This document shows, in pieces, positions 1-64,000 of a stretch of 64,000 nt of DNA. The first letter of the stretch is position 1. Each line of letters starts with the position of its first letter. This DNA comes from Copromyces sp. CBS 386.78 (taxonomy: Eukaryota; Ascomycota; Sordariomycetes; Sordariales; Sordariaceae), in contig MU839179.1 in the NCBI GenBank assembly GCA_030685235.1, forward strand, positions 1 through 64,000. The letters are read 5' to 3'. The notes under the pieces were generated by a model. That model searched no databases, was not told the origin of the DNA, and saw nothing but the letters and a program-made list of their open reading frames with translations. A program made the translations under genes and the position numbers.

Positions 1-5
1 AAAAT

Positions 6-95
6 AAAAAGAAAAAGAAAAAGAAAAAGAAAAAGAAAAAGAAAAAGAAAAAGAAAAAGAAAAAGAAAAAGAAAAAGAAAAAGAAAAAGAAAAAG
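6..95. repeat. (AAAAAG)n hexanucleotide microsatellite
   Basis: About 15 head-to-tail copies of AAAAAG form a nearly perfect purine tract, ending in a slightly degraded A-rich segment to about 120. It lies within the AT-rich relic K0. No function is implied. Confidence 0.95.
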
Positions 96-453
96 GAAAT
101 AAAAATTAAAATAAAAATAAATATAAAATCTCTTAGATTGGGCAAAATAGGTGTTTCACTATCTTCCGTGGGTATAATCCAGCTCCGCCCAAGGAAACAC
201 TATTTTAATATAAAGGTATAATTAAAGGGGATTATTGTAATATAAAAGTATAAATATAATAATTAAATTATTATTTTTAGGGTCCGGTTTTAATGAGTTT
301 GTAATTTAATAAAGCGATTTTATATATTAGGGTCCGCGATTTTTACGAAGCGATCCTAGTATGTAGTTTTAGATTACGTAGTTCTTACTATACGATTTTA
401 GTGGTTGAAAAGAGGTGTGCGTATAAATACAATAGTTTGAAAGTGTAATTAAT

Positions 454-751
454 TATTACGGTATAAAGGTATAAGGTAGGTAAGAATATACGTAATTGTA
501 TGAAGGAGTAAAAAGAAAAGTTTAAGGGTATAATCTTAGATTGGCCTTTATAGAAGCTAATTTAGGAGATTAATTCTGTAGTAATCTTATAAGTATTGTA
601 GAGTTGGTACGATTTGTGTAGCGATAGCGATGATGAGGCTATTGTAGCCTTCTGCGGAGGCCGTAATGGCCTTATGCTATATTCGGAGCTATAGCCTAAT
701 CTCTAGCTCCGACAGCTGCCAATTGTATGCTCTGAACCGTTATAAAGCTAA
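454..751 (-). repeat. K0 LTR, main part (about 308 bp with its tip at 61,831-61,840)
   Basis: The LTR runs from TATTACGG at 454 to the GCTAA duplication at 747-751, then resumes at 61,831 and ends CCCTGTGACA. Read on the minus strand it begins TGTCACAGGGTTAGC, the same 15 bases that start the K LTR, but the remainder has diverged. The bases flanking the complete LTR (TTAAT left, ATAGC right) do not match, so it is not a clean solo LTR and probably terminates a longer element. Confidence 0.55.
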
Positions 752-982
752 TATTACGGGTAGAGGGCGAGAGGTTGGGTGTAGATGTTGGATATGCGTA
801 ATTACACGAGGGAAGAAAAGGAAGAGTGTAAGGTGCGTTGGGGAGATTAGCCTTTATAGGATTCGAGCTATAAACCCTAGTAAGTCTATAGCGGGAGGCC
901 GCAGCCAATTAACCAAAATAGTGATAGTAATCTTAGAAAGCTACTATTATTAATATATATAATATAAGCTAACCCTATAATA
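752..982 (-). repeat. K 3' LTR (left copy)
   Basis: This 231-bp LTR pairs with 61,595-61,825. The two copies differ mainly by C/T and G/A transitions. On the minus strand it begins with RIP-altered TGTCACAGGG and ends ACCCGTAATA. A short purine tract, GAGGAAG, lies immediately upstream on the minus strand and could be the polypurine tract. Confidence 0.9.
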
Positions 983-3194
983 CTTCCTCGGACTAAAAGA
1001 AGCTATATAGTTAACTAAAATTATATAAAATAATAAATAACCCTATTAAACGTTTAATCCAATTGTAAAAAACTTTTATTACTGCTAATTATAGCGACCT
1101 CCTCTTCCCTTCGTAATTTATTAGTAGAATTTCTACTTCTACGGCCGGTTCTTCCTCCTTTTCTATCGTCCTTTCCGCTTTTTTCCGCTTCTTTTCGGCT
1201 ACTAGCTAGTTTAGGGGTGTTAGAACCTTTAAGTATACTTCGTATTATTATTATATCGCTTCGGGGGATATGGTTACGTTAGTATACGGCTGCTATAAAG
1301 GTTAATAAGGTAATGTTTAAACGATAAAATATTTTTAACAACCGTTAATTATTTTATAGTAATTATTAATCTTAATGAATTCTTATTCTACCGAATCCTC
1401 TTTATTATTAATCTTCCTTATATTATAGTTATAATTTATAGGAACGTCTCCTTCCTATACTTCTAATTATTTTAGGATGCTTACTTCGCCCTATAATTTA
1501 ATTTTATTAATATAAAAAGTAGGGCTATACTTTATATTAATTAGTAATTTAAATATAATTTTATAGTTATTTATTTTAATAATTTCGAACGGGCTTTTAT
1601 AAAAGGGGGTAAACTTTACGTATAATTGGCCGGTATCAAGGTTTTCCATATTAAATAGGACTTTATCTCCCGTTTTATATTATAGGGTATTTGTCCTTCG
1701 AATATTAATATTAATTTCGTACTATTATTAAGTTTATTTTACTTAGTTTGTAACGTATTCTAGTATCTTTTTAAAACAGTTGGTTAATTTGTTAATTTTA
1801 AAATACTTTGTTTACTATTAAATTAATAAGTTTAGTAGGTATAATTCCGCGGGTTCGATATTTATATAAGGGTAAAAATTGTAGTTAGTAAAGAAAGGGG
1901 ATATTTTTATCGTTTTAAAAATTAAGTTATTATTAGCGAACTCCACGATTAGGAGCTAATCTTCTTAATTATCCTATATTTAATTAATATAGAGACGAAA
2001 GTATTTTCCTATTTCTATATTAATACGTTCTATTTAACCGTTAATAGTTAGATGGAATACGGAGGAAGGTTTAAAAATTACTTTTAAGTAGGAGGATAAA
2101 GCTTTCTAAAACTACGAAACGAATTAGGAGCTACGATTTAATATAATAGAATCCGGTAGGTTATAAATATTATAAACCTATTTAATAAAACGATCTACTA
2201 ATTCTTCGGTTATAAGGCCGATAGTAGGGATAAAGTATTTTATTTTAATTAAGTAGTTAATAACGACGGCTACGTATTTAAATTCTTAACCCCGATGTAT
2301 ATAGGGAATTAAAGGGATAATATAATTTACGGAAATATCTTTTTATAGTACGAAAAATATTGCTAATAGTTTCAAAAATTTATAAAGGGAGTGTTATAAC
2401 GGTTTAAATTTAGTATATAAGAAACAAACTTTATAATAAGCTTTAATAGTATTAAATATCTTTAATTAAAAGAAAGATTAAAAGAATAATGAATAGGTTT
2501 TTTTACGATTTAAGTAGCTAGTAAATAACAAATTGTATATATAGCAGAGGAATTAGAATTAAAATTTAATATTATTGGGGTCGACAATAATAGTGTTTCA
2601 AAAGTAAATTCGTTCTTATATTACCCTATATTTAATAAAGAATACTCTTTTTAATTAATCTTTTACTTCCTTAAATTATATATAGCGATTAGGGTCCGAT
2701 AAGTAAGCGAATAAATTTTATAAAAATACCGATTTCTCGTAATTTTCTATAATTAAATTATAAATAAATTTATTATTTATTATTTTTAAATTATAAATAT
2801 ACTTAGTCCCGACGTTAATAACCTCCTTTTTACTTTCTAAAACGAAAGCTCCGTTAACGAAAATCTTTTAATTTCCTATTTAAAATATTAGGGCGTACTT
2901 ATAACGAACCCGGTCGGTATTTAATTATAAAATTATATTAGGATAGGAATTAGGACTATTATATATAGCGGGGAATTAATTATTTATTAATTGTGAAAGT
3001 CTTTAAAATTTTATAGTTTATAAAGATTTTAAATAATTATTATATTCCTTCGAATTTAGGGTATTAATTTTTTAAAGCCTTAATAATAGCGAATAATTCT
3101 TTATTATAAATATTATAATTATATTCGGCTAAAGAGTACTATTAGTTAAAGTAGGCGACGGGGTGAAGGATATTATTATTATTATATTATAATA

Positions 3195-3726
3195 GAGAAA
3201 GTCTTTTCGGACTGTAGAGAAAGTCTTCAAGCACTGTCGCCCCACCCACTTACACCCTTCCCGCGCGCTAATATACCCCAAAATTTTTGAGCTAATAAAA
3301 TCGCGCGCATCCATTCTGAGTCTCCACACTCTTATTCTTGGCGTTAGCAAACCGTACCACGCCCGCCAAGCCCCCAGATTTCAACCCATTGACAGCCCGC
3401 TGACAATCGCTGACAGCCGTTGAAATTCGTGACAGCCCGCTGACAATCGCTGACAGCCGTTGAGATTCGTGACAGCCGTTGAGATTCGTGACAGTCGCTG
3501 ACAATTAATCGCTGACAGCTGTTGAGACTCGTGACAGTCGCTGACAATCGCTGACAGCTATTGAGACTCGTGACAGTCGCTGCCAAGACGAGTGTGGAAA
3601 TTCAAATGGATGCGAGCGATCTGATTGGTTCAAAAAAATTTGGGGTGCATTAGCGCGCGGGAAGGGTGTAAGTGGGTGGGGCGACAGTGCCTGAAGACTT
3701 TCCCTATAGTCCGAAAAGACTTTCTC
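3195..3726. mobile_element. Element A, non-autonomous DNA transposon (532 bp)
   Basis: The element has long terminal inverted repeats (about 165 bp, imperfect) beginning GAGAAAGTCTTTTCGGAC and a perfect 8-bp target duplication, TTATAATA (3,187-3,194 and 3,727-3,734). The first 22 bases of the inverted repeat are followed by a second related copy starting GAGAAAGTC, so the end is a two-unit tandem. An 8-bp duplication is typical of hAT-like elements; that assignment is inference because no transposase is present. It is GC-richer than its surroundings and largely free of RIP, yet its target is pure A/T, so it landed in K RNase H after K had been mutated. Confidence 0.9.
3392..3590. repeat. Minisatellite inside element A
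   Basis: Imperfect tandem units mix GACAGCCGTTGAGATTCGT with GACAATCGCT and GACAGTCGCT. The same vocabulary (GACAGCCGTGACAATCGCT) forms the minisatellite of element C. Open frames across it are by-products of the repeat and not genes. Confidence 0.9.
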
Positions 3727-6470
3727 TTATAATAATATACTTCTATATATTTAATTAAAAATATCCGTCTTTATAATAATCTATTTTAATTAATTGTAAA
3801 TCTGTAATATAAGTCTATTTGTCAAAGTTTTCTTTAAAGCTTCGAAAAATTATTAATACCGTTCCTCCTACTCTTAAATTACTATTTATTTTGTAAATTC
3901 GTATAAAAAATCAATAATAATTAAAAAGTATTTAATAAAACGGTAATAGAAGTTCGCGAAGCTTAGGAAACGCTAGAGCGACCGCTTAGAAACTAGAACT
4001 TCCTATATAATAATTATAAAAACCTTATTTAAATTTATTTTGAAATTACTTAGGGTAATAATAAATCCCAAATATTTCGTTCGTTAAATGTAAAATTTAT
4101 ATTTATTAATATTAATTTAGAACCTTATTTTAATTATCCGTTATAAAACTTCCTTAATATATTCCTTATATTCCTCCTCGTTATTTAAATAAATTAAAAT
4201 ATTGTCGAAATAAGTAATAGTATAAATGTCGAAAATATTATACGTTATTAATATAATTTTAAAAAGTTCCCGGCGCGCCTTATAAACTGAATAGGTAAAT
4301 AATAGATTTGTAAAGGTTAAAATAGGTAATAAAGGTAGTAAACTATTTATACCCTTCTTTAATATAAATCTGGTTAAATGTAGTGATAATATCGAATTTC
4401 GTAAAGATTTTAACTTTACAAATCGTATTAAGGGTTTCCTTAATTAAAAGTAATAAATAACGAATTTTTGATATTATATTATTAATATTTTAATAGTTTA
4501 TATAAATACGAATACTACCGTCCGACTTTTTAATTAAAAGAATAAACGAATCCTCTACCGATTATAATAAACGGATAAAATTCTTTTTCAAATTATTATT
4601 AATCCATTTTTTGACGATAATGGCTTCGATAAATAATTTATAGCGTAGACGTACGTTAGGGGGCTATTCTCTTAATTTTAATTCGATTTTATAATTGTAT
4701 AAATGGTAAGAAGGAATTTCCTCCGCTAGTAAAGGTAAAAAAGCGGCGACTTCGTTAATATACTTTTATCCTTTAAAATGGTTCAAAATTTTAATAATCT
4801 CCTCCTTAATCCTCAACGGCCGGTCTACTTTATCGAAAAACTTCTTTATATCCTCTTTATCGACTTTAGTTAAATATATTTATTAAAGGATTTCTTTATA
4901 TATAGGCGTATTAATTTCGAAATTTCCGGTAAAATTTATTACTTTAGCGAGGATCGTAGCCTTTTAGGTATTTTCTAAAGTATAAATGCTAACTATCTTA
5001 TTAATAAAATTATAAAGTATAGGGGGTAAACTTTCTTTATATTTCCTTCTATCGCCTTTTATAATATTATTAATTATTTCCTTAATTAAATTTAGATTTT
5101 AAAAATTTATTATAGCCGCTAGCTTTTTAATTTCGGTATAAGTCGTAACGTACGGTTATAATTGTTCCTTTTTGCAAATAAAATTAAATATAGCTGTATT
5201 AAAAGCTTTAATATTCTTAAGGTCGAATTTGTAATCGGATTCGTAAAGACGGTAATATTAAGGTTAGGGACGATGTATACCGGTTAAAATACGGTGGCCG
5301 TTTATATAAATATAAAGTTTATAAAGTGTAAGGCTTTTAATTTTAATAAAGAGAACGGCTATATTAATAATACTTACCTTTAATTTAGTACGGCTAGCTA
5401 CTAATATTTTAATAAGAATAGGGATTATACGGTAACCAGTTTTAGGATTAATCTTAAATTTAATAATGGTAGGAAGGAGTTTATAAATAGACGAAGGTTC
5501 TAAAGCGGATTCCGCCGCAATTTTTTTAATCTTTTCTTTTTTAATAGTTAGAGGACGAAATTCCCCTTTTTCGATAATTAGAGAAAGAGATTTAGTCTCT
5601 TCCTTCTTAATCGGGGGGATAGGTATTTAGTAGACGGAAGTTACCGAAACCTAATTAATAAGAATTTTAAATATTATTATTTAATGTTTAGGGAGATCCG
5701 TTAGTAAATAGCGGCTTCGGCAAATAATGTAGTTAAAATATATATTATACTATTTGTAATCGACTTCTAGCCGATAATATTATATTTATAAGAAATTTAA
5801 GATAATTAAGTATTTCTTAGAAATATTGTAAATTAAAAAGGTAATCGTCTCTTTATAATAGCCGATCCGGAATTTAATTATTATTTCTTCAAAAATAATA
5901 CCTTTAACTATTCTATTGGTAAGAACGAGTTTTTTAGCTTTTAATAATCGGAAACGGAGAAGGTTATTTTTAATAATAAAAAAAAGATTAATAAACGCAA
6001 AAGTAGAATAACCGCTATTAATAAAAATAATATAATAATTTTTATATAAATGAATTATAATATAAAAGGATAAAAGTATTAAATTTAAAGAAATAGAATT
6101 ATTTAACGATTGATTTTTTTTTTTTTTTTAAATTTTTTAACTCTATAAAGCTTAAAATTTAGTTTTCAAATATAATCAAGCTAAGCCTCTATATGCGATT
6201 ATATATAGAAGTTAGGCGTTTTCTTAATCGTTATAATATTTTTTACTAATAGTAGGCTTAATAGGGGTAGTTAGAGCAATTGGGGTAGTTAAAGCGGTAT
6301 CGGCAGTACGGACTTACTTTTAATTATAATTTTTACTATAACCTTTATTCTTCGACTTTTTGGTAGCGGAATATTAAGGGCCTTAAGAACCGTAATTAAT
6401 TAATATAGTATAATCGCGGACAATATAACCGGGCTTGTTGTAACGACGGTAAAGGCTATTGTAGAAATAT

Positions 6471-7461
6471 TAATCGAAAATATCCTTATAAATAAAAATT
6501 ATAAAGTTAACGGCGTTTAAATCTATTTTTTTACTGCTTTAACTAATATGAACGTTATTAGTAATAAATTTAGTGCTAATACAACCTCCGCTACCATTAC
6601 CGCCGTTACTACTATTGGAATTAAGGAAGTAGTTTACTATTTTCTAATAATAATCTACGTCCTTAAGGTTATTAGTAACGTTACGACAAATTTTAAATTA
6701 ATATTTAAAATTATTATTAGAAGGAAAGTTAAAATAAATAAGAACGTTATAAAAACGTTTATTAATTTTATTCCGGAAATAATAAATTTTTATTAAATTA
6801 TTAAAATTATAGAAATTTATTAAATTAGTTAATTTAAATTCGAAATCCGCGAAAACTATGTTTTTTATATATAATTCTTATAAATGGCGGCCGATATTTA
6901 TTTTAAAATTTACGTTCTAGAAACGAAAGATTAGATATTCTATAAATTCAATACTTATCTTCCAATACTAATTTACTTTATCGGAGTCCGACTAAATTAT
7001 ATCTAAATTATTCTAAATATTAAATAAGATTTCGGGTTTTAAAAGTATAGTAATATAGATAATTCTAATATTATTAGAGGAATAGAAAGCGGCGTTGTAT
7101 TTCTACTAAAATTAAATACGGAAATGCTAGGCCTTGAAAATCTTATACCTATGAACGGGACTACTAATCTCCTTATTAATAAAAATAAGCGGATTTTCTA
7201 CCGTTTAACGAAGAGAAAAGGATATAATTGCTTTTATAGTCGTATTATTAATAAGGGGAAAAGAAGAAGAGGAAACCTATATTTTAAGAATATTATATTG
7301 CGCGAATACAATATTATAAATAGATTTAAAATTAATGTAATTAAAGTCCTTTTAATCGAAGTTAAATTAAGCGTCGTTAATTACCTGGCGGGCAATCCTA
7401 AATTCCTCTTTAAAACGCTAAAAATAGTTTTCAAAATCGTTATAATACTTGAAGTTAATAC
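6471..7461 (-). pseudogene. Probable K gag N-terminal relic, heavily degraded
   Basis: The position, upstream of the K zinc knuckle on the minus strand, predicts gag. I could not align it convincingly to a gag family. Frames on both strands are partly open; the plus-strand frame at 7,124-7,579 runs on into an unrelated solo LTR, which argues against it being a gene. Composition is fully RIP-like. Confidence 0.35.
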
Positions 7462-7693
7462 TATTAGGGGAATTCTGGGCAGATGCCCGGATAACCCACT
7501 CTATCTTAGCATGCGCTCATCTGAGCGGTCCATGCCATATAAGAATACTCCCCAATCAACCTCCATCAAAATTGACTAGATTATCAATTCATATTATATC
7601 AACCTAACGTCTACTTTACTCACACTCTATAAAGTCGTATACAAGGTCCTAGGTTAAAGCTCTCGTCAATATTACCTTACACTTCCTTTAACA
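7462..7693. mobile_element. M, probable solo LTR (232 bp)
   Basis: An island with near-normal CA/TG content sits between RIP-degraded K sequence. It begins TATTAGGGG and ends CCTTTAACA (TGTTA...TAACA after allowing for RIP at the tip), with ATAC on both sides (7,458-7,461 and 7,694-7,697). A TATA-like CATATAAGAA lies in the middle. No second copy is present in the window, so family and exact ends are uncertain, and the 4-bp duplication alone is weak evidence. Confidence 0.45.
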
Positions 7694-7803
7694 ATACTGT
7701 CGCCTATTATTACGCACTGTCACTCTATCCAGTAACCAGTCGCACTCTTTATCTTTTATAATTATTATTATCTATAGCATTACTTATAAAGACTCTCTTC
7801 GCG
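7694..7803. other. Unassigned K internal or leader segment before G1
   Basis: About 110 bp of pyrimidine-rich sequence with more CA and TG than the rest of K. It ends with the TCGCG target duplication of G1. No gene or motif is recognised. Confidence 0.5.
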
Positions 7804-8014
7804 TGTTATAGGGCTAGGGCCCGGAATTATAGCGCTCTAATCTTTACGATTAGAGCTGTTACGCTATAGCTATCTCCGTAGCTATACTCGCGCAGCCCCC
7901 TTTAAAACCTTATACCTCTAGTGGATCCGCTTTAAATAAATTTTTCTCCTCTTTATAGAACTTTAATTAAATTATACGATTAGTACCCATATTAACTATA
8001 TTATCCCCATTATA
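7804..8014 (+). repeat. G1 5' LTR
   Basis: This 211-bp LTR begins TGTTATAGGGC and ends CCCCATTATA (ancestrally CCGTTACA). It pairs with 60,716-60,926 and is an inverted match to both G2 LTRs. Confidence 0.93.
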
Positions 8015-8059
8015 TCAAATTCTATTAAATAATAAATTTAATAAAATAAAATAAATGGG

Positions 8060-9435
8060 CACTACCGGTATAATTAAATATAAAGGGGCTACCCGTTAAT
8101 TTTATTACAATTATTAATATTACTATTATTAAATAGTAAGCTACCGCTACCGTAGAAGCTAAACGATTCGAAAATAAGAGAGCCTTTATTATAAAGATTT
8201 TTATTAATAATAAATTCTTTACTACTATTAAAACTGCGAGTAGTTCCGCCTCTTAAAATATATAATACTTTATAATAATTACCGCTAGCCCGAATGCCCT
8301 AATTAGTATTGAAGAAACCATTCTATTATATAATTTTAAATATAAGAATATTCGCTAGCCGAAGTAAAATAATATCGCTACCTCCTTTAATTTCTATATA
8401 ACCTGATTAAAATTTACTTATAAGGAGGAAAGAATTATTAGGGCTATTACTAATAATAAATTTAAATAATTAATATTGCTAAATACCTTCCCCGCCGATA
8501 AAATACTTATAATAGAAGCCTTTTAATACTAAGGAAGAGCGAACGGAATTTATAATTCCGAAGATTTTTTTAATTAGTTAGAAAAAGTCTTTAGTAATAA
8601 AAATAAAAAACGCTTTACGCTTACCCGTTTACAATTTATTTGCTAAAAAAATAATTAAATTTTATTTAAATAATTCCCTACTTTTAAAGTTAATTTTATT
8701 AAAGTTAATAGTTTCGTTTAAGAAAACGATTTTAAATTCGCCTAGTTAGAAATTTCAGTATTTATAAATCTCTATAATTAATTAATTTTTATTTATATAC
8801 TTCAAACCTATTCCCTCTACGTCGAATAGTTGAAAGATATTGTATATAAGTATAAAAATAATAAAATTTTCTTAAGATATCCTTTTTATAAAAATTATAA
8901 TTCTTATTAAAATTCGCTTTCCTACTATTAAAGCGCCCAAGCCGCCCTAGCTACCCTCCCTAAAAATATAAACGGAAATACCCTTATAATAATAGAGTAT
9001 ACGAAAATAAAGAATAATAAGAATAAAAAGTACGTTAAATAGGTCTTTATAGAGGAAAAAAATAAATATTATATTTAAAGTTTCTACTTATAATATAGAA
9101 CGAATGGATATATAATTAGAAATTATAAGTACCTATTTATTTAATATCCCGCTGCTATTAGTATTAAGGCTACTAAAATTAAATTTAAAGTAAAACCAAT
9201 ATTAAAGGATAATAATAACGACGATTATTCTATTATTAACGAATCGGAAAAAGAGTAATTCCCTTACGTAATCGAATAAAAGAGTATTGTAAAATATTAA
9301 ATAAGGAAATAGGAATAAAAAATTTCCTAAGTCCTATAGAAATAGATATTATAAAAATACTTATAATTATTAATAATAAAAATTGTTTTTATACCTTCGT
9401 TAATAAAAGTTATTAATATTATATTATAATTAATA
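8060..9435 (+). pseudogene. G1 gag relic with zinc knuckle
   Basis: RIP-degraded plus-strand gag. A CCHC knuckle lies at about 9,081-9,130, read as FYL-stop-YRTNGYIIRNYK. The pattern implies ancestral C-L-Q-C-R-T-N-G-H-I-I-R-N-C with all three Cys and the His turned to Tyr and the Gln to a stop. The start of a protease or linker region follows to 9,440, where H is inserted. G2 carries the same knuckle on the minus strand. Confidence 0.7.
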
Positions 9436-9440
9436 AAAAG

Positions 9441-9672
9441 TATTACAGGATTACCTATAATGGCACATAGCACTAGGTACTGCATGGTCGAGTCCATTGG
9501 CCATTGGCCAATAGGACCGCGTATACGTACGCACTAGTGGGCCTCAGTCTAGATCTAGGCACAGTATAGCCTGCCCTATATCTAAACTGCACTCCTCCCT
9601 CCTCTCCTTCTTTCCTTCTTCGTATAACTATATATATCTAACTATACCCCTAACGGTATTAACCTTATAATA
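9441..9672 (+). repeat. H 5' LTR
   Basis: This copy is 232 bp, the same length as the right LTR and solo copy H3. Its first 170 bp keep many CA/TG pairs, whereas its last part (ACCTTATAATA) is RIP-altered. Confidence 0.93.
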
Positions 9673-9899
9673 ATTAGTTGTACCTTACTATTACGCTGCG
9701 TATATATACTTTAAAATAAATTTATCGCCGCCGTTATAAATATTTCCGACGAACCTATAATTTCGTTGTACTACGACTAAAAATAAAACCCGTCATACGG
9801 CGACTATACCTCTTTTTTATTGTATTACAATTATACCTCTTTTTCGTCGTACTACAATAGACCTCCTTTTTATTATTATAAAGTAAATAACGGACACCG

Positions 9900-12500
9900 T
9901 TTACGCTATAAAATAATAAGTATTAATTAGAATAATTATAATTATTTAAATAGCGGCTTCTATTATTAATTTCGACGTTGCTATTTCTACGATTAACGCT
10001 ATCGTCGGTTCTAAATATAAATAACTCTTCGAAAATATTATAAAAACCTTTAATAGTACCGTTTTCTAATATTTAAATAATTTAATTATAAAAGAAATCT
10101 TTAATACTATTTTTAAATTCATTTAATATACTACTTTTCCCTACGTTATTACTACTTTCGCTTAATTAATTTATACGGATTTAATTTAAATTAATATATT
10201 CGCTAATGCCGTTTAAAATTCCTTCGAAATTACTTATTAGCAAATTGCTAATTAAAAAAATACTATTATTAACTTTTAATAAAAGTTCGCCAACCTTTAA
10301 TAGGAAGTTTAATAGCTCTGTAATAACTTCGTTATAATTAACGAAATTAATATTAAATTTAAAAAGACTACTAAAACTTAAATTAAAGCCCTTAAAAAGG
10401 CTATTCATAATAAAATTACTATAGCCGCTTCCGTCCCCGCCCTTAACTCTAATAATAAAAAGATAATTACCCTTAAGTCCCGTATTAGTAAGGATTCCGC
10501 TACTTATATTAATAAAGATACTTTTATTATTAAGAGAACTGAAGTTTTCTAAAACTAGAAAAATAAAATCTAATTCTATTAATTCTAGGACGCTTAGTAG
10601 TTCGACTAAAATAAACATTATAAATTTACTCAAATCCTTTTATACTTCAGCGGCAATACTTTTAAAACTCTAGCCCCCTATATAATATTTATTATTAAAG
10701 AAATAAACCCGACGAAATAGAAATAAATAAATATAGAAGCTTTCTTCAAATACTTCGGTATAAAGTATAATTATATAAACCTCACCCTCGAAATACGCCG
10801 GGACTTTAAATCCTTTAAAATATCTAAAAGTACTAAATAATTCGACTTCGAAGATAAATTTATTATTATTATTAATAAATATAATTTTAATAATACTATA
10901 AAGACCTATTATTTAAAAATAAAGGTTACGAATAAAATCCGCGATATTATCGTTTACTAATAAAATACCCTAGCCTATAATAATTTCGATAGATAGTTTA
11001 CCCTCTATTATAAAGAGCGACTCTACTCGCACCGTAGGGAAACTCTATTCGCACCGTGAATAAAATTTAATCTTCTACGTTTATCTCGGTGAAGATAAAG
11101 TATATAAAAATAAAAGTAGAGCTAAAATACTTCTTGAATTTTTATAGATTTTTCAATTTATTCTACGCCTCTTACCACTCTTAGATCGGCAAGGTTTTTC
11201 TTATATTTAAATTTAGCAGCTCCAAATTTTAATAGTTCTAAGTACCTTCGAATTTGAAGCTTTATATACGGCGTAGACAAGTGATGTGGGGCTTGGAAAA
11301 TAAAGAAAAAAATAAGGAAAAATCTAGGCTAATATACGTACTGAGAGCCCTTTTACTTATCGAGAAATTTTAGATTTTCTTTTTCATCTACGGTGCGAAT
11401 AGAGTTTCCCTACGGTGCGAGTAGAGTCGCTCATTATAAATTCGTTACCAATTTAGAAGAATATAATTAGTATAATAAAACTAATATTTACTTTAAGAAC
11501 AGCGCTATTAATACCGGTAATATTATTACCCCCGAACGTACTATTAATTAAAGTAGTATTATTATAAATTTTAACGCTATAAACGTTATTAACGTTCAAT
11601 TATCTTATATAATTAATAAAGCGATTATTGATTACTATATAAAGAATAGATTTTATAAACACTATATTTAAATTAGCTATTACGCTTATAAATACTATAA
11701 TAATATTAATACCAGCATTCCTAAAGAGTAAAGGGAGCGCGACTATTATAATTATTGTAATAAAGAAAATAATAACGGTAACCGAAGTAAACCTATTATA
11801 AATTAGACCGGCTATAATAATAATAGTAATAACGACGTTCGTATTAACGCCGTCGCTATTAGTAAACCTACTACTCCCGCTATACCCTCCGCTCTAATTC
11901 CTATTTATTTTACGGAATATAGCGCGGGAAATACGCTACTTCTCTATTAAATCGTTTAAAAAAATTATTATTTATAATAATAATAGAAGAGGAAATAAAT
12001 GATTTAATAGATTTAAAAGTAGTTTAATTTAAGAATTTAAATTTAAATAGCTATAATAATAATTCTATCTTCCTTTCTATTTAAATTATTTATAGATTAC
12101 GTAATTAACGGAATAAGTACGCTACTTTAATTAATAGCGGATATTCTACTTTTACTTTTATCGACTATAATTTTACTATTTACTATACTATCCTACTTTT
12201 AAAATTCCTTAAATTAAAAGCTTTATATTTAATAAATAATATATTTAAGAACTTTATTACCTATTATTATAAAGTTTAATTATAGATCGGTTACTATATA
12301 AAAACGATCGCTATATTAGCCTACGACTTAGCCGACGACTATCTTATTATTTTAAGTATACCGTAGCTTAAACTTTATAACCTTATAATATTATAACCAA
12401 AAAATACTATTACTTTTACTAATTACTATATAAACCGCTACCTTCCTACAAATCTTTTACCCTCTTTACAAAACGTACCTAAATTTTAGAAGTATATTTA
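9900..12500 (+). pseudogene. H gag relic with zinc knuckle
   Basis: Plus-strand gag of a chromovirus, interrupted by element E at 11,015-11,432. A stretch just before E reads DFEDKFITIINKYNFNN, typical of helical gag sequence. A zinc-knuckle remnant at about 11,735-11,785 reads YYNYCNKENNNGNRSK, from an ancestral C-x2-C-x3-G-H-x4-C. Protease is expected between 11,900 and 12,500, but its active-site motif was not recognised. Confidence 0.6.
11015..11432. mobile_element. Element E, non-autonomous DNA transposon (418 bp)
   Basis: Inverted repeats start GAGCGACTCTACTCGCAC, followed at offset 22 by a second unit, GGGAAACTCTATTCGCAC; the right end is the mirror image of both units. A perfect 8-bp duplication, ATTATAAA, lies at 11,007-11,014 and 11,433-11,440. 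There is no coding capacity. The interior is moderately AT-rich but retains CA/TG. Confidence 0.92.
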
Positions 12501-12523
12501 TACGTATTATTATAAAACCGTAT

Positions 12524-13087
12524 TAATTTAGGGAATTTTTTCACGTTTTTTCTTTAGCTAAGGACCACGGGGTCATTAAGGGAGTAAGGTAGTTCATTAC
12601 AAGTAGGAATAAATCAACTACTCAATTAAGTGCTATTAGTTATAAGTTTAAACCTTAAAGATAAAAAAAGAAAAAATCTCCTTCGAAATTTGGGAAGAGA
12701 AATAGGTAGCTTAGACTAAATAATACTCCTTCTTAAAAGAATATATTCGAATTCTAATCCCAAATTCGTTTTCCCGTACTAAATTCATTCTTCCTTTACT
12801 TCGTAATCCCCTCTTAAAAAGATTAACGTTTAAATTTGCTCCTTCAACCTCTCTTAAAAATCCGTTAAAGTATAATACTTTAATATTAGCTCTAATCTTT
12901 TCTAAATAATCGATAATTAGTATATAAAAATCTCTTCGTTTTTATTTTATAAATAAAATCCATTTTACAGCAAATCTACTCTCCTCTTTAAAATATTAAT
13001 TCTTATAATCTTTATATCAATTAAATTAATTTTTCTATAGTAAGGAATTAATCTTTTTTCCTATATAATATTTTCTACTTTAAATTA
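12524..13087 (+). repeat. F 5' LTR
   Basis: This 564-bp LTR pairs with 42,394-42,957. The copies differ mainly by transitions. Positions 13,088-13,123 are the start of the F internal region, ending in the TCCTA duplication of the composite. Confidence 0.9.
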
Positions 13088-13123
13088 AATAGTAATAAGG
13101 ACGAAATAAATTTTAAATTCCTA

Positions 13124-13242
13124 TATTACAGGGTGACATGTGCTATATAAGCGTGTATTCAATATTCTATCTACCAAACAGAACATAGTTCCATCTTTTG
13201 GTGGTATTACCAAGTAGGCAATGCACGCCCTTCTCCGTAACA
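13124..13242 (+). repeat. TRIM 5' LTR
   Basis: This 119-bp LTR differs from its partner at 13,506-13,624 essentially only by transitions. Confidence 0.9.
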
Positions 13243-13274
13243 TTATATTCTATTCCGCGGTGCGATACATCGTG

Positions 13275-13285
13275 GGTTCAATTCC
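13275..13285 (+). promoter_or_regulatory. Pol III B-box-like sequence inside the TRIM
   Basis: GGTTCAATTCC matches the tRNA B-box consensus GGTTCRANTCC and sits in a context resembling a tRNA T-arm, flanked by GTG and CCGC. No convincing A box is seen upstream. It could be a captured tRNA 3' half linked to priming, or chance. Confidence 0.35.
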
Positions 13286-13505
13286 CCGCAGTGACAATGT
13301 TGCAGACGGTTTTTCGGTGACCGTTCGAGACTAACATATGTCAACGATTATCGCATTGGAAAGCGCAGCGCTTTCAGGTGGTATTATATAGCCCACAGCG
13401 ACCGCAAGAGGCGGGAAGACAGCCGTAGTATCGTAGATCTTCTTAAGGGAGCGTCTCCTAGGCTGGGCTGGGGAAGGAGGACGGCCGAATTAAGAAGGGA
13501 GGTAG

Positions 13506-13624
13506 TGTCACAGGGTGACATATGCTATATAAGCGTATATTCAATATTCTATCTACCGAACAGAACATAGTTCCATCTTTTGGTAGTGTTACCAAGTAGG
13601 CAATGCACGCCCTTCTCCGTGACA
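13506..13624 (+). repeat. TRIM 3' LTR
   Basis: The better preserved copy, TGTCACAGGG to CCGTGACA. It is preceded by the polypurine tract and AG, and followed by TTAG and then the J 5' LTR. Confidence 0.9.
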
Positions 13625-13628
13625 TTAG

Positions 13629-13862
13629 TGTCATAGGCATTACCTACTCCTTGTAAATAGATAGGGGTGCTGTACTGTATTAGTGCAGCTAGCTGAGTGT
13701 AGTTGTCTGAGTGTAGTATAGCTATAGTGCCGCCCTGTGGACCTATAACTACAGGGCTTTATACTATGCCCTATATAGTTCTCGTATACGTATAAGTTCT
13801 TCTTCTAATTCCTCGCATAATAATTAATATTATACCTTAATACTTGTACGCGCCCCGTAATA
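13629..13862 (+). repeat. J 5' LTR
   Basis: 234 bp, equal in length to 21,603-21,836. RIP is light at its outer (left) edge and heavy toward the interior. Confidence 0.92.
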
Positions 13863-13899
13863 CTTTATTATATTTAACCTCGCGTTAATGCGCAATAAA

Positions 13900-16230
13900 T
13901 AATTTCAGTAAGGGTTAAGCTTAATAGGAAATTAATAGTAGTTTAGTTTTTACAAATTTTACTTCGAAGCGATTCGTATAATCGCCGATATTAAATTAAG
14001 GATTCTAGCAATTACAACGTCGAACCCTAGAAATAATAAATAAGTATTAGAGTTTTTAAAATAATAAGGGCGTAAATACCGTATTATATAATACAGTAGA
14101 AATATTTTTCTTTTAATAAGTGTTATTTAATTATTTAAGAAAGTATAATTAAGATAGTTAATAATCCAACGGGTAACGATATACGCCGAATTAATTTCGC
14201 TATAATTTTCCCCTCCCTTTTAAAGGGATACGATATATTATTAAAAATCTATAGTAATAATTTTAGCGGCCTTATAATTTCCCTAAATTTTATTAATAAA
14301 GTTTATAACTATAAGGAGGTTATAAAATTACTCTATTATTTTAATAGAAAGATTAACGCTTTTAATAAATAAGTAAAGGAAGAGTAAATTTATTATATTA
14401 AATTTGAAAACAATACTAAATCCTTCGTTAACGAGATATAGGGAAAGGAAAAGTAGTAGAAGACGGCGGAAGAGTAATTAAAAAATTAAATTAATTAATT
14501 TAATAAAATTAAAAAATAATTCGTATAATAGATTTAATTCTTATAATTATAATATAATTAAATTATTACCGAGAATACGTTTCTCTATTTAAAGGTATTA
14601 AATTTTACTTAAAATAAGACCGACTTCTAAAAAAAATTCGACATTATTATTTAAAATAATAAAGAAGATTATTAAAGTTTCTTTAAATTTAATAAAATAA
14701 TTAATAATAATACCGAATTATATAGGGCGGAATTAAAGAAGGTATTAGAGGATTTTAATATTTTACGTATCGTAAGTAAGATCGTTAACGAGGAATCTAC
14801 CTAAATATAAGAAGAAATTAAGAACTTTTAAATTCGTTTCTATTTTACCGAAGAAAATAAGATTATTATTAAAAATAATTATAGCAGTAGCCCTAGAAGA
14901 TTAAGCATAGGAACCGGCTTTAGCACCGGTAATATAAGCGGCGGTCTTAGCGATAGCGGCCTTAGAAGATCGGACATAAATACCGGTAGCTCTAATAATA
15001 TAGGCGGCGGTCCTAGCGATAATAGCCCTAGAAAATCGGGTAAGGGAAGCAGCTTCGGCTATAACAAGGCGGGCGGCGGTCCCGGAAACAAAAGATTTAA
15101 TTACCCTAGAAGCGGAGGATTTAATTATTCCGGCGGTCCTAGCGGCCCCCTTAGTAGCTCTAGCGGTCCCGGCGGTCTTAGAGGTCCCGGCGGTCCCGGC
15201 GGTCCTTACCCCCCCGCTACGGCTCTAGCCCCTATATTATATTATTATAATAAAGCGCTTTATAAAGACCTAGAGCGGTTCAAAGGTAAAGAGACCGATA
15301 TAATTAAGCGCTACAACGTTTATAATACTTAGAATTTAGAAATCCGTAATCGTTAAATCGTTAATAATTATAAGTTTCCTAACGAAATAGCGAAATTATT
15401 TTATACTATATCTTATTTAGGTAGCAAAGCGAAGATTAACATCGTAAAGTATTAAAAAACGATTTTTAATAACCCTTAACACTCTATCCTCTAAAAATAG
15501 TAAATAGGCGAAGAATTCCTAATATACTTAAATAATCGTTATATATAAAGCGATATTATATAGGTCGTAGAAACTTATTATTATAATTTAAATAAACCGG
15601 CAAATAATCTAACTACAAAGATTTTAAAACTTAATTTATTATCCTAATTAATTATTATAATTATAATACAATTACTAAAGTCTATCTTCTTTATTAAAAG
15701 GTCTCTAAATCTTTAATAAATTCAGTTTTATATTATTATATTCAACCCGTTCATAACGATTTTAAAGGATGGTACGAATTATTTAAAAGTATTTCTAAAG
15801 CCTACACTAGAGCCTCTTTACGTAACGATACTATTTAAAATATTTAAAATAGTAATAAAGGTAATAGTAATTCTAATATTAGTAATAAGGATCCTAATAC
15901 TATAGATTTAAATTATACCAAACTTATAGAAATTTATAAGGACGTTTTATAAGAGCGCTACAATAAGGGTATTTATATAAATTATAATAAGGGCAAATAT
16001 ATAGCCCGCAAATATAAGAGCTAAATTAATTACAATAATAAAAGTAAATAAACTAATTATACCGGCTTAAGTATTACAATTCGTAAAAACGCTAATACGG
16101 GTATTCTAGTCACAAACCGTACTATAACGGATACGGCTAATCCGGCCCCGGCCCCGACGGCTCTAATTGCCCTGGCAACTCCAATTCCCGCTAACTAATA
16201 GGGAAATAGAAAACCTTAAGGCTAAATTAC
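13900..16230 (+). pseudogene. J gag relic with Gly/Ser/Pro-rich linker
   Basis: This is the gag region of J. Between about 14,880 and 15,230 it holds a striking low-complexity stretch rich in Gly, Ser, Pro and Arg (for example GGPSGPLSSSSGPGGLRGPG). It survives as a GC-rich island because GGN and CCN codons offer few CpA targets. A possible zinc-knuckle remnant lies near 16,060-16,100 (KYYNS with Tyr for Cys). Stops elsewhere match former Gln and Trp codons. Confidence 0.65.
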
Positions 16231-16379
16231 GTTTAAGGGTATTCGATAGGGATATGAAAAAGGATAGAGATAAGGGTAAATAAATTAAATATTTATATAA
16301 TCGGCTATTAAAAAATAAAACCGTTTAAATTAAATAGTTTAGAATTCTATAAATAAAATATAATCCTACTATTTATATA

Positions 16380-19300
16380 TTTTTAATACCTCTAATATAA
16401 TAATAAAATAGAATATATATTATTAGTCGATTTTAAATATTTAAATAAGGCTTTTATCGACTAATCTTTCGCCGAAAAGGCCTACCTAGGATTTAAACCC
16501 TTAGAGAAACTACGACCGTTATATTTAGCCGACAGTAATTTTAAAGAATAAATAAATTAATACGTCGAAATAATAATACGGATTAATAATTATAACGAAA
16601 TTATTAAATTCTTCGTAACCAGCTTAATAGCGGACCATTTAATAATTTTAGGTTAGCCGTAACTACAACTCTATAATTTAAATATTAATTAAATAACTAA
16701 TAAGATTACTTAGAACGTAGCCTATATAAATATATATATACTTTAATTATTAAAAGTAGCGGTAATCCTAGGTACCATTCTTAAAGAAGAGGATAATAGA
16801 AAGGTCTCCGTCCCTAATAAAGCCGAAAGCGGATCCGCTCTTAAAAAAAAAGATAATAAAAAAGTCTCCGTCCTTAACGAAGCCGAGAACGGATCCGACA
16901 ACAATTCCGGCTTTAACGAATATTTTCTAACCTAAGTAACTAATATAATAAAAGCTCTTAAAGGAAATTAAATTATAATAATAGAATCCCTAATTTCTCT
17001 AGCGTACGCGGGGAAATTTAAAGAACCTTTCGGCCCTATTAGGAAGCTAACGTTAAAAAAGATTAAAGTAAAAGTACAGATTATTAACGGACGAAGGATT
17101 TAAACGATATAATAATTAGAACGAATAAAACGTACGTTCTTTCAATATTTTAAACTAATAATTAATATAGTAGCCCTAAATCTTTTAAATATTAAATTAA
17201 TTAACGCAAGAGCTTTTATACTTAATACGCGGATAAAGGGCGTTAAAATTAATTCTACTATATAAATAGAGCTCTAAGAGGCGTAGAAGGAAAGGAAAGT
17301 AGCTATTTTAATACTATCTTTATCCGAAAACGTATAGAAGGATATTATATAAGGGAGGGGAGAACTATATAAACCCTACTTTAAAAACCTTAAGGTATAC
17401 GAATTTATTAACTTTTATAAAACGGAAATTGTAAATAAAAATAAGGGAAAATAGGCCTTCTAGCCCGGCGAATCCGCGAAAGAATATATTAACCGTATAT
17501 ACGCGTTAAAAATAATAGACGGTAAGCCTTAGTAACCGACCGAAGAATAGGAGCGGAAACTAACCCCCTTAACTGAAATTAATAAAATTTATAGCATTAT
17601 AAAGGAGGATATCTAGAAGTTTATAAATAAAATTATTAAATTAAAATATACCCTAAAGGAAGTAAAAATACACTTCACAAACGAATATAAAGATCTCTCT
17701 TACATCGCTAACCTTTAAAATACTAATATAATACCCGAATATTATTCTTATAATTATAAAATCGAATTAAAATTAGGGGTAGAATTTCTACCCTATTTTA
17801 AAGAACGGCTAATATTATTATAGGAATTTAAAATTATTAAATAATAATTAGATAATAATTTAATAAAGGGATTTATTAGATTATTTACTTCCGACGTCGC
17901 CTCGTTAATATTATTAGTACGTAAACTGGGAGGCGGAGTATAAATCTATATTAATTATAAAAGTATTAACGAAATCTCGCTAAAGAATAAATATTTATTA
18001 TTATTAATTAAAGAGATTCTAAATATTATTTATAAGGCTAAGTAGTTTATAAAAGTAGATATTATCGCTACATTTAATAGACTACGTATAATTAAAAGAT
18101 ATAAATAGTTTATAACCTTTATTACGAGGTTTAACCTCTATAAATCGCTAATATATCTATTCGGTTTATTAGGGGCCCCAGCCTCTTTTTAGAACTTTAT
18201 TAACAATATTTTATATAATATCCTAAATATTTACGCGATAATTTATTTCCATAACGTTTTAATCTTTTTAAAGACCTACGAAGAATATATTAAGTACGTT
18301 AGAGAAGTATTCTAACGTTTAATTAATACAGGCTTATAAATTAATATCGATAAATATAAATTCTATATTTAGAAGATTAAATATTTGGGCTTTATTATTA
18401 TACCCGGCGGTATTAAAATAGATTTAGAAAAGGTAGAAGTAATTATTAAATAGGAAGTATTAACAATAAGGCGCTAACTATAACGTTTTTTAGGCTTTAC
18501 CAACTTCTATAGGAGGTTTATCGCTAATTTCTTACATATAAGCAAGCCGCTATATAAGTTAATAAAGAAAATAATAGATTAGAAGTAGGATAAAGAATAT
18601 AATAATGCTTTTAAAGCCTTAAAAATAGCGTTTACAACCGCGCTAGTCCTAAAAATCTATAATTAGGAAAAACCGACCGTTATTAAGGTCGACGCCTCTA
18701 ATTGGTTAACGGGCGGTATACTATTATAATTGTACGACGGTAAATTATATTTAATCGTTTACTTTTCGGCTAAGTATTCTATAATAGAATATAATTATAA
18801 TATTTATAATAAAGAGTTGCTAACTGTAATTAAAGTATTAAAAAAATAGAGACCGGAGTTAAAGGGCGCTACCTAACCTTTTAAAATTATTATAGACTAT
18901 AAAAACCTTAAAACGTTTAGTACTATAAAAAAGCTTATACTAAAATATATAAAATAATTTGAATTTTTATTTAAATTTAATTTTATAATTAAATATCAAC
19001 TAGGATTAACTAACGTTAGGCCCAACGCCCTAAACTATAAATTAGAATATATATTAAAAGATACGGAAGATAATAGGTTAAAAGTAAGAAAAAAGCCGCT
19101 TATCGACCCTTTATACTTCGATAAAAATTTATTCGAATTAATAAATATAAACGGTAAGGGTTTTATAATAAACGTTATATTAAATACGGGAGCGCCGCTT
19201 ATAATTTATATTTTAGAAGATAACTTTTAAGAGGATGAAGATAGGCTAAGTATTTATACGGACGATTTAGTAGACCGGGCTTACGCTAACTCCTTTATAA

Positions 19301-20800
19301 TAACGGATATTAAGGAAGTTATTAAATTTAGAGATCGTTAGCCAAAATATTTAAAGAAAGTATTAAAAATCCTTTTCGCCGAATATTATATAGTTAACGA
19401 TAGGATTATATTTAAGGATAGGTTAGTAATATCCTTTAACGACGAAGCGGTCTAATTAGAATTAATTTATTATATATACTCCTTAATATAGGGTAACTAC
19501 CTAGGGAGAGATAAGACGATAATATTAATATACCGTTATTTCTAGCTAAGGATAATCGTCGCGGTAAATACCTACTATAAAGCATATATACCCTATAATA
19601 AGACTAAGGCTATTAAAATATTATTAGTAAATTTCTTTAAACTATTACTTATCCTTTATACATTATAGCGCAATATTTCTATCGATTACATAATTCTATT
19701 CCCTAAATTATAACGAACAAGTAGGAGAGCAAAATACTAGCACGTATTAGTAGTTATTAATAAATTAACGAAAATACGGTACTTTATCCCTATAATGGGT
19801 TTAATAATAGAAGAGTTAGTAGATAAGTTTATCGATTGTATTTTTACCCTTTATAGCCTATTAAATACCGTAGTCTCTAATAGAAGTATTTAATTCGTCT
19901 CCGTTTTTTAAAGGCAATTATTATTACGATTAAACGTTAAATTAAAATACTCTATACCCTACTATAAGGAAATTAATAGTTAAACCGAAAAGATTAATAT
20001 AGAATTAAAATAATATTTATATACTTTTATTAATTGATCCTAAGATAATTAAGTTAATTAGCTACCTTTAGCCGAATTTTAGAATAATAATTTTAAATCG
20101 GTATTAACGGGAGTAACCCCCTTTTTCGCTAATTATAATTTTTACCCCCGTATAGGAATAGAATTATCTATATTATTACCCCTAAATATAATAGACGTAT
20201 AAAAGAAGTAGATCTTTAATATTAATTAATTAATATTATAATTTAAAGAGGTTTAAGACTTCGTTAAAATTTCTTCCTTATAAGTATAGGCTAAATACGA
20301 GGCGGCGGCGAACGAATACTATATTAATACCCCTAAATATAAGGTTAGGGATGAGGTTATATTTAATATAATTAATTATATAACGGGTAGGCCGTACGAT
20401 AAATTAGCGCCGCGTTTCGAAAGACCTTTTCGTATTATAAAGGCCAACTTATATATAGTAGAATTAGCCTTACCTAGTAATATAAAAGTTATTTATATTA
20501 TTAATATATTATAGGTTAAATTATATATTAAAGGTCTACCGGGCTAAATAGAATTAATAATTAATATTAAGGCTAATAAAACTATAATTATTATTAAAAT
20601 TAATAATTTCGAAGAAAATAAACGCTAAAAGTTTAAAGAACTTTTAAATTATTAGAAGATTAAGGGACGCTAATATTATTTAGTAAAATAATTTTACTAC
20701 CCTTTAGATTAATAGCTAATAACTAATTTCGATAATTATTATAAATTAGTCTAAAATCTTTATAAGAAACGATTAAACTTAGGACTACTATAAATCGATT
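16380..20800 (+). pseudogene. J pol relic (protease, RT, RNase H, integrase, chromodomain)
   Basis: Retropepsin begins at about 16,407 as LVDFKYLNKAFIDQSF, keeping the catalytic Asp, and ends near 16,640 with the typical HLIILGQP. RT at about 18,070-18,590 has the box region YFHNVLIF, followed by YLGFIIIPGGI and FLGFTNFYRRFI. RNase H follows to about 19,000. Integrase at about 19,480-20,200 shows VVSNRSIQF for VVSDRGSQF and retains the Glu region QTEKINIEL. The chromodomain at 20,615-20,760 reads KFKELLNY, YYLVK and YYPLD, with Trp codons turned to stops. The gene is dead. Confidence 0.8.
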
Positions 20801-21602
20801 TTAAAAAGGGATTTAAGGCTTAGCTAAAGGTAGAGGAAGCTCCTATAGAGGAAGTTTATAATAAAGAAGCCTATACTAAAGTACCCTCTCTAATCCTTAT
20901 TACAATTATTTTCAAGGCGGATAACCAGCAGGTTAGGCGGAGTATAAAATTGAATAATAAGTAAAGTAATATTAATAAGGATATAAAAAAGAAGTTCAAT
21001 ATAGTTTATTTTACGTATCTTAGCCGAATCGCCTTATAAATACCTTATTATAGTAGTAAGGGTACTATTAATAATAACCGGGAGATAATATATCTTATAG
21101 CGGACCTACGTCTCCTTTCCCCTAATAACCCAACCCCCCTAATTAATAGTTAAAGCCTATACGGTTAAAATTTTATATTGTAGTTAATAAAGGGAAGGGA
21201 GACAATTATAAGATAGAGAAAAGGTAATTATAACGATTATAAACGAGATTCGAATAGAGGGCTTCTATAATTTATAATATTAATAAAAATATAAACGTCC
21301 TTATATATTACTATACTACGGGCGTCCCTATAACACCCCTCGTCGGGGGTTAATAATAGTATAATATAAATAAAAGGTTTATAAAATTACTAAGAACGTT
21401 TTAAGCCTATTTAGGATTATTTAAAGTAATAATCGAATAGTTTTTAGGAAAAGGGTATATTTAATAATATTTTGGCTAGTATTCGACCCCTTAATAGGAA
21501 GCTTAACGCTAAGCGCTTACCCGCCTTAATATATCCTACTTTATAGATATTAATAGTTTTTAGACGGTTTTAAAGCCGGGAATTAATTTTGAAGGGGGGT
21601 AG
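20800..21602 (+). other. J post-pol region and polypurine tract
   Basis: This holds the C-terminal extension of pol to about 21,150 and then untranslated AT-rich sequence. The polypurine tract GAAGGGGGGTAG ends immediately before the 3' LTR at 21,603. Confidence 0.6.
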
Positions 21603-21836
21603 TATCACAGGCATTACCTACTCCTTATAGATAAATAGGGGTACTATATTACATTAGTACAGCCAACTGAATATAGCTATTTGAATATAGTATAGCTATA
21701 GTGCCGCCCTGTAGACCTATAACTATAGGGCTCCATACTATGCCCTATATAGTTCTCGTGTGCGTATAGGTTCCTCTTCTGGTTCTTCGTACAATAATCA
21801 ACAACGTACCTTAGTGCTTGCACGCGCCCCGTGATA
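21603..21836 (+). repeat. J 3' LTR
   Basis: 234 bp. The outer half, from about 21,680, is almost unmutated and the inner part is lightly mutated. The TCCTA duplication follows at 21,837. Confidence 0.92.
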
Positions 21837-22859
21837 TCCTAACTAAATTAATTAATACGAATTTAAAGAGTTTTCGGCCGAAATTTTTTATAAACGTTAA
21901 AACTATCCCCGCTTCCCTCGGGATATTAATTTAAAAGCCGAAAGTTAAATAATAAATAATTAATTACTTCCTTCAATAAAGAAATTTTTTATTCGATTCA
22001 ATAAAGATTTTAATTCCAAATATATACGAATTTTAAACTCTTTATCCAATTTATAATTTACTAATACCCTTCAACGAATATACTAACCCCTTTCCCCTCT
22101 TTAATTAGACTATAATTAACGCAAAATACGAAAACGAACTATTTTGAAATATTAATTCAATAAAACGATAAACTAAAAACTAGAAAATTAGTAATTTAAA
22201 TTATATAACAAATTAAAAATTATAAATTAACGATAAATAAGGAATTCCCCCCTTACTACTTCCGCCTATATTCAATATAAATATTCGTAATTTATATACC
22301 GAATTCCTCTTTAAAATAGTCGCAACCTTTTTAAAGTATATTATATTAATATTTCAAATAATTCTAACCAACCTTTTACAAATAGCTAATTTCTTATTAA
22401 AAATAAATACGGTTAGAAAGGCAATACTTATTACTTATTACAATAATAAATACCGCTAATTAAACGAAATTATAACAAGACTTCCGAATTAATATAATAC
22501 CTAATACCCTAATCGAAATACAAACACTTTAATCTAAATAATATAAAGGTACTTAAAAAATAAGAAGTATTTCGATAAAGGATACTAAATTTACCCGTCT
22601 CCAAATAACTATACTAACCTAAAATATAACCTTATACAACTACTAATATATTTTCCTCTTTATTATAATACTTTAACCTAAAGACCTTTACTTTACAATT
22701 AATTATTATTAAATATTATATTTAATACCTCTTCCTCCCTTTCCGCTCTGAAAATTTCTCCTTCCCCCAATATTTAAAAGCCTACTATACTAGGAATCTT
22801 TAACCTTACTATTCTCCTTATTAAAAATAATACTATAATTTATATTTGTAATATTAACC

Positions 22860-25500
22860 CTAAAAAAAAATTTAACGCTAAAAAAATTATTAAATATTTT
22901 AAATTCTTCGAAAAAGAAGTCGGATATACTAATTTTAATAATAATAAATTTAAAATTACTATTTAAATCGATTAATATAAAAAATAATTTAAAAACGTTA
23001 TTAAAAGTATTTTCTGCTAATTTAAAATTAATACTAATATTACTTAAGAAAACTTTACCTTAGCTTTTAAAACTGCTTATAGAACTAAGAATCCTAAGTA
23101 AACTAATAGCGTATTTACTACTTTCAAAAATTTTTATACTAAATATATCCCCGATAATAAAATAAAAATTATTAACGCTATCCTTAATTACTTTACCCTT
23201 CTCGCCTATTAGTCTTCTACTAACTGCAATAGCATTAAAAATCTAACTATTAAGAACTTCTATAAAAAATTACATATTAATACTAAATATATAATTACTA
23301 GTTTTATATATAAATCTAAGGAAAAAATTTATTAAATAAATTAAACTACCTTTACTAATAAGTTTAATAATTTTATTATTAAATAATTTAATAAAGTCGA
23401 TACCTCTAAATCCTCGGCCTCCTCTAATTCTAATAAAGAAAAAATCGTTATTAAAATGTATAAATCCTCTAAAAGAATTATTAAACTTAATAATAACGTC
23501 TCCTCCGAAAACAATAATACCCCAATTATTAAAAAAATTATTCAAATTATTACGAAGGAGCCTACTAAAAAGTAATCCGCTACTAACAAGGCTATAGATA
23601 AATTTGCTAATAACTTTAGGAAGCTAATAATCTAAATTTCCCAAAGCATTCGCTCCCCTTCCTAAATATCCCCTCTTACCCTTTAATAGCCTACTATTTA
23701 CTACCCCTTTCAAATTTAATACCCTCCTATCTAAATTAATACCGTTTAGACTAATACTATACTTATTAATAGCTTTAGTCGAAGTAGAATTCAATACCTA
23801 TTATTTAATAATTACCAATCTTCTAACGAATATTAGAAGGTTTATTATTAATATAGAAGAGATTACCTCATATATAAGTACGCTAAGAAAAATATAGACT
23901 TCATATACGGATATTACTCTTTTTAAAAGGCTTAAATTTCTAAAGGTATACCATTTATCGTCTTCTTTAGCCCTAATTACAATTATAAAAATCGTATAAA
24001 CGAAAAACTATATCGCACTACGCAAAGACAAAAAAAGGTCAAAGAACTACTAAAATCTTTAATTACTTTAGAACCGAATTATCCTACTTATTCCAACTTT
24101 AAAAATTAGGAACTTAAATAACATAAAAGTAAAAATCCTAATAAGCCCGACTACATTCCGAAATTTAATATCCTCTACCAAAATACCAAAAAAAAAGTAG
24201 GAAAAAATATAAAAATTAAAGAGGAAGAAAATATTAACTTTAATTAATATTATCTAAATTAAGAAATATAATCACTTCTATAATCCAATATTAAAGGCTC
24301 GAAAATAAATCGCTTCTATATATACTATCCTAATTAGAAATAAAGAATTCCCTAATAAATCTCTAAAGGTTATAAAATTAATTAATTCGGGAAATAAAAT
24401 CGAAATTAATATAATGAGAAAGTCTTTTCGCACTGCTATAAAAGTCTTCCTACACTGTCAGCAAAAAGGCATATGTATATAACTCCGCCAAATTTAATGT
24501 AAGAGATATAAGAGTGGGGTTGGAAATTTTGGGGTTTTTTACTCTATAAAACATTATTTATAAGGAATTTTTACCTAGCCTCTAGCGTCTTTCTAAAACT
24601 AAATACTAAAAAGGAATAAAAATTTTTCAAATTTTTACCTTTTAGTCTTAACTCTCTGCCGAGTAACGTTGCGATGTAGTCGTGGGCGCTATATTATAGA
24701 GAAAAAAATTAAAAAAATTCCAATACTACTCTTACTTACCTAAGCCTTTATATGGATAAGTTACACCTGGTTTCATTTTTTACTACAGTGTAAAAAGACT
24801 TTTATGGCAGTGCGAAAAGACGTTCTCAATATAATACCCCTAACTTCTATAATAGTCGTCGCCTTTAAAAAAACTAAGAAAACTCGGGTCTCCGAAGGTA
24901 ATTCCTCTAATAATACCCCTATATTCTCATTTATCCCCCCTATTTTAACTACTAATATAATTAAAAAAGGAATTAAATATAACGTTAATACTATAAAAGA
25001 AAAGTAACCCGTTTCTAAATTTATTATTAAAAAAGCTAAAAAAATCTATTTCTTTAACTAACTTAGAAATCTTAAAGTCTATAACAATATTACAAATCTA
25101 AAAGAACTCTACCCTATAACTACGAAATTTATAAACGCCAAAATCTCGGTTACTATTAAAAATATTATAAAATATAGCCCCGTTAATACTATAACTATTT
25201 ACTGTTAAATAAATCTACTCGCTAATACTATTTATAATAATAATTACGACCTACCCAAACTTAAATTTAAATATAATAATAATACTACCCGTAACAATAC
25301 CCCGGAAGCTAATAAATTCATTTCTATCGTCCCTAAAAGACCTATTGTACCTAAAAGACCTATTTAAATTAATACTATAAATATTAAATAGAAATCTATT
25401 CGTAACTATACTTTAATTAATTTTATTAAACTAATAAAGGAGAACGTCCAAACTATCTATAAATAAATTAATTAGCTAATACTCATTAATATTCCTTTAA
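22860..25500 (+). pseudogene. F gag relic
   Basis: A long plus-strand frame with few internal stops, mostly at former Gln/Trp codons, runs from about 22,860 with segments such as NFTLAFKTAYRTKNP and FTTFKNFYTKYIP. It is interrupted by element B at 24,416-24,827 and resumes in a compatible frame. It occupies the gag position upstream of the F protease. No zinc knuckle was recognised. Positions 21,842-22,859 are leader sequence in which I see nothing definite. Confidence 0.6.
24416..24827. mobile_element. Element B, non-autonomous DNA transposon (412 bp)
   Basis: Inverted repeats begin GAGAAAGTCTTTTCGCAC on the left and GAGAACGTCTTTTCGCAC on the right, each followed at offset 22 by a second diverged unit (ATAAAAGTCTT). 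A perfect 8-bp duplication, AATATAAT, lies at 24,408-24,415 and 24,828-24,835. There is no coding capacity, and it is inserted in the F gag relic. Confidence 0.92.
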
Positions 25501-25559
25501 AATAATAAAAAATTAATAAATTTAGGACTAAACTAATTAAGAAGGTATTATTCCGTAAT

Positions 25560-28500
25560 ACTTCTATTAACGTCGTTAAATATACCGAAATATCTACCTT
25601 AATTTTAAAGAACGAAGTTACCTAACTCTCTACACTACCTACACTAATAATCTCTATTAAAACGAAAAGAGGAAAAAAAATCGCCGCCTTATTTAATATA
25701 AAAACTAAATATAATATTATTATAAGGGATTAGTAAATTATTTCGGTCTAACGAATATTAATACCGAAATTACTAATATTAATAATAATAATAGCTAGAA
25801 GGGATTCCTTAATAAAATTTATAAAAAAATCTACCTATTTAATAAAAGCAAAAAAATCTATCTTTTTATTACCGAAAACCGCCTACCTAATTATAAAATT
25901 ATTCTAAATTTACCCTTCTTTTAAAACGCTAATATTTATATAAAATACAACGAAAATAAGAAAAATTATACTTCTATCACTATTAATAAAATAATAATCC
26001 GCGCTACTCTAACCGTTACCCCTAAAGTATATAAAAATAATAAAGATTTCGAAGCCCAAAAATTAACTAGAGCCAATTAACGGGTTTAACTCCCAAATAA
26101 TATTTATAGCCTTTATATAATTTAATAGAAATAATACTATAAATACTAAATCTCTAATAAAAATAGGACTACCGAATTAAATAGAATTTAAAGAAAATAA
26201 TAAAAAAATTACTATACTTATAACTAAAGTAATAGAAAATTTAGTAAAAATATTATTTAAAAAAAAGGAAAAGTATAAAACGTTATAAAAGGTTTAGGGG
26301 ATTATTAAAGAAAAAAACGCTAATTCTAAAGTTAATTCGGGTTTAGAAAATATTATTCGGCTATATTTAGTATAAAATAGAAGAAGAAATCCTAGGACTA
26401 ATATTAAAAAAGATTAAGAAAAATTAAAAATAATAATTATTCCCTAGTAAATAAAAAGGAAAATTAAAAAGGCGCTAGCAAAGGAATTTAAGAAAATTAT
26501 AAGGAAATCCGTAGGGAAAGCGAAGCAAATACTAATAACTCTCTACGTATAAATTAATACTATATATAAAAGGGTCGGCTAAAAAATTAACTTAATCGAT
26601 AATATAGAATTTAATAAATTAAAACTGGTAAAAAACCCTAATTAGAAGGTAAATAAGTAGGCTTAAATATAAGAACGGATCGCCAATACTTTAAAAAATT
26701 TCGGTATAGAATAAAACGATTATATTATTCCCCGGTTTATAAAATTAATTAAAAAGTCGAAATTAACCGAAGAACGTTTTTAAATTATAATTAAAATAGT
26801 TTAAAATACTTTAAATAATAATAAAATTAAATTATTTACTTATATCCTCTATAATAAAGAATATATTCTTACTTAAAATTTTAAAAATATAGAAAATTCA
26901 ATCCCAATATAATTCTCCCTTAATAAATCCGTACTATCCCGTACTCAACCTAATAAATTAAAATTATCCCTATCCTTAAAGTTCTTTACAACCAAATTTG
27001 TAATCTATTTAAAAAAAGGATAAAGACAAGAATCCTCGAAGAAAATTACGCCGCTTATTAAAATAATTAATTTTTCGTTACTAAAAAGGATAAAAATATA
27101 TACCTAATTAATAACACTTAAACAATCAATTAGATTACCTTAAAAAATATAAATCCACCCTCGGGTTATAAAAAATTTAATAAAGGCTTTAAAGGTTATA
27201 AAATAATTTCTCTATTTAATTTCTTCTTTAATTATAACTAAATCCCCTTCGAAGAGACTAATAAAGATATTATTACCTTCTCTATACCCCTTAACTATTT
27301 TAAAATAACGATTTTACTTTAAAGAAATACTAATTCTATTGCCTAATTTATAAAGGTAATAATTAGAATACTCTATAACTTAATTCCTAATATTTACTAA
27401 CCCTACCTTAATAATATTTATATTAAAAACCCCCAAATAGATTACGATAGGGAGGAAATCAATACAAAAAGAATTAAAAAATACATTTTAAAACACCTAA
27501 TTAACATTAATAAAATTTTATTCAATATAAAATTAGCCGGAAGAATTATTATAGCTACTAAATCCAACTAATACTAAAACGAAACTATACTTATAAAATA
27601 TTTTTATAATCCTAATAGGAAATCCTTAAACAAAAATAAAATTATAAAAATTAATAAATAAACTTACTATAAATACTAATTAAATAAGAAAGGCAAAAAA
27701 ATTAAATAAATTAAAACTTTTATTAAAATTATCGGATATTATAGGATTTAAATTAAAAATTTTAATATTATTATAATCCCCCTTTATATGTTAATAAAAA
27801 AAGGAATTAAATAAATTTAAACTAAAAATAAACAATTTATAATAGAATACTTTTAATACTTTGTAACTACTACCCCAATTTTAATAACCTTCGTTTATAA
27901 CGACCCGAAATATAATACAATTTACCTTATAATTAATATTTTAATCGAAAGATAGGGAATAATATTAAAATAGATCGGCCCTAATAATAAGAAATACCCT
28001 TATAAATTCGAAAGTAAAATTTAATCGAAAGTTAAAAAATAATATAATACTATTAAAAAGGAATTTCGAAGTCTCTTCTATACTTTTAAACGTCTACGAA
28101 AATACTTATTTAGCATTCGTTTTATTATTAAAATAAATACTATAATTTTTATATATTAATTTAATAATATTATTAGTAACGTCCTTAATACCCTACTAAT
28201 AAAATAAATTACTTAAATTAAAATTTTTAATTTCGAAATTAAATATATTTTTAAAAGTAAGAATATAATTATTAATAATTTATTTCGCAAACTTCTAAAG
28301 CCTTCTAATTTCTACGAAAAGGAATATAAAATAAATATTAACGATTTTATAAATATATAAATTTATTTTATCTTCGTTATTTATATTAATACTCTAAAGC
28401 TTATTTTCAAAAGAAATTAATTAAACTTTTCCTATAAAATTTCTACCTACTTAATAACGTATAAAGTTCTTAACTGCTTAAAAGGATCTACTTTCAAACG

Positions 28501-30110
28501 CTAATTCCGTAATAATATTATAAAATACTTTATTTCCGAAAGAGCTCTCTAACTACAACCGACGAATCCTTCGCAATTTCTATAAAAGTTAATTAATAAC
28601 CTTATAAAACGTAAGTAAATTATATTTCGCTACTATAATAAAGTAGATTACCGAAGAAAGGAAGGGATATACTATCGTATTACCGAATATTACTATTAGA
28701 AGAATATATATACTAACGTTAAAGAATTAATCTATTCCTATTTAACCTACTAAAAATATAATTCTAAAAAGTTTAAAAATAAATACTAATAAATATTTCT
28801 TAATATTTAACCTATAGGAAAATAAACTTTTAATATTTAATTTATACCCGGTATAAATAGAAAGAAAGTACCCTTATTAGAAATTAAAAATAACTTTACT
28901 AATTATATAAAAACTACTATTCTACTTAACACTAAAGTAAAAAACGTTTAAAAATTCCTCAAATCAATTTTTTTCTACTAGGGATTTCCTATCTCTATTC
29001 TAATAGACAATAGCTTAAAATTTATAAGAATATTTAAAAAAGTAATTAATTTATTAAAGATCCTAAAGCACGTTATTACCCCTTATAATTCGAAGACGAA
29101 TAAATTAAACGAATAAGGATATTCGACTATTGCCGCCTCCCTAATTAAAATTACCGATAGGAATAACGCTAATTAAAAAATATATTTACCCTATATTCTC
29201 TTTACCGACTATACAATAATAAAAGGCAATTATAAATATACTCTCTTTTAACTTACTTATAATTATAACCCGATTACCCCTATTAAATTTAATCTACCTT
29301 CTTAGAAAATAGTAAATTAGGAAAATAATAATAAATATATAATAAAAAAAGAATTAATCTCTACCGTAACCGCTATATATATAAATACTAAATACCGCTT
29401 CGCTTAAATAGCCGAAAAAATTACAATAATAAAAAAGAAAACTACCAATTACTATAATAAGTATAACCAACGAAAAATAAAACCTTTAAATAGCTAAATT
29501 AAAAAAGGAAATTTAATAGTAATTTACAATAATATTTAACGTATTAATATAAATTCTAATAAGAAATTAATTTATTAATAAAGAAATCTATATTATATCC
29601 GCCGAATCTCGGGTAATATTTACTATATTAGGACCTTCAATAGTATAGAAATTAATAAGCCGGTTAATTCTCAAAAGATTAAAAAATTTATTATAAAGGA
29701 CGGTATAATACTAATAGCAAACAAACCCGAAATTCTATTAAACTAGATTAATTTGGAAGGAAGATAAAGAAACTTTAAATAACTTAATAATAAAATAATA
29801 TTAAAAAAAATAAAATAGCGAAATCTAAATACTAGCCTAAACGAAAAAAGGATAATATTCGAATTATAACGAATAATAAAATCTTATATTAAAGTATAAA
29901 AAGTAAAAGCGGTAAAATAAAATTAGCGCTTAAAAATCCCCCTACCGAATATTAAGCCACCTGGTAATTAAAAAAAAATAGACCCCGAAAAAAAAAAAGA
30001 AGAATTTTAATAGAAGAATAAATTCTAAATATAATACCAGACCCAATCCTATAAAACGCTATAAATAATAAAGAAATCCGTACCCCGACCGAAATTTTCA
30101 ATCTAATATT
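25560..30110 (+). pseudogene. F pol relic (protease, RT, RNase H, integrase)
   Basis: A retropepsin-like segment at about 25,690-25,740 (AALFNIKTKYNIIIRD) fits an ancestral D-x-G-x-E with Asp to Asn and Gly/Glu to Lys. RT around 27,100-27,620 contains PYLNNIYIKNPQ at about 27,407-27,440, matching the FLDDIGVKGP signature I recall from a fungal Gypsy lineage. It continues with the helical region ending KHLINI and NIKLAGRIIIATKSN. RNase H is near 27,850-28,150. Integrase at about 28,950-29,260 shows PYNSKTNKLNERGYSTI. The reading frame ends near 30,110. Confidence 0.75.
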
Positions 30111-30119
30111 TTTCTATTC

Positions 30120-33100
30120 TTTTTTCTTTTTTTCTTTTTATTTTCTACCTTTTCCCTCCCTAATTTCCTCCCTATTCTTACGCATTAAAAATATATTCTT
30201 TTATCTCTTCTCCTTACTATTTTAATTTTAATTTATATTTTTTTATTTATTTATCTTATTTTTTTTGTTTAAAAGTTTGAATAAAAGGAAATCTCCGCTA
30301 ATTCTATAATATAAATAATCCCGACCTATTTCCAACCTTAATATACTAAAAGCCTTTAGAAAACTATAAATTTAAATAAAAGTAAGTCTAAAATATATAA
30401 TTAAGAAATTAGTATATTATTTAAATACAATTATTATTTTTAACTTAAAGAGTAATTTATTTTACAAAGTTTTAAAAAAGAGGAAATCTATTTAAATTAC
30501 CCTTTTAAAAAAAGATTCTTCTTAAGGAAGACCTATTTTTTCGTTAATTATTTCTACCGCCTAAAAACCACTTTTAAAACTACTTTATCCGTACTACTAG
30601 CACTCTAACTCAACAGACACTTCCTTATACTCTTTAATTAAATATAATATAAACTTTACTACTTACAAAAGTAATTTAAATTATTAGGACTAAAGATTAC
30701 TATTAAAAGCTACCTAAAGTTATCAAAAAAACTATTCAATTTCTAAATTCGGAAAGACTATTTAAATACTAAAAGATCTTACTTTTTTAATTAAATAATT
30801 TACTACCAACTACCTTACTAAAAAGTCTTAAACTAAAGGAAAAAAAACACCCAATCTCCTATTACTTCTCTTAAAAAAAACAATACTTCTAAGCTATCTC
30901 GAATTATTATTAATTATTAGGATAATATAATAGAATACTAGCGCCTAACAAAAGAAATAACGCAATTTACTTTTTTAACTTTCTATATTATTTAAAACTA
31001 TTAAATTTAAAATTGTTTAATTAAATATAAATTACTAAGGACCGACCTCTAATTTTTACCTTTCCTAAAAAGAAAAATGATAAAACCATATAAAACCGTT
31101 CTCGACCACTCCGTTACCGATAATCTATATATATAAACTAAATATTAAATTAATAAAATATTAGTAAAGCTATTTAAACGAATAATACCCTCCAATAGTT
31201 AATTCGCTATAAATTACTTCCTAACGCTTTAATATAATTTTGGTTAAGCGTCCAAAAAGAAATTTCTACCCCTAAAGCGCAATACCTACGAAGGATAACA
31301 ATTTTATTCCCGCCCTTTAAATATATTTACGTTTTATTACCCTCTATTCTTATTATTTTTACTTCTATTTACTTTTTTCCATATTTTTTACTATTTTTAT
31401 TATTAAAATTTTTATTTTTATACGAAACAATATTCTAAATTTTAACCGCTTTCGAAGGGAAAATACACTATAAAATAAAGAATGTTACTATTACGTAGAA
31501 ATCCGTACTAAGGGAAATATATCGAAAAATATACTATATAATATTATTTTTTTCTTTACTAAATTACCGCTACCTTTTCTCATCCCCCCCCGAAAAATAC
31601 AATAGAATTACTCTACCCCGAAATTTTTTCGTAAAATCTCTTCCTCCCTAAAAGTAAGTAACGACCCTTATCCTAAATTTAGAACTACTAACTAAGAATA
31701 TATTAAATATTGCGAAAGGAACGAAAACGCTTCCGAATTAATTAATTATCTTTATCCTTATTAAAAATAATTTCTTCTTTAATTAGTATAAATAAAAGAA
31801 ATAATTTCGTACTCCCGAATTTATTGTTAATTTTAATACCCTTAATATTCAAACCTTTCCCTTTTAACCCTAAGACCTCTACTTCGTACCGAATATATTC
31901 TAACTACTATATAAGATCCTAAAATATAAAGATAGAATAATAAAACTACTAAAAAAGAATAAAACCCTTAATTGATATTAAAGAACCTCTACTCTTATTT
32001 TCAAATAGGAAATTATACTCTCTATTATAAAAATCCCTATAATACTAATTAAAAATTTTAAAGGCCTTAAAGAACTCTTAAGAAATAATATAATCGACAA
32101 CCTCTTTAATATATTAATAATAATTAGTACAAATCCCCCCCTTAATATTCCGACCTATAAAAATATACCTAATAAAAGGAGTTTATATAAATAGAATCTC
32201 CTACTACTATTTATTAATATAAATTAATGTAAAAGTTTTTTAAAAATAAGTAACGTAGTAAATATAAGTAATTTAATTCCTAAAAAAAAAATATAATTAG
32301 TAAAGGAAATAAAAATTAGTACTTAATTTAATTATTTACTCTTATTTAAACTCTTAAATTATTAACGCTAAAATACGTTCCTTTTTAAAATTTAATAGAG
32401 AGTTATAGTACCCCTAAGGTTAGCTCCCCTTCTTTTCGATAAAAATCGGATTATAAAATTTCTTACCGAAAATATTTTCCGCCGCCTTTAAAATAATCCC
32501 CTAATATTCGATAAATATATTAAAATTCCTAATAAAGTATAAAAAGAAAACGACATTTTTAAGTAACTTCTACTATAAATAGAACAAGTTTATAACTTAT
32601 AATACGCAGAAGGTATAAATCTTTATATATTTCGCGAAAGTAAAATAAACCACGGCGTACAAAGTACCCTAAAAGCTATTTATAAAAATAAACGGGCGAT
32701 AATTAAAGTTAATATAAACTTTAGAGAGGATCTATTATTTATTATCGGAATACTTATTCGTATAGTAAACCTAATCTATTATTTTTAAAAGAAACTAAAG
32801 AACGGGAATCGAATTTCTAAATATAATTAAATAATTATAAATATTCATTTACAACTCTTTAATATTCTAACGAAATTATAAAATTATGCTAAAGGTAAAA
32901 AGAGACGGGAGATTAACGCAAATTGTAACCCAAATAAAATTAATTATAGAAAGCGAGAAAAGAATCGAAAATAAAGATATTATATTAATATAAGAAAAAA
33001 TTTAAATAAAATAATAATAATAATATAAATTGTAAGAAAAGTTAGGAAAGAAGTAGGAATTGAAAATCTTTTTATACCCAACTAGCGTACGCTAATTAAA

Positions 33101-34585
33101 AGGAAATTAAAAATTAATTTGATTATATACTTAAGGATTTTAATAACCGGTTAAAGTAATAAAAGAAGAAAAGGTATTAAAATAGAAGGAGCGGCTTATA
33201 ATTTATACTATTATTGTAGTTAAAAAAAAAACCTAAATCCTTAAATAAAGGAAGAAAAAAAAAAAGAACTCCCCCTACGAAATATTATTTATAATTATTA
33301 CTTAATAAAAGGGTATTACTAAATAAGTAGCTAAGTATAAAATTCCCTCGTTTTAATTACCTAATTTCGTCCTAATTCTAAAAGGGATAATAAGGCGGAA
33401 GGATAAAGTATTAGACGAAGGATTATTACCTTGTACCTTCCCTTAAAAAATTTAATAATTTAAAATATAAATAAATATTAATTTAAGTTAGTAAATAAGA
33501 TTAAAAGTATTCTTCTACTAATTTTACGCTAGGAAATACTTCGATAAACGGCTCTAACCTTAAAATTCTATTTAAATACCCTCCTTTTTAAACCCCCTTA
33601 AGAAGATTTTTTCTTTATCCCCTTTATTTTATTTAAAGACGAAATATAGTACGCAATAAGTACTTAAAAAGGAAAACACTTATATAAGAGATTACAACCC
33701 CCTTAACGAAAGAAGGAAATTAAACTTTAAAACTTACTAACTATCTATAAAAAAACGGCCTTCCCTTACCAAATTTCTTCTTCTAAATCTCCACTTTCAA
33801 TAATCTACTTATATTAAATCCCTAAATATTTTTTCTACCCCTTCCAATTCAACTATCAAAAAAAAAATTCGTTAATAAACCTACTATAATACCTTCTTTA
33901 CCCGCCGTCTCTTCGCTTACTACCCCTATCCTAAAAAGTTTTCTATTCCTATATACTTCGTATTAAAATCTTCCTAAAAATATTTACCGCGCTATTTACA
34001 AAACCTTTATACATTAAAATCGAAAGACCTAGAATTAACTAACCTAAGAGCCTAAACTCGGAAAAATCTACCCCCCTCGTATAAAAAATTAACCGCCTAA
34101 AAATTATTATATAAATATCGATTAAAAATTCGTCTACTTTCTTAAAAATAGTAAAATTAATACGAAAAACTCTCCTATTTTTAGTATTACTATATTACTA
34201 TAGAATAAAATATCCTATTAGCGTACAATTAATAAAAATCCGCCCGAAACCCCTCGTAATTATAATATAAAGGAGGATACCCCTTTAATAAATTAGGAAT
34301 TTACTATAATAAAGCTTATTAATTTATAATATATATATAATATAGAAAATTAAATTAAGGGTACATTAATTATCGCGGCCCTATTTTAACTTTTAAAGAA
34401 TTTTAAAGATATAATCTATATCCCGCTAAAAAATACAGCCGATTACTATTAGAAATTAATTACCGACCTCCTCTATAAAATTATATTAGAATTTCCGAAG
34501 GATAAAATAATAATATATTCCTATTATTTATAAATTTTATTTCAATTTAATAATCTTCAATTAAAGAGAACTCGGATAATACTAT
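30120..34585. other. F post-pol region, unassigned
   Basis: About 4.5 kb of very AT-rich sequence follows pol. It opens with a T-rich pyrimidine tract (30,105-30,270). I recognise no domain. A plus-strand frame becomes readable from about 33,900 and may continue beyond element C. Minus-strand frames were sampled without a family match. Confidence 0.5.
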
Positions 34586-34756
34586 TATAATAAGAGAAAG
34601 TCTATTCGCACGGTCACGAATGTCTATTTGAACGGTGATCCACTTTTCCCCTCACCCATATCCCTAACCCTGCCGCCCAGCACCAATCCTCCTCGTACCA
34701 CGACCGCCAAGCTCCCAGATTTCAACCCATTACACATTCTGACCTCTGCACAGCAC

Positions 34757-35009
34757 ACGTATCGCTGACAGCCGTGACAGTCACTGACAGCCGTGACAAT
34801 CGCTGACAGCCGTGAGCCGTGACAATCGCTGACAGCTGTGACAGTCGCTGACAGCCGTGACAATCGCTAACAGCCGTGGCGCTGACAGCCGTGGCGCTGA
34901 CAGCCGTAGCGCTGACAGCCGTAACAATCGCTAACAACCGTAACAATTGCTAACAGCCGTAACAATCGCTGACAGCTGTAACAATCGCTAACAGCTATAA
35001 CAATCGCTA
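34757..35009. repeat. Minisatellite inside element C, interrupted by Copia
   Basis: Tandem units of about 19-20 bp, GACAGCCGTGACAATCGCT with variants GTGGCGCTGACAGCC, are split by the Copia insertion. A short remainder follows at about 40,769-40,800. Units become progressively C-to-T and G-to-A mutated toward the Copia boundary. Frames read through it are artefacts. Confidence 0.92.
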
Positions 35010-35014
35010 ATAGC

Positions 35015-35302
35015 TATCAGATTATTAGGGTATATATAGATAGCCAGACTTCTAATCCAATATATACCTCCCTGTCTAAATAACCTCATATACTATATAT
35101 ACAGTACAGAAATCCCCTTATACTCATAATTCGATATCTAAACTATCTAACGATACTACCACATAAGGACTAGCCTCCCAATATCCCTAGATCTTATACT
35201 TAAACCCTAGTAACTCTCGAAAAAGATAGAGACAAAGATTACTAGAATTAATTACCTTTTACTATATATCTTTTAATCTCTACCCTACGTACAAATTTAA
35301 TA
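35015..35302 (+). repeat. Copia 5' LTR
   Basis: 288 bp, RIP-altered throughout (ends TTTAATA for CTGACA). It pairs with 40,476-40,763. Confidence 0.93.
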
Positions 35303-35499
35303 ATTAATAGTCTAAGTATCGAATTACTATATTACGAAACTATTTAGAAAAGCATTTATAATTTACTTACTTTCTATATTAATACTATTAATTAAAACAA
35401 TTATAATAACTCTTCCTACTACTAATTCTTCTATTAAGACCTTCCGTCCTTATCTTAATATACCCAATAAATATAAGGACTAAGAAAACGAATTTTTTA

Positions 35500-38400
35500 G
35501 TTTCGCCGAAGGGTATTAGCTTACTAATTACCTCTTAAATAGAGAACTAACCCCTATCTTTAATAGATAATCCTTTTCCTTATATCCTCTCTCTGCTACG
35601 GCAACTACCCGTATTACCTTAATATAAATAAATATTACGAAGTTAAAAAACGGCACCCTTCAATACGTTTATCTAAATACCTTTAAAAGAATAAATAATA
35701 CTAATTACTTTTCTACTACCGCATCTACTCTTCGCCCTATAATACGAATAATAATATTATCTTCTATAATAATACCCTTAATAATAATTTCTACTGATTT
35801 AAGTACTTAAGAAGGTACTTAAGCGCCCTATATTATTAAAACTAATAGTAAATCTATTAAGGATTAGACTAGAAACCTATTAGTATCCCCGTTTAACCTT
35901 ACTTAAATTGGTAAAAATTAGCTCTTCAACGATTAAAATTCCAATAGCCTATAATATAAAATCGTTAGTAATTTTAAATCTTACAATAATAAAATTACGG
36001 CCTAAATACAAGAGACCGTTAGCCTTAAATTGAAAGTTAACGCTTTCGAAACTTTAAAACTAACCCTAACTTAATTTATTACTCTCAAACGAATATACAA
36101 CTACCACCCTATTAATACTTAAATAAATATTCGTCGGGTTTACTGCAACTATTTTAAAACCCTTAATAAAGTACTTAAGGAAGGTATAGTAAAGTGGATT
36201 AACGGATAGGATACCTTTATAGTACTAGCCAAGCGCTATAAAATCCCTGAAGCCACCCAAACTAACACCTAATTTAACAACTTACTTATATACCTTAATA
36301 TAGTCCGCCCCCTATAGGTAGCCGGCGTTAGCCATTATTACTTCGCTTAAATTGAAGAAAACGTACTAAACTTTCGTATAGTCTCTAAAAATTATCGAAG
36401 GATAGGAATCTACAAAAAGACCCTTACTATATTAACGAATAAAATTTAAAATATTAAAAAGGGAAATTTCGGATTCAAACTAACCTTAAATAAAAGTAAA
36501 ATCGATAATAGGAATTCTTACCAAAACAAGCCAAATTAAAATAAAAGGAAACGAACTAATTCAACCGAATCCTCTCCTCATTACAAAACTTATAAATGAA
36601 GTATCTATTTATATAAAAAATATTAGTATTTCTTCCCTTATTTAGTAAAAATTAATTAAAAAGGAAATTATGATATTTATAAGACTGTTAAAAAGAATTT
36701 CCAAATTAATAATTAACTCCGTTATAAAATCGAAGTCTTCTATAAGTAGTTAGTAAAATAATATAGCACTCTTCTTACAAAGGAATTTAATAACGACCTT
36801 AGTAGCAACGAAAATTATTAAATAGATTAAGAAGCTAATAATATTAATAACGATAATTCCTAAAATTAACCCGTATATAAGGGCATCTATTATATTACCT
36901 TTAATATTAATTAGGCAGCTTTCTAAATAAAAGAAAGCGAAGATACAATTTACCTACTTAAAAATTATATAATTTTCGATTTTAGAAGTTCGATATACGT
37001 TTTTAACGAGATTTCCCACTTTACTTTATTTCGACGAACCCTTTATAGAAAAGTTCTTTAGGCTAGTAATTTAACCGTACTGATTTAAGGGTATAGAATA
37101 ATTAATATTACTATTCAAAGGAAGAACGGTTTAAAGAAGTTAAAGCTAAAAGACGTAGCCTTTATATTAAACTTTATAATTAACTTCGTATTTCTTTAAC
37201 TTTTACGATAGTAAGGGTATTATTAAAATTATAAACTACCTAACAATTACTTACAATCCTTAAATTATACGTTCTTCTATAAGTTATTTATATAATATAA
37301 TTAAATAATTCTTAAAGATTTCCCCCTTATTAAAATACAGGCTAATTTCTTTATAAAAAAGAATTAATTTAACTCCTATACCGGTCGTAAATATTATAAG
37401 AAGAATAGTTACTTCTAATATTATTACTTTAGTTACTATAGTCTCTAAATACTCAACTATCTCTATAACGTTAAAGGAATATATTTTAAAGGACTATTAA
37501 CCGTTTAATATAATGTATATACTACTTTAAAAATTAAATAACAAATTATATAATAATATAAATTACGAGGTAATAGCCTAAAGGAAAGATTAGCCATCGA
37601 TTTCTTCGACTTCGAACTTAGTAAAATAAGTTATACTAGCGTTATACTTATTACCTATTGGTATACCGGCTATATTTAAGATTATTACTTTAAAGATAAA
37701 ATAGTAATATCTCTTATTATTATTTTAACCGACTTATTTACTATTTTCGAAAACCAATATAACATTAAGCTATAATATATCGAATATAATAACGAAATTA
37801 TTAAATCTTAAACCGTAAAAGATTTCTTCGCTATTAGAAGAATTTAAGTCGAAGCTTACATACCCAATATTCAAACTTAAAATAACGGGGTTAAATGCTT
37901 AAAGGGTATGATTAAGGAGAAAGGGAGGGTAATAGCTTAGAGTTCAAAGATCTTAGAAGATATATAGTTAGAAATTACCTCTATAACCGTATATTTCGCT
38001 AATAAATCCCCTTATTACTTCTATAATTGGAAATCCCTATACGAATGTTTCTATATAGTTATTACCCGCCAACGCGGTTTTATAACTCTATGTAAACTAA
38101 ATTTGTTATATCTTAGGGTCTATAATTATAAAACTTATACTATAACTGTTACCGCCTAATTTAAGAAAGAAAAGTAAAAGAAATATAATCTAAAAGTATA
38201 AATCGGTTACTTTATTAAGTATTTATCCTCCTCTATTTATCGAATTTAGAACCCTTATACCAACTAGATAATTAATATAAGAAATATGATTTTTAATAAA
38301 GATACTACTTTTATAAGGGACGTATTAAAAGAAAGAGCCACTTTTAAAATTATTTCTAACGAACTCGTAAATTTACTTATATAAATCGATTAACTTTAAA

Positions 38401-40360
38401 AAACCTATAACTACTTTAGTAGCTAAATAGATTTTAAGGATATTAATACAAACGAATTCCTAAAACGACTTTTTATTTTACTAGTAAATTAAAAAGACGA
38501 TAGGGAAATATAAGGAATAGAACGTTACGACGTAATAAAAATATTATTTAATTATATTTTCAATTATCCTTCTCCTCTTAATATACTACTTCTATTATCC
38601 TTCTTCTTTAGTCTCTTCTAAAATAATTACTTAAAGGATATTATTATAGAAGGTTTTACCCTTTAGAAGGTAGTATTTAACGCCGGCCGTTTATATTAGC
38701 CTACCGCCCTTTATAAAGGGGATATTATTATAAAAGCCTAATTTAACTGCTTTATTAAAAACGATAAATTTAATACTATATATCGGTATAACCTTCTACT
38801 ACTACTAAAACGATATTGAAACCTTAATAATCACTTTCTTTAATAATAATTCTTTAATATTGAATAAGAATACTTAAAAAATTATTAAAAAATAAAAACT
38901 TAGGTCGAAGTTAATAGTAACGAGCCTAAGGCTCGAAGTAAATAAATCTTCGATTATATATAAATATACCTATATAAATTTCTTAAAAATAAGAAACTTA
39001 AAAAGGTTAAAGTAAAATTCGTCGTACGAGGAGATTAATAGTAAACAATAAGATAGGAAACGTATACCTTAACACTCGTTGGGCACTCTTTCCGAATTAT
39101 TATAGCCATCGCTACTCGTTTTAATTTCGAACTTATATAATATAACGTAATTAATACTTTTATTAACGCTAATTTTAATAAAGAAATTTTTATAAAAATA
39201 CTACTAGGGTATTAGAAAGAAGGTAAAATCTTACGACTTTATAAAATACTCTATAGATTACAAAGATTACTATTATTGTAGCAACGAGAATTAACTAGTG
39301 CCTTTACCGATAATAGCTTCAAACCTATCCTTAAAGAACTTTATATTCTTACTAAAAATAGTATTTTTATCTTCTATTATATAAATAATATTGTCTTCGC
39401 TTATCCTAAGAGACGAGAAGTAGAAGCTAAATAGTATATAACCGACTTAAAATAGCGGTATTACTTTACTAGAGGAAATAAACTATAATAATTCCTTAGT
39501 ATTAAAATAATTAGGAACCGGGAATAAAGGAAAATATAGCTATCCCAACGATCGTATTTTAAAAAGATCTATACCCTTACTAATAATTAACGTACTACTT
39601 TTATTCTTATAACTAACCAGGAATTAATACTTTATAAAAATAAGGCTTTAAAGAAGTTTATCTATTAATATTAAATTAAAATCGGCTCTATACTATACGT
39701 TATAATTATTATTAGATTAAATATCGCCTTCGTAGTAAGTAAATGAATTTATTATTATTATAACCCGGGCTAAATTATTATAAGGCTATAAATAAAATAT
39801 TATACTACCTTTATACTACTAGAGAATTCGTTATAGCTTTAAGGGGTAGTAATATATTTAAAGTAATATTAAATACCTCCTTTACAAATAACTACTTCGA
39901 CCGTAAGAGTTTACAAAGCTTTATAATCAGATTATTTGGGGGACTTATATATTAGGGAACTATTAAGTAAATAATAGTTACAACTTTAATAATAGAAATA
40001 AAATTACTAACTCTAGGATTCGTTGCTAAAGAAGTAATTTTTATAGCTAAACTAGTTAAAAAATTAATAAACCTTACTAATCCAACCCCTACGATCCAAT
40101 ATAACAATTAATAAACAATCTACTTCGTTACCGTTGAAAATAATAATTTGACTACTAAACTACGCTATATTAATATTTATAATTACTAATTACAATAGGA
40201 AATTTAAAAAAGATTTATTAAAGTCGATTACTATAAAATAAAGAAAATACTAGTAAATAGTCTAACAAAAGTCTTACCAGTAAATAAGCATATAGAATTT
40301 AGAAGAATACTAGGAATAGAAACTATTAGAAATATTTTGAAGGATAAGAAGGACTAAAAT
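35500..40360 (+). pseudogene. Copia gag-pol relic
   Basis: The clearest part is RT at about 39,010-39,420. VVRGD near 39,020 is followed by LTLVGHSFR, ILLGY and LYKILYRLQRLLLL, matching the Copia order, and the catalytic box is YYINNIVFAYP near 39,376-39,410 for YYVDDIVFAY. RNase H follows (GSILYVIIIIRLNIAFVVSK, about 39,680-39,745). Gag and integrase occupy the upstream region by position; I did not fix their motifs. Stops lie mostly at former Gln/Trp codons, so it is inactive. Confidence 0.75.
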
Positions 40361-40475
40361 AAGGGTTTTATACTAGATCTAAACGTAATAGACGATTAAA
40401 ATTTGGGAATAGTTTTATATATTTAACGGTTATTTTTTCTCTAGCTTTAACTTGAGATCTTTAGCTAAGGGAGTA

Positions 40476-40763
40476 TATTAAATTATTAGGGTATATATAG
40501 ATAGTTAGACTTCTAGTCTAGTATGTGCCTCCCTATTTAGATAACTTTATATACTATATATATAGTATAGAGATCCCTTTACACTTATAATTCGATATCT
40601 AAATTATTTAACAATACTACCGTATAAGGACTAGCCTCCCAATATCCCTAGATCTTATACTTAAACCCTGGTAACTTTCGAGAAGGACAGAGACAAGGAT
40701 CACCAGAATCAATCACCTTTTACTGCATACCTTTTGATCTCTACCCTACGTGCAAATCTGACA
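40476..40763 (+). repeat. Copia 3' LTR
   Basis: 288 bp. The first part is RIP-altered, while the last 100 bp or so are essentially clean, ending CTGACA. A purine-rich AAGGGAG lies directly upstream as a likely polypurine tract. Confidence 0.93.
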
Positions 40764-41130
40764 ATAGCCAATCGCTGACAGCCGTGACAATCGCTGGCAA
40801 TTGACAGCAATTGAGTAATTCAATTAAGCGACTCAATTGAGCGATGTGCGATCGTGCGATGTGCGACCGTGCCGCTAACTGCCCTGTAAAGTGCGCTGTA
40901 AAATGCCCTATAAAGTGCGATATGGGGGTGCGTATCTGGTCTGGGCACTGGGCTGCGGTCTGATGTCACGCATGAAAGAATGATATTGCCCAGATTTCTG
41001 GGCGAAATTTTCGAAAGAATACATGTGACATCTGTGGCCGCGCGAGGGTTAGGGATATGTGTGAGGAAAAAAGTGGATCACCATTCAAATAGACATTCGT
41101 GACCGTGCGAATAGACTTTCTCTATAATAA

Positions 41131-42310
41131 TACTTATAACAAAGGCCGAAAGGAAATTATAAAGAATGCCTACTTCTAGTATACAATAAATAACTATATA
41201 TATATAAATAAAATAAAAAATCGCCTATTAGAAATCCTAAAGTAAATATAATAAATTAACGAATCTTTTCCACTATAATACCACTAATAAATTTACGGTC
41301 TTTAAATATTTAAAGCTACCCGTATCTTTTTTATCGAAATTAATTAAAAGGGGATAAAGATTAACTACTCCGTACGCCCTAATAAATATCTTCGTCTATA
41401 GGAGGAGGGTAATTATTAAAAAATATATAATTAAATTAAAAATAAAGAATAGGTCGAAAAAATAATAGTCCGACAATAAATAAAAACTATTTACAATATT
41501 CTATAAATTAAATAATAAAAAAGAAATCGTATAATACTAAATATAAAGTAATAATTCTATTATTATATTCAAAACTACTACTTCTTTAAATTTAAAACCA
41601 AACTAAAATATTAAAATAAACTAAAATACCCTAATAATTATATAATAATAATTAATAGGATAATTCGCTTCGAAAAAATAAAAGATTTAAAAACTTTTTA
41701 TAATCTCCCTAATTAAATTAAATTAAAATAGAAACCTATACGACAATAATCAATTAAAAAAGGACTAACTTATAATCTATAGGAAATCCTTACCCAAAAT
41801 TTATTAAATATACAAATCTCTTTACCGCATTAAAACATACTTTAACCCATTTAATTCCCAAATATAACCAATCCCCCCACCACCCTTCAAATAAAATAAA
41901 ATAAAGAAAACCGTAAAAAAAATCCTAAAAAAAATATCTAATTTACTATAATTAAAAAAATTTTTACCAACCATTTCGTACTCCTAATAAAAATAAAGGC
42001 AAATAGAAATTTCTACGTAATAAATTAGGTCGAGAAGGATAAATACAAATTAGAATATAAATACTCTCCTTCCTTTAATATTAAATAGTATTTAAATATC
42101 TTCGCGCCCGAATAATTTATTTTTAAAACTCTAAGAGCGACTATATATTAATATCTAAGCGAAATTAAAATAATCCAAGCCTAAGAATATAAAGCGGCGA
42201 AGACCCGAAAATACAAAGCGCGATTAAAGGAAAGGAAAAAATTAGCCGAATAGAAGCGCAAAAAAAGAGATCGGTAGAAATAAAAGGAAATTAATATCGG
42301 ATCCGCTACT
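41131..42310 (+). pseudogene. F second ORF relic, C-terminal part (unknown product)
   Basis: A plus-strand frame, broken mainly at possible former Gln/Trp codons, contains FKYLKLPVSFLSKLIKRG and RLTTPYALINIFVYRRR. It ends in a Lys/Arg-rich, likely coiled-coil tail (KARLKERKKLAEQKRKKR) at about 42,190-42,275. It could continue a frame readable at 33,900-34,590 (for example KLITDLLYKIILEFPKDK) once element C is removed. I do not recognise the protein. In such biased sequence, open frames alone are weak evidence. Confidence 0.4.
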
Positions 42311-42393
42311 TTTATAATAAATTTATAACGTTTATCCTATTTTTCTTTTAATAAATCTACAAGAAAGACCTATTATAAATTCAAAGGGAAATT

Positions 42394-42957
42394 TAATTTA
42401 AAGAATTTTTTCACGTTTTTTCTTTAATTAAAAACTATAAAATTATCAACGGAATAAAGTAATTTATTATAAGTAGGAGCAAATCAATTATTTAATTAAG
42501 TACTATTAATTATAAATTTAAACTTTAAAAATAAAAAGAAAAGGAATTTCCTTCGAAATTTAGGAAGAAAAATAAGCAATTTAAATTAAATAATACTCCT
42601 TCTTAAAAAAATATATTCGAATTCTAATCCTGAATTCGTTTTCCCCTATTAAATTTATTCTTCCTTTACTTTATAATCCCCTCTTAAAAAAATTAACGTT
42701 TAAATTTACTCCTTCAACCTCTCTTAAGGATCTATTAGAGTATAATATTTTAATATTAACTCTAATCTCCTCTAAGTAGTCGATAGTTAGTATATAAAGA
42801 TCTCCTCATCTTCATTTTACAAATAGGATCTATTTCATAGCAGATCTACTCTCCTCTTTAAAGTATTGATTCTTATAATCTTTACGTTAATTGAATTAGT
42901 TTTTCTGTGGTAGGGAGCTGGGTTCTCTTCCTATGTGGTATTTTCCACTCCAAATCA
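42394..42957 (+). repeat. F 3' LTR
   Basis: 564 bp. The last 200 bp are close to unmutated, ending CCACTCCAAATCA. GTAT follows as the target duplication. Confidence 0.9.
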
Positions 42958-45026
42958 GTATAAAATATAATTAAGGTAGTCGGTTCTAATACTTTAATTG
43001 TAGACCCCGCTCTCAATACTATTAAAAACAATACTACCCTAGATCCCGCCCTAATTATAGATACTATTACCGAAACTATTAAACGGACTAAATTTACTAT
43101 TTACTATACTATAGCTGGCTAACGGAAATCCAACCCCTATTATTATATTATAATACGTAAAATATACTTTTCGAACGAATTAATTAACTTTATAGATATT
43201 AAAGATATAACGGCCGCTAATTTTAGTTAACTATACGAAAAATATTATTTATAAATATTCTATACTTTATACGTAGAATTCTATAAAATTTTAAAAGAGG
43301 TTAGGGCGGAGGAAGAGGCCCGGGTTAAAGAAGTAGAAGGGGGCGCCCTAAAATTTAAAGAATATAAAAATAATAAAAATATTATTAATAAAAGGGTAAA
43401 GATAGGAATTAAATACAATTATAATATACCTGCCGGATTAGCGAACTTTATTTTAGAAATAGAATAAGAGATTTAAGATAATAACAACGCTAAGTATAAG
43501 AAATTACTAAATAAACATTACTATTTATAGATTAATACCTACGCTAGCAAGGGTTTTAAGGTAGCTATTCGGGTAGTAAAGATTACTAAATATATTTACT
43601 TTAGTAGTAATATAAACGAAGACTTCGAACGATATAAAATTATTAAATTTACTACTAATATTATAAAGGAAAATATAGTTAAATTTTACGAAAAGGCTAA
43701 TAAGCTGCCTAAAACCAACATTTAAATTGAAAAGAAATTTCTTAAATAATATTAGAATTACTTTAACGTTTTTAAATTTTATAATACTATAATTTTACCC
43801 CCCTACCGTTTTTACAATTTTAAAATCGAGTTCCGCCCGGGAAAATAAACGCCCTATATTAAATTAAGGGTATTTAACCTCGACGAATTGAATATAATTA
43901 AAAAATAAATTAATAACAATTTTTATAATAAATTTATCTACCCTTCGTAATTAAAGGCCGCTTCCTAAATCCTATTAATATAAAAGTTAGGCGGAGGTAT
44001 TAGGATTTATATAAATTATAGGAGGATTAATAACATTATTCTTAAAAGCCGTTACCCATTCCTTTTAATTAAAGAAACCTTTAACGCTATTTATAAAGTA
44101 AAGATTTTTATTAAATTAAATATTATTACCGCTTTTAACCGTATTCGTATTATAAAAAAATACAAATAATTAATAGTGTTTATTACCTACTTTGGCCTAT
44201 TTAAATTATTTATTTGTCCTTTCGGCTTATAAAGAGCGCTTAATATATTCTAGAACTATATTAATAATATTTTATATAATATTTTAAATATTTATATAAC
44301 CGCTTACTTAAATAATATCCTTATTTTTTCGGATAACGAGGAAGAGTATTAAAAATATATAAATAATATTCTTACCCGCTTAAAAAAGGCCGGCCTATAA
44401 GTTAATATTAATAAAAACGAATTTTATATTAAAAAAACTAAATATTTTAAATTAATTATTATATTTAACGGTATTGAAATAGATTTAATAAAGGTTAAGG
44501 CTATTATAAACTAGTAACCCCTAACATTAAAGAAATTTATATAGAGTTTCTTAGGATTTACTAACTTCTATTATTATTTTATTAAAAGTTTTTTAATAAT
44601 AGCGGTACTATTATATAATTTTACAAAAAAGGATATAGAATAGTTATAAATTATAATATAGTAATCCGCTTTTAAAACCCTAAAGGCCGTATTTACTAGT
44701 AGCCTAACTTTACAGATCTACGACTAGTCTAAAAAAACGGTCGTTGAGACCGATACTTCGAATTAGGCTTTTAAAAGCACCCTTTCCTAATATAGGGATA
44801 ATAGCGAATTCTACTTAGTTACGTACTTTTTAACATAGTATTTAGTAATAGAATATAATTATAATATTTACAATAAGGAATTCCTCGCTATCGTTAAAAT
44901 ATTAAAAGAGTAGCGCCTAAAATTAGAAGGCGCCTAGTAACCTTTTAATATTATTATAAATTATAAGAATTTAAAGACTTTTATAATAAATAAGCAGCTT
45001 ATACCCTACTATATATAATAATTATA

Positions 45027-45841
45027 TTATTATTTGTCTTATTACGTTAACTAGTTTAATTAGTCTACCTAATAGGTATGCGGTGCTGCTTCCGTTCTAA
45101 TCTAGAGGAAAAACCGTGTTATTAAAATCCGGGTAAAAACCTCCAGCTCCTTCCTTTAATCCTAACCCTATTCCCTGCTTTTATCCCGTCTTACTACGGG
45201 AGCCCGGGAGGATATCGGATTCTTCTAAGTTCGTCTTCTACTTTGGATAGCTATCGCTATTCTTAGTAGAACTCTCGGTTACTTCTAATTAGTTACCTCA
45301 CTTCCCTACCTGGACTAGTTGCTTCGGTAGCGGGTATTACATCTCTCTTTTATCCTATCTTTAAGGTATCGAAGGTAGGGAGGCGGGGTCTTATTTCTTT
45401 AGGCGTTTCTTCGCCGATACGGCCTCTATCGGCTATATATGCCGGGGATATACTTAAAGATTGGGAATTGTAAGATAGCTAATTGGTCGATATTGTACGG
45501 CCGGGCGGGTTCTAAATTCTAATACCGAACTAGTACCGTAGCTCCGGAATGGATTTTACGGGTAGGGTTCCAATTCCAAGACCCTATTAGTCGATACGGA
45601 GAGAGAGGCCGTTATCTTCGAGTAGGGATGAGATTTATACGTACCTAGTCACGTAGTGCCAGGGTTTTGGACTAGGCGGGGCCCTTATATTTTTAACGCT
45701 ATATTTAATAGAGATAGTGGGGAAGATTTCTATCCGAAAAGATCGGATGGAAGGGAGGGGAGCGGGATTCGAACCTACAACCTCTCGAAAGATTTCGAAA
45801 GGGAAACCAAGCCTAGATCTTCCCAACTGAGCTATCCCCCC
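45027..45841 (-). mobile_element. tRNA-headed SINE-like retroposon (815 bp)
   Basis: A GC-normal, RIP-free insertion is flanked by a perfect 13-bp duplication, TATAATAATTATA (45,014-45,026 and 45,842-45,854). On the minus strand it begins with a tRNA-like head (GGGGGGATAGCTCAGTTGGG), has Pol III A and B boxes, continues with an approximately 700-bp body of no recognised coding content, and ends in an AT-rich tail (GTAATAAGACAAATAATAA). A long A/T-only duplication, a Pol III head and an AT tail fit target-primed insertion by a LINE partner. Most SINEs are shorter, so this may be a composite. Confidence 0.82.
45753..45841 (-). ncRNA. tRNA-like head of the SINE (A box, B box, paired acceptor stem)
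   Basis: Read on the minus strand, the A box TAGCTCAGTTGG (45,823-45,834) and B box GGTTCGAATCC (45,765-45,775) both match consensus. The 5' GGGGGGA can pair with TCCCCTC downstream of the T-arm. The D stem and T stem have mismatches, and the anticodon region is too long for a plain tRNA (about 89 nt in all), possibly an intron or degeneration. It is unlikely to be a working tRNA gene. Confidence 0.7.
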
Positions 45842-46417
45842 TATAATAATTATAATTTCTATTATAATTTAATTTCTTAATCCTCTATATATTAAGGTTA
45901 TAAAATTTTTACCCCAATATATTAAATAGGAAGTTAGAAGATATACTTCTAAATATAAATAATTATTATTTAAAGGCAAAAAACCGTAAATTTATCGACC
46001 CCGCCTACTTTAAGGAAGGTTACTTCTCCCTATTAATTATAATTACTAGCGACTTCGATTTTAATAAGGAAGTATTCCTACCATTATTAAATACTTTAAA
46101 AAAACCGAATAAATTAACTAACGATATTATTAACGAAAATTATAATTAATTAACTTTAATATAGGAAGTTGTTAACTATTTGAAGGATTTAAATTATACT
46201 AAATAGCGTCCCTATATTAAGAAGAAATTTAAAGTCGTTTTCGCCGAATATTCTATAGTAAGAAGTAGGGCTTACTATAGAAGGAGGGTATTCATCGACT
46301 TTAATAATACCGCTACTTATTTATTATTAATTTACTATACTTATTTATCATTAACGGCCGGCTATTTAAATAGGGATAAGATATAAGTATAAATAAACGA
46401 ATATTAATATTAATTAG

Positions 46418-46628
46418 TATAACGGGGACAGTACGGTTGATACGGGTGCTGGTCGTATAGTTTAATTGAGGTTTTATAAAGAGGAGAAAAGTCTGTCTAA
46501 GGCGGATCCACCGGAGGTACGAAGTTTTAAAGGGGGCTACGTAAATATAACTATAAAAACAGCTACGGCGTAATAGATCTAATCGTAAAGACTAAAGCGC
46601 TACAACCCCAGGCTCTAGCCCTATAATA
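46418..46628 (-). repeat. G2 3' LTR
   Basis: 211 bp, only moderately mutated, with ends TGTAACGGGG and CCCTATAACA (plus-strand view). It matches the G1 LTRs in inverse orientation. Confidence 0.93.
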
Positions 46629-47799
46629 TTACCTCCCTCCTTCCCTCTCTCCCTTTCCCTCTTACCCTACTATCTCGTCGTAGCCGTATAATACTTACCT
46701 TCTATCTTTTCGCTAACCGAAAAACTTATTAAATAGCAATCGTTTTTACCTATAGGCTTCTAATAAGATAAGTAGCCGTATATATAATTATACTTAGGAA
46801 ATCTATTTATAAAAACCCCTTTCTTCCCTAGCTTCTTCCCCTCTCCCTTTCTCTTCCCTTCCTTATTTACCGTTTAATTACTAAAGTAAATACTATTCCT
46901 TAATCCCTTTAACTATTTACGAATATTTATATATATAAATACCCCGCTTAACCTCCTCCGAATTTAAATTCTCCCCCTTCTTTAGCGTATATTCTTCCCT
47001 TTCGCCGTACTCGCTTTAATCTCCTTTACGCCCCTCCCCGCCTACCTTTATTAACTATAGTTGCAATAATAGTATTACTATTATTCCTAGCGCCGTTAAA
47101 ATTCTTAAGAAGTTTATTAAAAAGTATTATAAATTAGTAAATATTCTTTATCGTCTTTTGCCCTAACCGTTCGTTAACCGACTATATTCTTTCGCAAAAT
47201 AAATACAAACCCTTTATAATCTTTTATATTTCGTACCTTAATATTAAATATAATTATATTATTAAATTTAATATCGCTTTATACCTTTTTTACTATAATA
47301 ATAATAAAAAATACAATTACGCCTCCCCCCTCATTTAATAATTTACTACCGTTTAATAGGCAGCGGAACCTAAATAGGAGGGGAAAGTGCATATTTATAT
47401 ACGCCGGAGTCTCGCTATTTAACGTAATATAACTAAATTTTTAAAGGACTGGGTCATCGACTAATAAATTTTATCCCCTCTATTTCAAATTTACTAAATA
47501 AATAAAATTAATAATAATTAAGTATAAATATAACTAGTTATTAGATTTCCCTAACCCTAGGGTCGCTATTCCTACTATTCTAACTTATACTACTACTCTT
47601 ATTGTTGCCCCCGCTTCCGTTTGTATACTATTCCCGGATTATATTACCCCTTTCTATTTTACTATTTGCCCTACCGCCCGCCCCGCCGTTATATTTATTA
47701 TTAATAGCGTTGTTAAATTAATTATTCGTTTAAAGGACTACGAGCGGAGGATTTTAGAATTAGAGGCCGAAGGTTGTCGCCTTTGTAAAATTCCGAAGA

Positions 47800-50700
47800 A
47801 ATAATAGTTTTAAAATTTAAAATAGAAATTCTTAGTAATTTATCTCGTTTACTAACCTTATTTTATTATTATTACCGGCGTTATTACTTTATATATTCTA
47901 TAATATAGTAATTTGCTACCTTATTATTAACGTTTATTAAGTTATATTCTATTTTAAAACGATTTAAGGCGGTTATATTAACGAATTTTTCTAAAGGTTC
48001 TTATATTTATTAAACCTATCCTTCCCAATTAACCAAGAATATTCTACGACCCTTAACGGTCTTTATATAGAGGATTTCCTTTATTATATACTCTTTTTTA
48101 CTATCGATTATAATAGCCGGCGGCTAGGAATTAATAGTAACCTACTTTAATAGCGGGTTATTTCTAATTCTTTTAAATAAATTAATATAAAATTTATTAA
48201 ATACCTTCGAAGAAAGGTCGGAGAACTCTACTATAAATAGATTGAAAATTCGTAATACTATATATTTAGCGTAGACCTAATTGAGCTTTTTCTTTAGGCG
48301 TACTATAAAGAAATTTTTAAAGTTAAACTAAACTTTATCTCCTATTTTAAAGATTTCTATAGGCTCTCTCTTATAATTAGTAAAATATTCCTACTTTTAA
48401 ATAGATACGACTATTGTCGCTTAATATAGATCTATAATTTATTATAATATAGAAACGAAATCGCTAGCCCTCGTATACGGATCTTTAAATTCTATTTTTA
48501 TAGGGGGTATTACGAAGGCTATTAATAATTATAAGTAGTAGCTATAAGTAGCGAAAAAGGGAAATATTCCGATTATAGTACTAATTCGATTATTAATCGC
48601 CAATTGGGCGGCCGGATACCAATAATCCTAATTATTCTAAACGTAATTAATAAAGATTTTTAAGAATATTTAGACCTCTTAATTTATCTTTTCGGGACCG
48701 CCGTCTATCTATAGGTAGAAGGCAATACTTAATAGCTATTCAATCCTTAGGAAATCGTAGAAACGCTTTTAGAAACGGCTAATTTAATTCGTACCTCTAT
48801 TATTAATAATAGAGCGTAGCCAGCCGTAATATTTTATAAAATAATAGAGAAACGCTTCTATAATTACTTTTATTTCTATAAATAAAATAGGTTTAAGGAT
48901 TACTATTTTACTAAGCCTATCTTTAATAATAAGAAGGCTAGTATAGCTTCCTATAGAGGGGAGATTAGTAATAAAATTTATCTAAATTTTTCTAAAGAAT
49001 TAGTCAAGGATAGGGAAGGGTTTTAGCAGCCCCTTTTTCTAATCTCTCTAATACTTTACCTTACCGTACGTATTATAATTAATTAAGAATCGACGGATAT
49101 AAATACTTATTAACGGCTAGTAGAAATCTTTATTTATAATATAAATAGTACCTTCTCTTCTAAAGTAGCCTAAAGCTTTCGAATTATAAGTCTCTTAAAT
49201 AACGCAAATACGAAGAACGTTCTTCTCTAAATCTTCTAGGGATATATAGAAAATAGCCGCTTTTATAATTATAGAAGCGCCGGGAATCTAGATACGCCTT
49301 CTATAATAGAATTTACCTAGCTTATTAATCGTATATTCGCCGAATTATACTTTTAAACCTTATATTAATATTAGGAGGGTCTTATTTTCGTTAATAATTA
49401 TTTAGCGGACTATTTAATAAACTTCGTCTTCTTAAGAGAATTTATTATAGAACTATTATAAATCCGGATTTTTAAATACTTTTACGCCCCCCCTTATAAT
49501 AGTAGTAAGTACTATACGAATATAATTTTTAAAGGCAGCCTTAGGGATAAACTATATATCCTTCGCTTTAACGTCTACACTATTAAATTTATTTTAATTT
49601 TAACGAAATAGAACGTCTAAGACTATAGCGAATTTATCCGGGCGGTAAAGGATTTCGAAATTAAAATAGGAGAGAAATTCGGCCTATTATACTTAGCGTT
49701 TAAAAAGTTAACGCTTCTCTATAAAATATTTAAAATTATAATAATCTATTACTATTACGAATTTTTTATAATTACGAAGTTCGGCCGATTATTCTTCTAT
49801 ATATTTAATAACGGTTAATATTTTTTTATTATAAATAAGGTAATTACGTTCGGCGGGTATTAATTTTTATAAATAATAAGCAATAGCGGTTTTCTAACTA
49901 TCTTTTTCTTAAGTAAGTACGCTACCGAAATTATAACCGTTATAATCTATTTCGAAAAAAGTAGGGAAATTTGGATTCTACTAGGTAAAAATAGGAACTT
50001 TTATAAATAATTACTTTAATTTTTTAAAAGCCTTATCGTACTCTTTAATTTATTTAAAAGGGACCCCCTTACCCGTAAGCGCAATCAACGGTCCTATTAT
50101 AAAGGAGAAGGCTTTAATAAATATTTAGTAATAATTAATAAACTTTAAGAAGCTCCTTACCCCTTTTTAAAACGTAGGTACTTCCTACTCTATAATCGCT
50201 TTAATCTTCTCCGAATTTACTTAAATACCGACGCTTACGATTATAATAAAACCGAAATATTTTAACGCTCTTAATAGTAAACTTATATTTCTTCGGGTCG
50301 AAATAAAGACTTACGATTATTATATATTCTACAACCTTATATACTTTAACTATTTAATCGGCCTTCGAATTAGAAGAGAAGACTAATATATCGTCTATAT
50401 AAGCGGAAGTAAATTTATTAAAGTAATTACCTAAAATATTATTAATATACTATTAAAACGTTGTAAGTATATTATATAGTCTAAACAGTATTACCATCTA
50501 TTTAAATAACTTATAGCGGTATTTAAACGCTATTTTACCTTCTTCGCCCTCTATTATACGGATTTTATAGAAAACCTATACTACGTCTATTTTAGTAAGC
50601 TATTTAGCCTTAACAATAATTTTAAAAATTTTTTTAATTAGCGGTAAAGAATAGCGGTCTATTTTAATAATAGCGTTAAAAATTCTATAATTATAATAAA

Positions 50701-52900
50701 AGCGTAGACTATTATTAAACTTTCTAATAAAAAATACTAATATAGCCGTAGGGGAGTTGTTAATATAAATAAACCTTTTATTTATAAAGTCTCTAATTAT
50801 TTTCTTTAATATTAAAAACTCTTTTCGAAATATATTATAGAAGTAACTTATAGGTAGCGGGAATTCCTAACCGGTTTCGTCCTTTTTAATTTCAATTTTA
50901 TAATTAATATTTGGGCGATAAGGGTTAAATTTATTGGCTTTAAACTATTTCTAAACGAATAAAAAATTATAGAATTTTATAGGGATATATTTTCGTAACT
51001 CCTCCTCTAATAAATTAATTTTCGGTTTAAAAGCCTTTTCGATATTTCGTAGGCTAATCGAAAATATTATTAATTCTACGGCTCTCCGGCTATTCCGTTT
51101 CCGGATCCGATTTATAATAATTATAAATATAGTCGCTATATAGTAAACGGCCTCTTTAATTTCCCTTTCTCTAAAGGATAAACCCTTTAGGGAATACCCG
51201 AGGTACGGTATTTAATAACCGGCTACCCCGTACTAGAATCTATATTTATAGGGGATAGAATAGGCTTTTATCGCTATTAATTATAATTTTCTTAAAATAA
51301 CCGGGAATTCTAATTGTAAAATAATATAAACGTAAATTATAGAATTATAATTGTAAATATCTACTTTAAAATATACTATCCCCTTAATTTTAATTCCTTT
51401 TATTTCGGCGGACGCTCCTCTAACTACCCTCTTAAATATAGAGATTACGGGAATCTTCAACTATTCGACAACCTTTTCACTAATTACAGCATAGTACTAA
51501 CAACCTTTATAAACGAAGGTATAGAAACGATCTTTATTATTAATAATTATAGGTATTTTTATAATATTTATTTCTATAGGATTTAGGAAGCTCTCTACTC
51601 CCGTCTCCTTACTTAATACTCTAGAGCGCTCCTTTATTCGATTATATAAGGGAACTACTCTTTTTCCGATTCGTTAACGGTAGAATAATCGTCGTTATTA
51701 CTATCCTCTAGCATTAACTGTACCTTAAGCTTAATTTTAGTAGCCTTAACGCCAATAATAACGGAACGCTAAATAAGCAAATACTTATAATTGCTAATTA
51801 TATATCTATTCGCTCTATATTGTAAGTAGAGGCCTTGAGCACAGCGCTTATCTTTTTCCTTTATAGAAACCTATTTAGCACGCTTTTTATCCTTATTATT
51901 CTTCGTTTTCATATACCCTATCGTTATAAAGGTATTACTATCTATATTTTTAAGGAGGGTAGCTAGGGCGGCTTAAGCGCTTTAATAGCAGGAAAGCGAA
52001 TTCTAACGGGAATTACAATTATTACGAAGAGTATACCCCGGGAAGATCTTATTATTCTTATACTTATATATAATATCCTTTAATTATTTAACGTAAAAGG
52101 AATAAATTTAAAGTATACGAATAAAAATTAATTAATTATAGAAACCTATAAATACCGAAGTTTCTAATTAGGCGAATTTAGAATCGTCTTCCTAAACGAA
52201 ATTACTAACTTTAATAAAATTAGTTTTAAAAGTAAGGAATTATTGGGATAAAGTTTAATTATTTCTCTAGCAAACGGATTATAAGCGGGTAAATACAAAG
52301 CGCTTCTTATTCTTATTATTAAAGACCTTTTTTAACTAATTAAAAAAATCCTTAGAATTATAAATTCCGTTCGCTCTTCTTTAACGTTAGAAGGCTTCTA
52401 CTATAAATATTTTATCGGCGGGGAAGGTATTTAATAATATTAACTATTTAAATTTATTATTAATAATAGCCCCGGCAGCTTTCTCTTCTTTATAAGTAAA
52501 CTTTAGTCGAATTATATAGAGATTAAAGGAGGCGGCGGTACTATCCTACTTCGGTTAGCGGATATTCTTATACTTAGAATTGTACGACGGAGCAATTTCT
52601 TCGGTACTAATTAGGGCGCTTAAATTAATAGTAATTATTATAGGGTATTATATACTTTAGGAAGTAGAGCTAATTATAGTTTTAATAGCGGCAGAGAATT
52701 TATTATTAGTGAAAATCTCTATAGCGAAGGCTCTTTTATTTATAAGGACGCAAAAGCGCTTATTTTTAAAATATTTAGCTTTTACAATAGTAATAGCCTA
52801 TTATTCGATAGTAGTAGTATTAGCAACTACGACGAAATCGATAAGTAGCCTTTTTACATTTAATTATACTAGTAGCGCCGGTCTATTTTATTCTATTAAG
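47800..52900 (-). pseudogene. G2 gag-pol relic
   Basis: Read on the minus strand, a zinc knuckle at about 51,784-51,833 reads LYLQYRANRYIISNYK, with all CCHC ligands now Tyr. The RT box near 50,376-50,407 reads YIDDILVFSSNSKAD, with both catalytic Asp residues intact. Integrase lies between about 47,900 and 49,200. Many stops elsewhere make it inactive. Positions 46,629-47,800 are post-pol sequence matching 59,900-60,700 of G1 in inverse orientation. Confidence 0.75.
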
Positions 52901-52923
52901 TCTATTGTTTTAATAGAACCTAA

Positions 52924-53134
52924 TATAATGGGGATAGTACAATTAATACGGGTACTAGTCGTATAATTTAATTAAAGTTCTATAAAGAAGAGAAAAATCT
53001 ATTTAAGGCGGATCTACCGGAGGTACGAAGTTTTAAAGGGGGCTACGCGAATATAACTACGGAGACAGCTACAGCGTAATAGCTCTAATCGTAAAGACTA
53101 GAGCGCTACAACCCCGGGCTCTAGCCCCATAACA
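52924..53134 (-). repeat. G2 5' LTR
   Basis: 211 bp, equal to its partner, followed by ATTAG on the plus strand. Confidence 0.93.
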
Positions 53135-53139
53135 ATTAG

Positions 53140-54420
53140 GTATAGCGGAGGCCGTTAGGGCTTATTATAAAAGTTGCCTAATATATTTTAAAATAAAGTA
53201 TTATAACGAATTAAAGTAAGCTACTTCAAACCTATACTAGTAATTTATATACTATAAATTAATATATTAATCGATTATATTTCCCCTTTACCGGAAAACC
53301 TTTATTTAGGCTAGAAATTTAAATATATCGCTATTATTATAGACTATTTAATAAAAATATATTATTATATCCCGACCGTCACTATAGAAGCAGAAGAATT
53401 AATAGACCGTTTTATTAACTATATTTATACCCTTTATAATCTACTTAATATTATTATTTCCGACCGCGGTACCTAATTTATATCCTTATTCTAATTTACA
53501 ATTTATAAACATTTAACTATTAAAAAACTATTAAACTCCGCTTTCAACCTACAAACTAACGCTTAAACAGAGCGTATTAACGTAGAAATAGAATAATATC
53601 TACGTATTTTCGTTAATTAAATATAAACGGACTAAATACAATAACTACTACTAACGGAATTCGTAGGAAATAATATAGTATTATTAATTATAAACGTAAC
53701 CCCTTTCTTTATTAACTATAATTTCTACCCCCGTATAGGCATCGAACCTATAGCAGTCGTACTATCGGAGGGTTTTTTACTAATATAATAGAAAGAATAT
53801 TTAAAGGCTAGCGAACTACTTATTCGTTTCGAAACTATTTAGAATTATATTCGTACTTTTATAAAGAAGGTACAAGACCGGTACAAAGCTAACGCTAATA
53901 AAAATCGGTCTAATATACCGAAATATTATATTAATAATCTCGTTTTATTTAATACAACTAATTTTAATAATAGTAAACTATATAATAAATTATATTTATA
54001 ATAGGAAAGTCATTTTAAAATAGATTAAGTACGATCCTATAATATTAAATTAATTTTACCCGCTAATATAAAGTATTCGCTAATATTCTATATTTCTATA
54101 GTAAAACCCTATTATAAAGGCCTCCCTAACTAAGCTGACCTATAGGGCGATATACAAACTAACGAAAGTAGAATTATAATTAGAATAAATAATTACGAAG
54201 AGGTAGCGGAATAGGAATTTAATAAATTCTTAAACTATTTCTAACGAGGAAGTAACTATTATTAATTTTATATTATAAAGTAGAAATATTATAACCTTAC
54301 TGATAAATCCTTTAATAATATTAAAGGAATAAGGGATTTTATTATTATATTTTACTACGACTATCTAAATACCCCCATCCTATTAGCGGTTTAAAGTTAG
54401 TTAAAAATTAAAATTATACT
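53140..54420 (+). pseudogene. H pol relic, second part (integrase, chromodomain)
   Basis: Integrase resumes after G2. IISDRGT then a stop (former Gln) then FIS marks the second catalytic Asp, intact, at about 53,450-53,485, and QTERINVEIEQYLR-like sequence marks the Glu region near 53,570-53,610. A chromodomain-like segment at about 54,200-54,410 reads FNKFLNYF, then FNNIKGIRDF and FYYDYLN, with Trp codons converted to stops. It acted as the targeting end of the integrase in the living element. Confidence 0.72.
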
Positions 54421-54975
54421 TTAAGAGTAGACTCTAACCCCGAAGCGAAGGGCCCTAATACTAGCCTAAATACTTTAAATACGCTATATAGTATCGCCCG
54501 CACTCTAAATACGCTATATAACGTCCTTAACCCCGCTTCCGAAATATTTTAAACGTATTATTAATTTAAAAGAATAAATTAATACCGCTATAACAATTAT
54601 TATAATTAGCCGTAAAGTACGGACAATTATAATCGATATACGGGAGCCTACAATTAAAGTAGTAAACCGGGAATTCGAATTACTATCCGAAGAAGATTTA
54701 AAGAAAATAAATAAATTCTTCTATAAAGTATTTAGAAGGATAATAGAAATCTAATAGGGAAAGTAGCCCTTAATAAAGAACGTAGAAATATAATTAGAGG
54801 TTAAGACCTATTAGTAAGGAAATAACGATAATATAACCGCTCAATTGCGGATCGTAAGCATTCAATTACGGATCGAAGAATTAGAAGACGGAGATTAAGG
54901 TAAAATTTATTATTTTATATATATATATTAAATAGATCGTTTGAAGCTCTGTGAACTTCTTTTATAGGGAAGTAA
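54420..54975 (+). other. H post-pol region
   Basis: AT-rich sequence between the chromodomain and the 3' LTR. The purine-rich CTTTTATAGGGAAGTAA precedes the LTR. No gene is recognised. Confidence 0.55.
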
Positions 54976-55207
54976 TATTATAGGATTACTTATAATGGCA
55001 TATAGTATTGGGTATTATATAGTTAAATCTATTGGCTATTAGCTAATAGGACTATATATACGCACGCACTAGTAGGCCTCGGTCTAGATCTAGGTACGGC
55101 ATAGCCTACCTTATATCTAGACTGTACTCCTCCCTCCTCTCCTTCTTTCCTTCCTCGTACAATTACGTATATCTAACCATACCCCCAACGGTGTCAACCC
55201 CATGATA
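54976..55207 (+). repeat. H 3' LTR
   Basis: 232 bp, strongly mutated in its first half and almost clean in its last 70 bp. AAAAG follows. Confidence 0.93.
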
Positions 55208-55212
55208 AAAAG

Positions 55213-58200
55213 GTCGTTAAATAACTAAAAATTCTTGTAATCCCTATATTTAAAAGAATAATTAGAAGAGCGTCCGTTAAAATAGAGGGAATTAAAATTA
55301 AAGGGATAATATATTTTAAGGCAAATATTTATAATTATAATTCTATAGTCTATATTTATATTGTTCTACAATTAAAATTCCTAGTTATTTTAAGAAAATT
55401 ATAGTTAATAACGATAAAAATTTATTCTATCCCCTACGAATATAAATTTTAGTACGGGGCAACCGGTTATTAAATATTATATTTAGGGTATTCTTTAAAG
55501 GGCTTATCCTTTAAAGAGAAGGAAATTAAAGAGGCCGTTTACTATATAACGATTAAATTTGAAGTTATTATAAATCGGATCCGGAAATAGAATAATCGGA
55601 AAGCTGTAGAATTAATAATATTTTTAGTTAGTTTATAAAATATCAAAAAGGCTTTTAAATTGAAAATTAATTTATTAAAAAAAGAATTACGATAATATAT
55701 CCCCGTAAAATTCTATAATCTTTTATTCGTGTAAAAATAGTTTAAAGCCAATAAATTTAACCCTTATCGCTTAAGTATTAATTATAAAATTAAAATTAAA
55801 AAGGACGAAATTAATTAAGAATTCCCGCTACCTATAGGTTACTTCTATAATATATTTCGAAAGGAATTTTTAATATTGAAGAAGACGATTAAAAACTTTA
55901 TAGATAAGGGGTTTATTCGTATTAATAACTCCTTTACAGCCGTATTAATATTTTTTATTAAGAAGCCTAATAGTAGTCTACGCTTCTATTATAATTATAA
56001 GGCTTTTAACGCTATTATTAGAGCGTACTACTACCCTTTACTACTAATTAGAAAGATTTTTAGAATTATTATTAAAGTAAAGTAGCTTACTAAAATAGAT
56101 ATAGTATAAGCTTTCTATAAAATCCGTATAATAAAGGGCAAGGAAGGTAAGACGGCGTTTAAATATTATTATAGGTTATTTAAATAAATAATAATACTAT
56201 TTAAATTTTATAGTATATTTACAACGTTTTAACAGTATATTAATAGTATTTTAAATAATTATTTCGATAAATTTGCTTCTATTTATATAGACGACGTACT
56301 AGTCTTTTCGTCTAATTCGAAGGCTAATTATATAATTAAGATATATAAAGTTATAAAGCGTATAATAATTATAAGTTTCTATTTTAACCCGAAAAAGTAC
56401 GAATTTACTATTAAGAATATTAAATATTTCAGTTTTATTATAGTTATAAAGGTCGGTAATTAAATAGATCCGGAGAAGATTAAAGCGATTATCGAATAGG
56501 AGGTACCTATATTTTAAAAAGGGGTAAAGAATTGCTTAAAGTTTATTAATTATTACCGGATATTTATTAAATTTCTTTCTTTTATAGTAGGACCGCTAAT
56601 TACGTTTACGGGTAAGGAGGTCCCCTTCGAATAAATTAAGGAGTGCGATAAGGCCTTTAAGAAGTTAAAATAATTATTTATAAAAATTCCTATCCTTATT
56701 TAGTAGGATTTAGATTTCCCTACTTTTTTAAAAATAAATTATAATAATTATAATTTTAATAATATATTTATTTAAAAGAAAGACGGTTAGAAAACCGCCG
56801 TCGCTTATTATTCGTAGAAATTAATACCCGCCGAATATAATTACACTATTTACGATAAAAAAATATTAGCCGTTATTAAGTATATAAAAGAATAGTTAAT
56901 TAAATTTCGTAATTATGAAAAATTCGTAGTAGTAACCGATTATTGTAATTTAAAATATTTTATAGAAAAGCGTTAATTCTTTAAATATTAAATATATTAG
57001 GTAAAATTCTTTTCCCGCTTTAATTTCGAAATCCTTTATCGCCCGAATAAATTTGCCATAGTCCTAAACGCTCTATTTCGTTAGGATTAAAATAAATTTG
57101 ATAACGCAAACGCCGAAGTAAAAAATATATAGTTTATCCCTAAAGCCGCCTTTAAGAATTATATTCGTATAGTTCCTACCGCTATTATTGTAAAAAGGAG
57201 CGTAAAAGTATTTAAAAATCCGGATTTATAATAATTCTACAACAAATTCTCCTAAGAAAATGAAATTTATTAAATAATCCGTTAAGTAATTATTAATAAA
57301 AATAAAACCTTCCTAATATTAGTATAAGGCCTAAAAGTATAATTCGGCGAATATATAATTAATAAGTTAAATAAATTCTATTATAGAAGGCGCATCTAAA
57401 TTCCCGGCGCTTCCGTAATTATAGAAGCGGCCGCTCTCTATATATTCCTAGAAGATTTGGAGAAGAACGTTCTTCGTACTCGTATTATTTAAGAAACTTA
57501 CAATTTAAAGGCCCTAGGCTACTTTAGAAGAGAAGGTACTATTTATATTGTAAATAGAAATTTTTATTAGCCGTTAATAAATATATATATTTATCGGTTC
57601 TTAATTAATTATAATACGTATAGTAAAGTAAAGTATTAGAGAAATTAGAAAAAGGGGCTGTTAAAACCCTTCCCTATCTTTAACCAATTGTTTAGAGAAA
57701 TTTAAATAGATTTTATTATTAATTTCCCCTTTATAAGAGGCTATATTAGCCTTCTTATTATTAAAAATAAGTTTAATAAAACGGTAATCTTCGAACCTAT
57801 CTTATTTATAGAAGTAAAAATAATTGTAAAAGCGTTTTTCTATTATTTTATAAAATATTATAGTTAGTTATATTCTATTATTAATAATAGAGGTATAAAT
57901 TAGATTAACCGTTTCTAGAAGCGTTTTTACGACTTTCTAGGGATTAAATAATTATTAAATACCGTTTTCTATTTATAAATAGATATCACGGGGATGACAC
58001 CGTTGGGGGTATGGTTGGATATACGTAGTTGTACGAGGAAGGAAAGAAGGAGAGGAGAGAGGAGTGCGGTCTGGATATAGGGCAAGCTGTGCCGTGCCTG
58101 GATCCAGACCGAGGCCCACTGGTGCGTGCGTGCATGCGGTCCTATTGGCCAATAGCTAATGGACTCGACCATGCAGTGCCCAGTGCTATGTGCTATCACA

Positions 58201-59480
58201 GGTAATCCTGTGATAATAGACGGCGGTCCCGAAAGGATAAATTAAGAAGTTTAAATATTTTTAAGAATTTTTATTAATTACATTTAAAATAATTAGGATT
58301 ATTAATATCCGGCCGCCCAATTGGCGATTAATAACCGGATTAATACTACGATCGGAATATTTCCCTTCTTTATTATTTATAGTTACTATTTATAATTATT
58401 AATAGCCTTCGTAATACCCCCTATAGAAGTAGAATTTAAGGATTTATAAACGAAGGTTAGCGATTTCCTTTTTACGCTATAGTAAATTACGGATTTATAT
58501 TAAATAATAATAGCTATATCTATTTAAGAGTAAAAACGTTTTACTAATTATAAAAGGGAATTTATAAAAATTTTTAAAGTAGGAAATAAAATTTAATTTA
58601 ATTTCAAAGATTTTTCTATAGCGCGCCTAAAGAAAAAGTTTAATTAAATTTATATTAAATATATAATATTACGAATCCTCAATCTATTTATAGTAGAATT
58701 CTCCGACCTTTTTTCAAGGGTATTTAATAAATTTTATATTAATTTACTTCAAAGAATTAAAAATAACCCGTTACTAAAGTAAATTATTATCGATTCTTAA
58801 CCGCCGGCTATTATAATCGATAGTAAAAAAGAATATATAGTAAAGGAAATCCTCTATATAAAAACCGTTAAAAATTGTAAAATATTCCTAATTAATTAGG
58901 AAGGATAAGTTTAATAAATATAGGAGCCTTTAGAAAAGTTTATAAATATAATTACTTTAGATCGTTTTAAAGTAGAATATAATTTAATAAATATTAACGA
59001 TAGGTTAATAATTTACTATATTATAAAATATATAAAGTAATAACGTTAATAATAGTAATAAAATAAAATTAATAAGCGAAATAAATTACTAAGAATTTTT
59101 ATTTTAAATTTTAAAATTATTATTTCTTTGGGGTTTTACAAAGGTAACGACCTTCGGCCTCTAATTTTAAAATCTTTTATTCGTAGTCCTTTAAACGAGC
59201 GATTAATTTAATAACGTTATTAATAATAAGTGTAGTAGCGGGGCGAACGGCGGGGTAAATAGTAAAGTAGGAGGAGGTAATATAATTAGAAAATAGCGTA
59301 CGGGCGGAAGCGGAGGTAATAGTAGAAGTAGTAATATAAATTAGGGTAATGGGAGCGGCGGCGACCTTAGGGTTAAGGAAATTTAATAATTAATTATATT
59401 TATATTTAATTATCGTTAATTTTATTTATTTAGGGAATTTAAAATAAAGGATAATATTTATTAGTTGATAACCCGGTTTT
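55213..59480 (+). pseudogene. G1 pol relic (protease, RT, RNase H, integrase)
   Basis: This continues G1 after H. RT at about 55,876-56,560 begins TIKNFIDKGFIRINNS and has an intact catalytic box, YIDDVLVFSSNSKANY, at about 56,283-56,330. RNase H near 56,780-57,060 shows AEYNYTIYDKKILAVIKYIK and VVVTDYCNLKYF. Integrase from about 57,690 reads IDFIINFPFIRGYISLLI, with NNRG for the usual SDRG. Solo LTR H3 interrupts integrase at 57,984 and element D lies near the 3' end. Stops at former Gln/Trp codons inactivate it. Confidence 0.78.
57984..58215 (-). mobile_element. H3, solo LTR of the H family
   Basis: The 232-bp sequence matches the H LTRs in inverse orientation and is flanked by ATAGA (57,979-57,983 and 58,216-58,220), so it is a clean solo LTR left by LTR-LTR recombination. 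It is almost free of RIP and provides a near-ancestral H LTR sequence. Confidence 0.93.
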
Positions 59481-59496
59481 TTAAGAATTTAATTAT

Positions 59497-59890
59497 GAGA
59501 AACTCTATTCGCACGGGGAAAAAAAAAGTGAACTTTAATGTCTTTTTTAAGGCACTGAAAAGTTATATATGAAGGTAAAAAGTTCATGATATTTTTTGTC
59601 ATTTTCTTCTCTACCTAACGACACCTTATTAAAGAACGTATATACCCGGTAGCCTAAGAAAACCTCACAGGAAGAAAACTATTATAAATAAATAATTAGG
59701 AAAATTAAGAGTCCAAAAGTTCAAAAAAGGGTATCTAGATGACGGTTGGGGCTATGAAGATGGTACTTACCTTGAAAAATCCGTTAAAAATCAACGAACA
59801 ATTTGGTACTATTTCTGGTTTTATGCACCAAGGCTTGATTAAGTTATACTTAGAAAACCAAAGTGGATCCCCGTGCGAATAGAGTTTCTC
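59497..59890. mobile_element. Element D, non-autonomous DNA transposon (394 bp)
   Basis: Inverted repeats GAGAAACTCTATTCGCAC are followed on the right by ATCCACTTTGG, resembling the subterminal ATCCACTTTT of element C. Only one 22-bp unit is present at each end. A perfect 8-bp duplication, TTAATTAT, lies at 59,489-59,496 and 59,891-59,898. It is RIP-free and non-coding. Confidence 0.9.
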
Positions 59891-59898
59891 TTAATTAT

Positions 59899-60715
59899 AT
59901 TGTGTTAAATAGCGAGATTTTAATATATATAAATATATACTTTCCCTTCTTACTTAGGTTCCGCCGCCTCCTAGGCGGCGGCGAGCCGTTAAGTGAAGGG
60001 GGAGGCGTAATTATATTTTTTACTATTATTATAGTAAAAAAAGTATAAAGTAATATTAAATTTAATAATATAATTATATTTAATATTAAAGTACGAAATA
60101 TAAAGGATTATAAAAAGTTTATACTTATTCTACGAAAGAATATAATTAATTAGCGAGCAATTAGAATAGGAAATAACGAAGAATATTTATTAATTTATAA
60201 TACTTTTTAATAAATTTCCTAGGAATTCTAGCGGCGCTAGGAGTAGTAATAGCGTTAAGAGTAGTAGTAGTATTGCTATTATAATTGTAATTAATAAAAA
60301 TAAGTGGGAAAGCGTATAAGGGAAATTAAGGCGAATACGACGAAAGGGAGGAATATTCGTTAGGGAGGGGGGAAAATTCGGATTCGGAGGAGGTAAAGCG
60401 GGGTATTTATACGTATAAATATTCGTAAATAATTAAAGGGATTAAGGAACGGTATTTATTTTAATAATTGAACGGCGGATAAAAAAGGGAAGAAAAAGGG
60501 AGAAGGGAAAAATTAAAGAAGAAGGGGGTTTTTATAAATAGATTTCCTAAGTACGGTTATACGTACGGCTATTTATTTTATTAAAGGCTTATAAGTAAGA
60601 GCGATCGTTATTTAATAAGTTTTTTGGTTAACGAAGAAATAGAAGGTAGGTACTATACGGCTACAATAAGATAGTAGGGTAGGAGGGAAAAGGGGAGAGG
60701 GAAGGAGGGAGGTAA
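59899..60715 (+). other. G1 post-pol region and polypurine tract
   Basis: This matches 46,629-47,800 of G2 in inverse orientation. A long purine run (GGAGGGAAAAGGGGAGAGGG and onward to GGTAA) lies just before the 3' LTR. No gene is seen. Confidence 0.65.
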
Positions 60716-60926
60716 TATTATAGGGCTAGGGCCTAGAATTATAGCGTTCTAATCTTTATAATTAGAATTATTACGCTATAGTTATCTCTATAGTTGTATT
60801 CGCGTAGCCTCCCTTAAAACCTCGTACCTCCGGTAGATCCGCCTTAAATAAACTTTTCTCTTCTTTATAAAACCTCAATTAAACTATACGACCAGCACCC
60901 GTATTAACCGTGCTATCCCCGTTACA
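60716..60926 (+). repeat. G1 3' LTR
   Basis: 211 bp, TATTATAGGGC to CCGTTACA. The outer end is nearly clean. TCGCG follows. Confidence 0.93.
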
Positions 60927-60931
60927 TCGCG

Positions 60932-61594
60932 TAACAAATACAATAAAAGCGATTAAAAAGTACGATAATAAATTAGAAAACGGGGACCTTAAAAAAAAGA
61001 ACAACTATTTTAAAATGTTTGTATAGGATAAGGAGACCTTTTTATTAGTCGAAACCTTTAAAAAGATTAGCGAAAGTTATAATTATAAGTTAAGGAAATT
61101 CGAAAAGCGTAGTATAATAAATTATAATATCGAATTCGCTATTAAAAGTATTAATAACGGAATGTAACGATTTTAGGTCAAATAGGTTATTAGAAGTAGA
61201 AGTAGAAAAGTTAGGAAGATTACCGCTACTGGTACTACCGTTAGAAGAGAAAAGAGCGGAATCGCTATTGTTATAAAATATAAAATAAAAGAGAAGTAAT
61301 TATTCAAAATAAAAGAAAGGTAAAGGTCCGCTATTAGGACCGTTTAAGGTAATTAAAAATAAGCGATCTCTTATTTATTAGATAAAGAGTACTTTCCCTT
61401 ACGTATTAGTAAAGGGGTATTTAAATCTTGATTAGGCGATTGTCATAATTACGACTATCGATACTTAGGGGGGGTACTAGGCTTAGCGACTCGTAACGAG
61501 GCGATCCCTATACGCGCGCGCAATCGAGAAAATTAATCGCATAATAAAAAATAGGTTTATACTATAAACGTAATAATTAAAAGGTATAATTAAT
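60932..61594. other. K 5' internal region, unassigned
   Basis: This lies between G1 and the K 5' LTR, so by position it is the leader or start of gag on the minus strand. A plus-strand frame from about 60,935 to 61,430 is unusually open and charged (for example ETFKKISESYNYKLRKFEKR), with stops mostly at former Gln codons. That strand is antisense to K, and I cannot name the protein. It could be antisense shadow or a captured fragment. Confidence 0.4.
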
Positions 61595-61825
61595 TATTAT
61601 AGGTAGAAGGCGAGAGGTTGGGTATAGATATTAAATATACGTAATTGTACGAGGGAAGAAAAAGAAGAGTATAAGGTACGCTCGGGAGATTGGCCTTTAT
61701 AGGACTCGAGCCATGAACCTTAGTGGGTCTATGGCGGGAGGCCGCAGCCAATCAACCGAGATGGTGACAATAGTCTTAGAGAGCTACTATCACCAGCACA
61801 TGCAACACAGGCTAACCCTGTGATA
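61595..61825 (-). repeat. K 5' LTR (right copy)
   Basis: 231 bp. The left part is RIP-altered, and from about 61,690 it is nearly clean, ending GGCTAACCCTGTGATA. GCTAA follows. Confidence 0.92.
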
Positions 61826-61830
61826 GCTAA

Positions 61831-61840
61831 CCCTGTGACA
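61831..61840 (-). repeat. Outer tip of the K0 LTR
   Basis: CCCTGTGACA completes the LTR begun at 454-751 and marks the right edge of all transposon sequence in the block. Normal-composition sequence starts at 61,841. Confidence 0.55.
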
Positions 61841-62110
61841 ATAGCATCATCATCATTCTATTCTATCGATCACTCCATCTATCTGTTCGTGATCGCACAC
61901 AATACTTTCAAGGTTGAGATTAGATAAAGAGAGGAAAATTACAAAGCAACCATTTGTCAGCATCTTACCAATTATGCGTGGTGATGTAATCATTCAAATT
62001 TCACTTTCAAAGACTAGGCTCTTTGTTTAAAAGGCTTGACCAATCGCTAGACAAGTCTCGACAAAGTCTACACCATTATCGCAGGAATATCACAATCCAA
62101 TAATTATATC
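61841..62110 (+). promoter_or_regulatory. Upstream region of the SDR gene
   Basis: About 270 bp of normal composition separate the repeat block from the start codon. CCAAT-type sequences occur at about 62,040 (CCAATCGC) and 62,096 (CCAATAAT). No clear TATA box is seen, and the start-codon context is TATATCATGG. The promoter must be short or extend into RIP-degraded sequence. Confidence 0.4.
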
Positions 62111-63259
62111 ATGGCTCAAACCAGCATCCTCCTTACTGGTGCTACCGGCTACATGTATGTCACCCCAGCTCCCGTGCCTTTCCCGGACATTTATTAATCC
62201 CATACAGCGGTGGCTCTGTTCTGTCGACGCTACTCAGCTCCACCAATGTGCAGATCAAAGCGTGTAAGCTGTCCGCCATTGTCCGAAAACAGTCGCAAGC
62301 AGATCTTCTCAAGGAGAAGGGTGTCAACGCGATCGTGTTTGATGGGCTCGACGACCTTGAAACTTTGAGGAAGATTGCTAGTGAGCATGATATTGTCATC
62401 AATATCGCGATAACCTATCACACTGCCTCTGCCGAGGCCCTTCTCCGTGGTGTTGATGACCGCCAGAAAAAGACTAGCAAATTGGGGCATCTTATCCAGG
62501 TCAGTTATTACGGCCCTGTTCATTGATTTCGCTCACTAATAGTATAAGACCTCGGGTACATCAAGCATCGCAGACAAGCCGCTTAGTGGTGCTTACGTTG
62601 AGTCGGCTGTCTTCTCTGACAAGAGCGATATTTATGCCTATGAACGCTACCGCCAAAGCCTCGAGGTGTACCCCCAGCGAACCTCTGATCTACTCATCTG
62701 TGAACAAGGAGAGGCAGCTGGTATCAAGACTTACGTCATTATGCCCCCTACAATTTACGGCGAGGGAACTGGTCTTTTCAACCGTCGTTCCATCCAGATC
62801 AATACCATGATGCGCGCTGCTATGAAAGATGGCTACGCTTCCCGTGTGGGCACCGGCGAGGCTGAATGGGACCATGTCCACGTGGTTGATTTGGCCAAGT
62901 TCTACGAGCTGATGGTCGCACGTATCCTCGCTGGAGATGACCTGGAATCTAACTTGAAGGGAATCTACTTCTGTCAGTCTGGTCACCAGTCGTGGCGGGA
63001 GGTTTCAGACCGAATTGCCGAGGTGGGGCACTCCCTAGGCTACCTTAAGAGCTACACTGTCCGGCAGATCACCCTCCAGCAGGCAAGTAAGAAGTTTGGA
63101 GACGGCTTGCCAGCCGAGATCATGGAAGCTGCCTTTGCATCCCGAGCTCGATCCCGGGCCGATAGGGCTCATGAGCTTGGCTGGAGGCCTACAAAGACTA
63201 GAAAAGACTTCGAGGATGGCTTTGCTGATGATTGGCGCGCCGTCGCCAATGAGGCTTGA
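62111..63259 (+). CDS. NAD(P)-dependent epimerase/dehydratase-like protein (extended SDR), 348 aa
   Basis: Three exons (62,111-62,154, 62,208-62,499 and 62,549-63,259) encode a 348-residue, probably cytosolic oxidoreductase of the atypical or extended SDR type common in fungi. The N-terminal TGATGYIGG (residues 9-17) is the Rossmann dinucleotide-binding loop; TSGTSS (113-118) supplies the usual Ser/Thr site; PPTIYGEGTGLFNRRS near 165-180 and WDHVHVVDLAKFYELM near 208-225 are conserved in the family. The expected YxxxK reads YAYER (141-145), with Arg for Lys. The first intron completes codon 15 and is needed to form the glycine motif, which fixes the ATG. Length is normal. Codon use and GC are ordinary, with no RIP. 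Substrate cannot be inferred. It is the only intact gene in the window. Confidence 0.88.
62155..62207 (+). other. Intron 1 of the SDR gene
   Basis: 53 nt, GTATGT...ACAG, phase 2. Splicing joins AT to C to give Ile15 in the glycine-rich loop. ATTAAT could serve as branch site. Confidence 0.85.
62500..62548 (+). other. Intron 2 of the SDR gene
   Basis: 49 nt, GTCAGT...ATAAG, phase 0. It joins HLIQ to TSGTSS. GCTCACTAAT holds a branch-site-like CTAAT. Without splicing, an in-frame TGA at 62,524-62,526 would stop translation. Confidence 0.82.
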
Positions 63260-63260
63260 G

Positions 63261-63624
63261 TGTTACTAGACGGGCCAACCGAGCCACCGGGGACACAACA
63301 GCCAAAAGAGGCTAGGCTGTGTGACCATCAGACCAGGATAGGCTCACGTTCACCACTCCAACACCAGGTGAGCCAGGACCACAATGGTGAGCCGGACGTC
63401 TAGGGTTGCGGGAACCTCAAGGGAGGCACGGAATATAAGAGGCACCTGGAGAACCTAAGGTACCTTAGTTAGCGAAATAGCTCGACAGTAGTCAATAGAC
63501 CATCGTCATCAGAGACACGTATAACGATACTTGTTGTGAACCTTTTGGCTTCACCGAACTGCACTTGATAGTCTTTTACCTTCAGCTATCTCATTTAGGC
63601 AGATCAAGACTGCCGTTCGTCACA
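63261..63624. mobile_element. Solo LTR abutting the SDR gene (364 bp)
   Basis: It runs from TGTTAC to GTCACA (TG...CA with an imperfect inverted end) and is flanked by TTGAG at 63,256-63,260 and 63,625-63,629. The duplicated target contains the TGA stop codon, so the coding end is preserved and the LTR begins one base after it. It has normal composition and no RIP, and it is unrelated to the other LTRs in the window. The orientation and the superfamily are not determined. Confidence 0.85.
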
Positions 63625-63629
63625 TTGAG

Positions 63630-64000
63630 CTACTTGACTTTTCAAGCTGAATATGAAGTTACGGGACAGCCTTGTACTCGTCTCCAATACTTACATAAAT
63701 AAGGTAAGAATAAAAATAGACAAAAATGCACCTGTTGAGATCGATAACTCATCTTAGCCTCGAAGCCCCCTTGCTTTGTAGGCTTGGATTGTGTCCACCC
63801 ACACACTGAGAGCGCCAAGCAATGCCAAGACATGGCGATGGCTTCAAATCCGAAGCTAGCGCATGTCAGCAACACAATTGGGAACCGCCCAATTGATTTA
63901 ATGCAAAAAGCAACAAGCGGCCAAAAAGACATCCAACCAATTAAAGGCATCAATAAAAAAGCAAGAGACAACAAACACATACAACAGGAACACTGGGATT
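63630..64000. other. Intergenic sequence, nothing recognised
   Basis: Normal composition. An AATAAG-type sequence near 63,695 could serve 3' end formation. A 112-codon hydrophobic minus-strand frame (63,642-63,980) has no recognisable domain or supporting context, and I do not call it a gene. Confidence 0.5.

Follow-up and report, generated by a model that had tools for sequence, protein, structure and literature searches.

The window analysed in this work is a stretch of 64,000 nucleotides from contig MU839179.1 of Copromyces sp. CBS 386.78, which is A+T-rich (72%) and contains no N. Within it, a 501-bp TRIM (13124-13624) is followed, across a spacer consisting of the four bases TTAG, by an 8,208-bp Gypsy element referred to here as J (13629-21836), and the pair is flanked on each of its outer sides by the sequence TCCTA, the two copies of which are identical at 5/5 bases. 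The positions of the two elements, of the spacer and of the TCCTA copies, and the lack of any duplication on the inner sides, had been proposed in a first-pass annotation and all of them are confirmed on the window sequence (Table 1). The composite contains four complete LTRs, two for each of the elements, and the LTRs of TRIM and J which meet across TTAG are in the same orientation, i.e. they abut in the manner of a two-LTR junction. At the inner boundary, neither of the two elements has a target duplication of its own, as the bases to the left and right are TCCTA and TTAGT for the TRIM and ATTAG and TCCTA for J. The probability that two random 5-mers of the window are identical is 0.0024 based on base composition and 0.0041 based on the observed 5-mers, and TTAG accounts for a share of 0.0063 of the window 4-mers. 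A search of positions 12900-22100 against Rfam gave no match at E values up to 1.

Table 1. Positions in the window of the features that make up the TRIM-J locus
Feature	Position	Strand	Remarks
Left TCCTA copy (single outer target-site duplication)	13119..13123	+	Present once in each of the 6 empty sites read among the 38 paralogs
TRIM 5' LTR	13124..13242	+	TATTAC...GTAACA; transition-type differences from TGTCAC...GTGACA
Self-primer segment in TRIM 5' LTR	13176..13186	+	AAACAGAACAT; the 3' LTR form, from 13558, is GAACAGAACAT
TT and 11-nt self-primer binding site	13243..13255	+	Two transitions from the site of C6 and C193
tRNA T-arm/B-box-like segment in TRIM	13271..13287	+	Exact form at 10 genome places, window copy included
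TRIM polypurine tract GAAGGGAGGTAG	13494..13505	+	AG end adjoins the 3' LTR
TRIM 3' LTR	13506..13624	+	TGTCAC...GTGACA
TTAG junction	13625..13628	+	Predicted TRIM U5-side TT and J U3-side AG; absent from the six empty sites read
Gypsy J 5' LTR	13629..13862	+	LTR pair comparison, genome copies
CT and putative self-primer binding site of J	13863..13873	+	Damaged in the window copy; 7 nt pairing
Degenerate J reverse transcriptase and RNase H	18004..18969	+	Profile matches; coordinates computed from residue ranges
Weak Tf2-1-like SH3 match in J	20380..20493	+	PF24626, E 0.002, 18.6 bits vs curated cut-off of 30
J polypurine tract GAAGGGGGGTAG	21591..21602	+	AG end adjoins the 3' LTR
Gypsy J 3' LTR	21603..21836	+	Paired with the 5' LTR
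Right TCCTA copy (outer target-site duplication)	21837..21841	+	Paired with the left copy

The DNA adjoining the pair (12960-13123 and 21842-22039) belongs to a high-copy damaged repeat, of which this part is present in at least 38 further copies. When the outer flanks were joined with one TCCTA and this sequence was used as a query against the genome (49.8 Mb in 273 contigs), 40 places were scored among 104 candidates. Two of these 40 are the halves of the TRIM-J locus itself, and the other 38 all span the join, with a target equal in length to the query in 35 of them and one base different in the remaining 3. The six of these 38 paralogous empty sites which were read are all (6/6) ungapped across the join and carry a single TCCTA; as they lack TTAG, the spacer is not host target DNA. 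In comparison to the empty target, the locus has gained exactly the TRIM, TTAG, J and one TCCTA, and a single duplication of the length found in these families, which is present once in the empty site, surrounds the entire unit. A further partial copy of the left flank of the target is found in the window at 42581-42955 (84% identity), and a Pfam search of one copy of the target repeat (L088) gave no match.

The window TRIM is under 1 kb and has two short LTRs, a primer site, a polypurine tract and, within its family, a target duplication of constant length. Its LTRs of 119 bp are identical at 111/119 positions and all 8 differences are transitions. The TRIM core motif, allowing 0-1 mismatch, occurs at 16 places, all of which were read except C38, C40:235 kb, C84 and C112. 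All 7 of the 7 other two-ended TRIMs have a 5-bp duplication of their own (viz. AGTAA, GAAGG, AGTTG, ATAGT, TTAGC, ATAAT and GTTAG), where this count includes C35, which has an N run in its 3' LTR, and C188, which has a nested LTR inside, and leaves out the copies that are cut off or broken (C42 twice, C101:92 kb and C40:328 kb) and the LTR fragments C61 and C88. A solo LTR at C44 has CAAGA on both sides.

The TRIM group also contains primer sites that are complementary to the element's own LTR. In the copy C193, an 11-nt site located exactly 2 nt past the 5' LTR is the exact complement of GAACAGAACAT in its own LTR, and in a second subfamily (C188, C43 and C166) a different 11-nt site, also at +2, is likewise an exact complement of the LTR of the same element, so that exact 11-nt pairing is seen in 4/8 full TRIMs. 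In the subfamilies A and B the primer sequence and its site change together, and the C193-type and C188/C43/C166-type primer sets pair with each other over at most 4 nt. However, the C193-type pairs over up to 8 nt with a third subfamily (C39), and those two subfamilies are therefore not independent. Pairing with the own LTR fails in the other 4/8 TRIMs (5 nt in the window copy, 0 in C6, 4 in C35 and 7 in C39), where the misfits, as judged by eye, are transitions. The primer sites of the window copy and C6 have an 11-nt match on the LTR of a relative, and the 3' LTR of the window TRIM, with its form GAACAGAACAT, is exactly complementary over 11 nt to the primer sites found in C6 and C193.

Self-primed non-coding TRIMs are represented by 13124-13624 and by L004, L043, L081 and L083, which fall in two subfamilies with different primer sequences, and a third subfamily (L084, L085) seems, by eye, to be self-primed in the same manner. 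The tRNA T-arm/B-box-like segment at 13271-13287 is kept in the interiors of TRIMs whose LTRs differ. In C188 (L043 1270-1520), an LTR of the K family lies exactly at the boundary of the TRIM polypurine tract and 3' LTR with the duplication GTAGT; in C42 (L079, reverse complement 200-300), the end of a K-type LTR adjoins the inside of the TRIM 5' LTR; and the N run within the TRIM 3' LTR of C35 (L003) represents either an assembly gap or a withheld stretch.

The LTRs of J are 234 bp each and identical at 192/234 positions, with 41 transitions and 1 transversion between them. The almost exclusive occurrence of transitions in the LTR pairs of both TRIM and J is the pattern that RIP would leave, and because nearly all of the differences are transitions, TRIM and J cannot be dated separately from the divergence of their LTRs. 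Profile matches in J were obtained for RVT_1 (E 9.5e-12), RT_RNaseH_2 (E 3.4e-19) and RT_RNaseH (E 3.4e-15); a chromodomain and an integrase core were not found in this profile search of a heavily damaged copy, in which the sole match to SH3_Tf2-1 is below the cut-off. In the search for J LTRs, 40 of 80 candidates were scored and 30 loci were read. Counting elements with a 5' and a 3' LTR on the same contig and strand, and excluding the window copy, a perfect 5-bp duplication of its own is present in 7/7 other J elements for which both ends were read (viz. ATTCT, TATTT, AATTC, CCTTC, GCTTA, GTTAC and ATATA). The J elements at C8 and C30, whose LTRs are about 16 and 22 kb apart, probably hold nested DNA. 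In the 20 copies examined, the bases directly after the J 5' LTR are CT or TT, and at offset 2 a self-complement is present that is exact over 9 nt in 3/20 5' LTRs, over 8 nt in 2 more and over 7 nt in the window copy, these figures being for A+T-rich sequence without a shuffle control. A self-primer of J is thus weakly supported.

The lack of duplications on the inner sides, the TCCTA on the outer sides, the empty sites in paralogous copies of the target and the normal duplications of both families, when considered together, provide good support for a single co-integration, and the probability that TRIM and J represent one integration event is placed at about 0.86, on a case made up of a single locus in one genome. 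If instead the two elements had inserted successively at the same 5-bp target (TCCTA-TRIM-TCCTA-J-TCCTA) and the middle TCCTA had later changed into TTAG, then the outer duplication would be explained without any joining of cDNAs. However, this requires that the same 5 bp were hit twice, followed by changes such as the loss of CC and the gain of G that happened to match the letters predicted for the cDNA ends, whereas the K LTR nested in the C188 TRIM retains GTAGT on both of its sides, and we regard such a history as improbable. It is also conceivable that the pair was fused elsewhere at an earlier stage and that the copy seen here resulted from its later transposition as one element, which would give the same anatomy and a single duplication. 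This is less probable still, as no other TRIM-J junction was found in the genome, where the junction pattern has one genuine match, the TRIM LTR ends of this type number only three at up to 3 mismatches (two at this locus and one at C6), and a composite with internal LTRs is expected to transpose in parts.

An artefact in which a TRIM contig was joined to a J contig has to be considered for a repeat-rich assembly of 273 contigs with an N run inside the C35 TRIM, but the window is free of N and a false join is not expected to produce matching duplications around one contiguous target repeat, which makes this explanation very improbable. Repeats commonly recombine in repeat-rich regions, and a deletion or ectopic recombination could in principle have placed two separate insertions next to each other, in which case the outer TCCTA copies would match by chance. 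However, the breakpoints would then have to fall exactly at two LTR ends in addition to a chance match at 5/5 bases (at the probabilities given above), and such events normally bring together flanks from two places, whereas the flanks here are contiguous in 38 paralogs; of these four histories it is the least probable. A nested insertion was rejected as the inner element, whichever of the two it is taken to be, has no duplication of its own, and a TRIM tandem array with shared LTRs was rejected as the four LTRs are separate.

In the first-pass annotation, TTAG was interpreted as the two extra bases of one cDNA end placed next to those of another (U5+2 next to 2+U3), and this interpretation is strengthened by the information from the two families. 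The 11-nt self-primer site of the TRIM begins 2 nt after the LTR, and the TRIM cDNA is therefore predicted to end in LTR+TT. On the other side, AG is found directly before the 3' LTR in 8/8 TRIMs including the window copy (in C188, this AG is part of the target duplicated by the nested LTR), and TAG, and so also AG, is found at this position in 10/10 J elements, again including the window copy. TTAG would thus consist of the bases expected at the two cDNA ends, where these ends are themselves predicted from sequence. Due to the TA microhomology, the breakpoints TT/AG, T/TAG and TTA/G are indistinguishable. Further, it was proposed earlier that the joined ends were unprocessed linear cDNA ends. 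The letters TT and AG are as this proposal predicts, but they should not be interpreted as establishing the unprocessed state, as 3'-processed ends which were later filled in would give the same letters. The self-primer of Tf1 is reportedly not removed during reverse transcription. If the primer is similarly retained here, then the intact end of the TRIM would be about 11 nt longer, and the junction, which is without these bases, would require either trimming or joining at the TA microhomology.

For the co-integration of the two elements, the following course of events may be proposed. A TRIM cDNA ending in LTR+TT and a J cDNA beginning with AG+LTR would have been present together, and a single set of Gypsy proteins probably produced both. 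The outer left end of the TRIM and the outer right end of J would have been attached by integrase at one target with a 5-bp stagger, and ligation, most likely through host end joining, would have connected the right end of the TRIM with the left end of J, by analogy with the retroviral two-LTR circle. In our judgement, on which the weights given to the three joining routes are based, there is about an even chance that the ends of TRIM and J were ligated before integration; ligation after a mixed-end integration using one end of each cDNA is possible but is given a clearly smaller share, and an end-to-end jump of the reverse transcriptase is unlikely. The sequence produced by joining before integration is the same as that produced by a mixed-end integration with subsequent ligation. 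Hence, of the earlier proposal of end joining before a single integration, the single co-integration stands, whereas the prior joining is not established. It can only tentatively be suggested that a mixed-end complex used the left end of the TRIM and the right end of its helper because both had been reverse-transcribed in the same particle. Over 27 nt covering the polypurine tract and the start of the LTR, TRIM and J match at 85% (E 0.004), and one integrase could therefore plausibly act on both of them. The sequence likeness makes J a plausible helper of the TRIM, but the LTRs of K, another Gypsy-like LTR family, have similar termini, and the earlier idea that J is the helper is not established.

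The first-pass annotation had also suggested a search for other TRIM-J or J-J junctions with TTAG or similar spacers of 4 nt. In four usable genome-wide pattern searches, in which RIP changes and few others were allowed, no second genuine junction was found in this genome; damaged junctions, or junctions of TRIM ends with other spacers, could escape these patterns. A pattern leading from J end to J start with a spacer of 0-12 nt, which fits 28/30 J LTR ends and 30/30 starts read and has TRIM ends outside its coverage, gave 0 matches. The pattern GTRAYANNAGTRTYAYARG, which fits the TRIM end but only 6/30 J ends, gave 3 matches (control 0), one of which is the TRIM-J locus. The match at C87 was rejected, as its left side is not an LTR, and the one at C188 was rejected as it represents the nested K LTR with the duplication GTAGT. 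With CCYRTRAYA-(0-8 nt)-TRTYAYARG, fitting 28/30 J ends and 30/30 J starts but not the TRIM end of the TRIM-J locus, 5 places (7 rows) were obtained, none of them genuine by eye and at chance level in view of the 5 rows from a reversed control. The head-to-head and tail-to-tail pattern gave 0 matches (control 2), and one further pattern was set aside as A+T-rich noise (134 matches, control 23). The TRIM-J fusion is thus a single well-documented event and should not be interpreted as a shown habit of TRIM or J elements. Two other arrangements involving K-type LTRs were noted. At C81 (L076 1260-1780), two of them are arranged tail to tail with about 2 nt between them; the forward LTR lacks its end and is apparently truncated, and its partner LTR was not found in the 1.1 kb where it is expected. 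At the contig end C214 (L078 2090-2205), TTAGGG telomere repeats are present near a K-type LTR.

The junction of a retroviral two-LTR circle, like that of TRIM and J, is one in which two complete LTRs abut, and in the retroviral junction the cDNA ends contribute a few additional bases. However, the LTRs in the present case are from two different elements, and the junction is linear, chromosomal and enclosed by one target duplication. The precursor of the retroviral provirus is, according to a review, the linear cDNA rather than the circles. TRIM tandem arrays (maize Wukong and bivalve biv-TRIM) resemble TRIM-J in having several LTRs and internal regions in a unit. In these arrays the LTRs are shared, according to the pattern TDRx_I(x-1), and recombination is given as their origin (PMC4528315, PMC6934838), whereas TRIM-J has four complete LTRs, a spacer and members of two families. 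In the Tf1/sushi group, self-priming takes place from a site just after the 5' LTR that is complementary to the element's own LTR (PMC6317226), and for Tj1 the self-priming geometry and a 5-bp duplication are described (PMC4600332). The TRIMs studied here are like Tf1 and Tj1 in having a primer site just past the 5' LTR with complementarity to the own LTR, a 5-bp duplication occurs in both TRIM and J as in Tj1, and J shows the weak, below cut-off, Tf2-1-like SH3 match. The differences are that the clearest self-primers are in the non-coding TRIMs, that the primer of J itself is damaged and that no chromodomain was found. In yeast, Ty1 cDNA multimers show that more than one cDNA can enter together, as at the TRIM-J locus; such arrays result from cDNA recombination and have shared LTRs, whereas the LTRs of TRIM-J are unshared. 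In the literature surveyed, which consisted of titles and the openings of abstracts with most subscription journals outside it, no heterologous two-LTR co-integrant was found. TRIM-J represents the two-LTR junction of retroviruses in a heterologous form.

The assignment of a TRIM to the autonomous element that mobilises it is often no more than a guess based on sequence similarity, and a fused co-integrant provides physical evidence that the cDNAs of TRIM and J met. In addition, the chromosome here preserves an end-joined junction of a kind for which extrachromosomal DNA is the main source, and it does so in a form which is searchable in any genome, and as the self-primed TRIM subfamilies predict the cDNA ends independently, such junctions are testable. 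If the mixed-end reading is true, then this locus would physically record that a non-coding parasite and its helper had been packaged together, and it would indicate a route by which such a parasite may travel with its helper.
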